From: Halorubrum sp. SD626R
GTDB lineage: Archaea > Halobacteriota > Halobacteria > Halobacteriales > Haloferacaceae
Direction: 5' to 3'
Assembly: GCF_001261915.1 (NCBI RefSeq)
Contig: NZ_CVRT01000117.1
Span: forward strand, 1 to 64,000
Length of the DNA stretch: 64,000 nucleotides
The notes beneath the pieces are model-generated. The model was not told the origin of the DNA and made no database searches. It saw only the letters and a program-made list of their open reading frames with translations. Shown here piece by piece: positions 1 to 64,000 of this stretch (its first letter is position 1; each line of letters opens with the position of its first letter). Made by a program: the position numbers and the translations under genes.

Positions 1-1
1 G

Positions 2-607
2 GCCGCGCGCATCCAGGACGGCTCGATCATGGTCACCGAGGACTCGAAGGTCCTCAGCGAGGGCGAGGTCGTCGACGACGACCTCGCGAACGTCCTGACC
101 GAGCTCGGCATCGAGCCGAAGGAGGTCGGGCTCGACCTCAAGGGCGTCTACTCCGAGGGCGTCCTGTTCGAGCCGGACGAGCTCGCCATCGACGTCGACG
201 AGTACGCGGCGGACGTCCGCTCGGCGGCCGCCGCCGCGCGGAACCTCTCGATCAACGCCGCCTACCCGACGGCCGCCACCGCCGGCAGCCTTCTCGCGAA
301 GGCGTCCGGCGAGGCGAAGTCGGTCGGGCTGTTCGCGGAGATCGAGAGCCCGGACGTCGTGCCCGACCTCGTCGGGAAGGCCGACGCCCAGCTCCGCGCG
401 CTCGCGGCCCAGATCGACGACGAGGAGGCGCTCCCCGAGGAGCTGCAGGGCGTCGAAGCCGCCCCGGCTCCGGAGACGGACGACGGCGACGAGGAGGAAC
501 AGGCGGAGGAAGAAGACGAGGCGGACGACGCCGAGACGACCGACGACGACGCCGACGAGGACGACGGCGACGACGGCGGCGAGGGTCTCGGTGCGATGTT
601 CGGCTAA
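2..607 (+). CDS. rpl10: 50S ribosomal protein L10 (stalk P0), C-terminal part
   Basis: The gene runs in from the left edge; the reading frame is open from base 2, upstream of the first ATG at 29. The protein anchors the ribosomal stalk on 23S rRNA and carries L12 dimers on its C-terminal helices. The visible part has the archaeal P0 insertion region and alanine-rich helices, then a long Asp/Glu tail ending in EGLGAMFG, matching the EGLGELFG end of the L12 gene 18 bases downstream. Shared ends of this kind are typical of archaeal P0/P1 and bind elongation factors. The L10-L12 order is the usual archaeal stalk operon. The N-terminus lies outside the window. Confidence 0.95.
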
Positions 608-625
608 CACTACGAGGACACACCA

Positions 626-970
626 ATGGAATACGTTTACGCTGCGCTCATCCTGAACGAGACTGGCGAAGAGATCAACGAAGACAACGTCACCGGCGTG
701 CTGGAAGCCGCCGGCGTCGACGTCGAGGAGTCCCGCGTCAAGGCGCTCGTCGCCGCGCTGGAGGACGTCGACATCGAGGAGGAGATCGAGACGGCCGCCG
801 CGGCCCCCGCCGCCGGCGCCGCCTCGGGCGGCTCCGCCGACGCCGCGGCCGCCGACGAGGCGGACGACGACGAGGACGAGGCCGACGAGGCCGAGGAGGC
901 CGCCGACGAGGCGGACGACGACGAGGACGAGGGCGACGGCGGCGAAGGTCTCGGCGAGCTCTTCGGCTGA
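626..970 (+). CDS. rpl12: 50S ribosomal protein L12 (P1)
   Basis: Archaeal P1/L12, 114 residues. It forms the mobile stalk that recruits translational GTPases. The N-terminal dimerisation domain ([22 protein letters not shown], about residues 1-60) is followed by an Ala/Gly hinge, an extreme Asp/Glu stretch and the conserved C-terminal EGLGELFG. It starts 18 bases after L10, with a purine-rich GAGGA before the ATG, so it is cotranscribed with L10. A T-rich run at about 1009-1023 after the stop probably ends the operon. Confidence 0.97.
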
Positions 971-1098
971 CGCCGGACGACCGCCGAGACCTCGACCGCG
1001 TCGGTTCGATTTTCACCGTTTTTCGCCCGGACAGCGGCCGCTCTCTTAGTCGCGACGCCGACGTGGACACGGATCGGTCGCCGGGGAGCTCTCAGCGC

Positions 1099-1368
1099 TC
1101 AGTCGTCCGAGACCCTGCGGCGCTCGCTCCCGCCCCGGTGGTATCGCTCGGCCGGCGATCGCGCACCCAGATACACCCGCACATCCGAGAACAACAGGAG
1201 CAGTCCAAGCACCGTCCACGCGCTCCCGACGACCAGCGCCCATCCCCACCCGTCGAAGACGCCGAGCGTGAACTGGAGCGCCCACACGGCGGCGGCCACC
1301 GCGAGGACGGCGACGCCGAACGCCGCGCTCGCCTCGCTCGCCCCGCTCGCCCGCGATTCGACACTCAT
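1099..1368 (-). CDS. small two-helix membrane protein
   Basis: Predicted 89-residue protein from the ATG at 1368. A longer frame to 1419 exists, but the region before MSVESRASG is not membrane-like or conserved-looking. Two hydrophobic segments (about residues 15-37 and 42-62) are joined by a short loop, and the C-terminus is Arg-rich (ERYHRGGSERRRVSDD), which suggests a cytoplasmic tail. It resembles the small two-TM proteins common in haloarchaea. No function can be assigned. It lies 70 bases from another membrane protein on the same strand. Confidence 0.6.
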   Translation of the reverse strand: MSVESRASGASEASAAFGVAVLAVAAAVWALQFTLGVFDGWGWALVVGSAWTVLGLLLLFSDVRVYLGARSPAERYHRGGSERRRVSDD

Positions 1369-1438
1369 GACCCTCAACTCGTCGACGCCCGATAATAAAC
1401 GCATCCCGTCAGTTATCAACGAAGAGAACGCGGGCGGT

Positions 1439-1909
1439 TCAGCCGTCGGTTTCGAGGGTGTCCGACGGGTCGACCGCGGTCGTGACCTCGTCGCTGTGCG
1501 TCGCGACGAGCCCGGCCGCCACGAGGGCGCCGTACGCGGCGATCGCGAGCCAGCCGTAGCCGACGACCGTCAGTCCGGCCGCGCTCATCCCGCCGAGCAC
1601 CCATCCGAACGACACGCACGCCCACGCGGCGAGCGCGGCGGCGTAGAGGTTGAGCGGCGCCCCGGTGACCGTCGTCTCTTCGAACTCATCGATCCGGTCG
1701 TCGGTCGCGTCGGGCTCGATCACCTCCTCGGGCCGCGCGGCCATCCCGGCCGCGACGAGCGTCCCGATCGCCGCCACGGCGAACCACGCGTACCCCACGA
1801 CGGGGATCGCCACCGAGATCACGTCGACCGCCCACAGTCCGGTGAACCCCGCGACGATCACCGCGACCGCGCAGTACCCCCGAAAGCTCTGTGTTACCAA
1901 GTGCCTCAT
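1439..1909 (-). CDS. four-helix membrane protein with internal duplication
   Basis: 156 residues with four predicted transmembrane helices arranged as two similar halves. The segment VVGYAWFAVAAIGTLVAAGM in the first half is repeated as VVGYGWLAIAAYGALVAAGL in the second, so the protein arose by duplication of a two-helix unit. An acidic linker (about residues 60-80, EEVIEPDATDDRIDEFEE) joins the halves, and the C-terminus is acidic. The family is not recognised. A TATA-like TTTTTTCTATC lies upstream at about 1930-1942 on this strand. Confidence 0.7.
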   Translation of the reverse strand: MRHLVTQSFRGYCAVAVIVAGFTGLWAVDVISVAIPVVGYAWFAVAAIGTLVAAGMAARPEEVIEPDATDDRIDEFEETTVTGAPLNLYAAALAAWACVSFGWVLGGMSAAGLTVVGYGWLAIAAYGALVAAGLVATHSDEVTTAVDPSDTLETDG

Positions 1910-2304
1910 TTCAGCTGAGATAAACTTGTGCTGATAGAAAAAATTTTCGGCCGGAGGGGGAGACGAGCGTCGGAGAGTTTCCCGTCGGCGACGGGCGCCT
2001 TTCCGTTATCCCACGATAGTGAGTACGTCCGCCGGCGTTTCGCCCGCCGAAACGCGTCGTCCGCGTCTCGGGACGCGCAACACGGACGCGGGGTTCACGA
2101 CGGACCCCTCGGTAGCGAACGCGTGACCTCCGCTCTCGATCGGTCGTCCGGTTCCGCTGATCCGCCGTCACCGGCCGAGGTGTACCCCGTCAGGCGTCCG
2201 CCGCGCGGTGACGGGTTTGACCTGTATTTTTATTCCCCGAGACGCGTCCGATCGCATAGATCGGTTCGGCCCTCCCGAAACGGTCTCAGACGCCTTCCCA
2301 GACC
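1910..2304. other. intergenic region, 395 bp
   Basis: No convincing gene. It contains an A-rich stretch at 1935-1950 that probably serves the leftward membrane-protein gene, and a TATA-like GTATTTTTATTCC at about 2222-2234 about 70 bases before the histidine kinase start, which implies a short untranslated leader for that gene. Confidence 0.5.
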
Positions 2305-3996
2305 ATGGTGACCGTCTCGCTCCTCGCCTCGCTGGCCGTCGACGCCGTCGCCGTCGCGCTGTTGGCGTGGGTGACGTGGCGGGTCGCGAGCGACCGGTCG
2401 CCGCCGAACGCGGACGCCTTCGCCGCGCTGTCGGGCGGACTGCTCCTGTGGGCGGTCCTGTCGCTAATCTCCGAGTTCCCGCACGCGTGGTCCGTGGGCG
2501 CGAATCTCGCGGGGCTCGGGCAGTTCGTGCCGGCGGTGTTCGTCCCGGGGATCTGGCTCGTCTACGTGCTCGGGTACGCCGGCCGCGGGACGGGGCTCTC
2601 CCGTCCGCGGATCGCGGTGTTCGTGCTCCTCGCGCTCCCGTTCGTCGGCGCGGTCGCCGCGTTCGACGGCGATCCGACGGCGGAGGCGGTCACGCGGTCG
2701 CTCGCGTCGGTCATCGGGACGGCGCTGTTCCAGCTCTCGGTCGTCTACGTCTACGCGGCGGTCGTCTTCCTCAGGTACGGCTGGAACCACGACCGGATCT
2801 CGAAGGGCCAGTTGGCGGCGCAGCTCGGCGCCGTCTCGGCGCCGTACGTCGTCGGCGCGTGGCGCGACGGCAACGTCGTCGTGGACGGCGTGACCGGCGG
2901 CCTCCTCCTCTCCGGGGCGTTGCTGTTCGTCTCGCTGCGGCGGTACCCGGTGTTGACCGTCTTCCCCAAGGCGGACTACGTCGCCCGCTCCCGCGTCGTC
3001 GAGGCGCTTCAGGAGGCCGTGATCGTCGTCGACTGGGCCGGGGACGTCCTCGACGCGAACGCCGCGGCCGAGGAGCTCTTCGGGCGGTCGAGCCGGGCGA
3101 TGATCGGGGAGCCGATCTCGTCGGTCGCCGAGGGGATCGGCGTCGCCGCGCTCTCGCCGGGCGCGACCGACTTCGCCACGCTCCGAACGACGAGGGGACG
3201 CCGGGAGTTCCGGGTCACGGTCTCCGGCGTCTCGGACGACGACCCGGACGCGGACCCGGTCGCCAGGGCGGTCGTGCTCCGGGACGTGACCGACCGCCGC
3301 ACCCGCGAGCAGCGGCTCTCCGTCCTCAACCGCGTGCTGAGGCACAACGTCCGGAACAAGCTCGACGTGATCCTGGCACACGCCGATCGGATCGAAGACG
3401 AGGGCCACGGGGCGCCGATCCGGGACAGCGCCGCGGAGCTGGCGTCGGTGAGCCGGAAGGCCCGGGAGGCCGAAGCGGTGATGACCCACGGCAGCGACTC
3501 CCCGTCGACGATCGACCTCGCGGCCGTCGCCCGGGAGGTCGTCACTGACGCACGCCGGGAGTATCCGGAGAGCAGCATCTCGCTGGACGCGCCGGACGAC
3601 GTGCGGTTCGTCTCCCATCGCACGATCGTCCGCCGGCTCGTCGCCGAGCTCGTCGAGAACGCGGTCGTCCACTCGGACGATCCCGCCCGGGCCGAGGTGA
3701 TCGTCGACGCGACCGCCGACGGAACGCCGCTGCTGCGTGTCAGCGACGACGGGCCGGGGATCCCGGACCGGGAACGCGACCTCCTGACCGACGCGGGCGA
3801 GACGCAGCGCGAGCACGGGCTCGGCGTCGGCCTCTGGTTCGTCAACTGGGCGACCAGCCAGCTCGGCGCCGAACTCGAGTTCGAGCGCGAAGACCGCGGC
3901 ACGACCGCGACCGTCCGGTTCCACGGTGCCCACCGATCCGGCGACACGCCGGCGGAGTCGGGTCAGTCCGAGACGCTCGAAACGAGACGGGACTGA
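2305..3996 (+). CDS. histidine kinase with N-terminal 7TM sensor and PAS domain
   Basis: 563 residues. About residues 1-215 form seven hydrophobic helices, the arrangement of the 7TM histidine-kinase N-terminal domain. A PAS-like domain follows (about 225-335, starting VEALQEAVIVVDWAGDVLDAN). The phosphoacceptor region reads RVLRHNVRNKLDVI, with the His at about 348. The ATPase domain has an N-box (ELVENAVVHSDD), a G1 box (DDGPGIP) and a G2 box (HGLGVGLWFV). It is a complete membrane sensor kinase. No response regulator is adjacent, as is common in haloarchaea, so partner and signal are unknown. Confidence 0.93.
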   Translation: MVTVSLLASLAVDAVAVALLAWVTWRVASDRSPPNADAFAALSGGLLLWAVLSLISEFPHAWSVGANLAGLGQFVPAVFVPGIWLVYVLGYAGRGTGLSRPRIAVFVLLALPFVGAVAAFDGDPTAEAVTRSLASVIGTALFQLSVVYVYAAVVFLRYGWNHDRISKGQLAAQLGAVSAPYVVGAWRDGNVVVDGVTGGLLLSGALLFVSLRRYPVLTVFPKADYVARSRVVEALQEAVIVVDWAGDVLDANAAAEELFGRSSRAMIGEPISSVAEGIGVAALSPGATDFATLRTTRGRREFRVTVSGVSDDDPDADPVARAVVLRDVTDRRTREQRLSVLNRVLRHNVRNKLDVILAHADRIEDEGHGAPIRDSAAELASVSRKAREAEAVMTHGSDSPSTIDLAAVAREVVTDARREYPESSISLDAPDDVRFVSHRTIVRRLVAELVENAVVHSDDPARAEVIVDATADGTPLLRVSDDGPGIPDRERDLLTDAGETQREHGLGVGLWFVNWATSQLGAELEFEREDRGTTATVRFHGAHRSGDTPAESGQSETLETRRD

Positions 3997-4088
3997 TTCG
4001 CGGCGGCTCCCGATCGGCGTTTCACGCCCCGAGACGGTGCGATCACGTTTAGATGGCCTCGGCCGATACGGCGGTACGTCCCCCGGCC

Positions 4089-4583
4089 ATGAGTCAGCAC
4101 ACGAGTTCGACGCCCGACGCCGTCACGAGGCGCCGAGCCGTCGCGATCGGCGGGAGCGCCGTCCTCGCGTCCACCGCCGGCTGTTCGACGGTCCTCGACG
4201 CGGTCGGCAGCCGAGTCTTGGAGGAGGTGAACGTTCTCAATCAGCTCACTCACGAGGTCAGCGGGTCGATCGAAGTGACGGACCCGGCGGGCGAGACCGT
4301 CCTCGACGACTCGTTCGACGTGCCCTCGACCGAGTCGGACGGCGAGAGCAACGTCGTCGCGTACGCGGACGTCTGGACCACGCCGGGAGCGTATCGGGTC
4401 GAGATGGAGCTCACGGACACCGTGGTCGGCGGCGTCTCACGGGTTGACCGACGGGTGTCCATCGACGACACCGAAGACGAGCTGGTCGCCCTCTCCGTCG
4501 GCTCCGGCGACGAGAGCGAGCCGATCGCCGTCCGGGTCGGCGAGTCGTTCTCCGACCTCGGGCGGCCGAACGGCACCGGCTAG
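4089..4583 (+). CDS. predicted Tat-exported lipoprotein
   Basis: 164 residues from the ATG at 4089; an in-frame ATG at 4053 is less likely because it would bury the signal peptide. The N-terminus has a twin-arginine motif (TRRRAVAIGG) followed by a hydrophobic stretch and a lipobox ending STAGC, so it should be exported folded and lipid-anchored. The mature part is an acidic beta-rich domain (GSIEVTDPAGETVLDDSF...AYRVEMEL) resembling single Ig-like or carboxypeptidase-regulatory-like extracellular domains. Function unknown. Confidence 0.82.
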   Translation: MSQHTSSTPDAVTRRRAVAIGGSAVLASTAGCSTVLDAVGSRVLEEVNVLNQLTHEVSGSIEVTDPAGETVLDDSFDVPSTESDGESNVVAYADVWTTPGAYRVEMELTDTVVGGVSRVDRRVSIDDTEDELVALSVGSGDESEPIAVRVGESFSDLGRPNGTG

Positions 4584-4658
4584 CCGACCGCGAGCGCGCC
4601 GTTCCGACGCGATGGCGGCGCGTCGCCTCAACACGCGCCGGGCGACCCCTCGGCCCCC

Positions 4659-5228
4659 CTATATCAGCTCGAAAACGGCGGTCACGAACTCGCCCGTCGC
4701 GCGCAACAGCACCAGCGCCGGGGTCGCGACCCCGCCGGCTCCGACGGCGAGGAGGATCGGCGACGGGACCCTCCCGATCGATGCGACGGACGCGAGCGAC
4801 GCGACCAGCCCGACGAGGAACGTTCCGGCGGCGACCGCCTCCACGGTTCGAGCCGCGCCGTACAGCGTCACCGAAACGCCGGCGTCGTCGCCGCCGAACG
4901 GTACTCCCCGGTATCGGACCGCCAGGTAGCCGCGAACGAGCAGGAGGCCCGCCAAGGCGATCAGGAGGCCGACGCAGATTGCGGCGACGATCAGCCCGCC
5001 GGTGAGTATCGACGTCTCCCCGCCGATCGCGGTGAGCGCGCCGAAGGCGACGATCGGCAGCGCCACCGCTCCGGCGACAACCGCCGTCACGGCGACGCCG
5101 GCCTCGACGTAGGTCCCGTTCGACGAGAGCCAGGCGTCGGCCCGACCCGCGTACGAACCTTCCGGGGGCCGTGACTCGGCGCGAGCCGCCTCCGGATCGG
5201 ATCTCCCTTCCGCGGTGTCGTCAGTCAC
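4659..5228 (-). CDS. polytopic membrane protein, unknown
   Basis: 189 residues: an acidic soluble N-terminus (about 1-40), then four to five hydrophobic segments (about 42-65, 75-100, 125-150, 155-175). A TATA-like box (GGATATACTC on this strand, about 5249-5258) lies about 25 bp upstream of the ATG, which supports this start and a leaderless transcript. The family is not recognised. It is convergent with the lipoprotein gene. Confidence 0.75.
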   Translation of the reverse strand: MTDDTAEGRSDPEAARAESRPPEGSYAGRADAWLSSNGTYVEAGVAVTAVVAGAVALPIVAFGALTAIGGETSILTGGLIVAAICVGLLIALAGLLLVRGYLAVRYRGVPFGGDDAGVSVTLYGAARTVEAVAAGTFLVGLVASLASVASIGRVPSPILLAVGAGGVATPALVLLRATGEFVTAVFELI

Positions 5229-5659
5229 ACACGCTCGTCTCGCGTAACGAGTATATCCCTTGTCCGGCGTCTCACGGGCGGAAACGAGGCGCCCGGCGGC
5301 CGCGACAACCCAGAGGAAGAGTTACCGGCTTCGGGAGCGCTCTCTCGGATCGGTCCTCGTGTTTCGGGGCCCGAAACGCTGTTACAGCCTTCACATAGCG
5401 TTCGGCGTAACGGATGGATGCCGCCGGTCGGAGGCGGCCGACGAAGAAGTATCCGACCCCGAGCACGTCCCCTCTCCCCTCCCCACGGACGGAAGCGCTC
5501 ACCCCTGTCACGACGCTTCGCCGATCGATCCCCCCCGCTGAAACGTCGGCCCTCCCTCCGCTCGGCGGCGTCGTCTCTTTGCGCGATAACCGCACGAGAC
5601 CGATCGCTCAGTGCGACGAGCGCACCCGCTCCGTCTTGGAGTCTCCGACGGAATCGGTC
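5229..5659. other. intergenic region, 431 bp
   Basis: Apart from the promoter of the leftward membrane-protein gene near 5249-5258, nothing is recognised. Several short open frames cross it, but none has a haloarchaeal-type acidic composition or a plausible promoter. Confidence 0.4.
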
Positions 5660-6802
5660 TCAGGCGACCGGTATCTCGATCCGATCCCCGACGCGAACCC
5701 CGAACAGGGACGCCTGCGACGCGAACGGATCGGTCCCCGCATCGACGTCGACCGTCACGGCCCGCCCGTGTCGGGCGACGGTCGCGTCCGAGAGGGCGGC
5801 GTCCCCGTCCCGAGCGGCACGCGCTATCGTCCTCGCGGTCTCCCCGTCGAGTCGTCGGGGATCCGCGACCGCGCCGTACCGCAACTCGACGCCCCGTCCG
5901 CCGGCGTCGCCGTCGCGGGTCCGGTTCGCGTCCGCGGTCGGGCCCGCGCCGTCGCTCCGGGGCTCTCCGTCGGTCACGCGGAGGGACGCCCCGACGGCGC
6001 CGGAGGCCTCGACCGCGGCGCGGAGCGCCGCCGGCGCGTCCGCGAGCGCGCGCCGCAGGCGACCGCGGGTCTCCGGGCCGAGGTCGACGCACAGCACGGC
6101 GTCGCCGCCGAGCAACGCCGGGAGCGGTCCGTAGCTCGCGGTCGCCGCCGTCCGCCGCCGTTCCCGCCCGTCGACTCCGGCGTCGCGGTGCGCCGCGGCC
6201 CTGTCGGCGGTCGGGCCGCACGCGACGACGAGTTCGCCGGGCGCCACCGCGACGGCCGGACCGACGCGCTCGGACCTGAAGCGAGCGAACCCGGAATCGA
6301 AGCCGCTCTCGCGAACGAACTCGGCGTCCGCGTCGAGCTCCGCGCCGAGTCCGTCCGGACCGACGTCGCCGACGGCGACCGCACACCCCGCCGGTCCGTC
6401 CGCGGTGAGCGCGACGCTCCCAACCGCCGTCCGAAGGCCGCCGAGCGAGACGCTCTCGTACCGGCCGAGGAGCCGGCGGACGCGCGCTCCGATTCCGCTC
6501 GGCAGGCCGGTCGCCGTCAGCACCGACGGATCCATCCGGGCGGTCGCGACGGTATCGACGTCGACCGACGCCGTCGCGGCGGGGTCGTAGGTCCCGGCGG
6601 CGACCGCCGAGCGCGGCTCGTTCGACTCCGCACCGCTCCCGCTCTCGTCCCCGTTCGGCGGGGGTCCGTCGGCGCCTGCCGCCGCCGCGAGCGCGGGGTC
6701 TGGCGTAGCCTCGGCGGTGAGGTCGTCGATCGCTCCGCTCGTTCCGAGTCCGGTCGCCGCAAGCGCGGCTAAACGCTTCGCGAACGCTCGCTTGGAGGGC
6801 AT
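5660..6802 (-). CDS. hypothetical haloarchaeal protein, possibly exported
   Basis: 380 residues from ATG 6802. The frame stays open far upstream only because it is antisense to the next gene; the start at MPSKRAFAKRL is chosen because acidic coding character begins there. The N-terminus has basic residues and a short hydrophobic stretch (LAALAATGLG), a possible weak signal. The rest is acidic with a Ser/Gly-rich segment (about 45-65) and repeated beta-like segments, for example VAVAPGELVVACG and DAVLCVDLGPETRG. The family is not recognised. It is divergent from the Bat-like regulator, with 219 bp between them. Confidence 0.7.
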   Translation of the reverse strand: MPSKRAFAKRLAALAATGLGTSGAIDDLTAEATPDPALAAAAGADGPPPNGDESGSGAESNEPRSAVAAGTYDPAATASVDVDTVATARMDPSVLTATGLPSGIGARVRRLLGRYESVSLGGLRTAVGSVALTADGPAGCAVAVGDVGPDGLGAELDADAEFVRESGFDSGFARFRSERVGPAVAVAPGELVVACGPTADRAAAHRDAGVDGRERRRTAATASYGPLPALLGGDAVLCVDLGPETRGRLRRALADAPAALRAAVEASGAVGASLRVTDGEPRSDGAGPTADANRTRDGDAGGRGVELRYGAVADPRRLDGETARTIARAARDGDAALSDATVARHGRAVTVDVDAGTDPFASQASLFGVRVGDRIEIPVA

Positions 6803-7021
6803 CACCCTACCTGACCCGCGGCAGCTAATAATACTACTGGCGGCTCTCGCGACCGCTCCCCGTAACTGCGTCCCCCGTGAGGCCCGGTCCGCTCTCTCGG
6901 TGCCGTTCCGCTCGCCGGAACGCCGAGACGCCGTCCGATCGTGGACAGGGGTTAAATCGGACGAGGCTTCAATTGATACCCGATGGAACACCCCGCGGCG
7001 AGCGAGGCCCCGTGAACGACG

Positions 7022-8560
7022 ATGGATCACCGACTTGAGGAGGCGCCGATCGGCGTTATCACCGTCCGAGACGGGACCGTGCGCGCGTGCAACGAGCCCG
7101 CGGCCGAGGTCCTCGCGGCCGACCCCCCGGACGGCGAGCCGATCGCCGACGCGTTCCCCCGGTCGGTCGAGCGGTCGCTCCCGCGGGCGTTCGACGGCCC
7201 GTCGGCGTCGGACGTCTCGTTCGAGGAGTACTACCCGTCGATCGACCGGTGGCTGTCGGTGTCCGTCGTCCCCGGCGACGACGCCGCGACCGTCTACGTG
7301 CGCGACGTCACTGCGGAGAAGGACCGCGAGCGGACGGTCGAACGGCTCCGCGCGGAGGTCGAACGGGCGGAGATGCTCGACGCCCTGATCGCCGACGTGC
7401 TCGAAGGGCTCGTCGGCGCCACGTCGCAGGAGGCGATCGCGGAGACGATCCGGAACCGGCTCGGAACCTCCGACCAGTACCGGTTCGCGTGGACCGGCGA
7501 GTACGTCGTCGACACCGACGATCTGGTCGTCAGCGGCGTCGCGGGTGAGCGCGGCGAGACGTTCCCGGCCGTCCGCGACGCGATCGAGGCGGGGGACGCG
7601 ATCCCGGAACGGCGGGCCGTCGAGGAGCGGCGACCGGAGCTCGTTCGGTCGCTGAGCGAGGACGCGTCGGTGCCGGAGGCGCTGCGCGCCGCCGGGTTCG
7701 CCGACGGGGTCCAGTCGGTGTTCGCGCTCCCGCTGGTGTACGGCGCCAGCGTCTACGGCGTCGTCGGGGTCTACGCGGGGACCGAGGCGGCGTTCAGCGA
7801 CCACGTGCAGTCGAGCTTCGAGACGCTCGGCGAGCTGGCCGGATACGCGGTCAACGCCACGCAGAACCGGAAGCTCCTCGCTTCCGACACGATCACCGAG
7901 GTCACGTTCGAGCTCGACGCGAGCTCGCCGCTGGTGCGGCTGAGCGAACGCTGCGACGCGGCGCTCGCGCTGGACGGGACCGTGACCGCGGACGACGCCG
8001 GCCTGACGTGCTTCCTGACGGTGTCCGGGGCCGACCCGGAGGCCGTCGTCGAGGCCGTCGAAGGCGTGGAGGCCGCCCGAGACGGTCGGATCGTCCGACG
8101 GACGGACGCGGAACACGGCCGGGTCCAGGTGACGCTCGGCGAGGCGGTCCCGCTCGTCTCGGCGGTCGACCGCGGCGCGACGGTCCGGACGGCGACGTTC
8201 GACGCCGGCGACGGTCGGCTCGTCGTCGAGCTGTCCCCGGACGCCAGCGTCCGCCGGCTCGCGGGCGTGCTCGGCGGTGACGGGCCCGCCCCCGTTCTCG
8301 CGCGGCGGGACAGCACCCGGTCGCCGACGACGACGCGGGAGTTCCGGAACGAGCTCGACGAGCGGCTCACCGACCGGCAGGCGACGGCCCTCCGGACCGC
8401 GTACCTCGCGGACTACTTCACGTCGCCGCGGGGGAGCACCGCCGAGGAGGTCGCGGCGTCGCTCGGGATCACCGGGTCGACCCTGCTCCATCACCTGCGC
8501 GCGAGCCAGCGGAAGCTGCTGGCGGCGTTCTACGACGAGCGCGACGAGAGCGGGTCGTAG
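7022..8560 (+). CDS. Bat-like transcriptional activator (PAS-GAF-HTH_10)
   Basis: 512 residues with the architecture of bacterio-opsin-activator (Bat) family regulators. An N-terminal PAS domain (about 1-100, EAPIGVITVRDGTVRACNEPA) is followed by a coiled linker, a GAF-like domain (about 120-290), the Bat-associated beta domain (about 295-420), and a C-terminal HTH_10 DNA-binding domain (ELDERLTDRQATALRTAYLADYFTSPR...AASLGITGSTLLHHLRASQRKLL, about 440-505). The family links redox, light or oxygen sensing to transcription, but the target here is unknown. The next gene downstream is a wHTH regulator. Confidence 0.9.
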   Translation: MDHRLEEAPIGVITVRDGTVRACNEPAAEVLAADPPDGEPIADAFPRSVERSLPRAFDGPSASDVSFEEYYPSIDRWLSVSVVPGDDAATVYVRDVTAEKDRERTVERLRAEVERAEMLDALIADVLEGLVGATSQEAIAETIRNRLGTSDQYRFAWTGEYVVDTDDLVVSGVAGERGETFPAVRDAIEAGDAIPERRAVEERRPELVRSLSEDASVPEALRAAGFADGVQSVFALPLVYGASVYGVVGVYAGTEAAFSDHVQSSFETLGELAGYAVNATQNRKLLASDTITEVTFELDASSPLVRLSERCDAALALDGTVTADDAGLTCFLTVSGADPEAVVEAVEGVEAARDGRIVRRTDAEHGRVQVTLGEAVPLVSAVDRGATVRTATFDAGDGRLVVELSPDASVRRLAGVLGGDGPAPVLARRDSTRSPTTTREFRNELDERLTDRQATALRTAYLADYFTSPRGSTAEEVAASLGITGSTLLHHLRASQRKLLAAFYDERDESGS

Positions 8561-8635
8561 CGCTCCTCGCTCCCGACCGCTCTCCCGCGGCGGCGTCTAC
8601 ATCGACGCGCCGACGCCGCGTCGCGCCGGCGGGAG

Positions 8636-8680
8636 TCTGCATAGTTAGATACGCATTCGCGGGCGACTCTGCATACTGAG
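8636..8680. promoter_or_regulatory. direct repeat TCTGCATA-N24-TCTGCATA before wHTH gene
   Basis: TCTGCATAGTTAG (8636-8648) and TCTGCATACTGAG (8668-8680) start 32 bp apart, about three helical turns, and sit 40-80 bp upstream of the wHTH gene. They look like paired binding sites for that regulator or for the Bat-like protein just upstream. This is inferred from spacing and similarity only. Confidence 0.45.
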
Positions 8681-8718
8681 CATCCCCTCCCAAGGGCGTT
8701 CCGCCGAGTGGGATCCCC

Positions 8719-9063
8719 ATGGCAGTGCGACAGCAGTCGCGTCACGAGCGTACGGAGGACCCGGCCGGTCAGCTGTCGGCCGCGGAGCTACTCGACCTGT
8801 TCGGCGACGAGTACACGCGGCGGGTGTTCGAGGCCGTCTCGGAGCGACCCCGCGGCGGCCGCGCCGTGGCCCAGGCGGCCGACGTCTCCCGGGCCACGGC
8901 CTACCGGCGGCTCAACGAGCTCCGGGACGCCGGACTGGTCACGAGCGAGTACCAGTTCGCGTCCGACGGCCACCACCGCGAGCAGTTCACCGCCCGCGCC
9001 CGACACCTGTCGGTGTCGTTGGACGGCGGCGACATCGAAGCCGCGGTCAGCGTCGACGACTGA
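8719..9063 (+). CDS. winged-helix transcriptional regulator (ArsR-like)
   Basis: 114 residues. The core (about 25-95) is a winged helix: LLDLFGDEYTRRVFEAVSERPRGGRAVAQAADVSRATAYRRLNELRDAGLVTSE, with recognition helix around SRATAYRRLNEL and a wing with ASDGHHREQF. The acidic C-terminus (GGDIEAAVSVDD) is typical of small haloarchaeal HTH proteins that are often paired with a small membrane protein, as here (next gene 120 bp on). Paired repeats upstream may be its operator. No ligand-binding Cys set is seen, so it is not an obvious metal sensor. Confidence 0.85.
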   Translation: MAVRQQSRHERTEDPAGQLSAAELLDLFGDEYTRRVFEAVSERPRGGRAVAQAADVSRATAYRRLNELRDAGLVTSEYQFASDGHHREQFTARARHLSVSLDGGDIEAAVSVDD

Positions 9064-9186
9064 CGCCGGAGCGGTCCCCCTCTGTGGTCGCGGAAACGCG
9101 GGGGTCGCGTCGCGCATCCGACCGGCACTGACTCCGGGCGAGAAACACGCCGGGACCGATATGTGCCCGCGTTCGAACGCTGTCAC

Positions 9187-9381
9187 ATGGCGCAATCGGC
9201 AAACCTGTTCCGTAACCCGCTCTTCCGCTGGGGAGTGCCCGGCATGACGACCGCCGTCATCGTGGCCATCGCCTTCCTCGTCGTCGAGGACCAAACGGTT
9301 CGATTAGCGATGCTGGCCGTCGGAGCCGTCGACCTCCTCGTCACGCCGCAGATACTGAAACGGGCGGCCCGGAACGCGTAG
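9187..9381 (+). CDS. small membrane protein, partner of wHTH regulator
   Basis: 64 residues from ATG 9187 (MAQSANLFRNPLFRWG); an upstream in-frame ATG at 9163 adds only eight residues. Two hydrophobic segments (about 15-33 and 40-55) end in a basic tail (LKRAARNA). No catalytic motif. The pairing of a wHTH gene with a tiny membrane protein recurs in haloarchaea and suggests a membrane-linked regulatory pair, but the role here is unknown. Confidence 0.65.
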   Translation: MAQSANLFRNPLFRWGVPGMTTAVIVAIAFLVVEDQTVRLAMLAVGAVDLLVTPQILKRAARNA

Positions 9382-9555
9382 CGGGCTCCCGTCCGCGACG
9401 CGGTGTTTCCGAGCCGGAATCGAAACGCAGCGTTAAACACACGCCCGGGAGATGACGACGGTATGTATCGGAACCGGCGACTCGGTCGACCGCCGTCGCC
9501 GCGAGCCCCGGAGACCGAGCCGCTCGGCCGTCTCCGAGCGGCGCCGGGGTGACCG

Positions 9556-10524
9556 ATGAGCGACGATCGTCGCGCGGCCATCCCGCTGACCGCGTTCCCG
9601 GATCCCGCGATCGCGTACGCGATTGCGGACGACGACGCTCGCGTGACCGCCGCGAACGACGCGTTCCGACGGCGATTCGACGAACCGTCGCCCGAACTGC
9701 GCGTCTCGACGGTGTTCGACCGGTTCGACGAGTGCGAGACGACCGGCGACCGGAGTCCGATGGCGCACGTCGTTCGGGGCGACCGGGTCGGGATCCGTCT
9801 CGACGGACACGGGGCTCCCGGTCCGTTCTTCGTCCGGGTGATCCCGTCGGACGGGGACGCCGGGTTCCTCACGTTCTCCGACCTCAGCGAGTGCCCCGAC
9901 GAACGCGACGCTCCGGGCGTCGATCAGGTCAGCAGCGTGCTCAGTCACGACCTGCGGAACCCGTTGGACGTCGCGAAGGCGCACCTCCGAGCGGCCCGAG
10001 AGACCGGCGACCCCGAGCACTTCGACTCCGTCGCTGCGGCGCACGACCGGATGGAACGGATCGTCCGCGACGTGCTGACGCTGACGCGCGACGACCCCGT
10101 CGCTCGGCCGTCGGAGGAGGTGGCGGTCGAGACCGCCGCGAGGGACGCCTGGCGGTCGATCGACGCCGACCGGGCCGAGCTCACGGTCTCCGAGTCGCTC
10201 CCGACCGTCACCGCGGATCCCGACCGGCTCCGGCGGCTGTTCGAGAACCTGTTCCGGAACAGCGTCGAGCACGGCGCCCCCGACGACGGGGAGCGGACGG
10301 TCGTCGCCGTTGGCCCGTTCGAGAGCGGGTTCTACGTCGCCGACGACGGACCGGGCGTCCCGCCGGCGAAGCGCGGGCTCGTCTTCGATCCGGGATTCTC
10401 CACGCGCCCCGACGGAACCGGACTCGGACTCGCGATCGTCGAGCGGATCGCCGACGCCCACGGCTGGGACGTGACGCTCGCGACGGCCGACGGCGGCGGG
10501 GCTCGGTTCGAGATCGGCCTCTGA
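9556..10524 (+). CDS. PAS-like soluble histidine kinase
   Basis: 322 residues. The N-terminal PAS-like domain (about 5-110: DPAIAYAIADDDARVTAANDAF) is followed by a phosphoacceptor helix with SSVLSHDLRNPLDVAKAHL (His at about 134) and an ATPase domain with LFENLFRNSVEH (N-box), VADDGPGVP (G1) and GTGLGLAIVERIADAHGWDV (G2). There are no transmembrane helices, so it is cytoplasmic. It is convergent with a HalX response regulator (36 bp between stops), a possible but unproven partner. Confidence 0.93.
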   Translation: MSDDRRAAIPLTAFPDPAIAYAIADDDARVTAANDAFRRRFDEPSPELRVSTVFDRFDECETTGDRSPMAHVVRGDRVGIRLDGHGAPGPFFVRVIPSDGDAGFLTFSDLSECPDERDAPGVDQVSSVLSHDLRNPLDVAKAHLRAARETGDPEHFDSVAAAHDRMERIVRDVLTLTRDDPVARPSEEVAVETAARDAWRSIDADRAELTVSESLPTVTADPDRLRRLFENLFRNSVEHGAPDDGERTVVAVGPFESGFYVADDGPGVPPAKRGLVFDPGFSTRPDGTGLGLAIVERIADAHGWDVTLATADGGGARFEIGL

Positions 10525-10560
10525 CTCGGGCACCGAGCCGGGGCGCGTCGGGCGACCCGG

Positions 10561-11145
10561 CTAGTAGGCCTCCCGCTCGATGCCGGAGAACGCGCTCAAC
10601 AGCTCGTCGGCGTCCGGGAGGAGCCGGCAGATCCGATCGCGCAACTCGGCGGCCCGCTCGTCGAGCGCGGCGAACCGCTCGTGCTCTTCGAGCCGCTCCG
10701 GCGGCAGCTCCGCCGCGATGACCGCCCGCTTCGACTCGATCCCGAAGTACTGGCCCAGGAGCTCGTACGCGAGCACCTGGCACTGCTGGTCGACGACGGC
10801 CCTGACGTCCTCGCGGTCGACCGGCTTACAGAGGTAGTCGTCGAACGGGAGTTCGAGGAGCTCCAACCCCGGATCGATGGCGGTCACCATAACGATCCGA
10901 GTTCGCATGTCGTACTCTCGCAGTTCCTCGAGGACCTCGTCGCCCGACCGCTCCGGCATGTGGCGATCCAACAGCACGACGTCCGGCGGTTCGGACTCGT
11001 CGACCGCCGACAGCGCCTCGGCGCCGCCGTACGTCACCGTCACGTCCGCGACAGCCTCTATCCGGAGGGCGTACGCGTCGGCGACCTCCTTCTCGTCGTC
11101 GACGAGCAGCACCCGCGGCCGGTCCACGTACATATCGGCCGTCAC
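10561..11145 (-). CDS. response regulator with HalX domain
   Basis: 194 residues. The N-terminal receiver domain (VLLVDDEKEVADAY; phosphoacceptor Asp in VVLLDRHMPERSGDEVL at about 60; conserved Lys in YLCKPV) is joined to a C-terminal HalX domain (about 120-190), a haloarchaeal helical output module without a known DNA-binding motif. The start is taken as the GTG at 11145 because a TATA-like GTATTAACG lies about 28 bp upstream; an ATG at 11133 is the alternative. It probably accepts phosphate from a soluble kinase such as the convergent neighbour. Confidence 0.9.
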   Translation of the reverse strand: MTADMYVDRPRVLLVDDEKEVADAYALRIEAVADVTVTYGGAEALSAVDESEPPDVVLLDRHMPERSGDEVLEELREYDMRTRIVMVTAIDPGLELLELPFDDYLCKPVDREDVRAVVDQQCQVLAYELLGQYFGIESKRAVIAAELPPERLEEHERFAALDERAAELRDRICRLLPDADELLSAFSGIEREAY

Positions 11146-11289
11146 GTCGGGGCGTTACCGGCCGCAGCCGTTAATACCCGCGGCTTCCGCACGGCGACGC
11201 GCACGCGTCCGGGCGACGGTCCCGAGCGACGGTCGGTCCGAATGACCGCGAAACGGAGACTTAAGTTCCGCGGTCTCCCCGGTGTCGGC

Positions 11290-11481
11290 ATGCGAATCGT
11301 CGACGGCGACAAGATCGAGTGCGACCGCTGCGAGTCGGTGCTCCCCATCGGGGACGCCTCGCTGCTCGAAAAGGAGACGAACCGCGACTACGAGCGGGTG
11401 CTGTGCGAGGCGTGTCTCGGCGCCGTCGGCGTCCCGCAGGGGTACACGCTGCGGCGCGACATCAGTCACCTCGCCGGGTGA
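11290..11481 (+). CDS. small CxxC/CxxC zinc-ribbon-like protein
   Basis: 63 residues from ATG 11290. Two cysteine pairs, CDRC (11-14) and CEAC (39-42), probably bind one zinc ion in a treble-clef or ribbon fold, with a helix at SLLEKETNRDYERVL. A TATA-like CTTAAGTTC at about 11259-11267 is spaced for a leaderless transcript and supports this start over the long upstream frame. Many haloarchaeal micro-zinc-finger proteins look like this; the role is unknown. Its 3' end overlaps the convergent SWIM-domain gene by 20 bases. Confidence 0.75.
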   Translation: MRIVDGDKIECDRCESVLPIGDASLLEKETNRDYERVLCEACLGAVGVPQGYTLRRDISHLAG

Positions 11482-12130
11482 GCCGCGAGGCCGGGAAGGC
11501 GTACCGCTCGCAGTCGCCCACGCCGCGCCCCGGCCGGACCGCGTCGGCGTACACGGCCTCGACGACGGGCTCGTGGGCGCCGTACGCGGCGTTCGTCGCG
11601 TATCCGTCGACGGTCCGGTCCTCCCCGGTCCGGTAGGCGTCGGCCCGCTCGGTCGTGACCGCGACGACGACGAGCCGCTCGTCGCTCTCGCGGTCGCGGA
11701 CGACCTCGCCCGGCTCGAACGCGTGCCGGTCACAGAGGTGCGACCCCGGGTCGTCGAGCGGGACGAACGTCTCAGCGCCACAGACCGCGCAGGCGCCGAC
11801 GCGCTCGTCCGGGGCCGGGACCGACCCGGCGGTCACCTCCATGGCGACGCGCCGGAGGTGCTTACACCGGAGGCCGCGGATCGCGTGGTCGGGACAGGTG
11901 CAGGTGCCGGCGTCGAGCGCGACGACGTAGGTGCCGCCGTCCGTCTCGACGACGTACCGCCGGTCGCGGAGGGGACGAACCGTCATCTCCTCCGCGGCGG
12001 CGCGCGTCGAGCGATCGTCGGTGTCGGCGCGATTTCCGGTGTCGGCGTCGCTCCCTGCGTCGGCGTGTGGATCGATGTCGCCGTCCGATTCGACGGCTGT
12101 TGACGCGGGTGGCGTTTCGGGGTGCGTCAT
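11462..12130 (-). CDS. SWIM zinc-finger protein
   Basis: 222 residues. After a disordered acidic N-terminus (about 1-45) comes a SWIM motif, CTCPDHAIRGLRCKH (CxC-xn-CxH, about 77-91), which binds zinc and in other proteins contacts DNA or partners such as recombinase paralogs. A second zinc site is likely from CAVCG and SHLCDRH (about 112-135). The C-terminus (YATNAAYGAHEPVVEAVYADAVRPG) is unique. Haloarchaea carry several SWIM proteins of unknown function; a nucleic-acid or repair role is possible but not shown. Confidence 0.82.
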   Translation of the reverse strand: MTHPETPPASTAVESDGDIDPHADAGSDADTGNRADTDDRSTRAAAEEMTVRPLRDRRYVVETDGGTYVVALDAGTCTCPDHAIRGLRCKHLRRVAMEVTAGSVPAPDERVGACAVCGAETFVPLDDPGSHLCDRHAFEPGEVVRDRESDERLVVVAVTTERADAYRTGEDRTVDGYATNAAYGAHEPVVEAVYADAVRPGRGVGDCERYAFPASRLTRRGD

Positions 12131-12300
12131 GGGTGACCGCGAGGCGAGGCCTCGCTTCGCGGCGAATAGGTCCCGTGAACGGTTAAATTCGCCGCCGAAA
12201 GGGGTCGAGCGTCACGTATTCGGGGTTCGATCACGGGAGCCACCGACCCCCGGCCGCCCTCATCGAAGTCCTTTTTTAGCGGCGACGGAAAATCGCGGGC

Positions 12301-12516
12301 ATGGAAATCGACGCGGAGCTTCGTCGGCAGATCACGGTCTCCCTGGCGGCGGCCGCCGTTTTCATCGTCGGGCTGGTCGGGATCGGGGTCACCTTCGGCG
12401 GGTCGTCCGAGCTTCCGGAGGCCGGCGCGATCGCGCTGGTCGGGCTACTTGCCGGGTTCGTCCTGTTGATGGCGCTCGTCGGCGCGTATCTCATCCGCGC
12501 GAACGATGAGGCGTAG
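12301..12516 (+). CDS. small two-TM membrane protein
   Basis: 71 residues with two transmembrane helices (about 10-33 and 42-65). The N-terminus MEIDAELRRQITVSLAAAAVFIVGLVGIGV and C-terminus ANDEA resemble a conserved haloarchaeal small membrane family (DUF7472-like). A TATA-like CTTTTTTTAGC at about 12270-12280 sits at the leaderless distance. It ends 12 bases before the convergent primase gene. Function unknown. Confidence 0.75.
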   Translation: MEIDAELRRQITVSLAAAAVFIVGLVGIGVTFGGSSELPEAGAIALVGLLAGFVLLMALVGAYLIRANDEA

Positions 12517-12528
12517 CCGGCGGCTCGG

Positions 12529-13728
12529 TCACTCCGCCTCGTCCGTGGTCGCGGTCTCGCTCGTCTCCGCGGCCCCGTCCGCTTCCTCCTCGACCTCGTC
12601 TCCACCGCCCTCGCGGTCCCGCCAGTCGGCGATCTCGTCGGCGGCCGCGACCCGCTTCTCGTAGTACGCGAGCGGGTCGGCCGCGACCTGCATGTGGTCC
12701 TCCTCGTTGTGGCAGATCCCGTAGTTCGCCAGCGTCTCGCAGGTCGGCGGCGGGTACTGCGTGCCGCGGTCGTCCTGCAGGTACTCCGTCTGGTAGCGGA
12801 TCCCCTCCGCGTCGAGGCTGGTGTCGGCGCAGAACGCGACCACCTCGTCCGGCGTCATTCCGATCCCGACGAGAAAGGCCATCAGCGCGAACGACTCCGG
12901 CGGCGAGAGGTCGGCGTCGCGATCGGCCTTCCCGATCAGGTTCGTCATGCAGGGCGGGAACAGTTCGGGAGCGACGACGTCGACCGGCCCCGCGTAGCTC
13001 CGGTCGGAGAGCAGGCGCTTCAGGTCGGCGACGCCCTCCTCCAGTTCCGCGGCGATCCCCTCCCCGGCCGCCAGTTCGAACGGGAGCCCCTCGCGCACCC
13101 GCTCCTCGACCGCGGCCTCCAGCGCGTCCAGCAGCTCCTCGCGGGAGACGCGGACCGCCCCGTCGGCGAGCGCGCGGTTGACGAGCCGCCACGACTCCCC
13201 CCACGACGGCGACGTGAGCCGGAGGTACGGTCCGACGTCGATCCGGTAGTGTGCGGGGTCGCGACCGGGGGATCCGCTTCCGGTCCCCGAACCCGATCGG
13301 GCGGACTCCGGGCGCACGGCGTCGGCGAGGTCGAACTCGGCGAGCACGTCGTCGAGGGCGACGGTCGGCGTCGACACCGAGCGCAGCTCGTCGTCGGTCG
13401 CGAGGTCCTCGCGGATCCGGTCGACGGCGGTCGCGGCCTCCGCGGCGGCGTACTTCTCGATGGCGGGCTCGGAGTCCAGTAGCGAGACGAGGATCCGCGC
13501 GATCGGGTACGAGAGCAGCTCCGCCTGCACGTCGTAGTCGGACTCCCCGGGGAACGCCCCGCTCTCGGACTCGACCGTCCCGTCCATGAGCGCGCGCTCG
13601 ACGCGCTCGCGGCCCCGCTCGACGGCGGGCGCGTCGGCCGCGACGAGCTCCGGGAGCGACACCGCGGCGTCGGCGACGGCCTCGCGGGCGGCCGCGAAGA
13701 ACGGGTACTTTGCGTCGAGCGCGTCCAT
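12529..13728 (-). CDS. priL: DNA primase large subunit PriL
   Basis: 399 residues, the usual archaeal PriL length. With PriS it makes RNA primers for replication. The N-terminal helical part begins MDALDAKYPFFAAAREAV. The C-terminal [4Fe-4S] domain has the four expected cysteines: FPPCMTNL, VVAFCADTSLD, and TCETLANYGICHNEEDH, around about 255-345, with the flanking basic and aromatic residues used in initiation. The last about 30 residues are an acidic haloarchaeal tail. Clear full-length gene. Confidence 0.95.
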   Translation of the reverse strand: MDALDAKYPFFAAAREAVADAAVSLPELVAADAPAVERGRERVERALMDGTVESESGAFPGESDYDVQAELLSYPIARILVSLLDSEPAIEKYAAAEAATAVDRIREDLATDDELRSVSTPTVALDDVLAEFDLADAVRPESARSGSGTGSGSPGRDPAHYRIDVGPYLRLTSPSWGESWRLVNRALADGAVRVSREELLDALEAAVEERVREGLPFELAAGEGIAAELEEGVADLKRLLSDRSYAGPVDVVAPELFPPCMTNLIGKADRDADLSPPESFALMAFLVGIGMTPDEVVAFCADTSLDAEGIRYQTEYLQDDRGTQYPPPTCETLANYGICHNEEDHMQVAADPLAYYEKRVAAADEIADWRDREGGGDEVEEEADGAAETSETATTDEAE

Positions 13729-13782
13729 GTCCGACCCGAGGTAGCGACGGGCGTCGAATAAGCGGTGCGGTCCGCGGCCGCG

Positions 13783-14280
13783 CTACAGCTCCCCCCGGAG
13801 GTAGTGCCCGAGGAGGCCGCCGATCACGCCCGAGCCGAGGGTGTAGGCGGCGCCGAGTCCGACGGCGAACAGCGCCAGCGCCCCGAACTCCGCCGGTGCC
13901 CCGGCGAACCCGAGCAGGAAGAGGAAGAAGGCGACGACGACGAGGAACGGGAGCGTCATCACGGCCCCGGCGACGCCCCCCGTCTTGAGCGCGTCGGCCG
14001 ACGTGCCGCCGCAGAGATAGCCGGCGAGCGCGCCGCCGAGCACGGTGGCGAAGGGGACGAACGACAGCACCGAGCCGGCGACACCGCCCGCCAGCCCGTA
14101 GAGAACGATATCGCTCAGGTCCGCCGGCGCGTCGTCGCCGGGCGAGAGGAGCCCGCTCGGCGCGGAGTCCGGATCGTATCGGTCGTCGTCGACGCGACGG
14201 TCCGAGGCGTCTCGGCGCCGCGCGTCGCCGGCGGCGGGCTCTCCTCGCGCGTCGCCGGTGGAGGAATCGTCGGGGACCAC
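13783..14280 (-). CDS. DUF5518-like membrane protein
   Basis: 165 residues. A charged, probably disordered N-terminus (about 1-55) precedes four glycine-rich hydrophobic segments (about 58-80, 82-102, 105-128, 135-160), including GGALAGYLCGGTSADALKTGGVAGAVM, the pattern of haloarchaeal DUF5518 proteins. It starts 8 bases after the stop of the DUF1508 protein, so the two genes are cotranscribed. Function unknown. Confidence 0.8.
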   Translation of the reverse strand: MVPDDSSTGDARGEPAAGDARRRDASDRRVDDDRYDPDSAPSGLLSPGDDAPADLSDIVLYGLAGGVAGSVLSFVPFATVLGGALAGYLCGGTSADALKTGGVAGAVMTLPFLVVVAFFLFLLGFAGAPAEFGALALFAVGLGAAYTLGSGVIGGLLGHYLRGEL

Positions 14281-14287
14281 GGCCGGC

Positions 14288-14965
14288 TCACTCCTCGTCG
14301 TCCTCGGCCGGGCCGTCGCCGTCGAGCTCCTCGACGGGCGCGCCCGGCGCGTTCGACTTCACGCTGTTGAGCCCCTGCTTCGCCTTCTGTTTGGAGGCGT
14401 ACCCCTGTCCGCCGTCGGCGATGACGTTGCCGTTCTCGTGGCGGAGCCGCCAGCGGTGCTCGTCGGCCTTGTCCCGGAACAGCTCGAACGTCGCGCTGCT
14501 CCCGCCCTCCTCGGGCGGCTCCTCGTCGCGGCTCTCGTCGACCACGTGGGCCCCGGGCGCGTTCCGCTGGACGCTCTCGATCCCCGACCGCGCGTCGCGC
14601 TTGTCCGAATACCCCTCGCCGCCGTCGGCGATGATGTTCCCGTTGTCGTGGACGAGCCGCCAGCGCCACTGGCCGGCGTTGTCGGCGTACAGCTCGAATT
14701 CCGCCTTACTCGCGGCGGCGTCGACGTCGACCGCGCCCTCTTCCTCGTCGAACTCGACCTCCACCTCGAAGTGGACGGTGCCGTCCTCGCGATCCAGCTC
14801 GACCTCGACCTCGGACTCGGCGGCGGGGTCGACCGTCACCGTCCCGGCGTCGTCGACCGGGACCGGCTCCCCGCGGCCGAGCGCCCGCGCGATGCGGCGG
14901 AAGTAGGTAGCCAGCGCCTGTCGACTCCGCGACCCCTTCGACTCGTGGATCGTTTCTTCGGACAT
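14288..14965 (-). CDS. HVO_2922-type protein: amphi-Trp domain plus two DUF1508 repeats
   Basis: 225 residues. The N-terminus (about 1-85) is an amphi-Trp-like domain with alternating acidic and hydrophobic strands. Two tandem DUF1508/YegP repeats follow: EFELYADNAGQWRWRLVHDNG (about 90-150) and TFELFRDKADEHRWRLRHENG (about 160-215), each with the NG-NIIADGGEGY-type core. The halves are clearly homologous, giving the pseudo-dimer fold of this family. Its role is not established. It leads the two-gene unit with the DUF5518-like gene. Confidence 0.88.
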   Translation of the reverse strand: MSEETIHESKGSRSRQALATYFRRIARALGRGEPVPVDDAGTVTVDPAAESEVEVELDREDGTVHFEVEVEFDEEEGAVDVDAAASKAEFELYADNAGQWRWRLVHDNGNIIADGGEGYSDKRDARSGIESVQRNAPGAHVVDESRDEEPPEEGGSSATFELFRDKADEHRWRLRHENGNVIADGGQGYASKQKAKQGLNSVKSNAPGAPVEELDGDGPAEDDEE

Positions 14966-15092
14966 ACACGTCTCACCTCACGGGCGGCACACAAAACGCT
15001 ATGGCCGCCGACCTCCCGTCGGGGTCGGCCTCCGGCTCCCCGACGGAGACGACCCCGATACCCTTTAGCTGCTCCCGGCGCATAGTCGAGGC

Positions 15093-16070
15093 GTGAGTCA
15101 GTTCGACCGCAGCGCCGGGACGGACGCGGGCGGCGACCGGGAGGCCGACGGCGACGGGTCGGTCGCGGCCGGGGAGCCCGAGGCCGACCGCGACGGCCCG
15201 GCGACCCCCCGCACCGAGTCGCGCGTGCTCCCCGCCGAGGTGTTCGCGACGCTCGGCAACGACACCCGCGTCGCGATCCTCCGGGCGCTCTTGGAGTGCG
15301 GCGCCGACGAGGCGCCCGTGAGCTTCACCGACCTGTTCGACCGCGTCGACGTCGACGACAGCGCGAACTTCAGCTACCACCTCCGGCAGCTCACCGGCCA
15401 CTTCGTCAGGCGGAGCGACGAGGGGTACGAGTTCCGCTCGCCGGGGCGAAAGGTCGTCAGCGCCATCTTCACCGGGAGCCTCACCGAGCGCGCGCAGCTC
15501 GGCTTCTTCCCCGCGGACGGCGCCTGTTACGACTGCGGCGGCGACCTCCACGGCTGGTACGTCGACGACGAGCTCACCGTGGGCTGTGCCGACTGCGGGA
15601 CCGTCCAGGTGAGCTACCCGTTCCCCTCGGGCGGACTCGACGACCGGACCACCGACGAGCTGCTGCAGGCGTTCCACCACTACGTCCGCCACCACTACTG
15701 CCTGGCCGCCGACGGCGTCTGCCCCGAGTGCACGGGATCGATCGACACGACGCTCGTGCGCGACCCGGCCGACGAGGACCTCGACGTCGCCGTCGAACAC
15801 GTCTGTCGGCGGTGCAGCTACCGACTGCGGTCGACGGTCGGCGTCACGCTCCTCGACCACGCCGAGACGCTCGTCTTCCACTCGGACCGCGGCGTCGACC
15901 TCAACACCGCCCCGTTCTGGCAGTTCGACTGGTGCGTGAGCGACCGGCTGACGGCGGTCGTCTCCGAGGACCCGCTCCGGGTCCGGGTGACGCTCCCGTG
16001 CGCGGGCGACGAGCTCCGCGTCCTGCTTGACGAGACCTGCGCCGTGATCGAGACGACGCTCGTCGAGTAG
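15093..16070 (+). CDS. ArsR-type wHTH regulator with zinc-ribbon C-terminal domain
   Basis: 325 residues, GTG start at 15093, supported by a TATA-like CCCTTTAGC about 27 bp upstream. The N-terminal winged helix (about 40-125: AEVFATLGNDTRVAILRALLE...FSYHLRQLTGHFVRRSDEGYEF) is typical ArsR/HTH_20. The C-terminal part contains paired cysteines YDCGGDL/GCADCG (about 145-170) and CPECTG/HVCRRC (about 210-245), likely two zinc ribbons, as in haloarchaeal DUF7351-type regulators. Ligand and targets are unknown. Confidence 0.9.
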   Translation: MSQFDRSAGTDAGGDREADGDGSVAAGEPEADRDGPATPRTESRVLPAEVFATLGNDTRVAILRALLECGADEAPVSFTDLFDRVDVDDSANFSYHLRQLTGHFVRRSDEGYEFRSPGRKVVSAIFTGSLTERAQLGFFPADGACYDCGGDLHGWYVDDELTVGCADCGTVQVSYPFPSGGLDDRTTDELLQAFHHYVRHHYCLAADGVCPECTGSIDTTLVRDPADEDLDVAVEHVCRRCSYRLRSTVGVTLLDHAETLVFHSDRGVDLNTAPFWQFDWCVSDRLTAVVSEDPLRVRVTLPCAGDELRVLLDETCAVIETTLVE

Positions 16071-16180
16071 GCCAGCGGGCTCCGATACGCGTCCTCGCCG
16101 CTGGCGAGGAGAAACGCCCGCCGCGTTCGGCGGGTCCACAGTAGAATACCGGGGGAGGTCGAGCGCGTTCGGATAACCCG

Positions 16181-16780
16181 TTACTCGAACAGCTCGACGG
16201 CCTGCTCGTAGCGAGTGGACGGCTCCTCCCAGTCGACGACTTCGAAGAAGTTGTCGACGAACTCGCCGCGAGCGGGGCCGTAGTCGTGGTAGTAGGAGTG
16301 TTCCCAGACGTCGAGCGCGAGGATCGGGTGACCGCCCCAGACCGCGCCCTGGTCGTGCTTGTCGACCACGACGTTGCGGAGCTGGTTCGAGAACGTGTCG
16401 TACACCAGGAGCGCCCAGCCGGAGGCGTTGCCGGCGGCGGCCTCGAACTCGCCCTTCCAGGCCTCGTAGGAGCCGAAGTCCTCCGCGATGCGGTCGGCCA
16501 GCGCCCCCTCGGGCTCGTCGCCGCCCTCCGGCGACATGTTCTGCCAGAACAGGTCGTGGAGGATGTGCCCCGAGGAGTTGTGGGTCACGTTGCGGATGGC
16601 CCCGGCAGACGAAGAGAAGTCGTGGGACTCACGGTTCTCTTCGAGCGTCTCTTCGGCCGAGTTCCAGCCGTTGACGTACCCCTGATGGTGGGTGTCGTGA
16701 TGCCATTCGAGCACCTGCTCGGAGATGTGCGGTTCCAGCGAGTCGTAATCGTACGGTAGCGGATCGAGTTCGTAGCTCAT
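16181..16780 (-). CDS. sod: superoxide dismutase (Mn/Fe type)
   Basis: 199 residues from ATG 16780 (MSYELDPLPYDYDSLEPHIS), the family's normal start; an in-frame ATG at 16813 only adds a non-conserved leader. Metal ligands are visible: His in LEWHHDTHHQGYVN, His in SSGHILHDLFWQNM, and DVWEHSYYHDYG (Asp and His). It converts superoxide to O2 and H2O2 in the cytoplasm. The 203-bp divergent region shared with the pirin gene contains AT-rich promoter sequence. Confidence 0.97.
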   Translation of the reverse strand: MSYELDPLPYDYDSLEPHISEQVLEWHHDTHHQGYVNGWNSAEETLEENRESHDFSSSAGAIRNVTHNSSGHILHDLFWQNMSPEGGDEPEGALADRIAEDFGSYEAWKGEFEAAAGNASGWALLVYDTFSNQLRNVVVDKHDQGAVWGGHPILALDVWEHSYYHDYGPARGEFVDNFFEVVDWEEPSTRYEQAVELFE

Positions 16781-16982
16781 GTCGACGACCAGTGATACGC
16801 CGGCCGAACACATGAACGTTCTCTGTAGCGCGTTTTAGTAAGAATACGTGCTATTCTACTATTAGGTATTAGGTGCCCAAAGTCGGTTTGAACCGGTTTT
16901 GAGTGTTTTCTCACCAGAAAAATGGTACTTCTTGGCTACCGCCGACGAGACGCTTATCAGTCCCGGACCAATCAGATAGCAT

Positions 16983-17732
16983 ATGAAGACCGACGCGACG
17001 ACCGACGGCGGCGACGGCGTCCTCTCCGGCGAGCGAGTCCGTCACGGGACGGGCGTGAACTCGAACCGCGCGTTTCCCACTGAGGGTCACCCGGCGAACC
17101 TCGACCCGTTCGTGCTGTTCGAGCGGTTCTACATCGACCCGGACGACGGGTTCCCGATGCACCCGCACAAGGGGTTCGAGATCGTCTCGTACATGATCGA
17201 GGGCGGCATGGAGCACGCCGACTCGCTCGGCGTCGAACACACCGCCCGCGAGGACGAGGCGATGCGGATCACGACCGGGAGCGGCATCCGCCACTCCGAG
17301 TTCCCCGCCGACGGCGAGGCCTGTAACGGGCTTCAGCTGTGGGTGAACCTCCCGCGCGAGGAGAAGGAGGCCGACCCGGACTACGTCGACGCGAGCGCGG
17401 ACGAGCTCCCCACGCGAGAGACCGACGGCGCGACCGTCACGACGGTCGTCGGCGAGGGATCGCCGATCGAGCTCCGGACACAGATGGAGTACCTCGACGT
17501 CCGCGTCGAAGACGCGTGGACGTGGACGGTGCCCGAGGGGTGGGCCGGCTTCCTCTACGCGGTCGCGGGGAGCGGCTCCGTCGAGGGCGACGCGTTCGAC
17601 GAGGGCGACGTCTTCACGACCCGCGAGGGCGGCGAGTTCGCGGTCGCGACCGACGGCGACCTCCGGCTCGTCGCCGTCGCGGGCTGGCCGCACGGCGAGC
17701 CGATCCGGCAGCAGGGGCCGTTCGTCCTGTAG
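16983..17732 (+). CDS. pirin family protein
   Basis: 249 residues, double-cupin pirin fold. The N-terminal cupin holds the metal site, MHPHKGFEIVSYMIEGGMEH (His at about 59 and 61) with GIRHSEF later, and the second cupin (about 160-240) lacks metal residues. Pirins bind Fe(II)/Fe(III) and some have quercetinase activity; which applies here is unknown. A TATA-like CGCTTATCAG about 27-34 bp upstream supports this start. It is divergent from sod. Confidence 0.93.
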   Translation: MKTDATTDGGDGVLSGERVRHGTGVNSNRAFPTEGHPANLDPFVLFERFYIDPDDGFPMHPHKGFEIVSYMIEGGMEHADSLGVEHTAREDEAMRITTGSGIRHSEFPADGEACNGLQLWVNLPREEKEADPDYVDASADELPTRETDGATVTTVVGEGSPIELRTQMEYLDVRVEDAWTWTVPEGWAGFLYAVAGSGSVEGDAFDEGDVFTTREGGEFAVATDGDLRLVAVAGWPHGEPIRQQGPFVL

Positions 17733-17757
17733 GGAGCCCCCCCTTCGGGAGCGCGGC

Positions 17758-18390
17758 TCACTCCCGCTCGGCGACGATCGTCTCGCCCGCGCGGACGGCG
17801 TCGCCCTCGCGCACGAGGAGGTCGTCCTCGTCGACGTCGGCGGGGAGGACCACGTCGGCGCGGGAGCCGAAGGAGACGTGGCCGACGCGCTCGCCGCGGT
17901 CGACGGCGTCGCCGGCCTCCACGGCCGGGTGGATCCGCCGGGCGAACCAGCCGGCGATGACCAGCAGTTCGTACTCGCCGAAGTCGATCGCGACCTGCTC
18001 GTTGCGGTCGGACTCCTTGCTGAACGCGGGCCGGTTCGCGCCGGGGCGGTGGCGCACCTCGCGGACCTCGCCGGCGATCGGCGCGCGGTTCACGTGCACG
18101 TCGGTGACGTTCATGAACACGCCCACCCGCAGGCGGTCCCCCTCCTCGCGCACGACCGAGACGGTGCCGTCGGCGGGCGCGACGACGATCCCCTCCGCGT
18201 CCGGCGGCTCCCGGTCGGGGTCGCGGTGGAACCAGAGGACGCCGAACGCGAGCACGACCAAGACGGCGCCGACCGGCGGGAGGAGGGGGAGCGTCGCGGC
18301 CCCGACGAGGGCGGGGACGAGCGCGAGCCGCCACGCCTCGTCGACGACGGGGAACGGGAGGACGCGCGCGAGCGGCGGGCTCCGCGCCAT
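17758..18390 (-). CDS. pssD: archaetidylserine decarboxylase (PSD family)
   Basis: 210 residues from ATG 18390. Removes CO2 from archaetidylserine to give archaetidylethanolamine; in haloarchaea this membrane enzyme is linked to the archaeosortase lipid-anchoring pathway. Two N-terminal hydrophobic segments are followed by the catalytic domain with VAPADGTVS, VFMNVTDVHVNRAP and the self-cleavage site HVSFGSRADVV, where the serine becomes the pyruvoyl group. It starts 2 bases after the clamp-loader gene stop, so the two are cotranscribed. Confidence 0.92.
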   Translation of the reverse strand: MARSPPLARVLPFPVVDEAWRLALVPALVGAATLPLLPPVGAVLVVLAFGVLWFHRDPDREPPDAEGIVVAPADGTVSVVREEGDRLRVGVFMNVTDVHVNRAPIAGEVREVRHRPGANRPAFSKESDRNEQVAIDFGEYELLVIAGWFARRIHPAVEAGDAVDRGERVGHVSFGSRADVVLPADVDEDDLLVREGDAVRAGETIVAERE

Positions 18391-18392
18391 CG

Positions 18393-19442
18393 TCAGGCCT
18401 CCACCGGATCGCGGAGGTCCGGTCGGAGCTCGGTGCGGCCGGCCGCCCACGCGGCGAGCAGGTGCGTGAGGTGGATCCGGTCGTCGAGGCCGTCGGTGAG
18501 GTCGAGGTCAGCTTCGCCGGCGAGCACGTGGAGCCGCGCGAGGTCGTCGCCGCCGTACTCGGAGCCGGCGCGGGCGACCCGCAGGACCTCGCGGAGGAGC
18601 TCGCCGCCGTCGTACCCGCCCTCGTCGAGGAGGTCGTCGAGGGCCGACCGCGCGTCCTTCAGCTCGCCGGCGCGGGCGTCGGCGAGCGCCTCGCGGATCG
18701 CGTCGTCGTCGCCGACCTCGCCGAGCGCCTCGTAGGCGGTCGACATGGTCACCTCGCCGCCCTCGACCGCGGTCGCCTGCGCCGAGAGGATCGCCTCGCG
18801 GAGGTCGCCGCCGGCCGCGCTGGCGACGAACTCCAGTCCGTCGCCGTCGTAGTCGACGCCCTCGCGGCTGCAGATCGTCTCCAACACGTCGATCGTCTCG
18901 TCCGTCGTCGGCGCTCTGACGCGGACCGGGAAGCAGCGCGACCGGATCGGAGCGATGAGCTTCGACGGCTGCCGGGTGGCGATCACGAACTGCGTGGTGC
19001 GGTGGTGCTGCTCCATCACCCGCCGGAGCGCCTGCTGGAAGTCCTCGCGGATCGACTCGGCGTTGTCGAGGAGGACCGTCTTGTACTCGCCGGACATCGG
19101 CGCGTACGACGCCGACTCCTTCAGGACCCGGTTGATCATGTCGCGTTTCGCCATTCGGCTCCGTCCCTGCAGGAACCCCTCGAAGCGGGGGTCCGTCCGG
19201 ATCTCCTTTTTCCTCCGCCCGAAGAAGTCGGCGACGTTGATCTCGATCAGGTCGCTCTCGGGGTCCTCGTGCGCGGTTCGGGTCAGCGCCCGGGTCGCCG
19301 CCGTCTTCCCGACCCCCGGCGGCCCCTGCACGACGAGGTTCATCGGCTCGTCGACAGCGCGCTCCAGCCGCTCGCGGGCCTCGTCCTGTCGGATCTCGTC
19401 GAGCGCGGGAGCGTGCGCGTCGATCCACAGCGGTCCGTCCAT
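18393..19442 (-). CDS. replication factor C subunit with degenerate ATPase site
   Basis: 349 residues, AAA+ clamp-loader small-subunit family. Walker A is intact (GPPGVGKT, residues 40-47) and the SRC motif is present (RSRC, 167-170). Walker B, normally DEAD, reads DNAE (126-129), and the sensor-1 Asn position reads ATR, so the catalytic glutamate appears lost. It should bind ATP and join the RFC ring, but may not hydrolyse ATP itself, serving as a trans-acting SRC subunit like bacterial delta-prime. Haloarchaea have several RFC small-subunit paralogs. It leads the unit with pssD. Confidence 0.88.
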   Translation of the reverse strand: MDGPLWIDAHAPALDEIRQDEARERLERAVDEPMNLVVQGPPGVGKTAATRALTRTAHEDPESDLIEINVADFFGRRKKEIRTDPRFEGFLQGRSRMAKRDMINRVLKESASYAPMSGEYKTVLLDNAESIREDFQQALRRVMEQHHRTTQFVIATRQPSKLIAPIRSRCFPVRVRAPTTDETIDVLETICSREGVDYDGDGLEFVASAAGGDLREAILSAQATAVEGGEVTMSTAYEALGEVGDDDAIREALADARAGELKDARSALDDLLDEGGYDGGELLREVLRVARAGSEYGGDDLARLHVLAGEADLDLTDGLDDRIHLTHLLAAWAAGRTELRPDLRDPVEA

Positions 19443-19520
19443 ACCGTGTGGCTCCGGGCCGGGCGCTCAAGAATCGGTCGGTCCAGCGACCGGGTGTTAA
19501 GATACCGCCGACGATCTGGG

Positions 19521-20110
19521 CCAATTGTATTCGGTGTGGAAGCTGAGCGGTTCGATCCAGTCGCGGCAGTTTCCCTTCGGCGTCATTTAATAGTTCGAAA
19601 GCTGTTCAATTCAATATTTAGTACTTATTTTGATATGTCTGACAGCGCTTCGATTTCCACCTTTCTCGCATCCGAAACCGAAGCCGTTGCGTCGATACGC
19701 ATCCCGTATCAAATGCTATTCGTCAACGAGAGTCACGGTGTCGGAGCTGTCGTGCTTCTCGGTGGGTTCCGTCGGAAACGGACACGTGAGAACCCTCGTT
19801 GTCGTCGACTCAGCCGTCGCGTAGCGCAATTCGTTCGTCCCGGGACCGACAGAGCCAGACAGCGGTATCGCTCATCGTCGAGTCGGATCGCGGTCTCGTC
19901 GACCGCAGCGCGGTCCGGACGCTGGCCGGCTTCGGGCTGTCGATGGGCTCGTGAACACAACTGTAGACGGTCGATTGAGCGCAATTAGCGTCGAATAATC
20001 GGCTTCCAATACAATACTTGGAAATGATAGTTTGACGAGACAGGTCGAATATCGAACCTCATCGGCGGTTTTGTATCGCTTCTCTCACCACGAAACGCGA
20101 CTCGATCCGA
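19521..20110 (-). pseudogene. decayed IS6-family transposase
   Basis: Frame-shifted fragments on the minus strand match the order of a haloarchaeal IS6-type DDE transposase. Reading downward in coordinates: VAFRGERSDTKPPMRFDIR (about 20110-20045), LSRQTIIS and QSTVYSCVHE (about 20025-19955), AVDETAIRLDDERY (first catalytic Asp), GPGTNELRYATAESTTTRVLT, EKHDSSDTVTLVDE (second Asp), then FGCEKGGNRSAVRHIK near 19650 and a weak WIEPLSFHTEYN end near 19525. At least three frameshifts and several stops are needed. Total length, about 590 bp, is close to an intact gene. No clear terminal inverted repeats were seen. Confidence 0.75.
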
Positions 20111-20230
20111 TCGGACCGGTTCGCCATCGTCCGGCGTTCCCCTCGACCGCGACGGGGAACCGCGGAGAAGTCGATCCGCGCTGAGCGGGTCGACGACAAA
20201 AGCTTTGTACGGCCTCAAACATCCCCGAGT

Positions 20231-20992
20231 ATGGCGAACACGACCTTCCGTACCCGTCTCTTGAACGGTGAGACCGTCGTCGGCACCTTCCAACTGCTCG
20301 ACTCGGCGATGGTCTCCGAGATGATCGGCGTCGCCGGCATGGACTTCGTCGTCTACGATCAGGAACACGGACCGCTCGGCGCCGAGACCACCCTCGAACT
20401 CGCCGCCGCCGCACAGAACCGCGGCGTCGCCCCCATCGTCCGCGTCCGTTCGAACGAGGAGGCCGAGATCCAGCGGGCGCTCGACATCGGCTCGGCCGGC
20501 GTCCAGGTTCCGCAGGTCGAGACCGAAGCCGACGCTCGGGCCGCCGTCGACGCCGCCCGGTTCGACCCGCTCGGGAGCCGTGGCCTGTCGCAGTACGTCC
20601 GAGCCGGCGACTACTGGGGGAGCGACACGTACACCGAAGATCAGAACGAGGACGTCGTCCTCGTCGTCCAGGTCGAGGGGGAACGCGGCGTCGAGAACAT
20701 CGAGGACATCCTCGCAATCGACGGAATCGACGCCGTCTTCCTCGGCCCCTACGACCTCTCGCAGTCGCTCGGAATCCCCGGCCAAGTGACCCACGAGCGG
20801 GTCGAGGCGCTGATGGAGGACGTCTGTGAGCGCGCCGCCGAGGCCGGCGTCGCGGTCGGCGCGTTCGCCGACACGCCAGAGATCGCGAACCGCTGGATCG
20901 ACGCCGGCGTCCAGTACGTCACCCTCGGCGTCGAAGCCGGCCTGTTCACCGAACACCTGTCGTCGCTGGCCGCGGACGTCGACACGACGTAG
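20231..20992 (+). CDS. HpcH/HpaI family 2-keto-3-deoxy sugar-acid aldolase
   Basis: 253 residues, class II pyruvate aldolase family. Signature segments are VVYDQEHGPL (metal/catalytic His), GSAGVQVPQVETEADA and VFLGPYDLSQSLG. Relatives cleave 2-keto-3-deoxy-L-rhamnonate, 4-hydroxy-2-ketoheptanedioate or 2-keto-3-deoxyglucarate to pyruvate and an aldehyde; the exact substrate cannot be told here. It is the first gene of the sugar island after the transposase relic. A TATA-like GCTTTGTAC sits about 27 bp upstream of the ATG. Confidence 0.9.
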   Translation: MANTTFRTRLLNGETVVGTFQLLDSAMVSEMIGVAGMDFVVYDQEHGPLGAETTLELAAAAQNRGVAPIVRVRSNEEAEIQRALDIGSAGVQVPQVETEADARAAVDAARFDPLGSRGLSQYVRAGDYWGSDTYTEDQNEDVVLVVQVEGERGVENIEDILAIDGIDAVFLGPYDLSQSLGIPGQVTHERVEALMEDVCERAAEAGVAVGAFADTPEIANRWIDAGVQYVTLGVEAGLFTEHLSSLAADVDTT

Positions 20993-21037
20993 CGGGACCG
21001 GTCGCCCCGTCTGGCTCGGCCCTCACCGGCTACCGAT

Positions 21038-22111
21038 TCAAAGCGCGAGTCCGTCCCCCGCTGCCGCCTCGTGAATCGCCTCGATGATCTCCATGTCTCG
21101 GAGCCCGTGGCGACCGTCGGGACCGATCTCCGCCCCGGTGAGGAGGCGATCGGCGAAGTAGTCGAACTCCTCGCGCATCTCGTCGACCTCGTCCGCAGTC
21201 GCGTGTGCCATCTCGACCGAGAGATCGCCGGCCTCGACGCGTAGTTCCACCTCGCCGTGGAACGCCGGCCGCAACTCGATCTGCCCCTCGGTGCCCGTTA
21301 TCTTCAACTGCGTGTCCTCGTGGGCCCGCTGTGACGCCGTCGAGACGAACTGGACGTCGTCCTCGAACGAGAGGAGGAACGACGACCGCTCGTCGTCGAC
21401 CCCCTCGAACGCCGGATCCGTCGACGCCATACTCGCCAGCACCTCGGTCGGCTCTCGGTCGAGCAGGAACCGCGTCGTGTTGATGGAGTAGATCCCCAGA
21501 TCCATCACCGAGGTGCCGTACCCCGTGAGCTCCGGGTCGAGCCGCCACTGGTCCTCGTCGGGGATCATCTCGAGTAACGGCTGCGTGTTGTCGCCGTACA
21601 CCTGAACCGGCTCGCCGATGACGCCGTCGTCGAGGAGCGACTTCGCGATCCGCACGAACGGGTCCGTCTGCATCCGGTAGGCGACCATCAACGGGGCGTC
21701 GTGGCGCTCGCACGCCTCCACGAGCCGCTCGGCCCGTTCGACCGACTCCTCCATCGGCTTCTCGCAGAGGACGCCCTTGCCGAGCTCCGCGGCGGTCTCG
21801 ACGTAGTCGAGGTGGTACGCGTTCGGCGTCGCCACGTACACCGCGTCGTACTCGTCGGCGGCGACCCCCTCGTGGTACTGCTCGTAGGTTATCCCGCGCC
21901 CGACGTCGTTCTCGTCGGCGAGACGCGTCGCCTTCTCGGCCGAACCGCTGACCAACACGGTGGTCTCACAGAACGTCGACTCCTCGATCGCCGGGACCGC
22001 GACGTCGGTCGTCCACCAGCCGAGGCCGACGAGCGCGTAGCGGACCGTCCCGTCGGTCGCCGTCTGCCAGTCGCGAGACTCGAACTCCCTGAACAGCGCG
22101 TTCGGAGACAT
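21038..22111 (-). CDS. Gfo/Idh/MocA oxidoreductase, Gfo6-like (D-xylose 1-dehydrogenase-like)
   Basis: 357 residues from ATG 22111 (MSPNALFREFESRDWQ), a start and N-terminus resembling the haloarchaeal Gfo6/D-xylose dehydrogenase group. The Rossmann nucleotide site is YALVGLGWWTTDVAVPAIEES, and the family motif reads CEKPMEESVERA. The C-terminal domain has DPELTGYGTSVMDLGIYSINTTRF. It probably oxidises an aldose to its lactone with NAD(P)+. A TATA-like CTTTTGTG lies about 27 bp upstream. Convergent with the aldolase gene; role in the same pathway is inferred. Confidence 0.88.
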   Translation of the reverse strand: MSPNALFREFESRDWQTATDGTVRYALVGLGWWTTDVAVPAIEESTFCETTVLVSGSAEKATRLADENDVGRGITYEQYHEGVAADEYDAVYVATPNAYHLDYVETAAELGKGVLCEKPMEESVERAERLVEACERHDAPLMVAYRMQTDPFVRIAKSLLDDGVIGEPVQVYGDNTQPLLEMIPDEDQWRLDPELTGYGTSVMDLGIYSINTTRFLLDREPTEVLASMASTDPAFEGVDDERSSFLLSFEDDVQFVSTASQRAHEDTQLKITGTEGQIELRPAFHGEVELRVEAGDLSVEMAHATADEVDEMREEFDYFADRLLTGAEIGPDGRHGLRDMEIIEAIHEAAAGDGLAL

Positions 22112-22323
22112 GCCACTCCGATCGGCGCTTGAACACAAAAGCGTTCCCACCTCCGGGACGGCATCGGTAGGTCACGCACACCGTCTCTCCCGACGTTCGT
22201 TCGGTCGTCCGCTCCCCAACCGCCGCTGGCGACTGCGATGATCGCGGCTGCCCCGGAGAACCGACCTCGTCGCGTCCGGCGTCGGAACCATTTTATCAGT
22301 ACTCTCCGACTTCCAACTGTTTC

Positions 22324-23559
22324 ATGAGCTACGAGCATCTTCAGGACCCGAACGCGGAGTACACCATGCGCGACCTCTCGGCGGAGACGATGGGGCTGTC
22401 TCGCCCCCGCAGCGAGGGCCGCGACGTGGAGATCACGGACGTACAGACGGCCATCGTGGACGGCAACTACCCGTGGACGCTCGTCCGCGTGTACACGGAC
22501 GACGGGCGCGTCGGCAACGGCGAGGCGTACTGGGGCGGTGCGATCCCCGAGATAATCGAACGGCTGAAGCCGTTCGTCGTCGGCGAAAACCCCCTCGACA
22601 TCGACCGGCTCTACGAGCACATGGTCCAGAAGATGTCCGGGGAGGGATCGATCGCGGGGAAGGATATCGCCGCGATCTCCGGCGTCGAGCTGGCGCTCCA
22701 CGACGTCGCCGGGAAGATCCTCGACGTCCCCGCCTACCAACTACTGGGCGGCAAGTACCGCGACGAGGTCCGGACGTACTGCGACTGTCACACCGAGGAG
22801 GAGGCCGACCCCGACGCCTGTGCGGACGAGGCGGAACGCGTCGTCGACGACCTCGGCTACGACGCGTTGAAGTTCGATCTCGACGTCCCCTCGGGCCACG
22901 AGAAGGACCGCGCGAACCGGCACCTCCGCGGGCCCGAGATCGAACACAAAGCCGAGATCGTCGAGAAGGTGACCGACCGCGTCGGAGACAAGGCCGACGT
23001 GGCCTTCGACTGTCACTGGGCGTTCACTGCCGGCAGCGCCAAGCGGCTGGCGCGTCGGCTCGAACGGTACGACGTCTGGTGGTTAGAGGACCCGGTTCCG
23101 CCGGAGAATCACGACGTCCAGCGCGAGGTCACCCAGTCGACCGGGACGCCCATCGCCGTCGGCGAGAACGTCTACCGAACTCACGGTCAGCGGCGACTGC
23201 TCACGGAACAGGCCGCCGACATCGTCGCCCCCGACGTTCCGAAGGTCGGCGGCATGCGCGAGACCGCGAAGATCGCGACGCTCGCGGACATGTTCTACGT
23301 CCCGGTGGCGATGCACAACGTCTCCTCGCCGATCGGGACGATGGCGTCCGCACACGTCGGCGCGGCGATCCCGAACTCGCTGGCCCTCGAGTACCACTCC
23401 TACGAGCTCGGTTGGTGGGAGGACCTCGTCGAAGAGGACGGGCTCATCCAGGACGGATACATGGCGATCCCCGAGGAGCCGGGACTCGGGCTGACGCTGG
23501 ACCTCGACGCCGTCGAAGCCCACCTCGCAGACGGCGAGACGCTGTTCGACGAAGCGTAG
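22324..23559 (+). CDS. enolase-superfamily sugar-acid dehydratase (xylonate dehydratase-like)
   Basis: 411 residues, mandelate racemase/muconate lactonizing fold. The N-terminus (DPNAEYTMRDLSAETMGLSR) and overall pattern resemble the haloarchaeal xylonate/gluconate dehydratase group (XacD). Catalytic and metal residues are visible: KFDLD, AFDCHW, WLEDPVPPEN, IAVGENVY and AMHNVSSP. It would remove water from a five- or six-carbon sugar acid to give a 2-keto-3-deoxy acid. TATA-like TTTTATCAG at 22291-22299 fits a leaderless transcript. Substrate not proven. Confidence 0.87.
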   Translation: MSYEHLQDPNAEYTMRDLSAETMGLSRPRSEGRDVEITDVQTAIVDGNYPWTLVRVYTDDGRVGNGEAYWGGAIPEIIERLKPFVVGENPLDIDRLYEHMVQKMSGEGSIAGKDIAAISGVELALHDVAGKILDVPAYQLLGGKYRDEVRTYCDCHTEEEADPDACADEAERVVDDLGYDALKFDLDVPSGHEKDRANRHLRGPEIEHKAEIVEKVTDRVGDKADVAFDCHWAFTAGSAKRLARRLERYDVWWLEDPVPPENHDVQREVTQSTGTPIAVGENVYRTHGQRRLLTEQAADIVAPDVPKVGGMRETAKIATLADMFYVPVAMHNVSSPIGTMASAHVGAAIPNSLALEYHSYELGWWEDLVEEDGLIQDGYMAIPEEPGLGLTLDLDAVEAHLADGETLFDEA

Positions 23560-23629
23560 CGCCGTCCCGTCCGGATCTCCGATCCGACTCCGGCGTCCGA
23601 CGACGGGCGAGCCCCGTCGAAACGACCGA

Positions 23630-24094
23630 TCAGCTGCGATCGTCCAGATCGCTTCGGACCAACGTTACGGGGCAGGGGGCGGCGAGGATGACCTGCTGCG
23701 CGGTCGAACCGAAAAGCGCCTTCCCCGTCGGCGAGCGCCCGCGTCCACCGACGATCACGAGGCCGGATTCGGTCTCCGTCGCGAGTCGGACGATCTCGTC
23801 GGCGTGCGTCCCGATGGCGCCCCGTATCTCGTAGTCGATCCCCTCCTCCTCGAACAGCCTCGATATCGATCGGATCGTCCCGTGCCGCCTCGCCACGTCG
23901 TCGACGGTCACCTCGGACGCGTCGCGGATACCGAGGTTGTCGATCGTGGACTCGTACTCTTCCTGGGTGAACGGGTGGAGGAGGACGACGGTCGCCCCGG
24001 ACGGTCCCGCGATATCGACCGTCGTCCGAGCCAGCCGGTCGCTGCTGTCGCTCTCTTCCGGTCCGACCGCGAGTAGAAGGGTGTCAAGCGCCAT
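23630..24094 (-). CDS. universal stress protein (UspA family)
   Basis: 154 residues from ATG 24094 (MALDTLLLAVGPEESDSSDRLARTTVDIAG). Single Usp domain with the ATP-binding signature near the end, GLVIVGGRGRSPTGKALFGSTAQQVILAAPCPVTLV (G-2x-G-9x-G-S/T). It is one of the many haloarchaeal Usp proteins, with no specific target known. Its place between a dehydratase and a permease gene suggests it may be linked to the island, but nothing shows this. Confidence 0.9.
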   Translation of the reverse strand: MALDTLLLAVGPEESDSSDRLARTTVDIAGPSGATVVLLHPFTQEEYESTIDNLGIRDASEVTVDDVARRHGTIRSISRLFEEEGIDYEIRGAIGTHADEIVRLATETESGLVIVGGRGRSPTGKALFGSTAQQVILAAPCPVTLVRSDLDDRS

Positions 24095-24199
24095 GAATCG
24101 ACTGTCATCCCGGAGAGGCTTAAGCGTACGTCCGATCGCCGCCCTCTGCAAACCGCAGTATCGAACTATTGATGTGTAGTGAACGGCCTCGTCCGTGTA

Positions 24200-25072
24200 A
24201 TGGACCCCGGGATCTCGTTCGCGGTGCTCGCGGCCGTCGCCTGGGGCGTCTACATCTTCTCGCTCAAGCGGCTGTTCAGCGACGTCTCGCCGGCGGCGCT
24301 CACGGTGCTACTCAATTCGTGTGCGCTCGTCTGGTACGCCCCCGTCGCGGTCGCTCGAACCGACTTCTCCCGGGTACTCGCGAGGGGAATCGGTCCGCTC
24401 GAACTGGGCGTCGTGGCGCTGACCGTCCTCATGCACGCGATCGCGTTCGTGTTGTTCCTGTGGGCCATCGGCGACGGGGACCTCTCGTACGTCACGCCGA
24501 TCAGCAAGATCGTTCCGGTGTTCGTCCTCCCGATCGAAGTCCTGTTGCTCGGTCAGGTGTTGACCGCCGCGCAGGTGCTCGGCGTCGTCGTGGCCACGGT
24601 CGCGGTGTACGTCGCGAACTACGAGCCGGGGCACCTGCTGGGACCGGTCGTCAACGTGTATCACTCCCGACCGGCACAGTTCGCGCTGCTGAGCGCGATG
24701 TGCTACGCGGTCGGCGACGTTGGAAAACGCGTCGTCCTCCAGGAGATCGGGATCCCGACGACGCTGTGGGTTCCGATACTCCTCGTCGGTATCACGCTCA
24801 TCCTGCTGCCGAGCGCCGTGCGTAACCCGCCTTCGCTCACTCGCCGGAGCGTTCCCCGATTCGCCGGCGTCGGCGTGATCGTCGCGGTCGCCGAACACAC
24901 GACGACGACAGCCTTCGCGATCCTCCCCGCGAGCATCGCGTCTCCCATCGTGAACACGCAGGCGGTCATCGCGGTGGTTCTCGGCGGTGTCCTGCTCGGT
25001 GAACGGTACTTCCGACTTCGACTCCTCGCGGCCGTCATGGCCGTGCTCGGAGTGACGCTCATCGCGCTCTGA
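24200..25072 (+). CDS. EamA/DMT family transporter
   Basis: 290 residues from ATG 24200; a GTG at 24179 would add seven residues. Ten hydrophobic helices in two five-helix EamA repeats (first about 1-135, second about 150-290), with typical helix starts such as FAVLAAVAWGVYIFSLKRLF and ASPIVNTQAVIAVVLGGVLLGERYF. DMT-superfamily proteins move metabolites such as sugars or amino acids. In this cluster it may export or import a sugar acid, which is a guess from context. Confidence 0.88.
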   Translation: MDPGISFAVLAAVAWGVYIFSLKRLFSDVSPAALTVLLNSCALVWYAPVAVARTDFSRVLARGIGPLELGVVALTVLMHAIAFVLFLWAIGDGDLSYVTPISKIVPVFVLPIEVLLLGQVLTAAQVLGVVVATVAVYVANYEPGHLLGPVVNVYHSRPAQFALLSAMCYAVGDVGKRVVLQEIGIPTTLWVPILLVGITLILLPSAVRNPPSLTRRSVPRFAGVGVIVAVAEHTTTTAFAILPASIASPIVNTQAVIAVVLGGVLLGERYFRLRLLAAVMAVLGVTLIAL

Positions 25073-25092
25073 GGGGAGCGTCGACCGCCCCG

Positions 25093-25959
25093 CTACACCT
25101 GCGTGACCGAGTTCGTGATCCGACCGAGTTCGTCGATGTCGATCGAGATGGTATCGCCTTCCGCCAGCGTGAAGTCGTCGTCCGGGACGAGCGAGGTACC
25201 GGTGAGGAGGACCGCGAGTTCGGGGACGGCGTTGTGACGGCAGAAGTACGAGACGAGTTCCTCACAGCTGCGCTTCATGTTCGCAGTCGTCGTGGCGTCC
25301 TCGTACAGTCGGTCGCCGTCCCGTTCGATAGACATCTCCATTCGGAGATCGTGCGGGTCTGCGACCGTCTCGGCAGTGGTGACGCCGGGGCCGATCGCAC
25401 AACACCGGTCGTACACCTTCGCCTGCGGGAGGTACAGGGGGTTTTCGCCCTCGATCGACCGGCTACTCATGTCGTTGCCGACGGTGTATCCGACGATCTC
25501 TCCTCTGAACAGAACGATCCCCAGTTCGGGCTCCGGGACGTCCCACGTGGAGTCCCCGCGGATCCCGACGGCCGCCCCGTCCCCGACGGTGCGGCTGGCG
25601 GTCGCCTTGAAGAACAGCTCGGGGCGCTCCGAGTCGTACACGTCCATATAGACGTCCGGACGATCGCTTTCGGCCTCCCGGGCCGTTTCGCTTATCTCGT
25701 AGGTGACCCCGGCCGCCCACACTTCGTCGGGGGCGATCGGTCGGTCCAGATCCTCCTCCAGTACCCCGGGCGACAGTACCTCCGCGGACTCGCTCAGTCG
25801 CGCTCCGATCCGGTCGACGGACGTCCCGCTCACGGCCGCGACCCGCGCCAGTTCGCGGAAGGTGTCCACCGGGTCGTCGGCCGCTCCGAGGTCGTACACC
25901 GTCCCGTCGATTTCGACAACCAGTCCCGTGTCAGCGTCGTCGAGGTTGTAGTACTGCAT
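25093..25959 (-). CDS. FAH-family enzyme (2-keto-3-deoxy acid dehydratase or diketo-acid hydrolase)
   Basis: 288 residues, fumarylacetoacetate hydrolase fold. Metal ligands fit EPELGIVLFRGEIVGYTVGNDMSSRS (Glu, Glu, Asp) and the C-terminal LLTGTSLVP segment. Relatives in haloarchaeal sugar clusters are 2-keto-3-deoxypentonate dehydratase (making 2-oxoglutarate semialdehyde) and 2,4-diketo-3-deoxy-acid hydrolase (making pyruvate plus hydroxy acid). Both fit the neighbours: an aldehyde dehydrogenase supports the first, an SDR the second. A palindrome sits in its upstream region. Confidence 0.87.
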   Translation of the reverse strand: MQYYNLDDADTGLVVEIDGTVYDLGAADDPVDTFRELARVAAVSGTSVDRIGARLSESAEVLSPGVLEEDLDRPIAPDEVWAAGVTYEISETAREAESDRPDVYMDVYDSERPELFFKATASRTVGDGAAVGIRGDSTWDVPEPELGIVLFRGEIVGYTVGNDMSSRSIEGENPLYLPQAKVYDRCCAIGPGVTTAETVADPHDLRMEMSIERDGDRLYEDATTTANMKRSCEELVSYFCRHNAVPELAVLLTGTSLVPDDDFTLAEGDTISIDIDELGRITNSVTQV

Positions 25960-25976
25960 GGTTTAGTTGGTCGTCT

Positions 25977-25995
25977 CATGCGGGAGTTCCGCATG
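25977..25995. promoter_or_regulatory. 19-bp palindrome upstream of FAH-family gene
   Basis: CATGCGG-GAGTT-CCGCATG: perfect 7-bp arms with a 5-bp spacer, 18-36 bp before the ATG. A TATA-like TTATTACAG at about 26023-26031 further upstream would place the transcription start near the palindrome, so a repressor bound here would block initiation. It differs from the IclR-type GTTCTG palindrome elsewhere in the island. Confidence 0.5.
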
Positions 25996-26181
25996 CGTGA
26001 ACCTACCCTATTACTGGAGACATCTGTAATAAATTCACGGATCGATAATCGCCGCGACGCGGTCGGCGTCCGGGCCGACGTCCGTCGCTCTCGGACGTGA
26101 TCACTCGACCGACGGAAGGGTCAGTAGTCGGCTCCGGTCGCCCGCAACGCGTCGTCCGGAATCCACGGGGGAAGAGCCGCG

Positions 26182-26592
26182 TCACCACTCGATTTCGGTC
26201 CGATCGATCAGCTCCTCCCACGCCCGGTCGGCACCGCCGTAGAACGTCACCCACGTGGCGACGCCGAACGCCACCACCGCCGCGACCCATTCCGCGACCC
26301 GGCCGAGTGTCCCGGCGGAGCCGAAGACGAAGCCGGCGACTCGAACGAGAACGTACGCGGCGGGGAGCAGCGACAGCTGATAGACGGCGAACCGGATGTA
26401 CGTGTTCGTCCGCCGCCAGTAGCTCCAGCGGCTCGTGATCGCCGCGTACAGGGCCGGCGTGAACACGAGGGTGAACCCCGCCATCTGTCTGACCTCCTGC
26501 GTGCCGGTTTCGGCGGGAACGATCGTCCCCACGAGCGCGCCGGTGAACAGTCCCAAGCCGATCGTCCACGAGATCGCTAGGCCCCGGCTCAT
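26182..26592 (-). CDS. four-helix membrane protein, unknown
   Basis: 136 residues with hydrophobic segments at about 5-28, 38-55, 68-90 and 100-120. The start MSRGLAISWTIGLGLFTG opens directly with a helix. The C-terminus is acidic (RAWEELIDRTEIEW). No family is recognised. It sits between the FAH gene and the ABC permease genes on the same strand, with about 140 bp gaps, so it may not be part of either unit. Confidence 0.7.
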   Translation of the reverse strand: MSRGLAISWTIGLGLFTGALVGTIVPAETGTQEVRQMAGFTLVFTPALYAAITSRWSYWRRTNTYIRFAVYQLSLLPAAYVLVRVAGFVFGSAGTLGRVAEWVAAVVAFGVATWVTFYGGADRAWEELIDRTEIEW

Positions 26593-26734
26593 CGCCCTTG
26601 CGGCCCGGTACCCCGGTGTCCCATCGGTCGGTCACGCCGGCTCGGATCGGTTCGCATGGTAACGGCACGGCAGGGCGTCCGTGTAACGCTTTCGGGAGCG
26701 CTCGGTCTCGGTCGCTAAAAAACGTGAGACGGTG

Positions 26735-27667
26735 TCACCTGTCCGAGGCGAGTCCCTCCGCGAACTGCTCCGCGAAGAGGACGTAGATGATGAGGGTCGG
26801 AAGCGCGGCGACGAACGCTCCCGCCATCCGGAGACCGAAGTCGACGCCCGTCAGGTCGCTCCCGAGCCCGGACAACACGAGCGTCACGGTCGCGGCCGGG
26901 CTGCTCGAGCTCCCGATGAGCGTCAACGAGAACAGGAACTCGTTCCAGATCATCGTGAACTGGTAGATGAAGACGACGCCGATCATCGGCTTCGACAGCG
27001 GGAGCACGATCCGACGGTAGATGCTGGTGATGCTCGCGCCGTCGATCTTGGCGGCCTCGATGAGCTCGTCGGAGAGCGACATGTAGTACCCCCGGAACAG
27101 CAGCATGCAGATCGGGATCGCGTAGACGACGTGCGTGACCGTCACCGCGAACAGCCGCGAGTGTCGGGCGGTGAAGAACGGCAGGTTCCCCAGCGGCTCC
27201 AGCAGGCCGTCGACTCCGACGATGTTGATCCAGAAGTCCGAGAGCGGGACTAGCACCGCCTGATACGGGATGAAGATCCCGACCAGGAACAACACGAGGA
27301 TCGAGAACTGAAGGCGCTCGTTCCAGTCGACCAGCGTGAGTCCGTACGCCGCGATGCTCCCGAGGAAGACGCTGGCTATCGTCGACGGGACCGACATGAC
27401 GAGGCTGTTTACCATCCCCCGCGAGAGGTAGTCGAACGCCGTGCTCCACTTCTCCAAGGTGAACCCGTCGAGCCCCGGCGGGATGAACGGCGTCGTCGAC
27501 GTGACCGCGCCCGTGGTCTTGAACGCGGTCACGAACCCGGTCCAGATCGGCGAGATGAAGAAGGCGAAGAAGAACATGACCACGAACGCGAGCCCGATCT
27601 TCCTGTAGTTGAGGGCCGGCAGTATCCGCGCGATGCTTTCCGCACGGGAGTGAGTTGGTTTGCTCAT
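26735..27667 (-). CDS. carbohydrate ABC transporter permease (MalG type)
   Basis: 310 residues, six predicted helices. The EAA loop is present (EAAKIDGASITSIYRRIVLPLSKPMIGVVFIYQF), which docks to the ATPase. The N-terminal cytoplasmic part, LNYRKIGLAFVVMFFFAFFISPIWTGFVTAFKT, is typical of the CUT1 MalG subunit. It starts 1 base after the stop of the MalF-type gene and is the last gene of the binding protein-permease-permease operon. Imports a sugar or sugar acid; substrate unknown. Confidence 0.93.
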   Translation of the reverse strand: MSKPTHSRAESIARILPALNYRKIGLAFVVMFFFAFFISPIWTGFVTAFKTTGAVTSTTPFIPPGLDGFTLEKWSTAFDYLSRGMVNSLVMSVPSTIASVFLGSIAAYGLTLVDWNERLQFSILVLFLVGIFIPYQAVLVPLSDFWINIVGVDGLLEPLGNLPFFTARHSRLFAVTVTHVVYAIPICMLLFRGYYMSLSDELIEAAKIDGASITSIYRRIVLPLSKPMIGVVFIYQFTMIWNEFLFSLTLIGSSSSPAATVTLVLSGLGSDLTGVDFGLRMAGAFVAALPTLIIYVLFAEQFAEGLASDR

Positions 27668-27668
27668 A

Positions 27669-28634
27669 TCAGAGGCTCCCCTGTTTGTGCTGGTAGTGGA
27701 GATACGGTGCGATGATGGCGAGCGACATGACGAGCAGTATCGTCGCGATCGCGGCCGAGTACGCCCAGTTCTGTAGCTGGAACGCCTCGCGAACCATCAG
27801 GGTCGCGAGGATGTCCGTGGCCTGCGGCACGCGGTACTGCCCGAACATCGAGTAGAGGAAGGTGAACGCCTTCAACGCGAAGATCAACAGGATGACCGCC
27901 GCGCTGACGGACGACGACTTCAGCTGTGGAATGATCACGCGCCAGTAGGTCTTGAACGTGCTCGCGCCGTCGACTCGCGCGGCCTCGAACTGGTCGTCCG
28001 GAAGAGACTGGAGTCCGGCGAGAAACACGACCATGGCGTAGCCGCTGAACTGCCAGATGAGCGCGAATATCACGGATCCCAAGACCAGGTCGGGGTTCCC
28101 GATCCAGTTGTACGGTCCCAACCCGAACACGCCGAGGAGGACGTTCACCAGTCCGTTGTTGACGTTGTACATCCAGAGCCAGAACTGCGCGGTGACGACG
28201 AACGACAGCGCCATCGGAAGCAGGTAGATCGTCTGTATCTTCTCTTTGAACCGGATCTCCCGGTCGAGCAGGATCGCGAGGAACAGCCCCAACAGCATGG
28301 TGACCGTCGTGAAGACGATCATCAGTATGAACGTGTTCTTCGTGGTGACGATCACCGCCGGGTCCTGTAGCGCCTGGGCGTACATCTCCAGGTCCGGGCT
28401 CGTGAAGTCCGGCCGTTCGCGGAACCCTTCGTAGTCGGTGAGGGAGATCAGCGTGTTCCAGCCGATCCCGCCGTAGACGCCGAGTCCCATGATGCTGAAC
28501 GGGATGAACCAGTAGGGGAAGCTCCGAACGAAGTCGCTCTTCGAGAATCGGTGTAGCCGGTCTCGCCAGTCCTCGGAGGTTGTGCTCGCGGAGACCGGTG
28601 GCGATCCGGCGACCGTGTCTTCTGAACGTGCCAT
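27669..28634 (-). CDS. carbohydrate ABC transporter permease (MalF type)
   Basis: 321 residues, about six helices. The EAA loop reads EAARVDGASTFKTYWRVIIPQLKSS. The N-terminus carries a soluble stretch and a large first periplasmic-side segment (GIGWNTLISLTDYEGFRERPDFTSPDLEMYAQAL), usual for CUT1 MalF subunits. It forms the channel with the next gene and starts 30 bases after the binding-protein stop. Confidence 0.93.
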   Translation of the reverse strand: MARSEDTVAGSPPVSASTTSEDWRDRLHRFSKSDFVRSFPYWFIPFSIMGLGVYGGIGWNTLISLTDYEGFRERPDFTSPDLEMYAQALQDPAVIVTTKNTFILMIVFTTVTMLLGLFLAILLDREIRFKEKIQTIYLLPMALSFVVTAQFWLWMYNVNNGLVNVLLGVFGLGPYNWIGNPDLVLGSVIFALIWQFSGYAMVVFLAGLQSLPDDQFEAARVDGASTFKTYWRVIIPQLKSSSVSAAVILLIFALKAFTFLYSMFGQYRVPQATDILATLMVREAFQLQNWAYSAAIATILLVMSLAIIAPYLHYQHKQGSL

Positions 28635-28664
28635 GAATATGTGGTGAAAAGGTGAGGGTCGTCG

Positions 28665-30026
28665 TTATTCGAACACGGCCATCAGGGCTTCCGCCGTGGC
28701 CTCCGCGTCGTAGGGGTCGCTGAAGTTGTTGGCCATCGCGTCCTTACACGCGTCGAGCTCCTCGGGCGTACACGCGAGTCCGTGTGCGAGCGTCCGCGGG
28801 AACTGGTCGTGGTTGTTCAGGTGTTCCACGTTCATCGTGAGGAAGTCGTCGAGCTGGCCGTCGTCGATGTCCGTCCGGAGCGGAATGGACCCCTTGAGGT
28901 TGTTGAACCTGACCTGAAGCTCCGGGTCGCCGATCAGCTGGGCGAAGGCCTCGGCCTTGACCGGGGCGTTTCCGTCCTGGGGGAACATGAACGAGTCGAG
29001 GTGGAACACGTACATGCCCTCGGTACCCGGGAACGGGAGCCATCCCCAGTCCTCCTCGAACTCGAAGTTCTCCGCGTTGCGGTACATCCCCGCGGCCCAG
29101 TTGCCCATCGTGAAGAAGCCCGCCTCGCCGTTGATGAGCTTGTCGTTGGCCTCGGGGAAGCTGAGCGTCGCCCGGTCCTCGTTGGTGTGGGTCTGGATGA
29201 AGTCCTGCGTCTTCTCGAGCGCACGGACGAGCGCCTCCATGTCGCCGTCGCCGGCGAGCCACGCCTCGTAGGCTTCCTGTCCCTCGGTGCCCAGCATGAT
29301 CTGCGCCCAGTACTGGAGGACCGTCCACGGCGCGATCGTCGTCGTCGTCACCGGGATGTAGTCCGTCTCGTCGGCGATCGTCTGGCGCGCGGTCGTGAAC
29401 GAGTCCCAGTCGGTGATGTCGTCGGGGTTGACGCCGGCCTCCTCCAGAACGCTGATATTGTAGAAGAGGTTGTTCAGTCGGTGGGACCCGAGGGGAACGG
29501 CGCGGTACTCGTCGTTCATCCGGCACGCCTCGAGCGCCTTCGGAACCATCACGTCCTCCCAGCCCTGCTCCTCGTAGATCGAGGTCAAGCTGTCCAGCGT
29601 CCCGCCGTACTGGCTCATGTTGAGGCCGGGCCAGCCGGCGAACGCGTCCGGCGGGTTGCGGTTCGCCAGCCGTCGAGCGACCGTCGCGTTGAGGTTGACG
29701 TTCGCGTCGCCGCCGACCGGCTCGATCTGGTGTTCGTAGTCGGGATACCGCTCCTCGTACATCGCGACGATCTCCGCGGCCGCCTCGGCGCCGTCGCCGC
29801 CGGTCCATCCGTGGAGCGCTTCCATCGGGTTGTCCGTCACTTCCCCTCCGGAACCGTCGCCGCCGTTACCGCCGTCGCCGCCGTTACCCCCGTCGCCGCC
29901 GTCGCCGGACCCGCTGTTCCCGCTACAACCGGCGAGCATCACCCCGACGCCGGCCGCTCCGGTACCGATCACTTTCCGCCGTGTCAGGTAGTCACCGTCT
30001 CCGTCCGAGTTACCTTGTTCAGGCAT
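28665..30026 (-). CDS. extracellular sugar-binding lipoprotein of ABC transporter
   Basis: 453 residues from ATG 30026 (MPEQGNSDGDG). A Tat signal with RRKVIGTGAAGVGVMLAGCSG gives a lipobox cysteine, so it is exported folded and lipid-anchored. A Gly/Asp/Asn-rich linker (about 35-65) connects to a family-1 solute-binding domain (ALHGWTGGDGAEAAAEIVAMYEERYPDYE ... AFAQLIGDPELQVRFNNLKGSIPLRTD). It delivers the substrate to the two downstream permeases. Promoter-like ATATATAATC lies at about 30048-30057. Confidence 0.93.
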   Translation of the reverse strand: MPEQGNSDGDGDYLTRRKVIGTGAAGVGVMLAGCSGNSGSGDGGDGGNGGDGGNGGDGSGGEVTDNPMEALHGWTGGDGAEAAAEIVAMYEERYPDYEHQIEPVGGDANVNLNATVARRLANRNPPDAFAGWPGLNMSQYGGTLDSLTSIYEEQGWEDVMVPKALEACRMNDEYRAVPLGSHRLNNLFYNISVLEEAGVNPDDITDWDSFTTARQTIADETDYIPVTTTTIAPWTVLQYWAQIMLGTEGQEAYEAWLAGDGDMEALVRALEKTQDFIQTHTNEDRATLSFPEANDKLINGEAGFFTMGNWAAGMYRNAENFEFEEDWGWLPFPGTEGMYVFHLDSFMFPQDGNAPVKAEAFAQLIGDPELQVRFNNLKGSIPLRTDIDDGQLDDFLTMNVEHLNNHDQFPRTLAHGLACTPEELDACKDAMANNFSDPYDAEATAEALMAVFE

Positions 30027-30153
30027 ACCATTGATTCTTGTATTCCTCATATATAATCATTTTGTTGTCCACGCTGACTTATGTCGCGAGTAACCGACCT
30101 ACCCGAACCTACGTACCGCCGTCTTACGCTCTGTCGCCGCCGATCCGTCGCTC

Positions 30154-31302
30154 TTACTTCGTCCCGATCTCCTGTACTTGCTCGACCTCCTCGACGATAC
30201 GGTTCCGGAGCGCCTCGCCGGTCGTGCCGTCGAACAGGTGGATCGCGTCTTCGGGGAACGACACGCCGACGCTCTGGCCGCCGGTGAGGTGTCGCATCCC
30301 GTCGACGGTCGACGTGAACGTCTCGTCCGTCGCGGCCTCGGTGAATCGTAGGTGGACGGCGTTCTCGTTGCCGTGGGGTTCGATCACGTCGATGACTCCG
30401 GAGAACTCCTTCGGGCCGGAGAGATCGTCGCCGATTTCGACGTTCTCCGGGCGAATCCCCAACACCAACTCGGTCGTTCCCTCGACGCTCGCGAGCGCCT
30501 CCTCGGAGAGCGGGTACTCGAACCCGTCGCCGACGAGGACGCCGTCCTCCAGCGTCACGTCGAAGAAGTTCATCGACGGCTCCCCGATGAATCCGGCGAC
30601 GAACACGTTCGCGGGCTCGTGATAACACTGCATCGGCGTTCCGACCTGCTGGAGCGTCCCGCCGTCCAGGATCGCGATCCGATCGGACATCGTCATCGCC
30701 TCGGTCTGGTCGTGAGTGACGTAGATCGTGGTGGTTCCGAGGTCCTCCTGGAGCTGCTGGAGCTCCGTCCGCATCTCCGCCCGCAGCTTCGCGTCGAGGT
30801 TCGCGAGCGGTTCGTCGAGCAGGAACACCTTCGGATCGCGGACGATAGCGCGCCCCAGCGCGACGCGCTGCTGTTGCCCGCCCGAGAGCTCGCCCGGTTT
30901 CCGATCGAGGAGGTCGGTGATCCCGAGCATTTCGGCGGCCGTGTGGACCCGCTCTTCGATCTCGTCGTCCGGGAGGTCGCTCGACTCCTCCAGGCCGAAC
31001 GCCATGTTCTCGTAGACGGTCATATGCGGGTACAGCGCGTACGACTGGAACACCATCGCGATATCGCGCTCCTGGGGCGTCTGCCGGTGGATGGGTTCGC
31101 CGTCGATGTTGATCGACCCGCCGGTCGGCGTCTCCAGTCCGGCGACCATTCGGAGCGTCGTCGACTTCCCGCAGCCCGACGGACCGACGAGAACGAGGAA
31201 CTCGCCGTCTTCGATCTCCAGGTTCAGGTTGTCCACCGCCACGATCTCGTCGCCGTCGTCGTTGAATGTCTTCGTCGCGTCTCGTAATGAGAGGTTTGCC
31301 AT
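30154..31302 (-). CDS. carbohydrate ABC transporter ATP-binding protein (MalK/UgpC type)
   Basis: 382 residues. Walker A is GPSGCGKST, the Q-loop is MVFQSYALYPHM, the signature is LSGGQQQRVALGRA, Walker B is VFLLDEPLANLDA and the H-loop is YVTHDQTEAMT. After the NBD (about 1-235) comes a TOBE-type regulatory domain (about 245-370, GIRPENVEI). It has its own promoter, divergent from the dehydratase gene, separate from but facing the same way as the permease operon. It probably energises that importer and may serve others. Confidence 0.95.
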   Translation of the reverse strand: MANLSLRDATKTFNDDGDEIVAVDNLNLEIEDGEFLVLVGPSGCGKSTTLRMVAGLETPTGGSINIDGEPIHRQTPQERDIAMVFQSYALYPHMTVYENMAFGLEESSDLPDDEIEERVHTAAEMLGITDLLDRKPGELSGGQQQRVALGRAIVRDPKVFLLDEPLANLDAKLRAEMRTELQQLQEDLGTTTIYVTHDQTEAMTMSDRIAILDGGTLQQVGTPMQCYHEPANVFVAGFIGEPSMNFFDVTLEDGVLVGDGFEYPLSEEALASVEGTTELVLGIRPENVEIGDDLSGPKEFSGVIDVIEPHGNENAVHLRFTEAATDETFTSTVDGMRHLTGGQSVGVSFPEDAIHLFDGTTGEALRNRIVEEVEQVQEIGTK

Positions 31303-31417
31303 GATATCTCATGATTGTTCGCCCTGATATATTTATTTGATTCGGTTCGGGGAGTCGGGACGCCGCGACGGTGAGTTCCGATAAGTTTAATATTGTTGTA
31401 TCGGCGATGTAGGCCGT
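31303..31417. promoter_or_regulatory. divergent promoter region
   Basis: 115 bp between the ATPase gene (leftward) and the dehydratase gene (rightward). TTTAATATT at about 31386-31394 lies 24-32 bp before the rightward ATG. TATATTTATTT at about 31327-31337 (read on the minus strand) lies about 25-35 bp before the leftward ATG. Both fit leaderless transcription. No GTTC-N9-GAAC palindrome is seen here. Confidence 0.55.
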
Positions 31418-32593
31418 ATGACCGACGCAACAATCACTGGTGTAGACACATACCTGGTCGCGAATCCGTGGAAGCCGTGGGTATTCGTCGAACTGGAGAC
31501 CGACGCCGGCGTGACCGGGCTCGCGGAGGCCACCACGCACGACAAACCGCGGACCGTCGCGGCCGCGATCGAGGAGATGTCCGACTTCTTCATCGGCAAG
31601 GACCCCTTCGACACCGAGCAGATCTGGCTCGAGATGTACCGCGACGAGTGGTTCTCGAAGAACGTCATCAACACCACCGTCTGCTCGGCCGTCGACATGG
31701 CGTGTTGGGACATCAAGGGGAAGCTCCTCGATAAGCCCGTGTACGACCTCCTCGGCGGACAGGTCCACGGCGACGAGCTCCGCGCGTACGCCAACGGCTG
31801 GTACACCGACACGGGAGGCGAGCCCGAGGGGTTCGCCCGCGCCGCCGAACGCGTCGTCGACGACGGCTACGACGCGATGAAGTTCGACCCGTTCGGCACC
31901 GCCTGGCAGTCCATGACCCGCAAGGAGCAGAACAAGGCGGTCGACATCGTGCGTGCGGTCCGCGAGGCCGTCGGCCCCGACGTCGACCTGCTCATCGAGT
32001 GTCACGGCCGCTTCTCCGCCGGACAGGCCGTCGAGATCGCGCGCGAGCTGGACGAGTTCGATCCGACGTGGTTCGAGGAGCCGTGCCCGCCCGACTCGAT
32101 CAACAGCCTCGCGGAGGTCGCCCGGAAGTCCCCGATCCCGGTCGCGACCGGCGAGCGCCACATGAGCAAACACGACTTCTTCGAACTGGTCACTCGGACG
32201 GACATCGACGTGTTCCAGCCCGACCTCATGAACACGGGCGGAATCACCGAGGGGAAGAAGATCGCCGGCCTCGCGGAGGCCGACCACGTCGACATCGCCC
32301 CGCACAATCCGCAGGGTCCCGTCGCAGGCGCGATCTACTCCCACTTCTGTACGTCCATCCCGAACTTCCGGATCCAGGAGATGTTCCAGACGTACGACGT
32401 CGACTGGGTCGACGACCTGCTGGTGGATCCCCTGAAAGTCGAAGACGGCTACGTCCAGATGCCCGAGGGGCCGGGATACGGTATCGAACTGAATCACGAC
32501 GTCGTCAGAGAGCACGAGTACACCGAAGACAGCGTCCACACGATCAACCTCTTCGAGAAGGACTGGGAGAAACGAGAGGTCCAGCGCCGGTAA
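31418..32593 (+). CDS. enolase-superfamily sugar-acid dehydratase (galactonate/gluconate dehydratase-like)
   Basis: 391 residues, mandelate racemase/MLE fold, distinct from the dehydratase at 22.3 kb. Catalytic-site segments are DAMKFDPFG, LLIECHGRFS, WFEEPCPPD, VATGERHMS and DIAPHNPQGPVA, the pattern of D-galactonate/gluconate dehydratases. It should convert an aldonate to a 2-keto-3-deoxy acid for the downstream aldolase or FAH enzyme. It shares a divergent promoter region with the transporter ATPase gene. Confidence 0.88.
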   Translation: MTDATITGVDTYLVANPWKPWVFVELETDAGVTGLAEATTHDKPRTVAAAIEEMSDFFIGKDPFDTEQIWLEMYRDEWFSKNVINTTVCSAVDMACWDIKGKLLDKPVYDLLGGQVHGDELRAYANGWYTDTGGEPEGFARAAERVVDDGYDAMKFDPFGTAWQSMTRKEQNKAVDIVRAVREAVGPDVDLLIECHGRFSAGQAVEIARELDEFDPTWFEEPCPPDSINSLAEVARKSPIPVATGERHMSKHDFFELVTRTDIDVFQPDLMNTGGITEGKKIAGLAEADHVDIAPHNPQGPVAGAIYSHFCTSIPNFRIQEMFQTYDVDWVDDLLVDPLKVEDGYVQMPEGPGYGIELNHDVVREHEYTEDSVHTINLFEKDWEKREVQRR

Positions 32594-32853
32594 CGCACGG
32601 CGTTTCGCCCCCACGGCCGGTTCCGCGTTCTCCTACTCCTCCTCCGGATCCTCGGGGTTTCGGCTTCGGTCGAGCTCCGGATTCCTCCGTTTTCCGCATG
32701 TTCACCGCTAAAACTATTCGGAGACGACGGTCTCCGGCGACCCACGACGGCCCCGTCGTACCCATCTTTGGTGTCCGTCCCACGGGAGTCGCGGCCCGCG
32801 GCTCCCGCTTCGATCCGCCGATCGACGCGGGTGTCGCCCTCGATCGGCATCTT

Positions 32854-32870
32854 GTTCTGTTTTAGGGAAC
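32854..32870. promoter_or_regulatory. IclR-type operator variant
   Basis: GTTCTG-TTTTA-GGGAAC. The left arm matches the GTTCTG-N5-CAGAAC consensus and the right arm keeps GAAC. Outer bases extend the symmetry to TTGTTC...GAACAA. Confidence 0.5.
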
Positions 32871-33066
32871 AACATCTGTACCGCGGTTGCGAGGAATTAC
32901 AATTGTATAATTGTAATACGAATCGGGAAATTAGAACGATATCCGCGGTAAAGGAGTCATTAGCGTACTATATAATGAACGTTTGCCGGGGTTAGCCGGC
33001 GCAAGAGACGATCCGACGAGCTATCAGGTCGAACCGAACTGAGCGTGTCTGTGATTACGAACGGTC

Positions 33067-33083
33067 GTTCTGGAAAACAGAAC
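33067..33083. promoter_or_regulatory. perfect 17-bp IclR-type palindrome downstream of iclR
   Basis: GTTCTG-GAAAA-CAGAAC, six-base perfect arms, 7 bases past the iclR stop codon. It has the same arms and spacer as the site upstream of iclR at 33878-33894. Confidence 0.6.
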
Positions 33084-33089
33084 CCGATG

Positions 33090-33845
33090 CTAGTAGTTGA
33101 TGTTGAGTTCGATGACGTTGGCCGCGCTGAGGACCCGCTCGGAGAGCTCTCCGTGAAGCTCCTCGTCGCTGACGCGGCTCATGGGAGCGGAAACGCTCAC
33201 GGCGCCGAGCACCTCGTCGGAGGAGGACTTCACCGGAGCCCCGATACACCGCAGCCCTTCGAGGCGTTCGCCGTCATCGATCGCGTATCCCCGCTCCCGG
33301 ACCGATTCCAACGCGTCGAACAGCTCCTCCCGGGATCCGATGCTGCGGGGCGTCTCCGGTTCGATCCCGTGCCGCTCGATGATCTCTTCGACGCGGGATT
33401 CGGGGAGATACGCGAGGACCGCCTTCCCCAGCGCGGTCGTGTGGAGGTTGGTTCTGAGGCCGGCGTACGTGTCGAGGTCGACCGCGTCTTCCCCCTTCGA
33501 ACGCATCAGGTACACGCCGGTTCCCTGCTCTTCGACGAGGAGGTTGGCGAGTTCGCCCGTCTCGTCCGCGAGCGACTTGATTTCCGGTTCGGCCACCTGA
33601 TAGAACTCCATCGACTTGCGGATCGATCCGCCGACCTCTAAGAACTTCAGTCCGAGCTGGTACCGGTCCCCCGTCTTCAGGACGTAGCCGTGGTCCCGAA
33701 GCGTGGTCAAGTGGTTGTGAACCGCGCTCTTCCCCATGTCGACGCCCTCAGCCAACTCCGTAACGCCGGCGGGGCCCCGCCGCATGAGCTCCTCGACCAG
33801 CGTGAGCGTCTTCTCCGTCGTTCGGACGGGGTGTTTGGCATCCAT
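33090..33845 (-). CDS. IclR family transcriptional regulator
   Basis: 251 residues. The N-terminal winged helix (about 8-70: [45 protein letters not shown]) is followed by the IclR effector domain (about 80-250: YVSPLE-like core [52 protein letters not shown]...[23 protein letters not shown]). It resembles XacR, the H. volcanii pentose regulator, described as activating pentose genes and repressing its own. Two palindromes in its own promoter fit autoregulation. Confidence 0.93.
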
Positions 33846-33894
33846 ACGAACATCTTCTGTTCGTCCCCGTAATAAGCGTTCTGTGAATCAGAAC
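33846..33894 (-). promoter_or_regulatory. iclR promoter with two operators
   Basis: ACGAACA-TCTTC-TGTTCGT (33846-33864, perfect 7-bp arms) abuts the start codon. CGCTTATTACG (about 33868-33878 on this strand) is the TATA box about 27 bp upstream. GTTCTG-TGAAT-CAGAAC (33878-33894, perfect 6-bp arms) lies just beyond it. Operators on both sides of the TATA box suggest self-repression. Confidence 0.65.
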
Positions 33895-34076
33895 GGTAGC
33901 GCCCGGAGATCGCGATTCACGCAGCGGCGGAGGGTCCGCGCCGTTCGCTCGTCGTTTCCACAATTCCGCCGCCAACGCGGCCGTAAGCCGTTCCCTCCCG
34001 ACGGCGTCGCCCCCGGAGTCGACGCGTGCCGTCCGGGATCGAATGAACTACGACGGGCTAGCCGGTAGGGATCGGT

Positions 34077-34886
34077 ATGACGTTCGAGTCGCTACCCCCG
34101 ATCGGACTCGGTACCTGGCAGAACGACGACCCCGAACAGTGCGCCGAAACCGTCGCGACGGCCCTCGAAACGGGATACCGACACGTCGACACGGCGCGCT
34201 TCTACGAGAACGAGGCGGCCGTCGGCGACGGGATCGCCGCCGCGGACGTGCCTCGCGAGGAGGTCTTCCTCGCGTCGAAGCTCCATCCGATGGCCGAGGG
34301 ACTCGCCCACGACGAGGTGTACGACGGCATCGAGGAGAGCCTCTCGCTCCTCGGCGTGGACGCGCTCGACCTCGTCTACGTCCACTGGCCGGTCGGTAAC
34401 TACGACGCGGCGGAGACGCTGTCGGCGTTCGACGACCTCGTCGACGACGGCCTCGCCCGCCACGTCGGCGTTTCGAACTTCGATATCGAGCTGCTCGACG
34501 AGGCCACCGACGCGCTCGACGCGCCGCTCTTCGCGAACCAGGTCGAGCGTCACCCGATGTTGCCGCGAGACGACCTCGTCGCTCACGCACGAGAACACGG
34601 CTACTACCTCGTCGCGTACTCGCCGCTCGCTCGCGGCGAGGCGCTCGATCTGCCCGCGGTCGAGGCCGTGGCGGAAAAACACGGCGTCTCGCCGGCGCAG
34701 GCCTGCCTCGCGTGGGTCACGCACCCCGAGAACGTCGTCGCCGTACCGAAGGCGACCGGGAGCGCGCACTTATCGGACAACCTCGGCGCCGCCGATCTGG
34801 AACTCGATCCGGAAGACGTCGAACGCATCGACGACGTCGACGCGCGAAAGCGGTTCGTCGACCGCGAGGGCGCGCCCTGGCAGTGA
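34077..34886 (+). CDS. aldo/keto reductase
   Basis: 269 residues, TIM-barrel NAD(P)H-dependent AKR. The catalytic tetrad is in place: Asp and Tyr in VDTARFYENE, Lys in ASKLHPM and His in VYVHWP. The cofactor-binding C-terminal segment VPKATGSAHLSDNLGAADLELDPEDVERID is normal. It probably reduces or oxidises an aldose or sugar-derived aldehyde. The next gene, a Gfo/Idh protein, is 105 bases downstream with its own TATA box. Confidence 0.92.
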   Translation: MTFESLPPIGLGTWQNDDPEQCAETVATALETGYRHVDTARFYENEAAVGDGIAAADVPREEVFLASKLHPMAEGLAHDEVYDGIEESLSLLGVDALDLVYVHWPVGNYDAAETLSAFDDLVDDGLARHVGVSNFDIELLDEATDALDAPLFANQVERHPMLPRDDLVAHAREHGYYLVAYSPLARGEALDLPAVEAVAEKHGVSPAQACLAWVTHPENVVAVPKATGSAHLSDNLGAADLELDPEDVERIDDVDARKRFVDREGAPWQ

Positions 34887-34991
34887 GGGAACGAACGCCC
34901 CCATTAATCCGTGCGCCGGTCTGTAACCTCCCTCGGAATTCCCTTCGGGCCGACCGGGGTTTTTATATGGTTTCCAGATATCCGCCTGAGT

Positions 34992-35972
34992 ATGCGATTC
35001 GGAATTGTCAGCACCGCGAACATCGGCGTCGAATCGGTCATCCCGGCCATCGCTGCGAGCGACCACGAGGTGGGGGCTATCGCGTCGCGCGACGGTGCGG
35101 CCGCGACCGCGCTGGCCGAGCGGTTCGATGTCGACGACGCATACGAGGGGTACGACTCGATGCTCGACGACGGCGAAATCGACGCCGTGTACGTCCCGCT
35201 CCCGAACGGCCTTCACGCGGAGTGGATCCGCGCGGCCGCCGACGCGGGTCTCCACGTCCTCTGTGAGAAGCCGCTGACGGGGAGCGCCGAGGAGACCGAG
35301 GCGGTCTTCGACTACTGCGAGGAGCGCGGCGTCACGCTCATGGAAGCGTTCATGTACCGCTTCCACCCGCTCACGGAGCGCGCGGCCGAAGTGGTCGACG
35401 AGGAGCTGGGAGACGTCCGCGCGGTCACGTCGGCGTTCACCTTCCGAATGCCCGACGGCGCCGAGGACATCCGCCTCGATCCCGACCTCGACGGCGGGTC
35501 GGTGTACGACGTCGGGACCTACGCCGTCGGCGCCGCGCGCATGTTCCTCGGCGAACCCGACCGCGTCTACGCCCGCACCCACGACGGCCGCGACTGCGGC
35601 GTCGACACCGAGATGGCGGGCGTCCTCGAATACGAGTCCGGTGCCAGCGCCCGCGTCCAGTCGGGCTTCGAGACGCCGCTCACCCAGTACTACCGAGTCG
35701 AGACGACCGACGGCTGGCTGACGGCCGAGCCGACCTTCGACGTCGACGTCGAGGGGGAAACCTCCCTGACCTACGGCGTCGACGGGCGAGAGGTCACGGA
35801 GACGTTCGACCCCGCCGACCACTACCGACTGGAGGTCGAACACTTCGCGGACTGCATCGAGCGCGGCGAGACGCCCCGAATCGACCGCGAGGAGAGCGTG
35901 AACCACGCTCGGGTCCTCGATGCCGTCTTCCGCAGCGCCGCGGACGGGGAGCCCGTTTCGCTCGACGACTGA
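34992..35972 (+). CDS. Gfo/Idh/MocA family oxidoreductase
   Basis: 326 residues from ATG 34992, supported by a TATA-like TTTTATATGG at 34961-34970 at leaderless distance; the ORF extends upstream without similarity. The Rossmann motif is FGIVSTANIGVESVIPAI, CEKPLTGSAEETEAVF carries the conserved EKP, and the C-terminal domain has MEAFMYRFHPL and DPDLDGGSVYDVGTYAVGAARM. Such enzymes oxidise aldoses such as xylose or glucose. It is separate from the Gfo6-like gene at 21 kb; the two could act on different anomers or sugars. Confidence 0.9.
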   Translation: MRFGIVSTANIGVESVIPAIAASDHEVGAIASRDGAAATALAERFDVDDAYEGYDSMLDDGEIDAVYVPLPNGLHAEWIRAAADAGLHVLCEKPLTGSAEETEAVFDYCEERGVTLMEAFMYRFHPLTERAAEVVDEELGDVRAVTSAFTFRMPDGAEDIRLDPDLDGGSVYDVGTYAVGAARMFLGEPDRVYARTHDGRDCGVDTEMAGVLEYESGASARVQSGFETPLTQYYRVETTDGWLTAEPTFDVDVEGETSLTYGVDGREVTETFDPADHYRLEVEHFADCIERGETPRIDREESVNHARVLDAVFRSAADGEPVSLDD

Positions 35973-36011
35973 CGGCCGCGGGACCCCTCGAACCGGATCT
36001 CCGCCGCCGAC

Positions 36012-36773
36012 TCAGAAGTGCGAGATCTTGTCGCGCCGATAGAGGTCCAGCGACGTGATCGAGTTCGGCGACTCCTGACGCACGGCGTAGGCCACGGCGT
36101 CGGCCACCTCGACGGCTTCGGTGACCTCGCCGGGTTCGAACGCCTCCTTCGAGGGCGTCCCGCTTTCGGAGCCGAACTCCGTGCGGACTTCGGTCGGGTT
36201 GATCGCGGAGACCGCGACGTCGTCCTCGCCGAGGCTCGCTTGGAGACTGATCGCGAAGCCCCGGGTCCACCACTTCGTCGCGGCGTAGACCGGGTTGGCC
36301 GGTCGCGGGTGGTTCCCCGACATACTCCCCATGAACACGAGGTGTCCGGCCGTCTCCTTCAGGTGGGGGATCGCCTCGCGCGCGGTGTAGAACATCCCGT
36401 CGATGTTGACGCCGCGCATCAGCCCGTACTCGTCGTCGGTCAGTTCGGCGACCGGCTCGTCGACCGCGAGGCCGGCGTTACACACCGCGACGTCGAGTCG
36501 GCCGAAGCGTTCGACCGCGGCCTCGACGAGCGCCGCGACGGCGTCGGAGTCGGTCACGTCGGTCGTGACGACCTCGACCGCGGCGCCCGTCTCCGACCGG
36601 ATGTCCGCGGCGACCGACTCCAGTCTCTCCGTGCGTCGAGCCGCGATGGCCACGTCCGCGCCGTCCTCGGCGAGGACGCGCGCGATCTCGGCGCCGATGC
36701 CGGAGCTCGCGCCGGTCACGACTGCCGCCTGTCCGTCCAGTGGGTCCACTCGTTGACTCGGTCGTTCCGTCAT
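36012..36773 (-). CDS. short-chain dehydrogenase/reductase (SDR)
   Basis: 253 residues from ATG 36773; the frame upstream is an antisense shadow. Classical SDR with GASSGIGAEIA (NAD(P) site), CNAGLAV, and the catalytic set Ser in GSMSG with YAATK (YxxxK). In haloarchaeal deoxy-sugar pathways, SDRs oxidise 2-keto-3-deoxy acids to diketo acids before FAH-type hydrolysis, so this gene would suit a diketo-hydrolase branch with the FAH gene. It could equally be a sugar 1-dehydrogenase. Confidence 0.9.
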   Translation of the reverse strand: MTERPSQRVDPLDGQAAVVTGASSGIGAEIARVLAEDGADVAIAARRTERLESVAADIRSETGAAVEVVTTDVTDSDAVAALVEAAVERFGRLDVAVCNAGLAVDEPVAELTDDEYGLMRGVNIDGMFYTAREAIPHLKETAGHLVFMGSMSGNHPRPANPVYAATKWWTRGFAISLQASLGEDDVAVSAINPTEVRTEFGSESGTPSKEAFEPGEVTEAVEVADAVAYAVRQESPNSITSLDLYRRDKISHF

Positions 36774-36914
36774 ACCCTCCCTGCGGACCGCGTGATGGTA
36801 TGCGTTTCCCCTGATCGTCGGTGGACGCTCGCACGGGTGCCGTTCCGCTCCGTCCGAGCGTCGGCCGGCGACCGGTCGCACCGGAGCGGTCGTTCGTGGC
36901 CCCGCTCCCGCTCG

Positions 36915-36938
36915 GTTCCCAGCAACAGAACATATATA
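36915..36938 (+). promoter_or_regulatory. IclR-type operator plus TATA box before arabinose-dehydrogenase-like gene
   Basis: GTTCCC-AGCAA-CAGAAC (36915-36931) has a perfect right arm and a GTTC left arm, and is directly followed by the TATA box CATATATA (36931-36938), 27-34 bp before the ATG at 36965. An upstream position next to the TATA/BRE region is typical for haloarchaeal activators. Confidence 0.6.
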
Positions 36939-36964
36939 CTCGGTGCCTCCGTGCGTCCGGACGA

Positions 36965-37894
36965 ATGTCACGAGCAGTCGTTACCGGCGGTCTCGGCGGT
37001 GCGGCGAGTTGGGTCGTCTCGTCGCTCGCGGACCGGGGCTGGGACGTGCGGAGCATCGACTTCCGACGGCCGAGCGACCCGGGCGCCGGGCCCGCGAACG
37101 TCGACTTCCGCGCGGCGGACCTGACGGACCAGGGACAGACGTGGGAACTGATATCCGAGTTCGACCCCGACTACGTCGTCCACTTCGCGGCTTACCCGAA
37201 CCCCCTGGGACACGGGGGCGCACGCGTCTACGAGAACAACACCATCAGCACGTACAACGTCCTCTCGGCCGCGGGAAGCGCCGGCGCAGATGTCGTCTGG
37301 GCCTCCAGCGAGACGGTGTACGGAACCGTCTTCGCGGAGCCGTCCTTCCTCCCGGACTACTTCCCCATCGACACCGACCACCCGATGCGGCCCGAGGACC
37401 CGTACGGGACCTCCAAGGTCGCCGGCGAGGAGATCGCGAAGATGGTGACGCGGCGGTACGACGTGTCCGTCGCCTCGGTCCGCCCGTCGTGGATCAACTA
37501 CCCTGGGGACTACGACGCGACGACGATCCGCGAGCACTTCGACCCGGAGACCGCGAGCCTCGACGACGACTTCGGCGTCACCTTCCACAACGCGGTCGGC
37601 AACTTCTTCTCGTACGTCGACATCCGCGACGTGGTCTCGCTGACCGAGCGCGCGATGGAGGCCGACTTCGACGGCCACGAGCCGTTCATGGCCGTCGCGA
37701 AGGAGAACCTGCTCGGCGTGGACACCGCCGACGCCGTCGAAGCCACGTACGGCGACCTCCCGCCCGAGGTCGACCTGGCGGGCGACCAGTCGGCGATCGA
37801 TTACAGGAACGCCCGCGAGGTCCTCGACTGGGAGCCCGAACACTCCTGGCGCGAGGCCGAAGACGAGTCCGTCGACGGCCCGAGTTTCGTCTGA
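36965..37894 (+). CDS. extended-SDR sugar dehydrogenase, L-arabinose dehydrogenase-like
   Basis: 309 residues from ATG 36965. NAD(P)-dependent epimerase/dehydratase fold: TGGLGGAASWVVSSLADRG (nucleotide site), FAAYPNPLGHGGARVYENN, SSETVYG, and YGTSK (YxxxK). The H. volcanii L-arabinose 1-dehydrogenase belongs to this extended SDR family, and the neighbouring lactonase and aldehyde dehydrogenase fit such a role. A UDP-sugar epimerase is less likely in this context. Possible IclR-controlled promoter immediately upstream. Confidence 0.85.
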   Translation: MSRAVVTGGLGGAASWVVSSLADRGWDVRSIDFRRPSDPGAGPANVDFRAADLTDQGQTWELISEFDPDYVVHFAAYPNPLGHGGARVYENNTISTYNVLSAAGSAGADVVWASSETVYGTVFAEPSFLPDYFPIDTDHPMRPEDPYGTSKVAGEEIAKMVTRRYDVSVASVRPSWINYPGDYDATTIREHFDPETASLDDDFGVTFHNAVGNFFSYVDIRDVVSLTERAMEADFDGHEPFMAVAKENLLGVDTADAVEATYGDLPPEVDLAGDQSAIDYRNAREVLDWEPEHSWREAEDESVDGPSFV

Positions 37895-37947
37895 GACCCA
37901 CGAGACCCGCGGTAGCCGAACCCCCGCGACGGCGCGTACGACGACGG

Positions 37948-38844
37948 TCAGGGGTCGACGGCGGACCGGAACTCGGGCCGCCCGGTCACGCCGAGGTCCA
38001 CGCGATAGAGGCTCCCCGCGCCGCTGCCTTCGGTTTCGCGGGTCTCGACGCAGGCCGTCGTCACGTAGGCGGCGTCGTAGTCGTCGCCGGCGAATGTCAG
38101 CGACGACACCTTTCGGGGGTCGAACGAGACGGTCCGCTCGTGGGTCCCGTCGGGCGCGAACCGGTGGAGCGCGCCCCCGTTCCAGAACGCCGACCAGACG
38201 TGACCCTCGCTGTCGACGGTCAGCCCGTCGGGGTAGCCCTCGATGTCACTCGCGTCGACGAACACCTCCGGATCGGAGAGTCCCCCGCTCGCGCGGTCGT
38301 AGTCGTACCGATAGATGTACCCCGGTTCCGCCGGGTCGACCTCGCAGGTGTCGGTGAAGTACAGCCCCGACAGGTCGGGCGTGAATCCCATCCCGTTCGG
38401 GAGCACGCAGGACTCCCGGACGAGTGAGAACGTCCCGTCGGTGTCCAGCCGGTAGAGCTGCCCGGGCAGGTCCCGTTCGGTGTCCGGCATGACGCCGGCG
38501 AAGACCCGTCCTTCGGGGTCCGCGATGACGTCGTTGAACCGCTCGTGGAAGCGGTCGGGGTCCGGTGCGACGACGGTCTCTGTCGTCCAGTCGCCTCGGG
38601 AGAGTCGTCGGACCGCCCCGGCCTCTTGGAACAGCAGTAACGACCCGTCCCGCTGGATAGTGAAGCCGCCGATCCGTTCGGTCTCGTCCCGATAGACGCA
38701 TTCGTAGTCGTCGTCCGCCGGGTCGTAGCGGTAGAGTCGTCCGTTCGGGATATCGCTCCAGTAGAGGCGTTCGTCTCCGGGATGCCACAGCGGTCCCTCG
38801 CCGGTCTCACACTCGATGTCGACGACCCGTTCGGGCGTGCTCAT
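37948..38844 (-). CDS. SMP-30/gluconolactonase-like sugar lactonase
   Basis: 298 residues, six-bladed beta-propeller of the SMP-30/LRE family. Metal-binding landmarks are ETGEGPLWHPGDERLYWSDI (Glu), LPNGMGFTPDLSGLYFTDT (Asn) and YPDGLTVDSEGHVWSAFWNGG (Asp). It hydrolyses aldono-lactones made by the sugar dehydrogenases. A TATA-like CTTTTCAACC lies about 27 bp upstream. Convergent with the arabinose-dehydrogenase-like gene. Confidence 0.92.
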   Translation of the reverse strand: MSTPERVVDIECETGEGPLWHPGDERLYWSDIPNGRLYRYDPADDDYECVYRDETERIGGFTIQRDGSLLLFQEAGAVRRLSRGDWTTETVVAPDPDRFHERFNDVIADPEGRVFAGVMPDTERDLPGQLYRLDTDGTFSLVRESCVLPNGMGFTPDLSGLYFTDTCEVDPAEPGYIYRYDYDRASGGLSDPEVFVDASDIEGYPDGLTVDSEGHVWSAFWNGGALHRFAPDGTHERTVSFDPRKVSSLTFAGDDYDAAYVTTACVETRETEGSGAGSLYRVDLGVTGRPEFRSAVDP

Positions 38845-39004
38845 ACCGCCGACAACGACGGGTGGGGTTGAAAAGCACGGGGGCGACTCCGTCCGGCTCC
38901 CGGGTCGCGTCCCTCCCCGGTCACGGTAGCCGGAGGCGCGACCGTCGGTGGCCGAGGGCCGGAGCGGGCGAAAGGGATATTCTCACCCGGCGGCTACGGC
39001 TCGC

Positions 39005-39265
39005 ATGACCGCCGACGCTGATCGCGTGCTGCTCGCCCACGCCGACGCCGTCTCCGAGGAGTTACACACGACCGTCTACACCCGGTACCTCCGGCGGTCG
39101 AAGGCCGGTCCGGTCGCGGTCGGTGACGAGTGGTCTGAAACGGTCTCGCGCGGGTGCGGTCGGACGACGCCGGTCACGCTCACCGTGCGCGCGGTCGAGG
39201 GGGGCCGGCGGATCGGTCCGGAGACGGCGATCGACTACGAGCCCGTCGAGGGCGCGCCCCCGTAG
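39005..39265 (+). CDS. small hypothetical protein
   Basis: 86 residues from ATG 39005, with a TATA-like GGGATATTC about 25-30 bp upstream. The sequence MTADADRVLLAHADAVSEELHTTVYTRYLRRS is helical and the remainder beta-like (TPVTLTVRAVEGGRRI). No family is recognised and there are no Cys or transmembrane segments. It lies between the lactonase and the aldehyde dehydrogenase genes. Confidence 0.55.
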   Translation: MTADADRVLLAHADAVSEELHTTVYTRYLRRSKAGPVAVGDEWSETVSRGCGRTTPVTLTVRAVEGGRRIGPETAIDYEPVEGAPP

Positions 39266-39452
39266 ACCGCCGTCCCGTCACGTTCGGCCGGGCGGCGGTC
39301 ACGTCGGAGGGGTTCACCTCGTCTCAGCGGCGTGGCGGGGATCGTCACCCCCGTCCGATCGTGTCCCGTCTCGTCGGCTCCGGCGGGCAACGAGTCGCGG
39401 TTCCGACGGCCGTCCCAAAGCTTCTCATACGTCGACTGTGTCCGTACGGCTG

Positions 39453-40895
39453 ATGACGGAGACCAATCACAACTATGTCGATGGCGAATGGATCGCCAGC
39501 GACACCGGAGAGACGTTCACCGTACGTAACCCCGCCGACAGATCGGACGTCGTCGGCGAGTTCCAGCAGTCGGGAACCGCCGACGCCGAGGCGGCCGTCG
39601 AGGCGGCCGGCGAGGCCAGCGAGCCGTGGGCCGACACGCCCGCTCCGGAGCGGGGACGCGTCCTGCGAGCGGCCGGACAGAACCTCGCGGACCGCAAGGA
39701 CGAACTCACAGAGACGCTCGTCCGCGAGGAGGGGAAGGCCCGACCCGAGGCGGCCGGCGAGGTCCAGCGCGCCGTCGACATCTTCGCGTACTACGCCGCG
39801 AAGGCGAGCGATCTCGGGGGGACGGTGAAATCGTCGAGCAGCGAGGACACGCGGCTGTACACGGTGAACGAACCGGTCGGTGTGGCGGGCCTTATCACGC
39901 CGTGGAACTACCCGATCGCCATCCCGGCCTGGAAGATCGCGCCGGCGCTGGCGACTGGCAATGCGATCGTCTTCAAGCCGGCCTCGCAGGCCCCCGCCGT
40001 CTCGCGGAAGCTCGTGGAGTGTCTGGACGAGGCCGGACTGCCCGACGGCGTCCTCAACTACGTCAGCGGCCCCGGCAGTAAGGTCGGGAAGGTCTTCTCG
40101 ACGCACGAGGCCGTCGACGCCGTCTCGTTCACGGGCAGTTCGGCGGTCGGCGACACCGTCGGCCAGCAGGCCAACGAGACCGGCAAGCGGGTCCAGCTCG
40201 AGATGGGCGGCAAGAACCCCGCCGTCGTGATGCCCAGCGCCGACGTCGACGAGGCCGTCGACATCGCCGTAAGCGGCGCCTTCGGCGTCACCGGACAGGC
40301 CTGTACGGCGACCTCGCGGGCCATCGTCCACGAGGACGTCTACGACGAGTTCGTCGAGGGCGCCGTCGCGGCGGCCGAAGCCATCGAGGTCGGTCCCGGT
40401 CTCGACGGGGCCGAGATGGGACCGCAGGTCAGCGAGAGCGAGCTCGACAGCACCCTCGAATACGTCGATATCGGCGTCAACGAGGGGGCGACGCTCGAAA
40501 CCGGCGGCGGCGAGGTCGACGCCGGTGACGGCTTCTTCGTCGAACCGGCGGTGTTCTCGGACGTCGAGCCCGGGATGCGGATCGCACAGGAGGAGGTCTT
40601 CGGCCCGGTGCTGGCCGTCATCCCGGTCGGAAGCTACGAGGAGGCCGTCGAGGTCGCCAACGGCGTTCGCTACGGCCTCTCGGCCAGCATCGTCACGCAG
40701 GACCTCTCCGAGGCGAACCGATTCGTCGAGGACTCGGAGTCCGGCGTCATAAAAGTCAACGAGAAGACGACCGGACTGGAGTTACACGTCCCCTTCGGCG
40801 GGATGAAAGACTCCTCCAGCGAGACCTACCGCGAGCAGGGCGACGCCGGACTCGACTTCTACACCATCTCGAAGACGGTGTACATGAACTACTGA
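39453..40895 (+). CDS. aldehyde dehydrogenase (2-oxoglutarate semialdehyde dehydrogenase-like)
   Basis: 480 residues from ATG 39453; the longer frame starts in non-conserved sequence. NAD(P) site: ITPWNYPIAIPAWKIAPAL, FKPASQAP and FTGSSAVG; Glu in LEMGGKNP; catalytic Cys in GQACTATSR; late Glu in EEVFGPVLAV. In haloarchaeal pentose clusters an enzyme of this group (XacF) oxidises 2-oxoglutarate semialdehyde to 2-oxoglutarate, which would finish the Weimberg-type branch started by the dehydratases and FAH enzyme. Confidence 0.92.
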   Translation: MTETNHNYVDGEWIASDTGETFTVRNPADRSDVVGEFQQSGTADAEAAVEAAGEASEPWADTPAPERGRVLRAAGQNLADRKDELTETLVREEGKARPEAAGEVQRAVDIFAYYAAKASDLGGTVKSSSSEDTRLYTVNEPVGVAGLITPWNYPIAIPAWKIAPALATGNAIVFKPASQAPAVSRKLVECLDEAGLPDGVLNYVSGPGSKVGKVFSTHEAVDAVSFTGSSAVGDTVGQQANETGKRVQLEMGGKNPAVVMPSADVDEAVDIAVSGAFGVTGQACTATSRAIVHEDVYDEFVEGAVAAAEAIEVGPGLDGAEMGPQVSESELDSTLEYVDIGVNEGATLETGGGEVDAGDGFFVEPAVFSDVEPGMRIAQEEVFGPVLAVIPVGSYEEAVEVANGVRYGLSASIVTQDLSEANRFVEDSESGVIKVNEKTTGLELHVPFGGMKDSSSETYREQGDAGLDFYTISKTVYMNY

Positions 40896-41746
40896 GCGGT
40901 CGCGCCCGCAGCGGGTCGTCTCGTCGAACGCGGCGACGACCGCCGTCCGACCGATACCGGGTCGCCGTCACCCCGTCGTACGGATCCGTGACAGCCCGTC
41001 TGCAACCTGCCGCTGGAACGCTCCGATAGGGCTGTACGATTACGCACACTCCGTGCGAACGCGAACGATCTGAGCCGCCCAGTCGGAGCGTCCGCGTCGG
41101 TGTGTTTAGTAGTTAAAATTTGAGTATTCCGAAAAAGTATAATAATACAGTTATTTCTAGTTCGGTTTTCACACCGTTCATCTCCAAATCCGGGGACGCG
41201 GCTGCGACACGTCCGCTGAAGCGGGATCGCAGTGTCCACGGGAGCGATCGCGTTAGATTCGCAATGACGTTACTGTTCCGATGAAACGGCTTGTAATTGT
41301 GTTTGATAGTAATTTAGGGTTATGAAATTGATTAATCAAACCACAAGAGGGGTAATCTATCGACAGATCGAACAGCGGGCTCATCAGCTGTAACGCGATC
41401 CGATTTCGGCCTCCTTCGGCTGCCAATCGGCTTGTGACCTCGGGCATAGACGTAGATCGACTCCTGACCTGCTAGATATATCATAAAAGGTTGTATATGA
41501 GAAATAAAGAATAGTAGAGATTCTGAGGCGAACGTTCAGTGCGATCGGCCGACCGGTATCGGCGTTCGCGTGTCGAACCCGGACTCGCTACTGACGGCCG
41601 ATCTCAAATCGACCGAACGGCGGGCGGCGAACGACCGGCACCGCGGTCCCCGTCGCGGCGAACCGGCCGACCCGATCGACGGGGTGTTCGACTACTGTCC
41701 CTCCCCGCTTGCCCGACAGTTCGACGGCGAGAACGGCGCCGATCGG
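40896..41746. other. AT-rich gene-free stretch, 851 bp
   Basis: Base composition drops sharply in about 41100-41540 compared with surrounding genes. It contains TATA-like TTATGATATATC near 41470-41485 (minus sense) preceding a 64-codon frame (41253-41447) that matches no family I recognise. I see no tRNA, transposase fragment or terminal repeats. It probably marks the right boundary of the sugar island. Confidence 0.45.
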
Positions 41747-42157
41747 TCACTCCCGGATCCGTTCGACCTCGCGCCGGATCCCCTCGCGGACCCGGTCGGC
41801 GGCGCCGTCGCCGGGGCGGTCGACGGTCTCGGCGTCCTCGGTCTCCAGCAGGCGATCGAGCTTCCGCTCGAACTCCCGCTCGTCGATCTCGCCGCGCGCG
41901 TAACGCTCCCGGAGGGCGTCGAGCGCGGGGTCGGCGTCGCGCTCCTCGTCGCCGTCGTCCCGGTCGGGAAGCGGCCGCGTCAGCGTGTGGAGGACGGGGA
42001 GGGCGACGAACAGCCCGAGGAACCAGACCAGCGGGAGGGTCCACCAGAGTCCGGTGGCGAGCGGGGCGGCGACGCCGCCGCCCACGACGAGGAGCGCGAA
42101 CACCCGCCGCCAGCGGTGGCGGAGGTTCCACGCGATCCGTGCGGGGAGTCCGGTCAT
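41747..42157 (-). CDS. SHOCT-domain membrane protein
   Basis: 136 residues from ATG 42157; an upstream in-frame ATG at 42241 would overlap the neighbouring DUF192 gene. Two hydrophobic helices (about 18-60) are followed by a charged linker and a C-terminal SHOCT motif, DALRERYARGEIDEREFERKLDRLLE (about 85-110), a short domain that mediates oligomerisation in many prokaryotic membrane proteins. Function not known. Confidence 0.85.
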   Translation of the reverse strand: MTGLPARIAWNLRHRWRRVFALLVVGGGVAAPLATGLWWTLPLVWFLGLFVALPVLHTLTRPLPDRDDGDEERDADPALDALRERYARGEIDEREFERKLDRLLETEDAETVDRPGDGAADRVREGIRREVERIRE

Positions 42158-42237
42158 GCTCGGGGCGACGACTGCGAGGGGGAAATCGGTTTCGTCGCGG
42201 GCGACGCCGCCCCGGGAATCGCCGCCCGATCGGCGTC

Positions 42238-42735
42238 TCACTCGCGATCGACGACGATCCGGTCGCCCGGCTCGATCCCGTGGCGCTCGCTCCAGCCTCG
42301 CGGCACTTCGAGGACGTACCGACCGATCCCGCGATACCGGGTGTAGGGCGGCGACCCCGGCGTCGCCTCGTGGACCGTCGTGACCGTCCCGTTCGGAGCG
42401 ACGAAGACGATGTCGAGCGGGAACGCCATCTCCCGCATCACGTAGGCGCGCTCGGTGGCGTCGCCGTGGACGAACAGCATCCCCTCGCCCTCGCCGAGCT
42501 CGTCGGTCGCGGAGAGCCCGACGTACCGCTTCACGAACCCGTCGGCGACGCGGACCTCGACGGTCGTGATCGCCTCGCCGGTCTCGCCGTCGACGGCCTC
42601 GACGGTCGCCGTCTCGTAGCCGGTGATAAGGAGGGCCGGGTTCGCCGCGGCGACGCCGAGCGCGACGAGGGCGATCAGCGCGAGGCCGGCGGCGATCCCG
42701 ACGAGGCGGCGGTTCACGGTCGACGTTCGCGGCAC
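42238..42735 (-). CDS. DUF192 protein
   Basis: 165 residues. A hydrophobic N-terminal segment (about 10-32) acts as anchor or signal. The DUF192 domain (about 60-160) has the characteristic order RYVGLSATDELGEGEGMLFVH, REMAFPLDIVFV, GRYVLEVPRGWSERHGIEPGDRIVV. Most haloarchaea have several; biochemical role unknown. It lies 43 bases from tRNA-Val and is divergent from it. Confidence 0.88.
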   Translation of the reverse strand: MPRTSTVNRRLVGIAAGLALIALVALGVAAANPALLITGYETATVEAVDGETGEAITTVEVRVADGFVKRYVGLSATDELGEGEGMLFVHGDATERAYVMREMAFPLDIVFVAPNGTVTTVHEATPGSPPYTRYRGIGRYVLEVPRGWSERHGIEPGDRIVVDRE

Positions 42736-42778
42736 GGAAGGAAATCGTTTTCCGCTCTCGGCGGGTTCGGACGGGTGC

Positions 42779-42852
42779 GGGCTCGTGGTCTAGCTGGTTA
42801 TGACGCGGCCTTTACAAGGCTGAGATCGGCGGTTCGAACCCGCCCGAGCCCA
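42779..42852 (+). tRNA. tRNA-Val (anticodon UAC)
   Basis: A 74-nt cloverleaf: acceptor stem GGGCTCG/CGAGCCC, D arm with GGTCTAGCTGGTTATGAC, anticodon stem CGGCC/GGCTG around loop TTTACAA (anticodon TAC), and T arm GGCGG-TTCGAAC-CCGCC, with discriminator A. CCA is not encoded. The 3' half is duplicated 134 bp downstream (see repeat). Confidence 0.95.
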
Positions 42853-42985
42853 CTTGTCGGCGCCGCGAACACATCGTGAGCGGCGCCGCCGTGACTGTTC
42901 GAGGGCGGGTTCGAACCAGGGAGCGGGAGGTGAGCGAGCGCAGCGAGCGAACGGGAGCGACTGAGGTTCGAACCCGCCCGAGCCC
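42831..42985. repeat. att-like 21-bp direct repeat of tRNA-Val 3' end, plus inverted copy
   Basis: The last 21 bases of the tRNA T-arm and acceptor stem (42831-42851) are repeated exactly at 42965-42985. A 15-base inverted copy lies at 42903-42917 (GGGCGGGTTCGAACC). Integrases of haloarchaeal plasmids and viruses commonly recombine at tRNA 3' ends, so this is most simply a leftover att site from an element since lost, with only about 110 bp between copies. Confidence 0.65.
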
Positions 42986-43021
42986 TCCACGCCGCTCACC
43001 GTCGCCCTCGGCCGTCCCGAC

Positions 43022-43705
43022 TCAGACGCCAAGCGCGTCCGCCAGCTCGTGGATCGACTCCACCGTGCGGTCTGGCTCCCCGTCGAACGGCTCCCACGGG
43101 GCCCCCTTCCGGTCGAGTCGGATCGCCTGCATCCCGGCGTGGGCGGCGCCCATCACGTCGAACCAGCCGGCGGTGACGTGAACGACCTCGTCGATCGGCG
43201 TCCCGGTCCGGGCGGCGCCGTGGCGGTACAGCTCCGCGGCCGGCTTGAACGTCTCCACCTCGTCGGCGCTTATGGCGTCTTCGACGAGGTCCTCAATCTC
43301 GGCGTGTTCGACCATCGAGTCGAGCATCTCGGGGTTCCCGTTCGAGAGCACGTACGTCTCGTAGCCGCCCTCGCGCAGCCGCTCGATCCCCGACCGGACG
43401 TCGTCGAACACCTCCAGCTCGTGGTACACCGCGAGGATCTCGTCGCGCTCGGCCGCCGGGAGGTCGACGCCGTGCGCTTCGAGGGCGTGCGTCAGCGCGT
43501 CCCGGTTCATCTCGTAGAACGGCTGGTAGGCGTCGATCGCGTTCGCGACGAACGTGTACGCCAGCGACCGCGACCGCCACAGCCGCGACACCGGCTCGGG
43601 GTCGGGGACGCGGTCGGCCAGCGCGGCCTCGGCCGCCTCGACGTCGACGAGCGTGCTGTACGAGTCGAACGTCACCGTCCGGACGCGGTCGGGGTCGAAG
43701 GACAT
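43022..43705 (-). CDS. haloacid dehalogenase type II-like HAD hydrolase
   Basis: 227 residues. HAD motif I FDSYSTLVDV carries the nucleophile Asp (the second catalytic Asp position is Tyr, as in 2-haloacid dehalogenases), motif II is VLSNGNPEML, and later motifs include FKPAAELY (Lys) and VTAGWFDVMGAAHAGM. L-2-haloacid dehalogenases convert 2-haloacids to hydroxyacids; many annotated members have unknown substrates. It is monocistronic near the tRNA. Confidence 0.88.
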   Translation of the reverse strand: MSFDPDRVRTVTFDSYSTLVDVEAAEAALADRVPDPEPVSRLWRSRSLAYTFVANAIDAYQPFYEMNRDALTHALEAHGVDLPAAERDEILAVYHELEVFDDVRSGIERLREGGYETYVLSNGNPEMLDSMVEHAEIEDLVEDAISADEVETFKPAAELYRHGAARTGTPIDEVVHVTAGWFDVMGAAHAGMQAIRLDRKGAPWEPFDGEPDRTVESIHELADALGV

Positions 43706-43836
43706 TCGCGTGGTCCTTCGACCGCCCGCGGCATTACTTCGGGTGGTCGTCGCCGTCCGGCGATGGGCTCCGGTTCGACCGGGCCCTCACGAATCTTTAT
43801 GAACGGTGGGACTCTCGGTCCGGCAACGCGTCGCGT

Positions 43837-44925
43837 ATGAGTCCATCAGACGACCCTATCCGCGTCCTCCTCGCCGCGGCCCCCGCCGACGGCGACGCCT
43901 CGTCGACGCCCGCGGCCCGGTCGCTCGAACGGCGGGACGACCGCCTCGTCGTCGAGACCGTCCGAGACCGGGACGACGCGGCGGCGCTGTCCGGGACCGA
44001 CCGGTTCGACTGCGTCGTCGCCGAGACCGGCTTCGCCGACGGCGACGGGCTCGGGTTCCTCGTCGACGGCGCCGACGGATGCGGCGCCCCGCGCCTCCTC
44101 GCGATCGACGCGGCCCGCGTCGCCGACCCGTCGGCGGCTCTCGCGGAGGCGCTCGCGGCGGGCGTCACCGACGTCGTTCGCTGCTTCGAGGGCGACCCGG
44201 CGGCCCGGTTGCTCGCGCACCGGATCGGTAACGCGGTGGCGTCGGACCGCGCCGCGGCCGAAGCGGACCGCCAGCGCGAGCGCCTCAACCGGTTCGTGAG
44301 CGGTGTGTCGCACGACCTCCGCAACCCCCTCAACGTCGCGCAGGGGCGGCTGGCGATGGCCCGGGACGACCCCGAGGGCGACAACCTCGACACCGCGGCG
44401 ACCGCGGTGGACCGCACCCTCGAACTGATCGCGGACCTGCTCGCCCTCGCGAAACAGGGGGAGGCCCCGCGCGAGCTGGAGTCGATCGGACTCCGCGAGA
44501 CCGTCGAGGCGTGCTGGACCACCGTCGCCACCGGCGACGCGACGCTCGTCGTCGAGGGCGACGCCCGCGTGCGCGCCGACCCGAGCCGGCTGAAACAGCT
44601 CATAGAGAACCTCATCGGCAACGCGGTCGCGCACGGCGGTGACGGCGTCACCGTCACGGTAGGTACGCTCCAGCCGATGTACACCTCGACGCGCGCCGAG
44701 GCGCTCCCGGCCGGGTTCTACGTGGCCGACGACGGCCCGGGGATCTCCGAGGCGGAGCGGGACCGCGTCTTCGAGGTCGGCTACACGACCGCCACCGGCG
44801 GCACCGGCTTCGGGCTCAACATCGTTCGGGAGGTCGCCGCCGCCCACGGCTGGGACGTCGACGTCACCGAGAGCGCCGACGGCGGCGCCCGGTTCGAGGT
44901 CACCGGCGTCGACGTCGAGGACTGA
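43837..44925 (+). CDS. histidine kinase with degenerate receiver-like N-terminus
   Basis: 362 residues. The N-terminal about 130 residues follow the receiver fold (VLLAAAPADG, FDCVVAETGFADGDGLGFL) but the phosphoacceptor Asp is replaced (AETG) and the conserved early acidic pair is missing, so it is probably a non-phosphorylated sensor domain. The kinase core has FVSGVSHDLRNPLNVAQG (His at about 161), LIENLIGNAVAHGG, VADDGPGIS and GTGFGLNIVREVAAAHGW. Soluble. Confidence 0.9.
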   Translation: MSPSDDPIRVLLAAAPADGDASSTPAARSLERRDDRLVVETVRDRDDAAALSGTDRFDCVVAETGFADGDGLGFLVDGADGCGAPRLLAIDAARVADPSAALAEALAAGVTDVVRCFEGDPAARLLAHRIGNAVASDRAAAEADRQRERLNRFVSGVSHDLRNPLNVAQGRLAMARDDPEGDNLDTAATAVDRTLELIADLLALAKQGEAPRELESIGLRETVEACWTTVATGDATLVVEGDARVRADPSRLKQLIENLIGNAVAHGGDGVTVTVGTLQPMYTSTRAEALPAGFYVADDGPGISEAERDRVFEVGYTTATGGTGFGLNIVREVAAAHGWDVDVTESADGGARFEVTGVDVED

Positions 44926-45350
44926 CCGAGTCGCGGCGAACGCGCTCCGGTGTCCTCCCGGTCGAAAAATCAAAAAAATGCGGCGATCGCGGCGCGCGGG
45001 TCGACCGCCCTCACGGCGCCCGCGTCCCGATCGCGATCGGTCGCGCGTCCAATTCCTCGGTCGCGTCTCCCGGCGGGACCCGGGTGCGCGTCCCGATCGG
45101 CGATTCCTCGGTCGTCGCGGCGTCGTCGTTCGTCATCGCGAGTGGAGTCGGCTCGCACGCGCTAATGAACGTTCCGTGTTAACAGTTCTAATCGGCTTCC
45201 AGACGGGGAAGTGTAATAGGGGATTGAGAGGCGGGCCGGTCCGGGGCGGTCCTCGACGGCTCGCGCCGAGACCCGTGGATAAACTATTTACCCGAAGCCC
45301 GATATCCCCGTAACAAGCTCGATTGCAGTAGAACAAAACTAATTGTACTC
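44926..45350. other. intergenic region, 425 bp
   Basis: Contains an A-rich run at 44965-44978 (T-rich on the minus strand, a possible terminator for the small leftward ORF at 45011) and AT-rich sequence at 45270-45350 that must hold the promoter of the CbiX-like gene. I looked for a B12 riboswitch (B12-box-like sequence near the start) and saw none. Confidence 0.4.
45011..45136 (-). CDS. possible 41-residue protein
   Basis: ATG at 45136. The translation MTNDDAATTEESPIGTRTRV then contains a near-repeat (PIGTR..., then PIAIGTRAP) with acidic haloarchaeal composition, and a T-rich run follows the stop. It has no family match. It could be a real micro-protein or chance; composition and terminator are the only support. 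Confidence 0.35.
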   Translation of the reverse strand: MTNDDAATTEESPIGTRTRVPPGDATEELDARPIAIGTRAP

Positions 45351-46100
45351 ATGTCACGAGAAACGGTAGTCCTCGTCGGACGGAGTGAGGTCCGATCGGT
45401 CGCGGAGCGGCACGCCGACCGATTGCGGAACGCCGGCATCGCCGACGCGGTCACGACCGCGACGTACGAGACGGAGCCGGAGGCGGAGCTCAGGGAGCCG
45501 CTCTCGGCCGTCACCGGAGATCGGACGTACGCGGTGCCGCTGTGTTTCGCGCACACCCACGAGACGCTGAAAGGCGTCCCGAGGGCGCTCGCTCGGCTCT
45601 CGGGCGATGTCCGGTACTGCGACCCCATCGGGAAGAGCCCGGCCGTGACGGACGCGATCCGCGACCGGGCGAGGGCGGCGAGCGACGCCGACTCGCTCCT
45701 GCTCGTCGCCTTCGGCAACAGCCGCGACGACCACGCGCGGACGTCGGCGAGTTTCCACGCGGCCCGCCTGCGGGACGAGTTCGACGAGGTCCGCGCGGCG
45801 TTCCTCCTCCAGAGTCCGGCGGTCGAGTGCGCGCGCTACACGCTGCGGGCCGACAGCGCGGTCGCGTGTCCCCTGTTCGTCGCCGACTGCGAGGCGACCC
45901 GGGACCGGATCCCGGAGCGGCTCGAACTGGGCCGCGGGGGGATCGACTACGCCGAGCCGTTCGGGACGGACGACGCCGTCACCGACGCCATCGCCGTCGC
46001 CGTCGAGCGCGCCCGCGCCAACGCGGAGGTCTCGGCCCCGAGCCCCGACCTCGTCGCCGACGTCGAGCCCGTCGCCACGGACGGCAGCGGGCGCGACTGA
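45351..46100 (+). CDS. divergent CbiX-like (cobaltochelatase-family) protein
   Basis: 249 residues in two halves resembling the CbiX chelatase fold: the first half has VLVGRSEVRSVAERHADRLR and VPLCFAHTHETLKGVPRAL; the second has LLVAFGNSRDDHARTSASFHAARLRDEFDEVRAAFL. The usual VGHGSRR start is degenerate (LVGRSEV), so catalysis is uncertain. A true CbiX lies at 62.5 kb; this may be a paralog with another metal or a regulatory role. Divergently placed against the CobN operon by convergent orientation. Confidence 0.75.
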   Translation: MSRETVVLVGRSEVRSVAERHADRLRNAGIADAVTTATYETEPEAELREPLSAVTGDRTYAVPLCFAHTHETLKGVPRALARLSGDVRYCDPIGKSPAVTDAIRDRARAASDADSLLLVAFGNSRDDHARTSASFHAARLRDEFDEVRAAFLLQSPAVECARYTLRADSAVACPLFVADCEATRDRIPERLELGRGGIDYAEPFGTDDAVTDAIAVAVERARANAEVSAPSPDLVADVEPVATDGSGRD

Positions 46101-46133
46101 CGCGCCGCGCCCCGGCGTCGCGTCTCGGTCCCG

Positions 46134-46916
46134 CTACCGCCGAACGACCAGCACCGACAGGTCGGAGAACGGCGAGTCGTCGGGGTCGTCGCCGCCCCCG
46201 CCCTCGGCGAGCTCGCCGAGCGTCGCCCGGGTGATCCGCTCGTCGTCGCGGGTGAGCCGCTCGCAGACGAGCGCTTCCGCCGCCGGGTCGCCGCCGTGTT
46301 CGAGCAGGTCGGCGGCGATGTCCCCCGGCATCCAGTCGTAAGGACGTGGGAGCACGAGCAGGTGTCGCTTCCCGACCGCGTCCCGGAGCCGGTCCAGGCC
46401 GTCGGTGAGGTCGCCGCTCTTGTGGAGCGTGACGAAGGCCGCGTCCTCCATCGGCGTGCGCGCCCGACTCGCCGCCACCTGTATCGAGGAGATCCCCGGG
46501 ACGACGCGGAGGTCGACCGTGCCGCCCGCCGCCTCGTCGACCGCGCGCTCGACCTTCCCGACGAACTGGTAGCCGGAGTGGTTCGGGTCGCCCATCAGGA
46601 CCGCCACCCCGCGCTCCCCGCCGGCGACCCGGTCGGCGAACGCCGCCAGCGCGTCCGCCTCGTCGCGGTACCCGCACGTCAGGCAGTCGGCGTCCGTCCG
46701 GTCGCGGACGAGGTCGACGACCGTCTCGAAGCCGACGACGACGTCCGCCTCCCGGAGCGCGCGCTCGGCCCGCGGCACGAGGTACTCGGGGTTCCCGGGG
46801 CCGATACCGACCGCGTGGACGGTCGCGTCCGAGTCGCCGCCTCGCGGGGCCTCCGGGCGGTCCGCGGCGTACGCTGCCGGGTCCGGGCCCGAGTCGAGGT
46901 CGTACGCGTCGGTCAC
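46134..46916 (-). CDS. cbiE: cobalt-precorrin-7 (C5)-methyltransferase CbiE
   Basis: 260 residues. SAM-dependent tetrapyrrole methylase: AVGIGPGNPEYLVPRAERALREADVVVG (N-terminal glycine motif), VLMGDPNHSGY, and VVPGISSIQVAASRA. CbiE methylates C5 in the late corrin ring pathway. The N-terminal about 28 residues are an extra acidic leader. It overlaps the end of cbiC by 4 bases (ATGA) and ends the cobN-cbiC-cbiE operon. Confidence 0.9.
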   Translation of the reverse strand: MTDAYDLDSGPDPAAYAADRPEAPRGGDSDATVHAVGIGPGNPEYLVPRAERALREADVVVGFETVVDLVRDRTDADCLTCGYRDEADALAAFADRVAGGERGVAVLMGDPNHSGYQFVGKVERAVDEAAGGTVDLRVVPGISSIQVAASRARTPMEDAAFVTLHKSGDLTDGLDRLRDAVGKRHLLVLPRPYDWMPGDIAADLLEHGGDPAAEALVCERLTRDDERITRATLGELAEGGGGDDPDDSPFSDLSVLVVRR

Positions 46917-47635
46917 GACTCCTCCTCGCGGAGCGCGTCGAGCGTCGTCTCGCCGTTCCGGACGTCGCTGGCGGCGTGGACGAGCTCGTTGGTGAGGCCG
47001 GCCGCCACTCCCGACCCCCCGCGTCGGCCGACGTTCGTCACCGCCGGGACGCCGTGCGCGGCGGCGACCTCGCGGACGCGCTCCCGGCTCTGAGCGGCCT
47101 TCACGAACCCGACCGGCGTCGCGACGACGACCGCCGGCCGCGTCCCCTGTTCGACGCAGTCGGCGAGCGCGAGCGCGGCGGTCGGCGCGTTGCCGACGAC
47201 GGCGATCGCGCCGTCGTAGACGCCGCGCTCGTCGAGTTCGAGCACGCTCGCCGCGGTGCGGGTCATCCCGGTCTCGGCGGCGAGCTCCGCGCCGTTGCCG
47301 ATCGCCTTCCTGACCTCGCAGTCGTGGCCGCGGCCCGTCACCCCCGACTTCACCATCGTGATGTCGGTCACGATCGGCCGCTCGTCAAGCACGGCCTCGG
47401 CGCCGGCCGCGACCGGGTCGTTCGCGAACCGCATCAGGTGCGCGAACTCGGGGTCGCCGGTGGCGTGGACGGCCTTCGCACGCAGGCGGTCGGTCGGCGT
47501 CTCCTGCGGGACGAGCTCGTGGACGCGGTCCATGCTCGTCTCGGCGATCTCCATCGCGTCCGCGGTCGTCGCGCCGAGGTCGGTGTAGGCGGCGGTCCCG
47601 TTACCGCCCCCCTCCGCTCCGCCGTCAGTCGTCAT
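46913..47635 (-). CDS. cbiC: cobalt-precorrin-8 methylmutase CbiC (CobH)
   Basis: 240 residues. Catalyses the 11-to-12 methyl shift giving cobyrinate. Landmarks are ETSMDRVHELVPQETPTDRL, RAKAVHATGDPEFA (catalytic His region), VTDITMVKSGV, VGNAPTAALALADCV and ATPVGFVKAAQSRE. An added Gly-rich N-terminus precedes the core. Its start overlaps the cobN stop by 11 bases, and its stop overlaps cbiE, so the three genes are translationally coupled. Confidence 0.93.
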   Translation of the reverse strand: MTTDGGAEGGGNGTAAYTDLGATTADAMEIAETSMDRVHELVPQETPTDRLRAKAVHATGDPEFAHLMRFANDPVAAGAEAVLDERPIVTDITMVKSGVTGRGHDCEVRKAIGNGAELAAETGMTRTAASVLELDERGVYDGAIAVVGNAPTAALALADCVEQGTRPAVVVATPVGFVKAAQSRERVREVAAAHGVPAVTNVGRRGGSGVAAGLTNELVHAASDVRNGETTLDALREEES

Positions 47636-50600
47636 CGGCGGTCACCTCCGTCGGGTCGCGCGAGGCGCGCTCCTCGATGTCGCCGTCGACGCTGAGGTTG
47701 CGGTCCCGCAGCTCGTCGACCGTCTCCTCGTCCGCGTCCCAGAGCCCGCGCTCGACCGCCTCCAGGAGCGTGTCCGTGATCGACTCCAGCGCCCACGGGT
47801 TGACGTCGCGCATCCAGTCGGCCCGGTCGTCGTCGAGCGCGTACTTCTCGGCCACGTCCCGCCAGAGGCGGTCGGAGACGACGCCGGTCGTCGCGTCCCA
47901 GCCGAGCGCCACGTCGACCGTCTTCGAGAGGTCGCCGGCGCCCTTGTAGCCGTGCTCCTCCATCGAGTCGAGCCAGTCGGGGTTGAGGACGCGCGCCCGC
48001 ATCGCCTTCCGGACCTTCTCCTCGTTCGTGTAGACGTCGACGTTGTCGGGGTCCGAGGAGTCGCCGACGTACGACGCCGGCTCCGCGCCCGAGACCTCGG
48101 TGACCGCGGTGATGAACCCGCCGTGGAACGCGTACCAGTCGGAGGAGTCGAACTCGTCCTGCTCCATCGTGTCCTCGATCTTCACCGTCGCCTCGACATT
48201 CCCGAGCCGGCGCTCGAACGCGTCGTGCGCCGCCGAGGCGGTGCCGCGGGAGCCGAGCGCGTAGCCGCCCCACTGGACGTACACCTCGGCCAGGTCCGCG
48301 GCGTCGTCCCAGTTCCCCTCGTCGACGGCCTTGTTCGTCCCCGCGCCGTAGCCGCCGGGCCGCGTCGTGAACACGCGGTGTCTCGCGGCCGCCTCGGGGT
48401 CGTCGTGGCCGTCTGCGGCCAGCTCCTCGGCCTCCTCCTCGACGTGTTTCTTGACGTAGTTCATCTCGTGGGGCTCGTCGAGGTCGACCACCGCGTCGAC
48501 CGCGTCGTGGATCACGCTCGCGGCCTGCGGGAACGCGTCCCGGAACAGCCCGGAGACGCGGGTCGTGGCGTCGACGCGGGGGCGGTCCAGCTCGTCGAGC
48601 GGGATCGGCTCCACGTCGTCGATCCGCCCCGCGTCGGTCCAGACCGGTTCGACGCCCATCGTCGCGAGCACCTGCGCGATCGTCTCGCCGCGGGTCCGGA
48701 CGGTCGGCGTCCCCCACGCGACGACGCCGATCTCCTCGGGGTACTCGCCCTGCTCGTCGCGGTGGCGGGCCAGCGTGTCGGCGGCGATCTCGCTCCCGAC
48801 CTCCCACGCCGCCTTGGCGGGCACCTTCCGCGGGTCGAGGGTGTAGAAGTTCCGCCCGGTCGGGAGCAGGTCGACGCCCCCGCGGGTGGGCGCGCCGGAG
48901 CCGCCCGGCGGGACGTACTCCCCGGCCAGCGCGTCGGCCGTGCGCGGGATCTCCGCCTCGGCGCCGCGGACGCGCGGGGCCGCCTCCTCGGAGACGAACC
49001 GCAGCGCGTCACGCAGGTCGTCGTGGGCGCCCCCGCGGACGCGGGCGTCGCCGAGCGGGTCGACGTCGACGACGAGCAGGTTGATCGTCGTCTCGTCGCC
49101 CGGCCCGGCGTCGGACTCGGACTCGGGCACGTCGAAGCCGTGGGCGGCCAGCGTCCGGACGAGCTCCCTGCTCGTCTCGTACACCTCGTCGGCGGCCTCG
49201 CCGTAGGTCATCCCCAGCGTCTCGTCGTACTCGCCCGGCGCGTCGAGCATCCGGTCGTAGTCGACGCCGAGCACCCCGGCGACCGACTCGCGGAGGCTCG
49301 GGCCGCCCGGGTTCTCCAGCCGGGTGAGCGCGACGAGGTACTCCACGAGGCGGTCGTCGACCGGCGGCTCGCCCATCGTGTGGAGGCCCAGTCGGATCTG
49401 GGTGTTCTTCACGTCTGTCAGGTACGCGTGGATCCGCTCGACGAGGTCCTCGGTCGAGAGCTCGTCGCCCTCGATTGCCCCCTCCGCGAGCGTCGTCCCG
49501 GCCTCGTCGGGGCCGCGGACGTCGGCCTTCTCGTCCACCTCGCCGCCGATCCCGAGCTCGACGGCGAGGTCGAGCTCGTCGACCGTCTCGCGGATGAGCT
49601 CGCCGAGCCGCGCGCCCTCGTCGGTGCGGACCTCGGTGCCGCCGGCCTCGCGGTACCGCCGCGCGAGGTCCTCCAGCTCGGCCAGCTCGTCGTAGGCCCC
49701 GGCGCGGCGCATCACCGGCGTGAGGTAGTCGACGACGGCGGCGTACGAGCGGCGCTTCGCCTGGGTCCCCTCGCCGGGGTTGTTGACGATGTAGGGGTAG
49801 ACGTTCGGCAGGTCGTCGATCAGGCCGTCCGGCGCCGAGCCGGAGCCGAGCCCGACCGTCTTGCCCGGCAGCCACTCCAGCGAGCCGTGGGTGCCGAGGT
49901 GGACGACGGCGTCGGCGTCGAACGCGTTCCGGAGCCACCCGTAGAAGGCGACGTAGTCGTGCGGCGGCCAGAGGTCGGAGTCGTGGTACACCTTCTCCGG
50001 GTCCATCCCGAACCCGCGCGGGGGCTGGACCGTGACGAGGACGTTGCCGAACTCGACGCCCGGTATCGCGAACGGTCTGTCGGGCGGGTCGCCCCACTCG
50101 TCGAGCACGCCGTCGCGGAACCGGTCGCCCTTCGCGTCGAACCACTCGGCGTACCGCGCCGGCGACACGGTGTCGACGCTGCGGTCGCGCACGTCGCCCG
50201 GCGCGACCCACCGGTCGTCGAGGGTGAGCTGGCTCGTCAGCGCGTCGATGAGCTCCGCGCCGTCGGCGATCGGGCCGGCGCCCGTCGGGCCGGCTCCCGA
50301 ACCGCCGGAGCCCGCGTCGCCGCCGGTCTCCGAACCGAGGTCGTACCCGCGAGCGTCGAGCTCGTCGAGCAGGTTGACCGTCGACTCCGGGGAGTCGAGG
50401 CCGAACGCGGTCCCGATCCCGTCATCGCTCGGCGGGTAGTTGTGGAGGACGACGGCGACGTTCTTCTCCTCGTTCGGCGTGTGCCGGAGCTCGGCCCAGT
50501 TGACCGCCAGCCGCGCGGCGTGGTCGACGCGGTCCTCGATGGGGAAGTGCTGTTTCGGCGCCGAGCCGATGCCCGCGGCGTCGTCGGTGCGCTCCTTCCC

Positions 50601-51569
50601 CGAGATCGGGTGCGTGATCACGTTGCCGTCGAACTCCGGGAGCGCGACCGAGAGCGCGAGTTCGAACCCCATCACGCCGGTGTCGCTCGATTCGTACCGG
50701 GAGCGCGACCGCATCGTCGTCACGGTCTGGATCACCGGCACGCCGAGCTCGTCGAGGAAGGCTTCCTCGGCGTCGGCGCCCTCGTCGTCGGCGTCGCGGC
50801 CGCGCTCGCTCATCGACAGCGAGAACATGAACGACGAGAGGACGGCGTCGACGACCGGCTCGCCCCGGTCGTCGGTGAAGTAGCGCTCGACCGTCCACTC
50901 CGCGTCCTCCTGTCCCGGCTCGTCGCTGACGGGGTTACAGAACACGGGCAGCGCGTTCGCGCCGAGCGCCTCCAGCCGCCGGACCTGCGCGTCGACGTAC
51001 CGGACGTTCTCGTGGGTCCAGTGCGACTCGTAGAACCAGACGCCGACCGTCGGCGCGTCCGCGTCGAAGGTCTCGACTAACTCGTCGTACCCCGCGCCGG
51101 GGTGATCGGGGTGGTAGACGCCCTCGGTCGGCAGCTCGATCGGGTCGTCGATGTCGCCCGCGACCGCGCCGTCGCCGTACTCCCGCGCGAGGAACCGCAT
51201 CCCGTTCGCGATGTTGACCACGCCGCCGCGGTCGAGGTACTCGGAGACCGCCTCCCGGTCGCCCGACGCGACCGTGGTGTCCTCCGACGCGAAGGCGTCG
51301 CCGGTCGCCTTCACGACGAGGGGGACGCCGGCGTCCCGGAGCTCGTCGACCGCGAACTCGTACCCCGGCATGCTGTCTTTCCCCCCGTGGAGCCAGAGGA
51401 CGACCGCTTCCGCGTCCCCGAGCTCGTCGACGAACGAGGCCACGTCGCGCTGCTCTCCGAGGTCGCCGTCGGACCGGACGACGAGGTCGATCTCGGCGAG
51501 GTTCCCCGCGGCGGTCTGGACCGCTCCGAGCTCGTTCTCCGTCGCCGTGTAGAGGCCGATCGTTGTCAC
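47625..51569 (-). CDS. cobN: cobaltochelatase large subunit CobN
   Basis: 1314 residues, full length for CobN/BchH-type chelatases. It inserts cobalt into the corrin ring (hydrogenobyrinate a,c-diamide in the aerobic route), powered by an AAA+ subunit complex. Landmarks: LWLHGGKDSMPGYEF, HWTHENVRYVDAQ, FHPSDL-like VYHDSDLWPPHDYVAFYGWLR, VHLGTHGSLEWLPGKT, and TRPGGYGAGTNKAVDEGNW near the end. The start is GTG 51569 (VTTIGLYTATE), preceded by a GGAGG 11-16 bases upstream. Divergent from chlID with only 33 bp between. Confidence 0.95.
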   Translation of the reverse strand: MTTIGLYTATENELGAVQTAAGNLAEIDLVVRSDGDLGEQRDVASFVDELGDAEAVVLWLHGGKDSMPGYEFAVDELRDAGVPLVVKATGDAFASEDTTVASGDREAVSEYLDRGGVVNIANGMRFLAREYGDGAVAGDIDDPIELPTEGVYHPDHPGAGYDELVETFDADAPTVGVWFYESHWTHENVRYVDAQVRRLEALGANALPVFCNPVSDEPGQEDAEWTVERYFTDDRGEPVVDAVLSSFMFSLSMSERGRDADDEGADAEEAFLDELGVPVIQTVTTMRSRSRYESSDTGVMGFELALSVALPEFDGNVITHPISGKERTDDAAGIGSAPKQHFPIEDRVDHAARLAVNWAELRHTPNEEKNVAVVLHNYPPSDDGIGTAFGLDSPESTVNLLDELDARGYDLGSETGGDAGSGGSGAGPTGAGPIADGAELIDALTSQLTLDDRWVAPGDVRDRSVDTVSPARYAEWFDAKGDRFRDGVLDEWGDPPDRPFAIPGVEFGNVLVTVQPPRGFGMDPEKVYHDSDLWPPHDYVAFYGWLRNAFDADAVVHLGTHGSLEWLPGKTVGLGSGSAPDGLIDDLPNVYPYIVNNPGEGTQAKRRSYAAVVDYLTPVMRRAGAYDELAELEDLARRYREAGGTEVRTDEGARLGELIRETVDELDLAVELGIGGEVDEKADVRGPDEAGTTLAEGAIEGDELSTEDLVERIHAYLTDVKNTQIRLGLHTMGEPPVDDRLVEYLVALTRLENPGGPSLRESVAGVLGVDYDRMLDAPGEYDETLGMTYGEAADEVYETSRELVRTLAAHGFDVPESESDAGPGDETTINLLVVDVDPLGDARVRGGAHDDLRDALRFVSEEAAPRVRGAEAEIPRTADALAGEYVPPGGSGAPTRGGVDLLPTGRNFYTLDPRKVPAKAAWEVGSEIAADTLARHRDEQGEYPEEIGVVAWGTPTVRTRGETIAQVLATMGVEPVWTDAGRIDDVEPIPLDELDRPRVDATTRVSGLFRDAFPQAASVIHDAVDAVVDLDEPHEMNYVKKHVEEEAEELAADGHDDPEAAARHRVFTTRPGGYGAGTNKAVDEGNWDDAADLAEVYVQWGGYALGSRGTASAAHDAFERRLGNVEATVKIEDTMEQDEFDSSDWYAFHGGFITAVTEVSGAEPASYVGDSSDPDNVDVYTNEEKVRKAMRARVLNPDWLDSMEEHGYKGAGDLSKTVDVALGWDATTGVVSDRLWRDVAEKYALDDDRADWMRDVNPWALESITDTLLEAVERGLWDADEETVDELRDRNLSVDGDIEERASRDPTEVTADDD

Positions 51570-51602
51570 AAATTATTAAACCTCCTCTGTAGTAACACAA
51601 GT
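51570..51602. promoter_or_regulatory. 33-bp divergent promoter between cobN and chlID
   Basis: AAATTATTAAA (51570-51580) lies 23-33 bp before the chlID ATG and is its TATA box. On the opposite strand the same bases form the spacer between a GGAGG ribosome-binding motif (51582-51586 region) and the cobN GTG. The two genes must share overlapping control of chelatase production. Confidence 0.6.
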
Positions 51603-53834
51603 ATGGTTGATTTGGGGACAAACAAAAAAGTTTCCACCCCCCTACCCGCGGTCGTCGGCCAGTCCGACCTCAAGCGGGTCCTCCTCGCGCTGGCGGTCGA
51701 ACCGGGCCTGAGCGGCGCCCTGCTCAGGGGCGAGAAGGGGACCGCCAAGTCGACGTCCGTCAGGGCGCTCGCGGACCTGCTGCCCGAGCAGGCGGTCGTC
51801 GCCGACTGCCCGTACGGCTGCCCGCCGCCGGAGACGGTCGAGGCAGCGGGGGAGACGGGAGGGGCCGCCGCCGCCGCGGAGCGGTGCGAGTCGTGTCGCG
51901 ATCGCGACGACCCCCCGGTAGAGACGCGGCCGGCCCCGCTCGTGACGCTCCCGCTCGGCGCGACCCGCGACCGCGTGGTCGGGACGCTCTCCGTCGCCGA
52001 CGCGCTCGACGGCGAGGCCGAGTTCGACCCCGGGCTCCTCGCCCGCGCCAACCGCGGGATCCTCTACGTCGACGAGGTGAACCTGCTCCCGGACCACCTC
52101 GTCGACGTGCTACTCGACGCCGCCGCGGCCGGCACGAACCGCGTCGAGCGCGACGGCGTCAGCGTCGCGCACCCCGCCGACTTCACCCTCGTCGGGACGA
52201 TGAACCCGGAGGAGGGCGAGCTCCGCCCCCAACTGCGCGACCGCTTCGACCTCTGCGTCGACGTCGCGGGCAGCGACGAGATCGACGAGCGCGTCGAGAT
52301 CCTGGACCGCGTCGTCGACGGCGCCGACGACGGCGATCGGGACCTCCGCGCGGAGTTCGCCGAGGAGACGGCGGCGCTCCGGGAGCGGGTCCGGGAGGCG
52401 CGCGAGCGCCGCCCCGCGATCCCCGAGGCGTTCAAGCGAGACATCGCCGAGTGCTGCCGCGACGCGGGCGTCGACGGCCACCGCGCCGACTTCGCCGTCG
52501 CGCGGGCCGCCCGGGCGTTCGCCGCCCTCGACGGGCGCCCGAAGCTCCTCGAATCGGACGTGGCGGCCGCCGCCGAGCACGCGCTGGCGCACCGCCTGCG
52601 GTCGGCCCCCTTCGACGAGGCGACCGACCCCGAGGCGATCGTGGACGAGCACTTCGACGACGCCGCCGAGGGCGACGCCGAGCCGGAGTCCGACGGCGAG
52701 GAGCCGGCTTCCGAGGGCGCCGACGCGGACGAGAACGACGGGGCCGGGAGCGACGGAGGCGAGGCCGGCTTCGACGGCGACGAGAAGGACGCGGGCGAGG
52801 GGGGAGCGTCCGGGGACGGCGACGGGAGCGACCGGGAGCGCGACGGAGCCGACGGCGACGGGGACGAGAGCGACGGGGCCGATCGCCCTCCGGCCGACGC
52901 CTCCCGCGATTCCGGACCGCGGGACGGCGACGCGGGCGATCCGGATGACCCCGACCGGTCGCCGGGCGGCGCGACGGCCGCGGACCGCGACGACGGGGCG
53001 GACGAGGAGGCGCCCGGTGCCGACGACGAGGCGCCCGCGCCGATCGCGCCCGGCGCGGCTCGGGCGGAAATCGGCGACGCGACGGCACCGGATGTCCCGG
53101 CGCCCGGCGACGGCGGCGACGAGGCGGACGCGGGCGACGAGACGGGCGGCAGGCACGCGGCGGCGCCCGCCGCGGAGGGCCGCGGGCCGACGGTCCGGAC
53201 GGAGCGCGCGGACGGGAGCGACGCCGCGGACCCGGCCGCGACCGTCCGGGCGGCGGCGCGGAACGGCCGGACGACCCCCACCGACACCGACCTCCGGCGG
53301 GCGGTCCGCGACGACGACGCCCGCGCGCTCACGGTGTTCGTCGCCGACGCCAGCGCGTCGATGGCCCCGGCGATGCGCGCCGCGAAGGGCGTGGCGCTGG
53401 AGCTGCTGCGCGACGCGTACGCCGAGCGGGACGAGGTGGCGCTGGTCTCGTTCGGCGGCGACGAGGCCGAGGTCCTCCTCCCGCCGACGGCGAGCGTGTC
53501 GCTGGCCGCGCGCCAGCTGAAGGAGCTCCCGACGGCGGACCGGACGCCGCTCCCGGACGGGCTCCGCACGGCGGCGGCGCTCGTCGAGCGCGAGGACCCG
53601 GCCGCGGCGACGGTCGTGCTCGTCTCCGACGGCCGCGCGAACGTCACGGACGGCAGCCCGACGGCGGCGACCCGCCGAGCGGCGGACCGGCTCGCGGCGA
53701 CGGACGCGTCCGTCCTCGTCGTCGACGCGGGCGAGCCGCGGGCGGGCGTCCTCGACGTCGTCTGCGAGGCGACGGGCGCGAGGCGGACCGACCTCGCCGC
53801 GCTCTCGCCGGAGTCCGTGCTCGGAGACCACTGA
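51603..53834 (+). CDS. chlID: fused ChlI/ChlD-type chelatase ATPase and VWA subunit
   Basis: 743 residues from ATG 51603. The N-terminal AAA+ domain has Walker A GEKGTAKST (about 43-51) and Walker B ILYVDEVNLLPDHL, with a four-cysteine insert (CPYGC...CESC) between them that probably binds zinc and is unusual for BchI/ChlI. A strongly acidic/Gly-rich linker (about 350-540) leads to a von Willebrand A domain with intact MIDAS DASAS (about 580). It works as the motor of cobaltochelatase with CobN. Confidence 0.93.
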   Translation: MVDLGTNKKVSTPLPAVVGQSDLKRVLLALAVEPGLSGALLRGEKGTAKSTSVRALADLLPEQAVVADCPYGCPPPETVEAAGETGGAAAAAERCESCRDRDDPPVETRPAPLVTLPLGATRDRVVGTLSVADALDGEAEFDPGLLARANRGILYVDEVNLLPDHLVDVLLDAAAAGTNRVERDGVSVAHPADFTLVGTMNPEEGELRPQLRDRFDLCVDVAGSDEIDERVEILDRVVDGADDGDRDLRAEFAEETAALRERVREARERRPAIPEAFKRDIAECCRDAGVDGHRADFAVARAARAFAALDGRPKLLESDVAAAAEHALAHRLRSAPFDEATDPEAIVDEHFDDAAEGDAEPESDGEEPASEGADADENDGAGSDGGEAGFDGDEKDAGEGGASGDGDGSDRERDGADGDGDESDGADRPPADASRDSGPRDGDAGDPDDPDRSPGGATAADRDDGADEEAPGADDEAPAPIAPGAARAEIGDATAPDVPAPGDGGDEADAGDETGGRHAAAPAAEGRGPTVRTERADGSDAADPAATVRAAARNGRTTPTDTDLRRAVRDDDARALTVFVADASASMAPAMRAAKGVALELLRDAYAERDEVALVSFGGDEAEVLLPPTASVSLAARQLKELPTADRTPLPDGLRTAAALVEREDPAAATVVLVSDGRANVTDGSPTAATRRAADRLAATDASVLVVDAGEPRAGVLDVVCEATGARRTDLAALSPESVLGDH

Positions 53835-53890
53835 GTTTTCCGCGTAGCGAAAGTTTTACAATCTAACTTTACCTTTTCCAACTCGGATTT

Positions 53891-54079
53891 ATGTCGACGC
53901 ACACCGACACCGTCGCCGACCGGTTCGCCGCGGCCGGCGCACAGATCGACCCGCTCACCGCGCTCACCGCGGCCGCGCTCGTCGCGGCGCTGGGCTTCGC
54001 CCTCCTGTTCATGCAGGAACCCATGGCCCACGAGGCGCTCCACGACTTCCGGCACGGTGCGGGGATCACCTGCCACTGA
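53891..54079 (+). CDS. cbtB: CbtB cobalt transporter subunit
   Basis: 62 residues: one transmembrane helix (about 22-46) and a C-terminal metal-binding segment MQEPMAHEALHDFRHGAGITCH, typical of CbtB, which pairs with CbtA in presumed cobalt uptake. It starts after a 56-bp gap containing AGTTTTACAATC promoter-like sequence and ends with TGATG overlap into cbtA. Confidence 0.93.
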   Translation: MSTHTDTVADRFAAAGAQIDPLTALTAAALVAALGFALLFMQEPMAHEALHDFRHGAGITCH

Positions 54080-54822
54080 TGATCGACCGCATCCGACGCG
54101 GGATCGCGGCCGGGGCCGTCGCCGGAGCGGCGTACGGGCTGTTCACGTGGCTGGTGCTCTCGCCCGCCGTCGGCTACCTGGAGCACGCCGCGTCCCACGA
54201 GGCCGGTCACGGGCACGGCGGCCACGGCCACGCGCAGGAGGCCGCTCACGCGGTGAGCGAGGCGACGACGGCGCTCGTCAGCGCCGGCGGCGGCGTCCTG
54301 TGGGGGGTCCTCCTCGGCGCGGCGTTCGGCGCCGCGTACTACCTGTTCGAGCCCGCGCTGCCCGGCGGCGAGGCGAAGGCGTACGTCCTCGCCGGGGCCG
54401 GCTTCCTCGCCGTCTCGGTCGCGCCGTGGACCGTCCTCCCGCCCGTCGTCCCGGGCATGGAGCAGCTGTACGGCCCGGGCGTCCGCGTCCCGCTGTACCT
54501 CGGGCTGATCGGGGTCGGCGCGCTGGTCGCGGCGACGAGCGTGCTCGCGTACGACCGCGCGAGCGCCGCCCGCGGCCGACGCGCCGGCGCGGTCGCCGCC
54601 GCCCTCCCGCTGGTCGCGCTCGCGCTGCTCTCGGCGCTCGCGCCGCCGACGCTGGCCGGCGGGGAGGCGCCCGCCGAACTGGCGGTCGCCTTCCGGTGGC
54701 TCGTCGCCCTCTCGCAGGCCGGGCTCTGGGCGCTGATCGCCGTCGGCTTCCGCCGGTTCGAGCGGGACGGCGACCGGCCCGCCGCGGACTCGCCGGCGGC
54801 GACCCCGACGGGGACCGACTGA
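54079..54822 (+). CDS. cbtA: CbtA cobalt transporter
   Basis: 247 residues, about six transmembrane helices. A His-rich loop HEAGHGHGGHGHAQEAAH (about 36-56) follows the first helix and fits metal handling. CbtAB is found beside B12 genes and predicted as the cobalt importer. Start and stop overlap neighbours by single bases (TGATG), so cbtB, cbtA and the ferredoxin gene are translated together. Confidence 0.92.
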   Translation: MIDRIRRGIAAGAVAGAAYGLFTWLVLSPAVGYLEHAASHEAGHGHGGHGHAQEAAHAVSEATTALVSAGGGVLWGVLLGAAFGAAYYLFEPALPGGEAKAYVLAGAGFLAVSVAPWTVLPPVVPGMEQLYGPGVRVPLYLGLIGVGALVAATSVLAYDRASAARGRRAGAVAAALPLVALALLSALAPPTLAGGEAPAELAVAFRWLVALSQAGLWALIAVGFRRFERDGDRPAADSPAATPTGTD

Positions 54823-55244
54823 TGGAGCGCCGGACCGAGCGGATGCGCGAGCGCGGCCTCGCCGCGACCGTGCTGGTCTGCACGAACGAGCGCGCCGAGC
54901 ACGCCGCCTGCGCCGCCGCCGACGGCGTCGCCGTCGCCGACGCGGTCCGCGACTGGCTCCGCGAGCGGGACCGCTACTGGTCGGAGATTGCCGTCGCGGA
55001 GACCTCCTGTCTCGGGCTGTGCAGCGAGGCGGGCGCCGCCGTCGTCGTCCACCCGCGCGACGAGTGGTTCGCGGAAGTGACGCCGGACGACGTCCCGGCC
55101 CTCATGGCGGAACTGTTCAAGTCCGGCGCGGACGACGGTGACGCGGACGACGAGGACACGGAGAACGCCGCCGCAGAAGAGACGGTCCCGGACGACGGCA
55201 CCGCCGCCGACGGCGACGCCACCGACCCGGCGACGATCGGCTGA
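54822..55244 (+). CDS. thioredoxin-like [2Fe-2S] ferredoxin
   Basis: 140 residues. The Cys pattern C-x8-C...SCLGLC (VCTNERAEHAAC then TSCLGLCSEAG) is that of thioredoxin-like 2Fe-2S proteins, in the same group as the C-terminal domain of CbiX at 63.5 kb. The C-terminus (about 105-140) is an acidic tail. It could supply electrons for corrin biosynthesis or cobalt reduction, which is inferred from position. Confidence 0.87.
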   Translation: MERRTERMRERGLAATVLVCTNERAEHAACAAADGVAVADAVRDWLRERDRYWSEIAVAETSCLGLCSEAGAAVVVHPRDEWFAEVTPDDVPALMAELFKSGADDGDADDEDTENAAAEETVPDDGTAADGDATDPATIG

Positions 55245-55259
55245 GCCGCCCGGTCTCTC

Positions 55260-56063
55260 CTAGAACGCGTCCGAGTCGAGGACCTGGTGCGGCACGTTCC
55301 CGTCGCGGAGCTTCGAGGTGTGTCGCGGGATCTCGTCGGTCACGGCCACCAGCAGCACGTCGAGGCCGAGCGTCCCCGCCTCGGCGACGGCCTCGGCGGT
55401 CCCGAACCGGATGTCGGAGGACGTGTCGCTCCGGGAGACGAGCGCGTACGCCTCCGTCCCGGCGACCGCGACGAGCCCGTCGTCGGGGGTGTGCGTCGCG
55501 ATCACCGCCGGGTCGGGCGGGGCCTCGTCGGTGACGGTGGGGACGGGGAGCACGGTGACGGTCCCGGTCTCGTAGTCGACGACGCCCTCGAAGTCGGCGA
55601 CGCCGACGGCCGCGCCGCGTTCCGCGCTCGTGACCGTGACCGCGGTCGCGGTCCCGCCGGCGGGGTTGGCGTGGAGGACGCCGTCGCGCATCACCAGCCC
55701 GACCTCGCTCCCCTCGGCCACGTCGTCGAGCGCGATCGCGGCGTCGACCTCGACGCTGCCGAGGACGTCGGAGTTGACGCGTTCGAGGTACGTCTCCAGG
55801 TCGTCGGTCCGAGAGATGAGCCAGTCGACCCCTTCCTTCGTCACCTCGTACCGGCCGCGGCCGCCCTTCTCCACGTACCCCGACTCGACGAGGTCCCGGA
55901 CGTAGTCGCTGACCGCCTGCGAGGTCACGCCGATCGTCTCCGCGATCTCGCCCTGGCTCACGGCCGGCTGGCGAGCCGCGATCTCGACGAGCACCTGATA
56001 CCGCGTCGCGCTCCGCTTGTTCTCCAAGACGTCCGGCGAGCCCCCGTCCGCTGAGTCAGCCAT
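55260..56063 (-). CDS. MarR/wHTH regulator, probably of B12 genes
   Basis: 267 residues from ATG 56063. TTTATTTA on this strand (56084-56091) sits 21-28 bp upstream, so the transcript is leaderless; an ATG at 56084 is disfavoured because it would fall inside the TATA box. The N-terminal winged helix (SATRYQVLVEIAARQPAVSQGEIAETIGVTSQAVSDYVRDLVESGYVEK) is followed by a beta-rich effector domain (DUF7839-like, about 110-265). Divergent from cbiT and adjacent to cobalt transport, it is a candidate cobalamin or cobalt sensor. Confidence 0.85.
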   Translation of the reverse strand: MADSADGGSPDVLENKRSATRYQVLVEIAARQPAVSQGEIAETIGVTSQAVSDYVRDLVESGYVEKGGRGRYEVTKEGVDWLISRTDDLETYLERVNSDVLGSVEVDAAIALDDVAEGSEVGLVMRDGVLHANPAGGTATAVTVTSAERGAAVGVADFEGVVDYETGTVTVLPVPTVTDEAPPDPAVIATHTPDDGLVAVAGTEAYALVSRSDTSSDIRFGTAEAVAEAGTLGLDVLLVAVTDEIPRHTSKLRDGNVPHQVLDSDAF

Positions 56064-56214
56064 CGTTGTTCCTTCTGCTGCCATAAATAAAGTCTTGTTG
56101 TCTATTTTCCGGAGAAGTCGGGCTGAACGGGGCTCTCAGCGTACCCTCTGTAAAGTAGAGTTTTCTTAATACAACCAAAATTGTTTTGTGGTGCGGCACG
56201 CTTGTATATCGAGA
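56064..56214. promoter_or_regulatory. divergent promoter region, regulator and cbi operon
   Basis: 151 bp. It contains the regulator's TATA box at 56084-56091, a TTAATAC element at about 56166-56172, and an imperfect palindrome CAAAATTGTTTTG (about 56177-56189) with flanking ACC/GGT, a likely operator for the wHTH protein. A related AGTTTTACAATC-type sequence lies before cbtB. Confidence 0.5.
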
Positions 56215-56802
56215 ATGCAGGCGACACGACTCCCGAACGACGCGAAGGCCGGCCCGACCAAGCCCGAGGTCCGGGCGGTGCTGGCGCGCAAGCTCGCGCT
56301 CGGTCCCGACGATCACTTCGTCGAGGTCGGCTCCTGTACCGGCGCGGTAACGATCGAGGCCGCCCGCCGCGCGGGGCGGGTGACGGCGCTCGAACGGAAG
56401 GCGAACCGGCTCGAAACCACCCGGGCGAACCTCGACGCGAACGAGCACGGCGCGGAGGTGCGGCTCGTGAACGCCGAGGCGCCGGAGCGGCTCCCGACCG
56501 ACGGCGACGTGCTGTTCCTCGGCGGCTCCCGGAACTACGAGCGCGTCCTCGACGAGGCGCTCGCGGCCGGCTACGACCGGATCGTGATGAACGTCTCTCG
56601 GTTGGAGGTCGCCGGGGAGGCCGCCCGGGCCTTCCGCGACCGCGACGTGCTCGACGAGGTCCTGTGCCTCCAGATGGCGACCGGGTACGACCTCGCGGGC
56701 GCGACGAGCTTCGACGCCGACAACCCGGTGTACATGCTCGTCGGCGAGCCCGGGGCCGGCGACGGGTCGGCGCCCGACGAGGGGTCGGGAGGCGACGCAT
56801 GA
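56215..56802 (+). CDS. cbiT: cobalt-precorrin-6B C15-methyltransferase (decarboxylating) CbiT
   Basis: 195 residues from ATG 56215. It methylates C15 and decarboxylates the C12 acetate side chain. The SAM-binding motif is FVEVGSCTGAVTIEAARR, with GGSRNYERVLDEAL and the C-terminal segment NVSRLEVA... consistent with CbiT rather than the CobL fusion. Ends in ATGA overlap with cbiL. It is the first gene of the rightward cbi operon. Confidence 0.92.
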   Translation: MQATRLPNDAKAGPTKPEVRAVLARKLALGPDDHFVEVGSCTGAVTIEAARRAGRVTALERKANRLETTRANLDANEHGAEVRLVNAEAPERLPTDGDVLFLGGSRNYERVLDEALAAGYDRIVMNVSRLEVAGEAARAFRDRDVLDEVLCLQMATGYDLAGATSFDADNPVYMLVGEPGAGDGSAPDEGSGGDA

Positions 56803-57512
56803 CCCTCTACGGCGTCGGGCTCGGGCCGGGCGATCCGGACTTGATCTCCGTCCGCGGGAGGGAGACCCTCGATTCGGTCGACGTGGTGTACTCTCCCGGG
56901 CGGCTCTCGCGGCGGGTCGCGACCGAGCACGTCCCGGACGAGCGGATCGGCGACCTCGACTTCCCGATGACGAGCGACGAGGAGCGGCTCCGCGAGGCGT
57001 GGAAGGCGGCCGCGGCCGAGATCGCTCCCGAAGCGCGCGCCGGCGACGTCGCCTTCGTCACCCTCGGCGACCCGAACGTCTACTCCACGTTCGGCCACCT
57101 CAGGCGGACGCTCGACGCGTTCCACCCTGACGTGGACGTGGAGATCGTCCCCGGAATCAGCGCGATGACGGCGTTCGCGACCCCCCTCGACGTCGAGGTC
57201 GAGGCCGGCGCCGGGCTCGCGCTCCGCGAGGCCGCCGGCGGGAGCGCGCCGACCGGCCCGGACAGGATGGTCCTGTTCAAGGTGACGGACGCCCCGGAGA
57301 CGGCTCGGAAGCTCGACGAGGCGGGCTACGACGTGCGGTTCGGGCGGCGGCTGTTCATGGGGGCGGACGAGACGACCGTCACCGCCGACGCCGACGCGGT
57401 CGCGGACCGCGACTACTACACGCTCGCGTACGCCGAGCGCCGCGGCCTCGAAACGTCGAGCGCGACGGACGAGTTCGCGGTCGACGCGGAGGCGGAGGTC
57501 GCCGATGACTGA
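56799..57512 (+). CDS. cbiL: cobalt-precorrin-2 C20-methyltransferase CbiL
   Basis: 237 residues. Tetrapyrrole methylase with YGVGLGPGDPDLISVRGRETL, FVTLGDPNVYSTFGHLRR and EIVPGISAMTAFATPL, features of CbiL, which adds the C20 methyl to cobalt-factor II. Ends overlapping cbiF by 8 bases. Full length. Confidence 0.92.
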   Translation: MTLYGVGLGPGDPDLISVRGRETLDSVDVVYSPGRLSRRVATEHVPDERIGDLDFPMTSDEERLREAWKAAAAEIAPEARAGDVAFVTLGDPNVYSTFGHLRRTLDAFHPDVDVEIVPGISAMTAFATPLDVEVEAGAGLALREAAGGSAPTGPDRMVLFKVTDAPETARKLDEAGYDVRFGRRLFMGADETTVTADADAVADRDYYTLAYAERRGLETSSATDEFAVDAEAEVADD

Positions 57513-58452
57513 CGAGTCGACCGACTCCGGTGCTTCGGTCGCCGGCGCCGGCGACCGGCCGGAAGAGGGGCTCGACCCCCGGGTCCGCGAGTACACCGCC
57601 GGCGAGGAGCAGGAGGGGATCCCCTTTATCGGCGCCGGCCCGGGCGACCCCGGACTGCTCACCCTGCGCGGCAAGGAGCTGGTCGACGAGGCCGACCTCG
57701 TCGTCCACGCCGGCTCGCTGGTCTCCAGCGCGCTCTTGGAGGAGCACTGCGCGGACGCGGAGCTGGTGAACTCGGTCGGCAAGGACCTCGAAGAGCTGAT
57801 CCCGCTGATGCGGGACGCCCACGAGGAAGGGCGCACGGTCGTCCGGCTCCACAGCGGCGACCCCGCGGTGTACGGCGCCGCCCTCGAACAGATCGACGCG
57901 CTCGAACGCGAGGGCGTCCCGGCGTACGTCGTCCCCGGCGTCACGTCGTCGTTCGCGGCGGCGGCGACGCTGCGCACCCAGCTCACGCTGAACGGCGTCG
58001 CGAACCACGTCGCGTTCACCCGCCCGCGGGGGAAGACGCTCGACGCCGCGGACGACCACATCGGCGAGTTCGTCGAGATGGGCGACGTGACGACCTGCAT
58101 CTACCTCGGCACCCACGCGGTGAGCGACGCGATGGACCGCCTGCTCGACCGGGAGGGCGTCGACCCAGAGACGCCGGTCGCGGTCGTCTACCACGCCTCG
58201 TGGGACGACGAGGACGTGATCACCGGCACGATCGCCGACATCGGCGAGAAGGTGGAGGACGCGGGGTACCGCGCGTCCGCGATGGTCCTCATCGGCGAGG
58301 CCGCGACGGGCGCCGGCTACGAGCGCTCGTACCTCTACGGCGACTGGGCGAACGGCGGGAGCGCGGACGCGGCGGGCGACGGATCGAACGGCGCCGGAGA
58401 CGGCGCGGAAACGACCGGCGCGGAGACGACCGAAACGGAGGCCGACGACTGA
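57505..58452 (+). CDS. cbiF: cobalt-precorrin-4 C11-methyltransferase CbiF
   Basis: 315 residues. Core has FIGAGPGDPGLLTLRGKELVDEADLVVHAGSLV, VRLHSGDPAVYGAALEQI, VVPGVTSSFAAAATLRTQLTLNGVANHVAFTRPRGKT, matching CbiF/CobM. An acidic N-terminal leader (about 35 residues) and acidic Ala/Gly tail (about 285-315) are haloarchaeal additions. Joined to cbiG by a TGATG overlap. Confidence 0.93.
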   Translation: MTDESTDSGASVAGAGDRPEEGLDPRVREYTAGEEQEGIPFIGAGPGDPGLLTLRGKELVDEADLVVHAGSLVSSALLEEHCADAELVNSVGKDLEELIPLMRDAHEEGRTVVRLHSGDPAVYGAALEQIDALEREGVPAYVVPGVTSSFAAAATLRTQLTLNGVANHVAFTRPRGKTLDAADDHIGEFVEMGDVTTCIYLGTHAVSDAMDRLLDREGVDPETPVAVVYHASWDDEDVITGTIADIGEKVEDAGYRASAMVLIGEAATGAGYERSYLYGDWANGGSADAAGDGSNGAGDGAETTGAETTETEADD

Positions 58453-59456
58453 TGAGCACCGACAGCGACGACGGAACGAACGCGAGTGGTACCGATTCGA
58501 CGGACGATTCCGGTGGCGGCCACTGTTCGACGGCGGACTCGGACGGCGAGACGGCCGAGGAGATCGCGATAATCAGCTTCGAGCGGAAGCTCGACACCGC
58601 CGACGAGATCGTCGAGGGGATCGGCGACCGCTACGAGTCGATCGACGTGATCGAGTACCACGGCGACGTGTTCGCCGAGCACTGGGGCGAGTACGACTGC
58701 TTCGTCGGGCTGATGGCCTCGGGGATCGCGATGCGGAAGACCGCGCCGCTGCTCGACGACAAGTGGGACGACCCCGCGATCGTCGTCGTCGACGAGGAGC
58801 TCACGTGGGCGATCCCGATCACGGGCGGCCACCACGGCGCCAACCAGGTGGCCGACGACCTCGCGACGCTCGGGGCCGTCCCGGCGATGACCACCGCCTC
58901 GGAGGCGGCCGACAAGCAGGGCGTCGAGAAGCGGGCGAAGGCGCTGTCCGCCCACGTCGTCAACGGCGACTCCACGGTCGCGACGAACCTCGCCGTCCTC
59001 GACGACGAGCTCGGCCCGATCGAGCGGCTCGACGGGCCGCGGGCGGTGCTGGTCGACGACGACGTGACGGTGCTCAAACGCAACGTCGACGACGGCGTCG
59101 TGCTCGGCACGGGCTCCGTCTCCGGCGCGGACGAGGAGCGGTTCCTGGAGGCCTGGGACCGCGCGCTCGACGAGCTCGACCGCGACTGGACCGACGTCGA
59201 GTTCGTCGCCACCGCGACGCGGAAGGCCGAGGAGGAGGGCCTCCTTGCCGCGGCCGCGACGCGCGACGTCGGGGTCGTCGCCTTCGACAAGGAGACCCTG
59301 CTGGAGTTCGAGGGCCCGACGCCGTCGAAGGCGAAGGCGCTCATCGGCTGGCCGGGTGTCGCCGAGGCGAGCGCCATCGCCGGCGGCGCCGACCACGAGC
59401 TCGTCGCGGAGAAGACCAGCCACGAGAGCGAAGTGACCGTGGCGGTGGGCCGATGA
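58452..59456 (+). CDS. cbiG: cobalt-precorrin-5A hydrolase CbiG
   Basis: 334 residues. It opens the delta-lactone and releases acetaldehyde. The N-terminal part (about 35-160) holds [29 protein letters not shown] and [55 protein letters not shown]; the C-terminal domain (about 215-334) has [22 protein letters not shown] and a [16 protein letters not shown] end. The first 35 residues are a Ser/Asp-rich leader. Followed by an 11-codon mini-ORF overlapping its stop. Confidence 0.92.
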
Positions 59457-59488
59457 CCCGGCGCGCCGACGCGGGGGGGCGCCGATGA
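59453..59488 (+). CDS. 11-codon mini-ORF bridging cbiG and cbiH
   Basis: ATG ACC CGG CGC GCC GAC GCG GGG GGG CGC CGA TGA. Its ATG overlaps the cbiG stop and its TGA overlaps the next ATG, each by 4 bases (ATGA). If translated it would carry ribosomes from cbiG straight to cbiH. It may be only a by-product of the gap, but the exact double overlap is unusual. Confidence 0.35.
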
Positions 59489-60462
59489 CCGGGAACGGCG
59501 CGGCGCCCGGCGGCGCGGACGACGCGCCGGACGAGCTGGGAACGCTGTACGTCGTCGGCATCGGTCCGGGGCTCCCGCACGCGATGACCCAGCGGGCCCG
59601 CGACGTGATCCGCCACGCTGACTGCGTCATCGCGTCGAACCTCTACCAGGAGTTCCTGCGGCGGGACGGCACGATCCCGCCCGAGTCCCGGACTGAGGAC
59701 GCCGCCGCGGCCGACGGCGGGACCGCCCCGGACGGCGGCGCTGCGGCGGACCCGTCCGGGAGCGCAGCCGATGTCGTCGACGCCGACTGGACGCCCGGCA
59801 ACGTCGGCACCCACCCGGACGGCCAGACCGTCGAGATCGTGCGCTCGTCGATGGGCCAGCAGATCGAGCTCGCCCGCGAGGCGTTCGCGCGCGTTCGGGC
59901 CGGACAGGACGTGGCGCACGTCTCCGGCGGTGACCCCAACGTGTACGGGAAGTCCGACCTGGTCTACCTGATGGCCGACGAGGACGACGCCGACGACGTC
60001 CCGATCGAGATCGTGCCCGGCGTGACGGCCGCGCTCGGCGGCGCGGCGATGGTCGGCGCGCCGCTCTCGAACGACTTCTGTACGATCTCGCTGTCCGACA
60101 AGTGGCGCGGCTGGGAGGAGATCGCGGAGAAACTCCGCGCCGCGGCGGTCGCGGATTTCTCGATCGTCCTCTACAACTGCTGGCGCGACTACGAGCGCGC
60201 GATCGAGGTCCTCCGTGAACACCGCACCGACGACGCCCCGGTGGCGATCGTCAACGACGCCGGCCGGGGCGAGGCCGGGCGCAACCTCGACGACGAGACG
60301 TACACGCTGACGACGCTGGGCGAGGCGACCGAACACGACGACGAGGTCGGCGGCATGGGCACGTCCCTGATCGTCGGCACCCACGAGACGGAGGTCTGGG
60401 AGAACGATTACGACCGGTTCCTCGTCACCCCGCGTGGCGGGCGAGACGTCGACGACTTCTGA
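59485..60462 (+). CDS. cbiH: cobalt-precorrin-3B C17-methyltransferase CbiH (first copy)
   Basis: 325 residues. Ring-contraction methyltransferase family: [92 protein letters not shown] low-complexity insert of about 45 residues (about 70-115, Ala/Asp/Gly-rich) lies in the N-terminal domain where other CbiH proteins have a short loop. A second CbiH follows 2 bases later. Confidence 0.88.
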
Positions 60463-60464
60463 CA

Positions 60465-61493
60465 ATGAGTGACACCACCTGCGGATCGACGGACGAATCG
60501 AGCGGGAACTGCGGCGGAAGCGGTGCCGACGCGGCGACGGACGCCGACGCGGCGACGGACGGCGGCACGGCGACCGAGGCGACCGGCGGGTCGTCGTCGG
60601 CCTGCGGCGCGAGCGGGTCCGGCGACGCCGGCGGCTCCGACGGCTCGTCGGCCTGCGGCGCCTCGAAGTCCGCGGCGACCGACGAGAAGGTCGGGTCGAC
60701 GGCCGACGACTTCGACGCCGACCCCGGGCGGCTCGTCGCCGTCGGGCTCGGTCCCGGCCAGCCCGAGGGGATGACGGGGCGCGCCCGGGCGAGGCTGCTG
60801 GAAGCGGACCACATCGTCGGCTACACGACCTACATGGAGCTGATCCCGGACGAGATCACCGAGGCGGCCGACGAGCTGTACGACACGCCGATGTGCGGCG
60901 AGGTCTCGCGGACCGAGGAGGCGGTCGACCGCGCGCTCGCGGGCAACGACGTCGCCATCGTCGGCTCCGGCGACCCGAACGTGTACGCGCTCGGCGGGCT
61001 CGCGCTGGAGATCGTCGAGTCGAAGGGCGCGACGGCGTCGGCGGTCGACTTCGAGGTCGTCCCCGGCGTCCCGGCCGCGCAGTCCTGCGCGGCCCGCGTC
61101 GGCGCGCCGCTCGTCAACGACTCGGTGTCGATATCGCTGTCGGACCACCTCACCCCGATGGCGGAGATCGAGTCGCGGCTCGACGCGGTCGCGGCCGAGG
61201 GGTTCACGATCGCGATCTACAACCCGTGGAGCCGGAAGCGCCGCGAGAACTTCGAGACGGCCTGCGAGATCCTCCTCGAACACCGACCGGCCGACACGCC
61301 CGTCGGCGTCGTCCACGGCGCCGGACGCGACGACGAGCGCGTCGAGATCGTCGAGCTCGGCGAGCTGGAGTCGCTCGGCGAGACCGACCTGATCGACATG
61401 ACGACGACGCTGCTCGTCGGCAACGAGGAGACGTACGTCTGGGACGGCCGGATGATCACTCCCCGCGGCTACGAGAGCAAGTATGACTACTGA
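60465..61493 (+). CDS. cbiH: cobalt-precorrin-3B C17-methyltransferase CbiH (second copy) with Cys-Gly tail
   Basis: 342 residues. Core matches CbiH: VGLGPGQPEGMTGRARARLLEADHIVGYTTYMELIPDE, VAIVGSGDPNVYALGGLALEI, FEVVPGVPAAQSCAARVGAPLVNDSVSISLSDHLTPM and IYNPWSRKRRENFETACEIL. The first about 80 residues are disordered Ser/Gly/Ala/Asp with four cysteines, each as CG (C6, C16, C47, C64). Some bacterial CbiH homologs carry a [4Fe-4S] extension, so this tail might bind metal or cluster, but no standard spacing is seen. Confidence 0.9.
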   Translation: MSDTTCGSTDESSGNCGGSGADAATDADAATDGGTATEATGGSSSACGASGSGDAGGSDGSSACGASKSAATDEKVGSTADDFDADPGRLVAVGLGPGQPEGMTGRARARLLEADHIVGYTTYMELIPDEITEAADELYDTPMCGEVSRTEEAVDRALAGNDVAIVGSGDPNVYALGGLALEIVESKGATASAVDFEVVPGVPAAQSCAARVGAPLVNDSVSISLSDHLTPMAEIESRLDAVAAEGFTIAIYNPWSRKRRENFETACEILLEHRPADTPVGVVHGAGRDDERVEIVELGELESLGETDLIDMTTTLLVGNEETYVWDGRMITPRGYESKYDY

Positions 61494-61782
61494 CGGGGTC
61501 GCCGACGGAGAGACCGGAAACGCCGAGGTGACGTACCGCGTCGCCGTCGACCTGAACGCCTGCGACGGCGTCTTCGCCTGTCTCGTCCGCGACGACCGGT
61601 TCGTCGAGGCCGACGGGGGGCTCGTCGGGTTCGACCCCGCCGAGGCGGCGGGACCGGTCGAGCGGACCGCCGACGAGGTCGCGGCGACGTTCTCGGACGG
61701 GCGTATCGACGAGGCGCGGACGGCCGCGGCGGCGTGCCCGCTCGACGCGATCGCCGTCGAGGAACGCGGAGGAGAGTCATGA
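61483..61782 (+). CDS. small ferredoxin, probably [3Fe-4S]
   Basis: 99 residues. Cys pattern CDGVFAC...ACP (C-x5-C, then C-P at about 85) fits single-cluster bacterial/archaeal [3Fe-4S] ferredoxins. It overlaps the preceding cbiH and the next gene by a few bases, so it is part of the operon. It could supply electrons for ring contraction or cobalt reduction. Confidence 0.85.
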   Translation: MTTDGVADGETGNAEVTYRVAVDLNACDGVFACLVRDDRFVEADGGLVGFDPAEAAGPVERTADEVAATFSDGRIDEARTAAAACPLDAIAVEERGGES

Positions 61783-62516
61783 GCGCCGCCGAGTCGACGC
61801 CGGACGACATGCTCGCCCGCCACCCGGAGACGGCCTACTTCTGGGGGCACGTCGCGGGCGGGGGTCGGGTGACCGAACACGGTATCGAGATCGAGGTCGC
61901 CGACGAGGACGCGGCCCGCCGCCTGTCGGCCATCGCCGGCGGGGGCACCGTGGACCACCGGATCGCCGAGCGCGACTTCGCGCACGACACGGCGGTCACC
62001 CGGCGGACCGACGAGTACACCGTGCAGGTCGTCGACCCGACGCTGGCCGCGAACGCCGCGGCGGCGCTCGGCCTGCCGGTCGGCTCCGACCCAGGCGGCT
62101 ACCGGTTCGACGCGCTCCGCGACCACCGCCGGGAGCTGCTCCGCGGGCTGCTGGAGTCGTGCGGCGTCGTCTGCTTCCGCGAGTCGAGCGCCGCGGTCGG
62201 GATCTCGTTCGTCCACGACGACGCCCGGCTGTTAGCGCGTATCCGGACGCTCCTCGACGCGGCGGGGTTCGACGCCGACGAGCCGCAGCCGTCCTCGTCG
62301 GGCGGGCACTGGTTCGGCGTCGCCGACGGCGACACGGCCGCGTTCGCCGAGTGGGTGTACGAGGGCTCCGGCGAGACCGGACTGTTCGCGACGAGCCGCC
62401 GCCGCAAGACGCTCCGCAGCGTCGAGCGGGCGGCGGGCCTCGACGTCGGGACCCTCGTCGAGCCGGCCGACTCGACGGGGATAGAATCGACTGACGCAGC
62501 GGGGGCAGACCCGTGA
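61779..62516 (+). CDS. degenerate LAGLIDADG-like protein in cobalamin operon
   Basis: 245 residues from ATG 61779. Two LAGLIDADG-like helices are seen: YFWGHVAGGGRV (about 20-31) and LLRGLLESCG (120-129), each followed by beta strands in the order of homing-endonuclease monomers (two repeats about 100 residues apart). The acidic residue near the end of each helix is replaced by Gly or Cys, so it should not cut DNA. Its place between ferredoxin and cbiX suggests a recruited binding or regulatory role. The C-terminus after about 225 is unstructured. Function unknown. Confidence 0.6.
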   Translation: MSAAESTPDDMLARHPETAYFWGHVAGGGRVTEHGIEIEVADEDAARRLSAIAGGGTVDHRIAERDFAHDTAVTRRTDEYTVQVVDPTLAANAAAALGLPVGSDPGGYRFDALRDHRRELLRGLLESCGVVCFRESSAAVGISFVHDDARLLARIRTLLDAAGFDADEPQPSSSGGHWFGVADGDTAAFAEWVYEGSGETGLFATSRRRKTLRSVERAAGLDVGTLVEPADSTGIESTDAAGADP

Positions 62517-63730
62517 GCCGCGCGGCCGACGCCGTCGGGATCGGCGACGACGAGACCGCGCTGCTCGTCGGCCACGGCTCGCGTCGGGACAAGTCGAACG
62601 AGGCGGTGCGCGAGCTCGCGGCCGGGCTCGAAGACCGGATCGGCGTCTCGACCGACGCCGCGTTCCTCGAGCTCGCGGAGCCGTCGATCCCCGAGGCGAT
62701 CGAGACGCTCGCGCACGGCTCCGGCCGGATCACGATGGTTCCGCTGTCGCTGTTCGCGGCCAGCCACGTGAAGAACGACCTCCCGCTCGCCGTCAAGCGA
62801 GCGCGGAGCGACCACCCGAACGTCAGGTTCCACGCGGGCGCCCACCTCGGGATCCACCCGGCGATACTCGACCTCCTCGACGACCGGGCGCGGGCCGTGG
62901 AGGCGGAGCTGGGCGTCGACCGCGAGGCCGACGACGTCGCAGTCGTGGTCTGTGCCCGCGGCTCCTCGGACCCGGACTCGAACGCGGACGTACACAAGCT
63001 CGCGAGGCTCCTGTACGAGGGCCGCGAGTTCGACCGGGTGGAGGCCGGCTTCATCGGCGTCACCGAGCCCCTCCTCGACGAGGTGCTCCACGACGTCGCG
63101 AAGACCCGGCCGGACGCGGTCGTCGTGCTGCCGTACATGCTCGGCGACGGCGTGTTGACCGGGCGGATCCGCGACGGGGCCGCGGACTTCGACGCGGAGT
63201 ACCCGTACGTCGACGCCGCGGCCGGCGACCCGCTCGGGACCGACACGCGGCTGCTCGACGTCCTCGCCGACCGGTGGCAGGAGGCGCGCACCGACTCGGT
63301 CGACATGTCGTGTGACACCTGCAAGTACAAGGTCGAACTCGACGGGTACGAGGAGGACGAGGGCGGTGCGCGTGCGATGCTCCGCGCGCTGACCCACCAG
63401 CAGGCGCACGAGGACCGCGACGACGTCGCCGACGAGCCCCACGCCCACGACGCGCCGGAGACCCACCTGGCCGTCTGCACGAACCAGACCTGCGCGGCGG
63501 GCGGTTCGCCCGCGGTCTTGGAGAACCTCCGACAGGCGGCCCGGGACGCCGACGCCGACGTGCACGTGACCCGATCGTCGTGCTTCGACCAGTGCGGCGA
63601 CGGGCCCATCGTCGCGCAGTACCCCGACGGCGTCTGGTACGGGGCCTGCGACGACGCGGACGCCGACCGGATCGTCTCCGCCGTCGAGCGGGACCGAATC
63701 GTCAGCGACCTGGTTCACCAGACGCTGTGA
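62513..63730 (+). CDS. cbiX: sirohydrochlorin cobaltochelatase CbiX with C-terminal [2Fe-2S] domain
   Basis: 405 residues, GTG start overlapping the previous stop (GTGA). Two CbiX halves (about 15-130 LLVGHGSRRDKSNEAV..., about 135-250 VVVCARGSSDPDSN...), each with metal-ligand His residues (VGHGSRR; SHVKNDLPLAV). After a linker with a CDTCKYK motif (about 265-275) comes a thioredoxin-like [2Fe-2S] domain: VCTNQTCAAGG...SSCFDQCGDGP (about 318-370). It inserts cobalt into sirohydrochlorin, the first committed step of the anaerobic route. Confidence 0.93.
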   Translation: MSRAADAVGIGDDETALLVGHGSRRDKSNEAVRELAAGLEDRIGVSTDAAFLELAEPSIPEAIETLAHGSGRITMVPLSLFAASHVKNDLPLAVKRARSDHPNVRFHAGAHLGIHPAILDLLDDRARAVEAELGVDREADDVAVVVCARGSSDPDSNADVHKLARLLYEGREFDRVEAGFIGVTEPLLDEVLHDVAKTRPDAVVVLPYMLGDGVLTGRIRDGAADFDAEYPYVDAAAGDPLGTDTRLLDVLADRWQEARTDSVDMSCDTCKYKVELDGYEEDEGGARAMLRALTHQQAHEDRDDVADEPHAHDAPETHLAVCTNQTCAAGGSPAVLENLRQAARDADADVHVTRSSCFDQCGDGPIVAQYPDGVWYGACDDADADRIVSAVERDRIVSDLVHQTL

Positions 63731-63751
63731 GCGACCACCCACCTGATCACA

Positions 63752-64000
63752 ATGAGCTGTGACGAAATCGAAGCCCTACGACTCGGCCTGATGAACTGCC
63801 TCGGAACCACGGACGACGCCGTCCGCCGCCACGCGGAAGGGGAGCTCGGCGACGCCCTCGAGGGCGACACGCCGATCGCCGCCCTCGCGGCCGCCGACTC
63901 CCTCGCGGAGCTTCGACGCCACCTCGACGCCGCGCTCGTCGACTTAGAGGAGGAGGTCGCGGCCCTCGACGCGGACGACCCGGAGTACGGGTACGCCCGC
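63752..64000 (+). CDS. DUF3209 protein, N-terminal part
   Basis: 83 codons visible before the window ends. MSCDEIEALRLGLMNCLGTTDDAVRRHAEGELGDALEGDTPIAALAAADSLAELRRHLDAAL is a helical acidic protein with early cysteines (C3, C16), matching the small haloarchaeal DUF3209 family found after cbiX. Possibly a metal or Fe-S partner of CbiX. Continues past 64000. Confidence 0.8.
   Translation, partial: MSCDEIEALRLGLMNCLGTTDDAVRRHAEGELGDALEGDTPIAALAAADSLAELRRHLDAALVDLEEEVAALDADDPEYGYAR

Follow-up and report, generated by a model that had tools for sequence, protein, structure and literature searches.

A LAGLIDADG-fold protein fixed in the haloarchaeal cobalamin cluster and associated with oxygen respiration and CbiX architecture

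To our knowledge, every domesticated LAGLIDADG protein described to date (WhiA, HO and the maturases) still has nucleic acid as its target. WhiA works together with the 4Fe-4S protein WhiB (PMC4850268). In the cobalamin cluster of Haloferax volcanii, HVO_B0055 was listed as a "cobalamin cluster protein" with no function assigned, flanked by the ferredoxin HVO_B0056 and by cbiX1 (HVO_B0054), and the conserved gene order of the haloarchaeal cobalamin cluster was already reported there (PMC8305020). For the chelatase CbiX of Bacillus megaterium, the His-rich tail has been proposed to serve in metal storage and delivery (PMC7689651).

The window analyzed here, a 64,000-nucleotide stretch of the Halorubrum sp. 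SD626R genome, contains a cobalamin block in the order cobI/cbiL–cbiF–cbiG–cbiH1–cbiH2–ferredoxin–LAG–cbiX, and the opposite strand carries cbiC, cobN and further cobalamin genes (Table 1). LAG, as we call the seventh gene and its product, occurs as a single copy in this genome. Judged by sequence and position, it is the haloarchaeal cobalamin cluster protein and orthologue of HVO_B0055. Its frame, checked in the window, is open over all 245 codons; at either end it overlaps a neighbor, its ATG sharing ATGA with the stop of the ferredoxin gene and its own stop sharing GTGA with the GTG that begins cbiX, in agreement with the first-pass annotation made from the sequence alone. The CbiX of the window contains MSCDTC, an MXCXXC motif, at residue 265 and a thioredoxin-like 2Fe-2S domain at residues 315-390.

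Three other features of this region were recorded. A MarR-like regulator with a DUF7839 domain is located beside the cobalamin block (55260-56084, minus strand) and was not found in six other cluster regions compared. Two minus-strand frames at 51566-52051 and 52064-54076 have very high isoelectric points (12) and are probably shadows of opposite-strand genes; the former nevertheless aligns at 50-60% in related clusters. An intein-type LAGLIDADG domain is located on the same contig as LAG, outside the window (G000:C117:127035-127268; L169).

Table 1. Coordinates of LAG, its motifs and the neighboring cobalamin genes in the window
Feature	Coordinates	Strand	Remark
LAGLIDADG-fold cobalamin-cluster protein (LAG), 245 aa	61779..62516	+	HVO_B0055 orthologue by position and homology
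First LAGLIDADG helix, residues 16-28 (FWGHVAGGG)	61824..61862	+	catalytic residue 28 is Gly here
Second LAGLIDADG helix, residues 110-128 (LRGLLESCG)	62106..62162	+	catalytic residue 128 is Cys here
C-x3-C: Cys128 (old catalytic position) and Cys132 on the next strand, then Lys/Arg134	62160..62174	+	
SRRRK, residues 206-210; R207 and K210 invariant	62394..62408	+	from the alignment
Ferredoxin, single-cluster, Fer4_15, 99 aa	61483..61782	+	overlaps LAG start
CbiX cobaltochelatase, 405 aa	62513..63730	+	class II chelatase core
cbiH2, corrin methylase, upstream neighbor	60465..61493	+	name after HVO_B0057 (PMC8305020)
cbiH1, corrin methylase	59485..60462	+	name after HVO_B0058
cbiG	58452..59456	+	used for the gene tree
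cbiF, corrin methylase	57505..58452	+	
Corrin methylase of the cobI/cbiL type, at the head of the syntenic block	56799..57512	+	
cbiC	46913..47635	-	marker of the de novo pathway

Single-sequence searches of the window protein against Pfam, NCBIfam and the PDB gave nothing usable, and the same was true of a LAG profile searched against PDB sequences. Among 80 aligned relatives, the Pfam family LAGLIDADG_3 (PF14528) matched 50 (best E value, 3.6e-5) and Hom_end matched seven; most of the PF14528 matches were below the curated cut-off of 22.5 bits, with members scored singly reaching 15.5-21.3 bits, and the window protein gave no match. The motifs FWGHVAGGG and LRGLLESCG lie 100 residues apart, and the helices bearing them were found at residues 16-28 and 110-128, where the first-pass annotation had placed two LAGLIDADG-like helices. 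The AlphaFold2 model of LAG, computed with the alignment (pLDDT 89.7; pTM 0.87), predicted two alpha-beta-beta-alpha-beta-beta-alpha repeats, each of these helices being followed by strand-strand-helix-strand-strand-helix. This is the fold that the annotation had expected and whose absence it had named as refuting its reading.

A Foldseek search of the model against the PDB returned 52 matches at E ≤ 0.001, LAGLIDADG enzymes among them. The best were the archaeal homing endonucleases I-Tsp061I (2dch; E value, 8.8e-7) and I-DmoI, together with WhiA (3hyi, E value 6.4e-6; 8dy9); the bI3 maturase and PI-SceI were also matched. Against viral structure models, the matches were homing endonucleases and intein regions. 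An alignment with a haloarchaeal intein endonuclease profile brought both motifs and the C-terminal part into register over 163 columns, albeit weakly (E value, 0.006; probability, 6%), and SRRRK matched the GF-xxx-RK stretch that follows the second repeat of those endonucleases. The profiles of repeats 1 and 2 showed no significant similarity to each other (E value, 0.22). Based on the PF14528 matches in relatives, the predicted repeats and the Foldseek matches to LAGLIDADG proteins, the motif similarity exceeds a chance look-alike, and the homology of LAG to LAGLIDADG proteins is well supported.

Both catalytic acids had also been annotated as lost. This is correct for the window protein, which has Gly28 and Cys128, but it does not hold for the family, in which only position 128 changed throughout. 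Across 81 sequences, position 28 was Asp in 45, Ser in 17, Gly in 14, Asn in two, Ala in two and Glu in one, whereas position 128 was Cys in 80 and Ala in one (L053); Cys132 and a Lys or Arg at position 134 were present in 81/81. The alignment thus indicates that many members retain the first catalytic acid and that nearly all have Cys in place of the second, and a variable position 28 combined with a nearly fixed Cys128 and an invariant Cys132 suggests reshaping of the active site under constraint, not decay. The most divergent homologue (L140 in genome G134, approximately 32% identical) retains SCGTICYKK. The mean entropy over the first two strands was 1.85 bits in repeat 1 and 0.63 bits in repeat 2, and conservation is highest in the second repeat, along its sheet and the end of its helix with the two Cys, rather than over a symmetric DNA-binding saddle. 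In the register of I-CreI, the residues at +2, +4 and +6, counted from the catalytic one, face the DNA side; in LAG these are Thr130, Cys132 and Lys134 in repeat 2, and their counterparts in repeat 1 vary and are mostly acidic.

These features bear on the suggestion that LAG regulates the cobalamin genes by binding DNA or RNA, similar to WhiA, with the neighboring Fe-S ferredoxin possibly serving as its redox partner in the way that WhiB serves WhiA. The rank of WhiA among the best structural matches, the ancestral function in DNA binding, the basic and conserved SRRRK at the C-terminus, and the Fe-S protein gene adjoining LAG, reminiscent of the joint action of WhiA and WhiB (PMC4850268), are all consistent with such a regulator. 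However, no helix-turn-helix match was found in LAG, the chain of which ends soon after the second repeat; the repeat 1 strand on the expected DNA side varies and is largely acidic (position 30 is Asp or Glu in 55/81); conservation is lopsided, toward the second-repeat sheet and helix end with the two Cys; and LAG tracks CbiX, ferredoxin and oxidase, and not a feature of the promoter, as described below. We consider a WhiA-like regulator unlikely, although it deserves weight, and corrin handling, which the first-pass annotation gave as its second suggestion, fits better, if unproven. Isoelectric point and charge were dropped as discriminators, as the neighboring helix-turn-helix regulator is even more acidic.

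To determine the occurrence of LAG, 195 genomes of the same order were surveyed, of which 88 had cbiC and 107 did not. LAG was present in 83 of the former and in 0/107 of the latter, and the cluster CbiX occurred in the same 88 genomes as cbiC, so the co-occurrence with cbiX proposed as a check was found in 83 of them. Across a sample of 393 genomes from the phylum, this order was the only one in which LAG was found. Ferredoxin, LAG and cbiX stood next to one another in 111/111 loci of the first locus set, with exceptions met later in genomes G134 and G099, and ferredoxin adjoins LAG in nearly all loci that have LAG. A recent homing endonuclease parasite of the operon, still active or decaying, would be in keeping with the LAGLIDADG fold and the haloarchaeal intein-type relatives. 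Such a parasite is extremely improbable, given that LAG is single-copy, fixed in position and strongly conserved across the 111 loci, that catalytic position 128 is Cys throughout (80/81), and that no intein or intron was found around LAG; the conservation and fixed synteny refute it in practice. LAG is an integrated member of the operon, as first annotated.

Several loci showed unusual arrangements. In G134, the divergent LAG (L140:6829-7425, 32% identical), cbiX, cbiG and cbiC are on different contigs, and LAG is unlinked from cbiX. Apparent LAG-CbiX fusions at L073, L054, L065 and further loci came from reading through the stop codon and are two separate genes. The LAG of G099 (L141:4751-5677) has a low-complexity insert of repeated SNAT between its two repeats; no ferredoxin was recognized beside LAG at this locus, and a second CbiG is encoded elsewhere in the genome. 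The cbiH1-cbiH2-ferredoxin-LAG-cbiX stretch is found twice on one Haloarcula rara plasmid (NZ_CP119786; L050 and L051).

Five genomes had cbiC without LAG: G008, G060 and G501 from one genus, G397 from another family, and G294. In the first four, cbiH2 is directly followed by cbiX, neither LAG nor ferredoxin is present in the cluster, and CbiX has the MXCXXC motif with a His-rich tail replacing the 2Fe-2S domain. No COX1 oxidase was found in these four genomes. COX1 was absent from 6/195 genomes in total, namely, these four and two without cbiC (G402 and G443). Among the 88 genomes with cbiC, LAG was present in 83/84 with COX1 versus 0/4 without it (Fisher p, 2e-6 uncorrected and about 1e-3 (8e-4) when the genomes that lack the oxidase are treated as two lineages), figures that are rough since relatedness is unmodelled and the oxygen association amounts to two lineages with COX1 presence as the proxy. 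Haloarchaea that are strict anaerobes, respire sulfur and give a negative cytochrome oxidase test have been described (PMC5437934), and the COX1-less haloarchaea are most likely anaerobes. The association of LAG with oxygen respiration and CbiX architecture is new.

The fifth exception, G294, possesses COX1, the ferredoxin and a 2Fe-2S CbiX, and a second, His-tailed CbiX occupies the LAG slot between these two. The tandem cbiX genes of this genome, one with the His-rich tail and one with the 2Fe-2S thioredoxin-like domain, are located at L137:9703-11885. The His-rich tail is mostly missing where LAG, ferredoxin and the 2Fe-2S domain occur, and the components can be found apart, as LAG occurs without the 2Fe-2S domain in L048 and the domain without LAG in G294. 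At L048 (5001-6793), LAG and ferredoxin stand beside a CbiX whose tail is very rich in His (24 His in 60 residues). Strict mutual exclusion of LAG and His-tailed CbiX was dropped, as L048 has both.

The four LAG-less, ferredoxin-less genomes are also informative on whether LAG fills a missing step of the pathway, either C1 methylation (CbiD; PF01888) or precorrin-6A reduction (CbiJ; PF02571). CbiD and CbiJ were absent from 16/16 haloarchaeal genomes tested, and HVO_B0055 is one of four candidates named in PMC8305020. Nevertheless, the four genomes keep cbiC, cobI/cbiL, cbiF, cbiG, cbiH1 and cbiH2 and likewise have neither CbiD nor CbiJ, and thus LAG is not the general filler of this gap. We know of no SAM or NAD(P)H site in the LAGLIDADG fold. 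Overall, gap filling by LAG is highly improbable.

The species with LAG respire oxygen, and the four sampled B12 producers without the oxidase have no LAG, which suggests that it probably aids cobalt handling or corrin making in air. The reading we favor, tentatively and at little short of an even chance, is that LAG is a domesticated homing-endonuclease fold that acts as an oxygen-associated accessory of the cobalt-early corrin pathway at the CbiX step. A metal or corrin accessory is favored because LAG, ferredoxin and the 2Fe-2S domain occur where the His tail is mostly missing and because a His-tailed CbiX replaces LAG once. According to this reading, an archaeal intein-type LAGLIDADG homing endonuclease would have been domesticated once in haloarchaea, and LAG, the upstream ferredoxin and the 2Fe-2S domain of the downstream CbiX would constitute an extra set that goes with oxygen respiration. 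Most likely, the cleft that once was the active site in the second repeat would bind a metal ion or a cobalt-tetrapyrrole at a putative site in which Cys128, on the former catalytic position, is joined by Cys132, Lys/Arg134 and small sheet residues that are invariant. LAG would then supply or shield Co(II) or Co-sirohydrochlorin at the CbiX step, the same job as that proposed for the His-rich CbiX tail in relatives without LAG. Whereas the fold, the loss of catalytic residues, the co-occurrence, the synteny and the association with COX1 come from the data, a role in binding metal or corrin, in delivering cobalt and in protecting against oxygen is what we infer for LAG. It would be a further step to propose that the active site was rebuilt (Asp to Cys plus a second Cys) as a metal or corrinoid site for B12 cobalt insertion in oxygen-respiring archaea, making LAG the first LAGLIDADG protein with a metabolic, non-nucleic-acid job; we regard this as doubtful.

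Several observations count against parts of this proposal. The combination of LAG with a His-tailed CbiX in L048 speaks against a simple substitution of LAG for the tail. The Ala at position 128 of L053 and the unlinked LAG of G134 also count against the proposal. A joined-chain prediction of LAG and CbiX through the in-frame stop gave no confident contact (pTM 0.45, with only nine paired rows in the alignment). The same model weighs against LAG acting, with no ligand of its own, as a structural scaffold or as an adaptor for electron transfer that links the ferredoxin to the Fe-S domain of CbiX. The position of LAG, with an Fe-S protein encoded on either side in all syntenic loci, and the joint absence of ferredoxin and LAG from the COX1-less genomes would otherwise point to such a role. 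In addition, the two Cys of the former catalytic site hint at chemistry, and the Fe-S centers of CbiX are dispensable for chelatase activity in known cases (PMC7689651). Such an adaptor appears improbable.

The history of the favored CbiX accessory was addressed with a cbiG tree that included outgroups from the same phylum. The LAG-bearing clusters formed one group (93/92), and the clusters without LAG and COX1 branched below it; some branches were long, and the tool warned that they meet. The simplest reading of this tree would be that LAG was gained once, on the line that led to clusters of the oxygen-respiring type; alternatively, LAG may have been lost or exchanged in the anaerobes.

With a LAGLIDADG family established in a biosynthetic operon, the range of uses of this fold would be broader, and one unassigned gene in the cobalamin cluster of haloarchaea would gain a role that can be tested. 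It also bears on how air-living organisms run the oxygen-sensitive cobalt-early route. The question of the CbiD and CbiJ gap is narrowed, with LAG excluded as the general filler.

Compared with known systems, LAG is closest to HVO_B0055, which belongs to the same family and occupies the same slot between ferredoxin HVO_B0056 and cbiX1 HVO_B0054; no fold is given for it in the main text of PMC8305020, and the LAGLIDADG fold is assigned here. No LAGLIDADG relation of the cobalamin cluster protein turned up in the literature searched. With the archaeal homing endonucleases I-Tsp061I and I-DmoI and the haloarchaeal intein endonucleases (PF14528), LAG has in common the two-repeat fold, the motif spacing and the C-terminal GF-xxx-RK, whereas its catalytic acids are replaced and it is not mobile but fixed in a metabolic operon. 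WhiA (DUF199) is likewise a domesticated LAGLIDADG fold without catalytic acids, and its Fe-S partner WhiB in actinobacteria has a parallel in the Fe-S protein gene near LAG; unlike WhiA, LAG lacks a helix-turn-helix domain and is tied to a biosynthetic operon in Archaea. The C-terminal His-rich/4Fe-4S extension of Bacillus megaterium CbiX-L, proposed to store and deliver cobalt, would act at the same enzymatic step as that proposed for LAG. The MXCXXC motif of CbiX-L is also present in haloarchaeal CbiX, whereas LAG is a separate folded protein that is unrelated in sequence to the CbiX-L extension.
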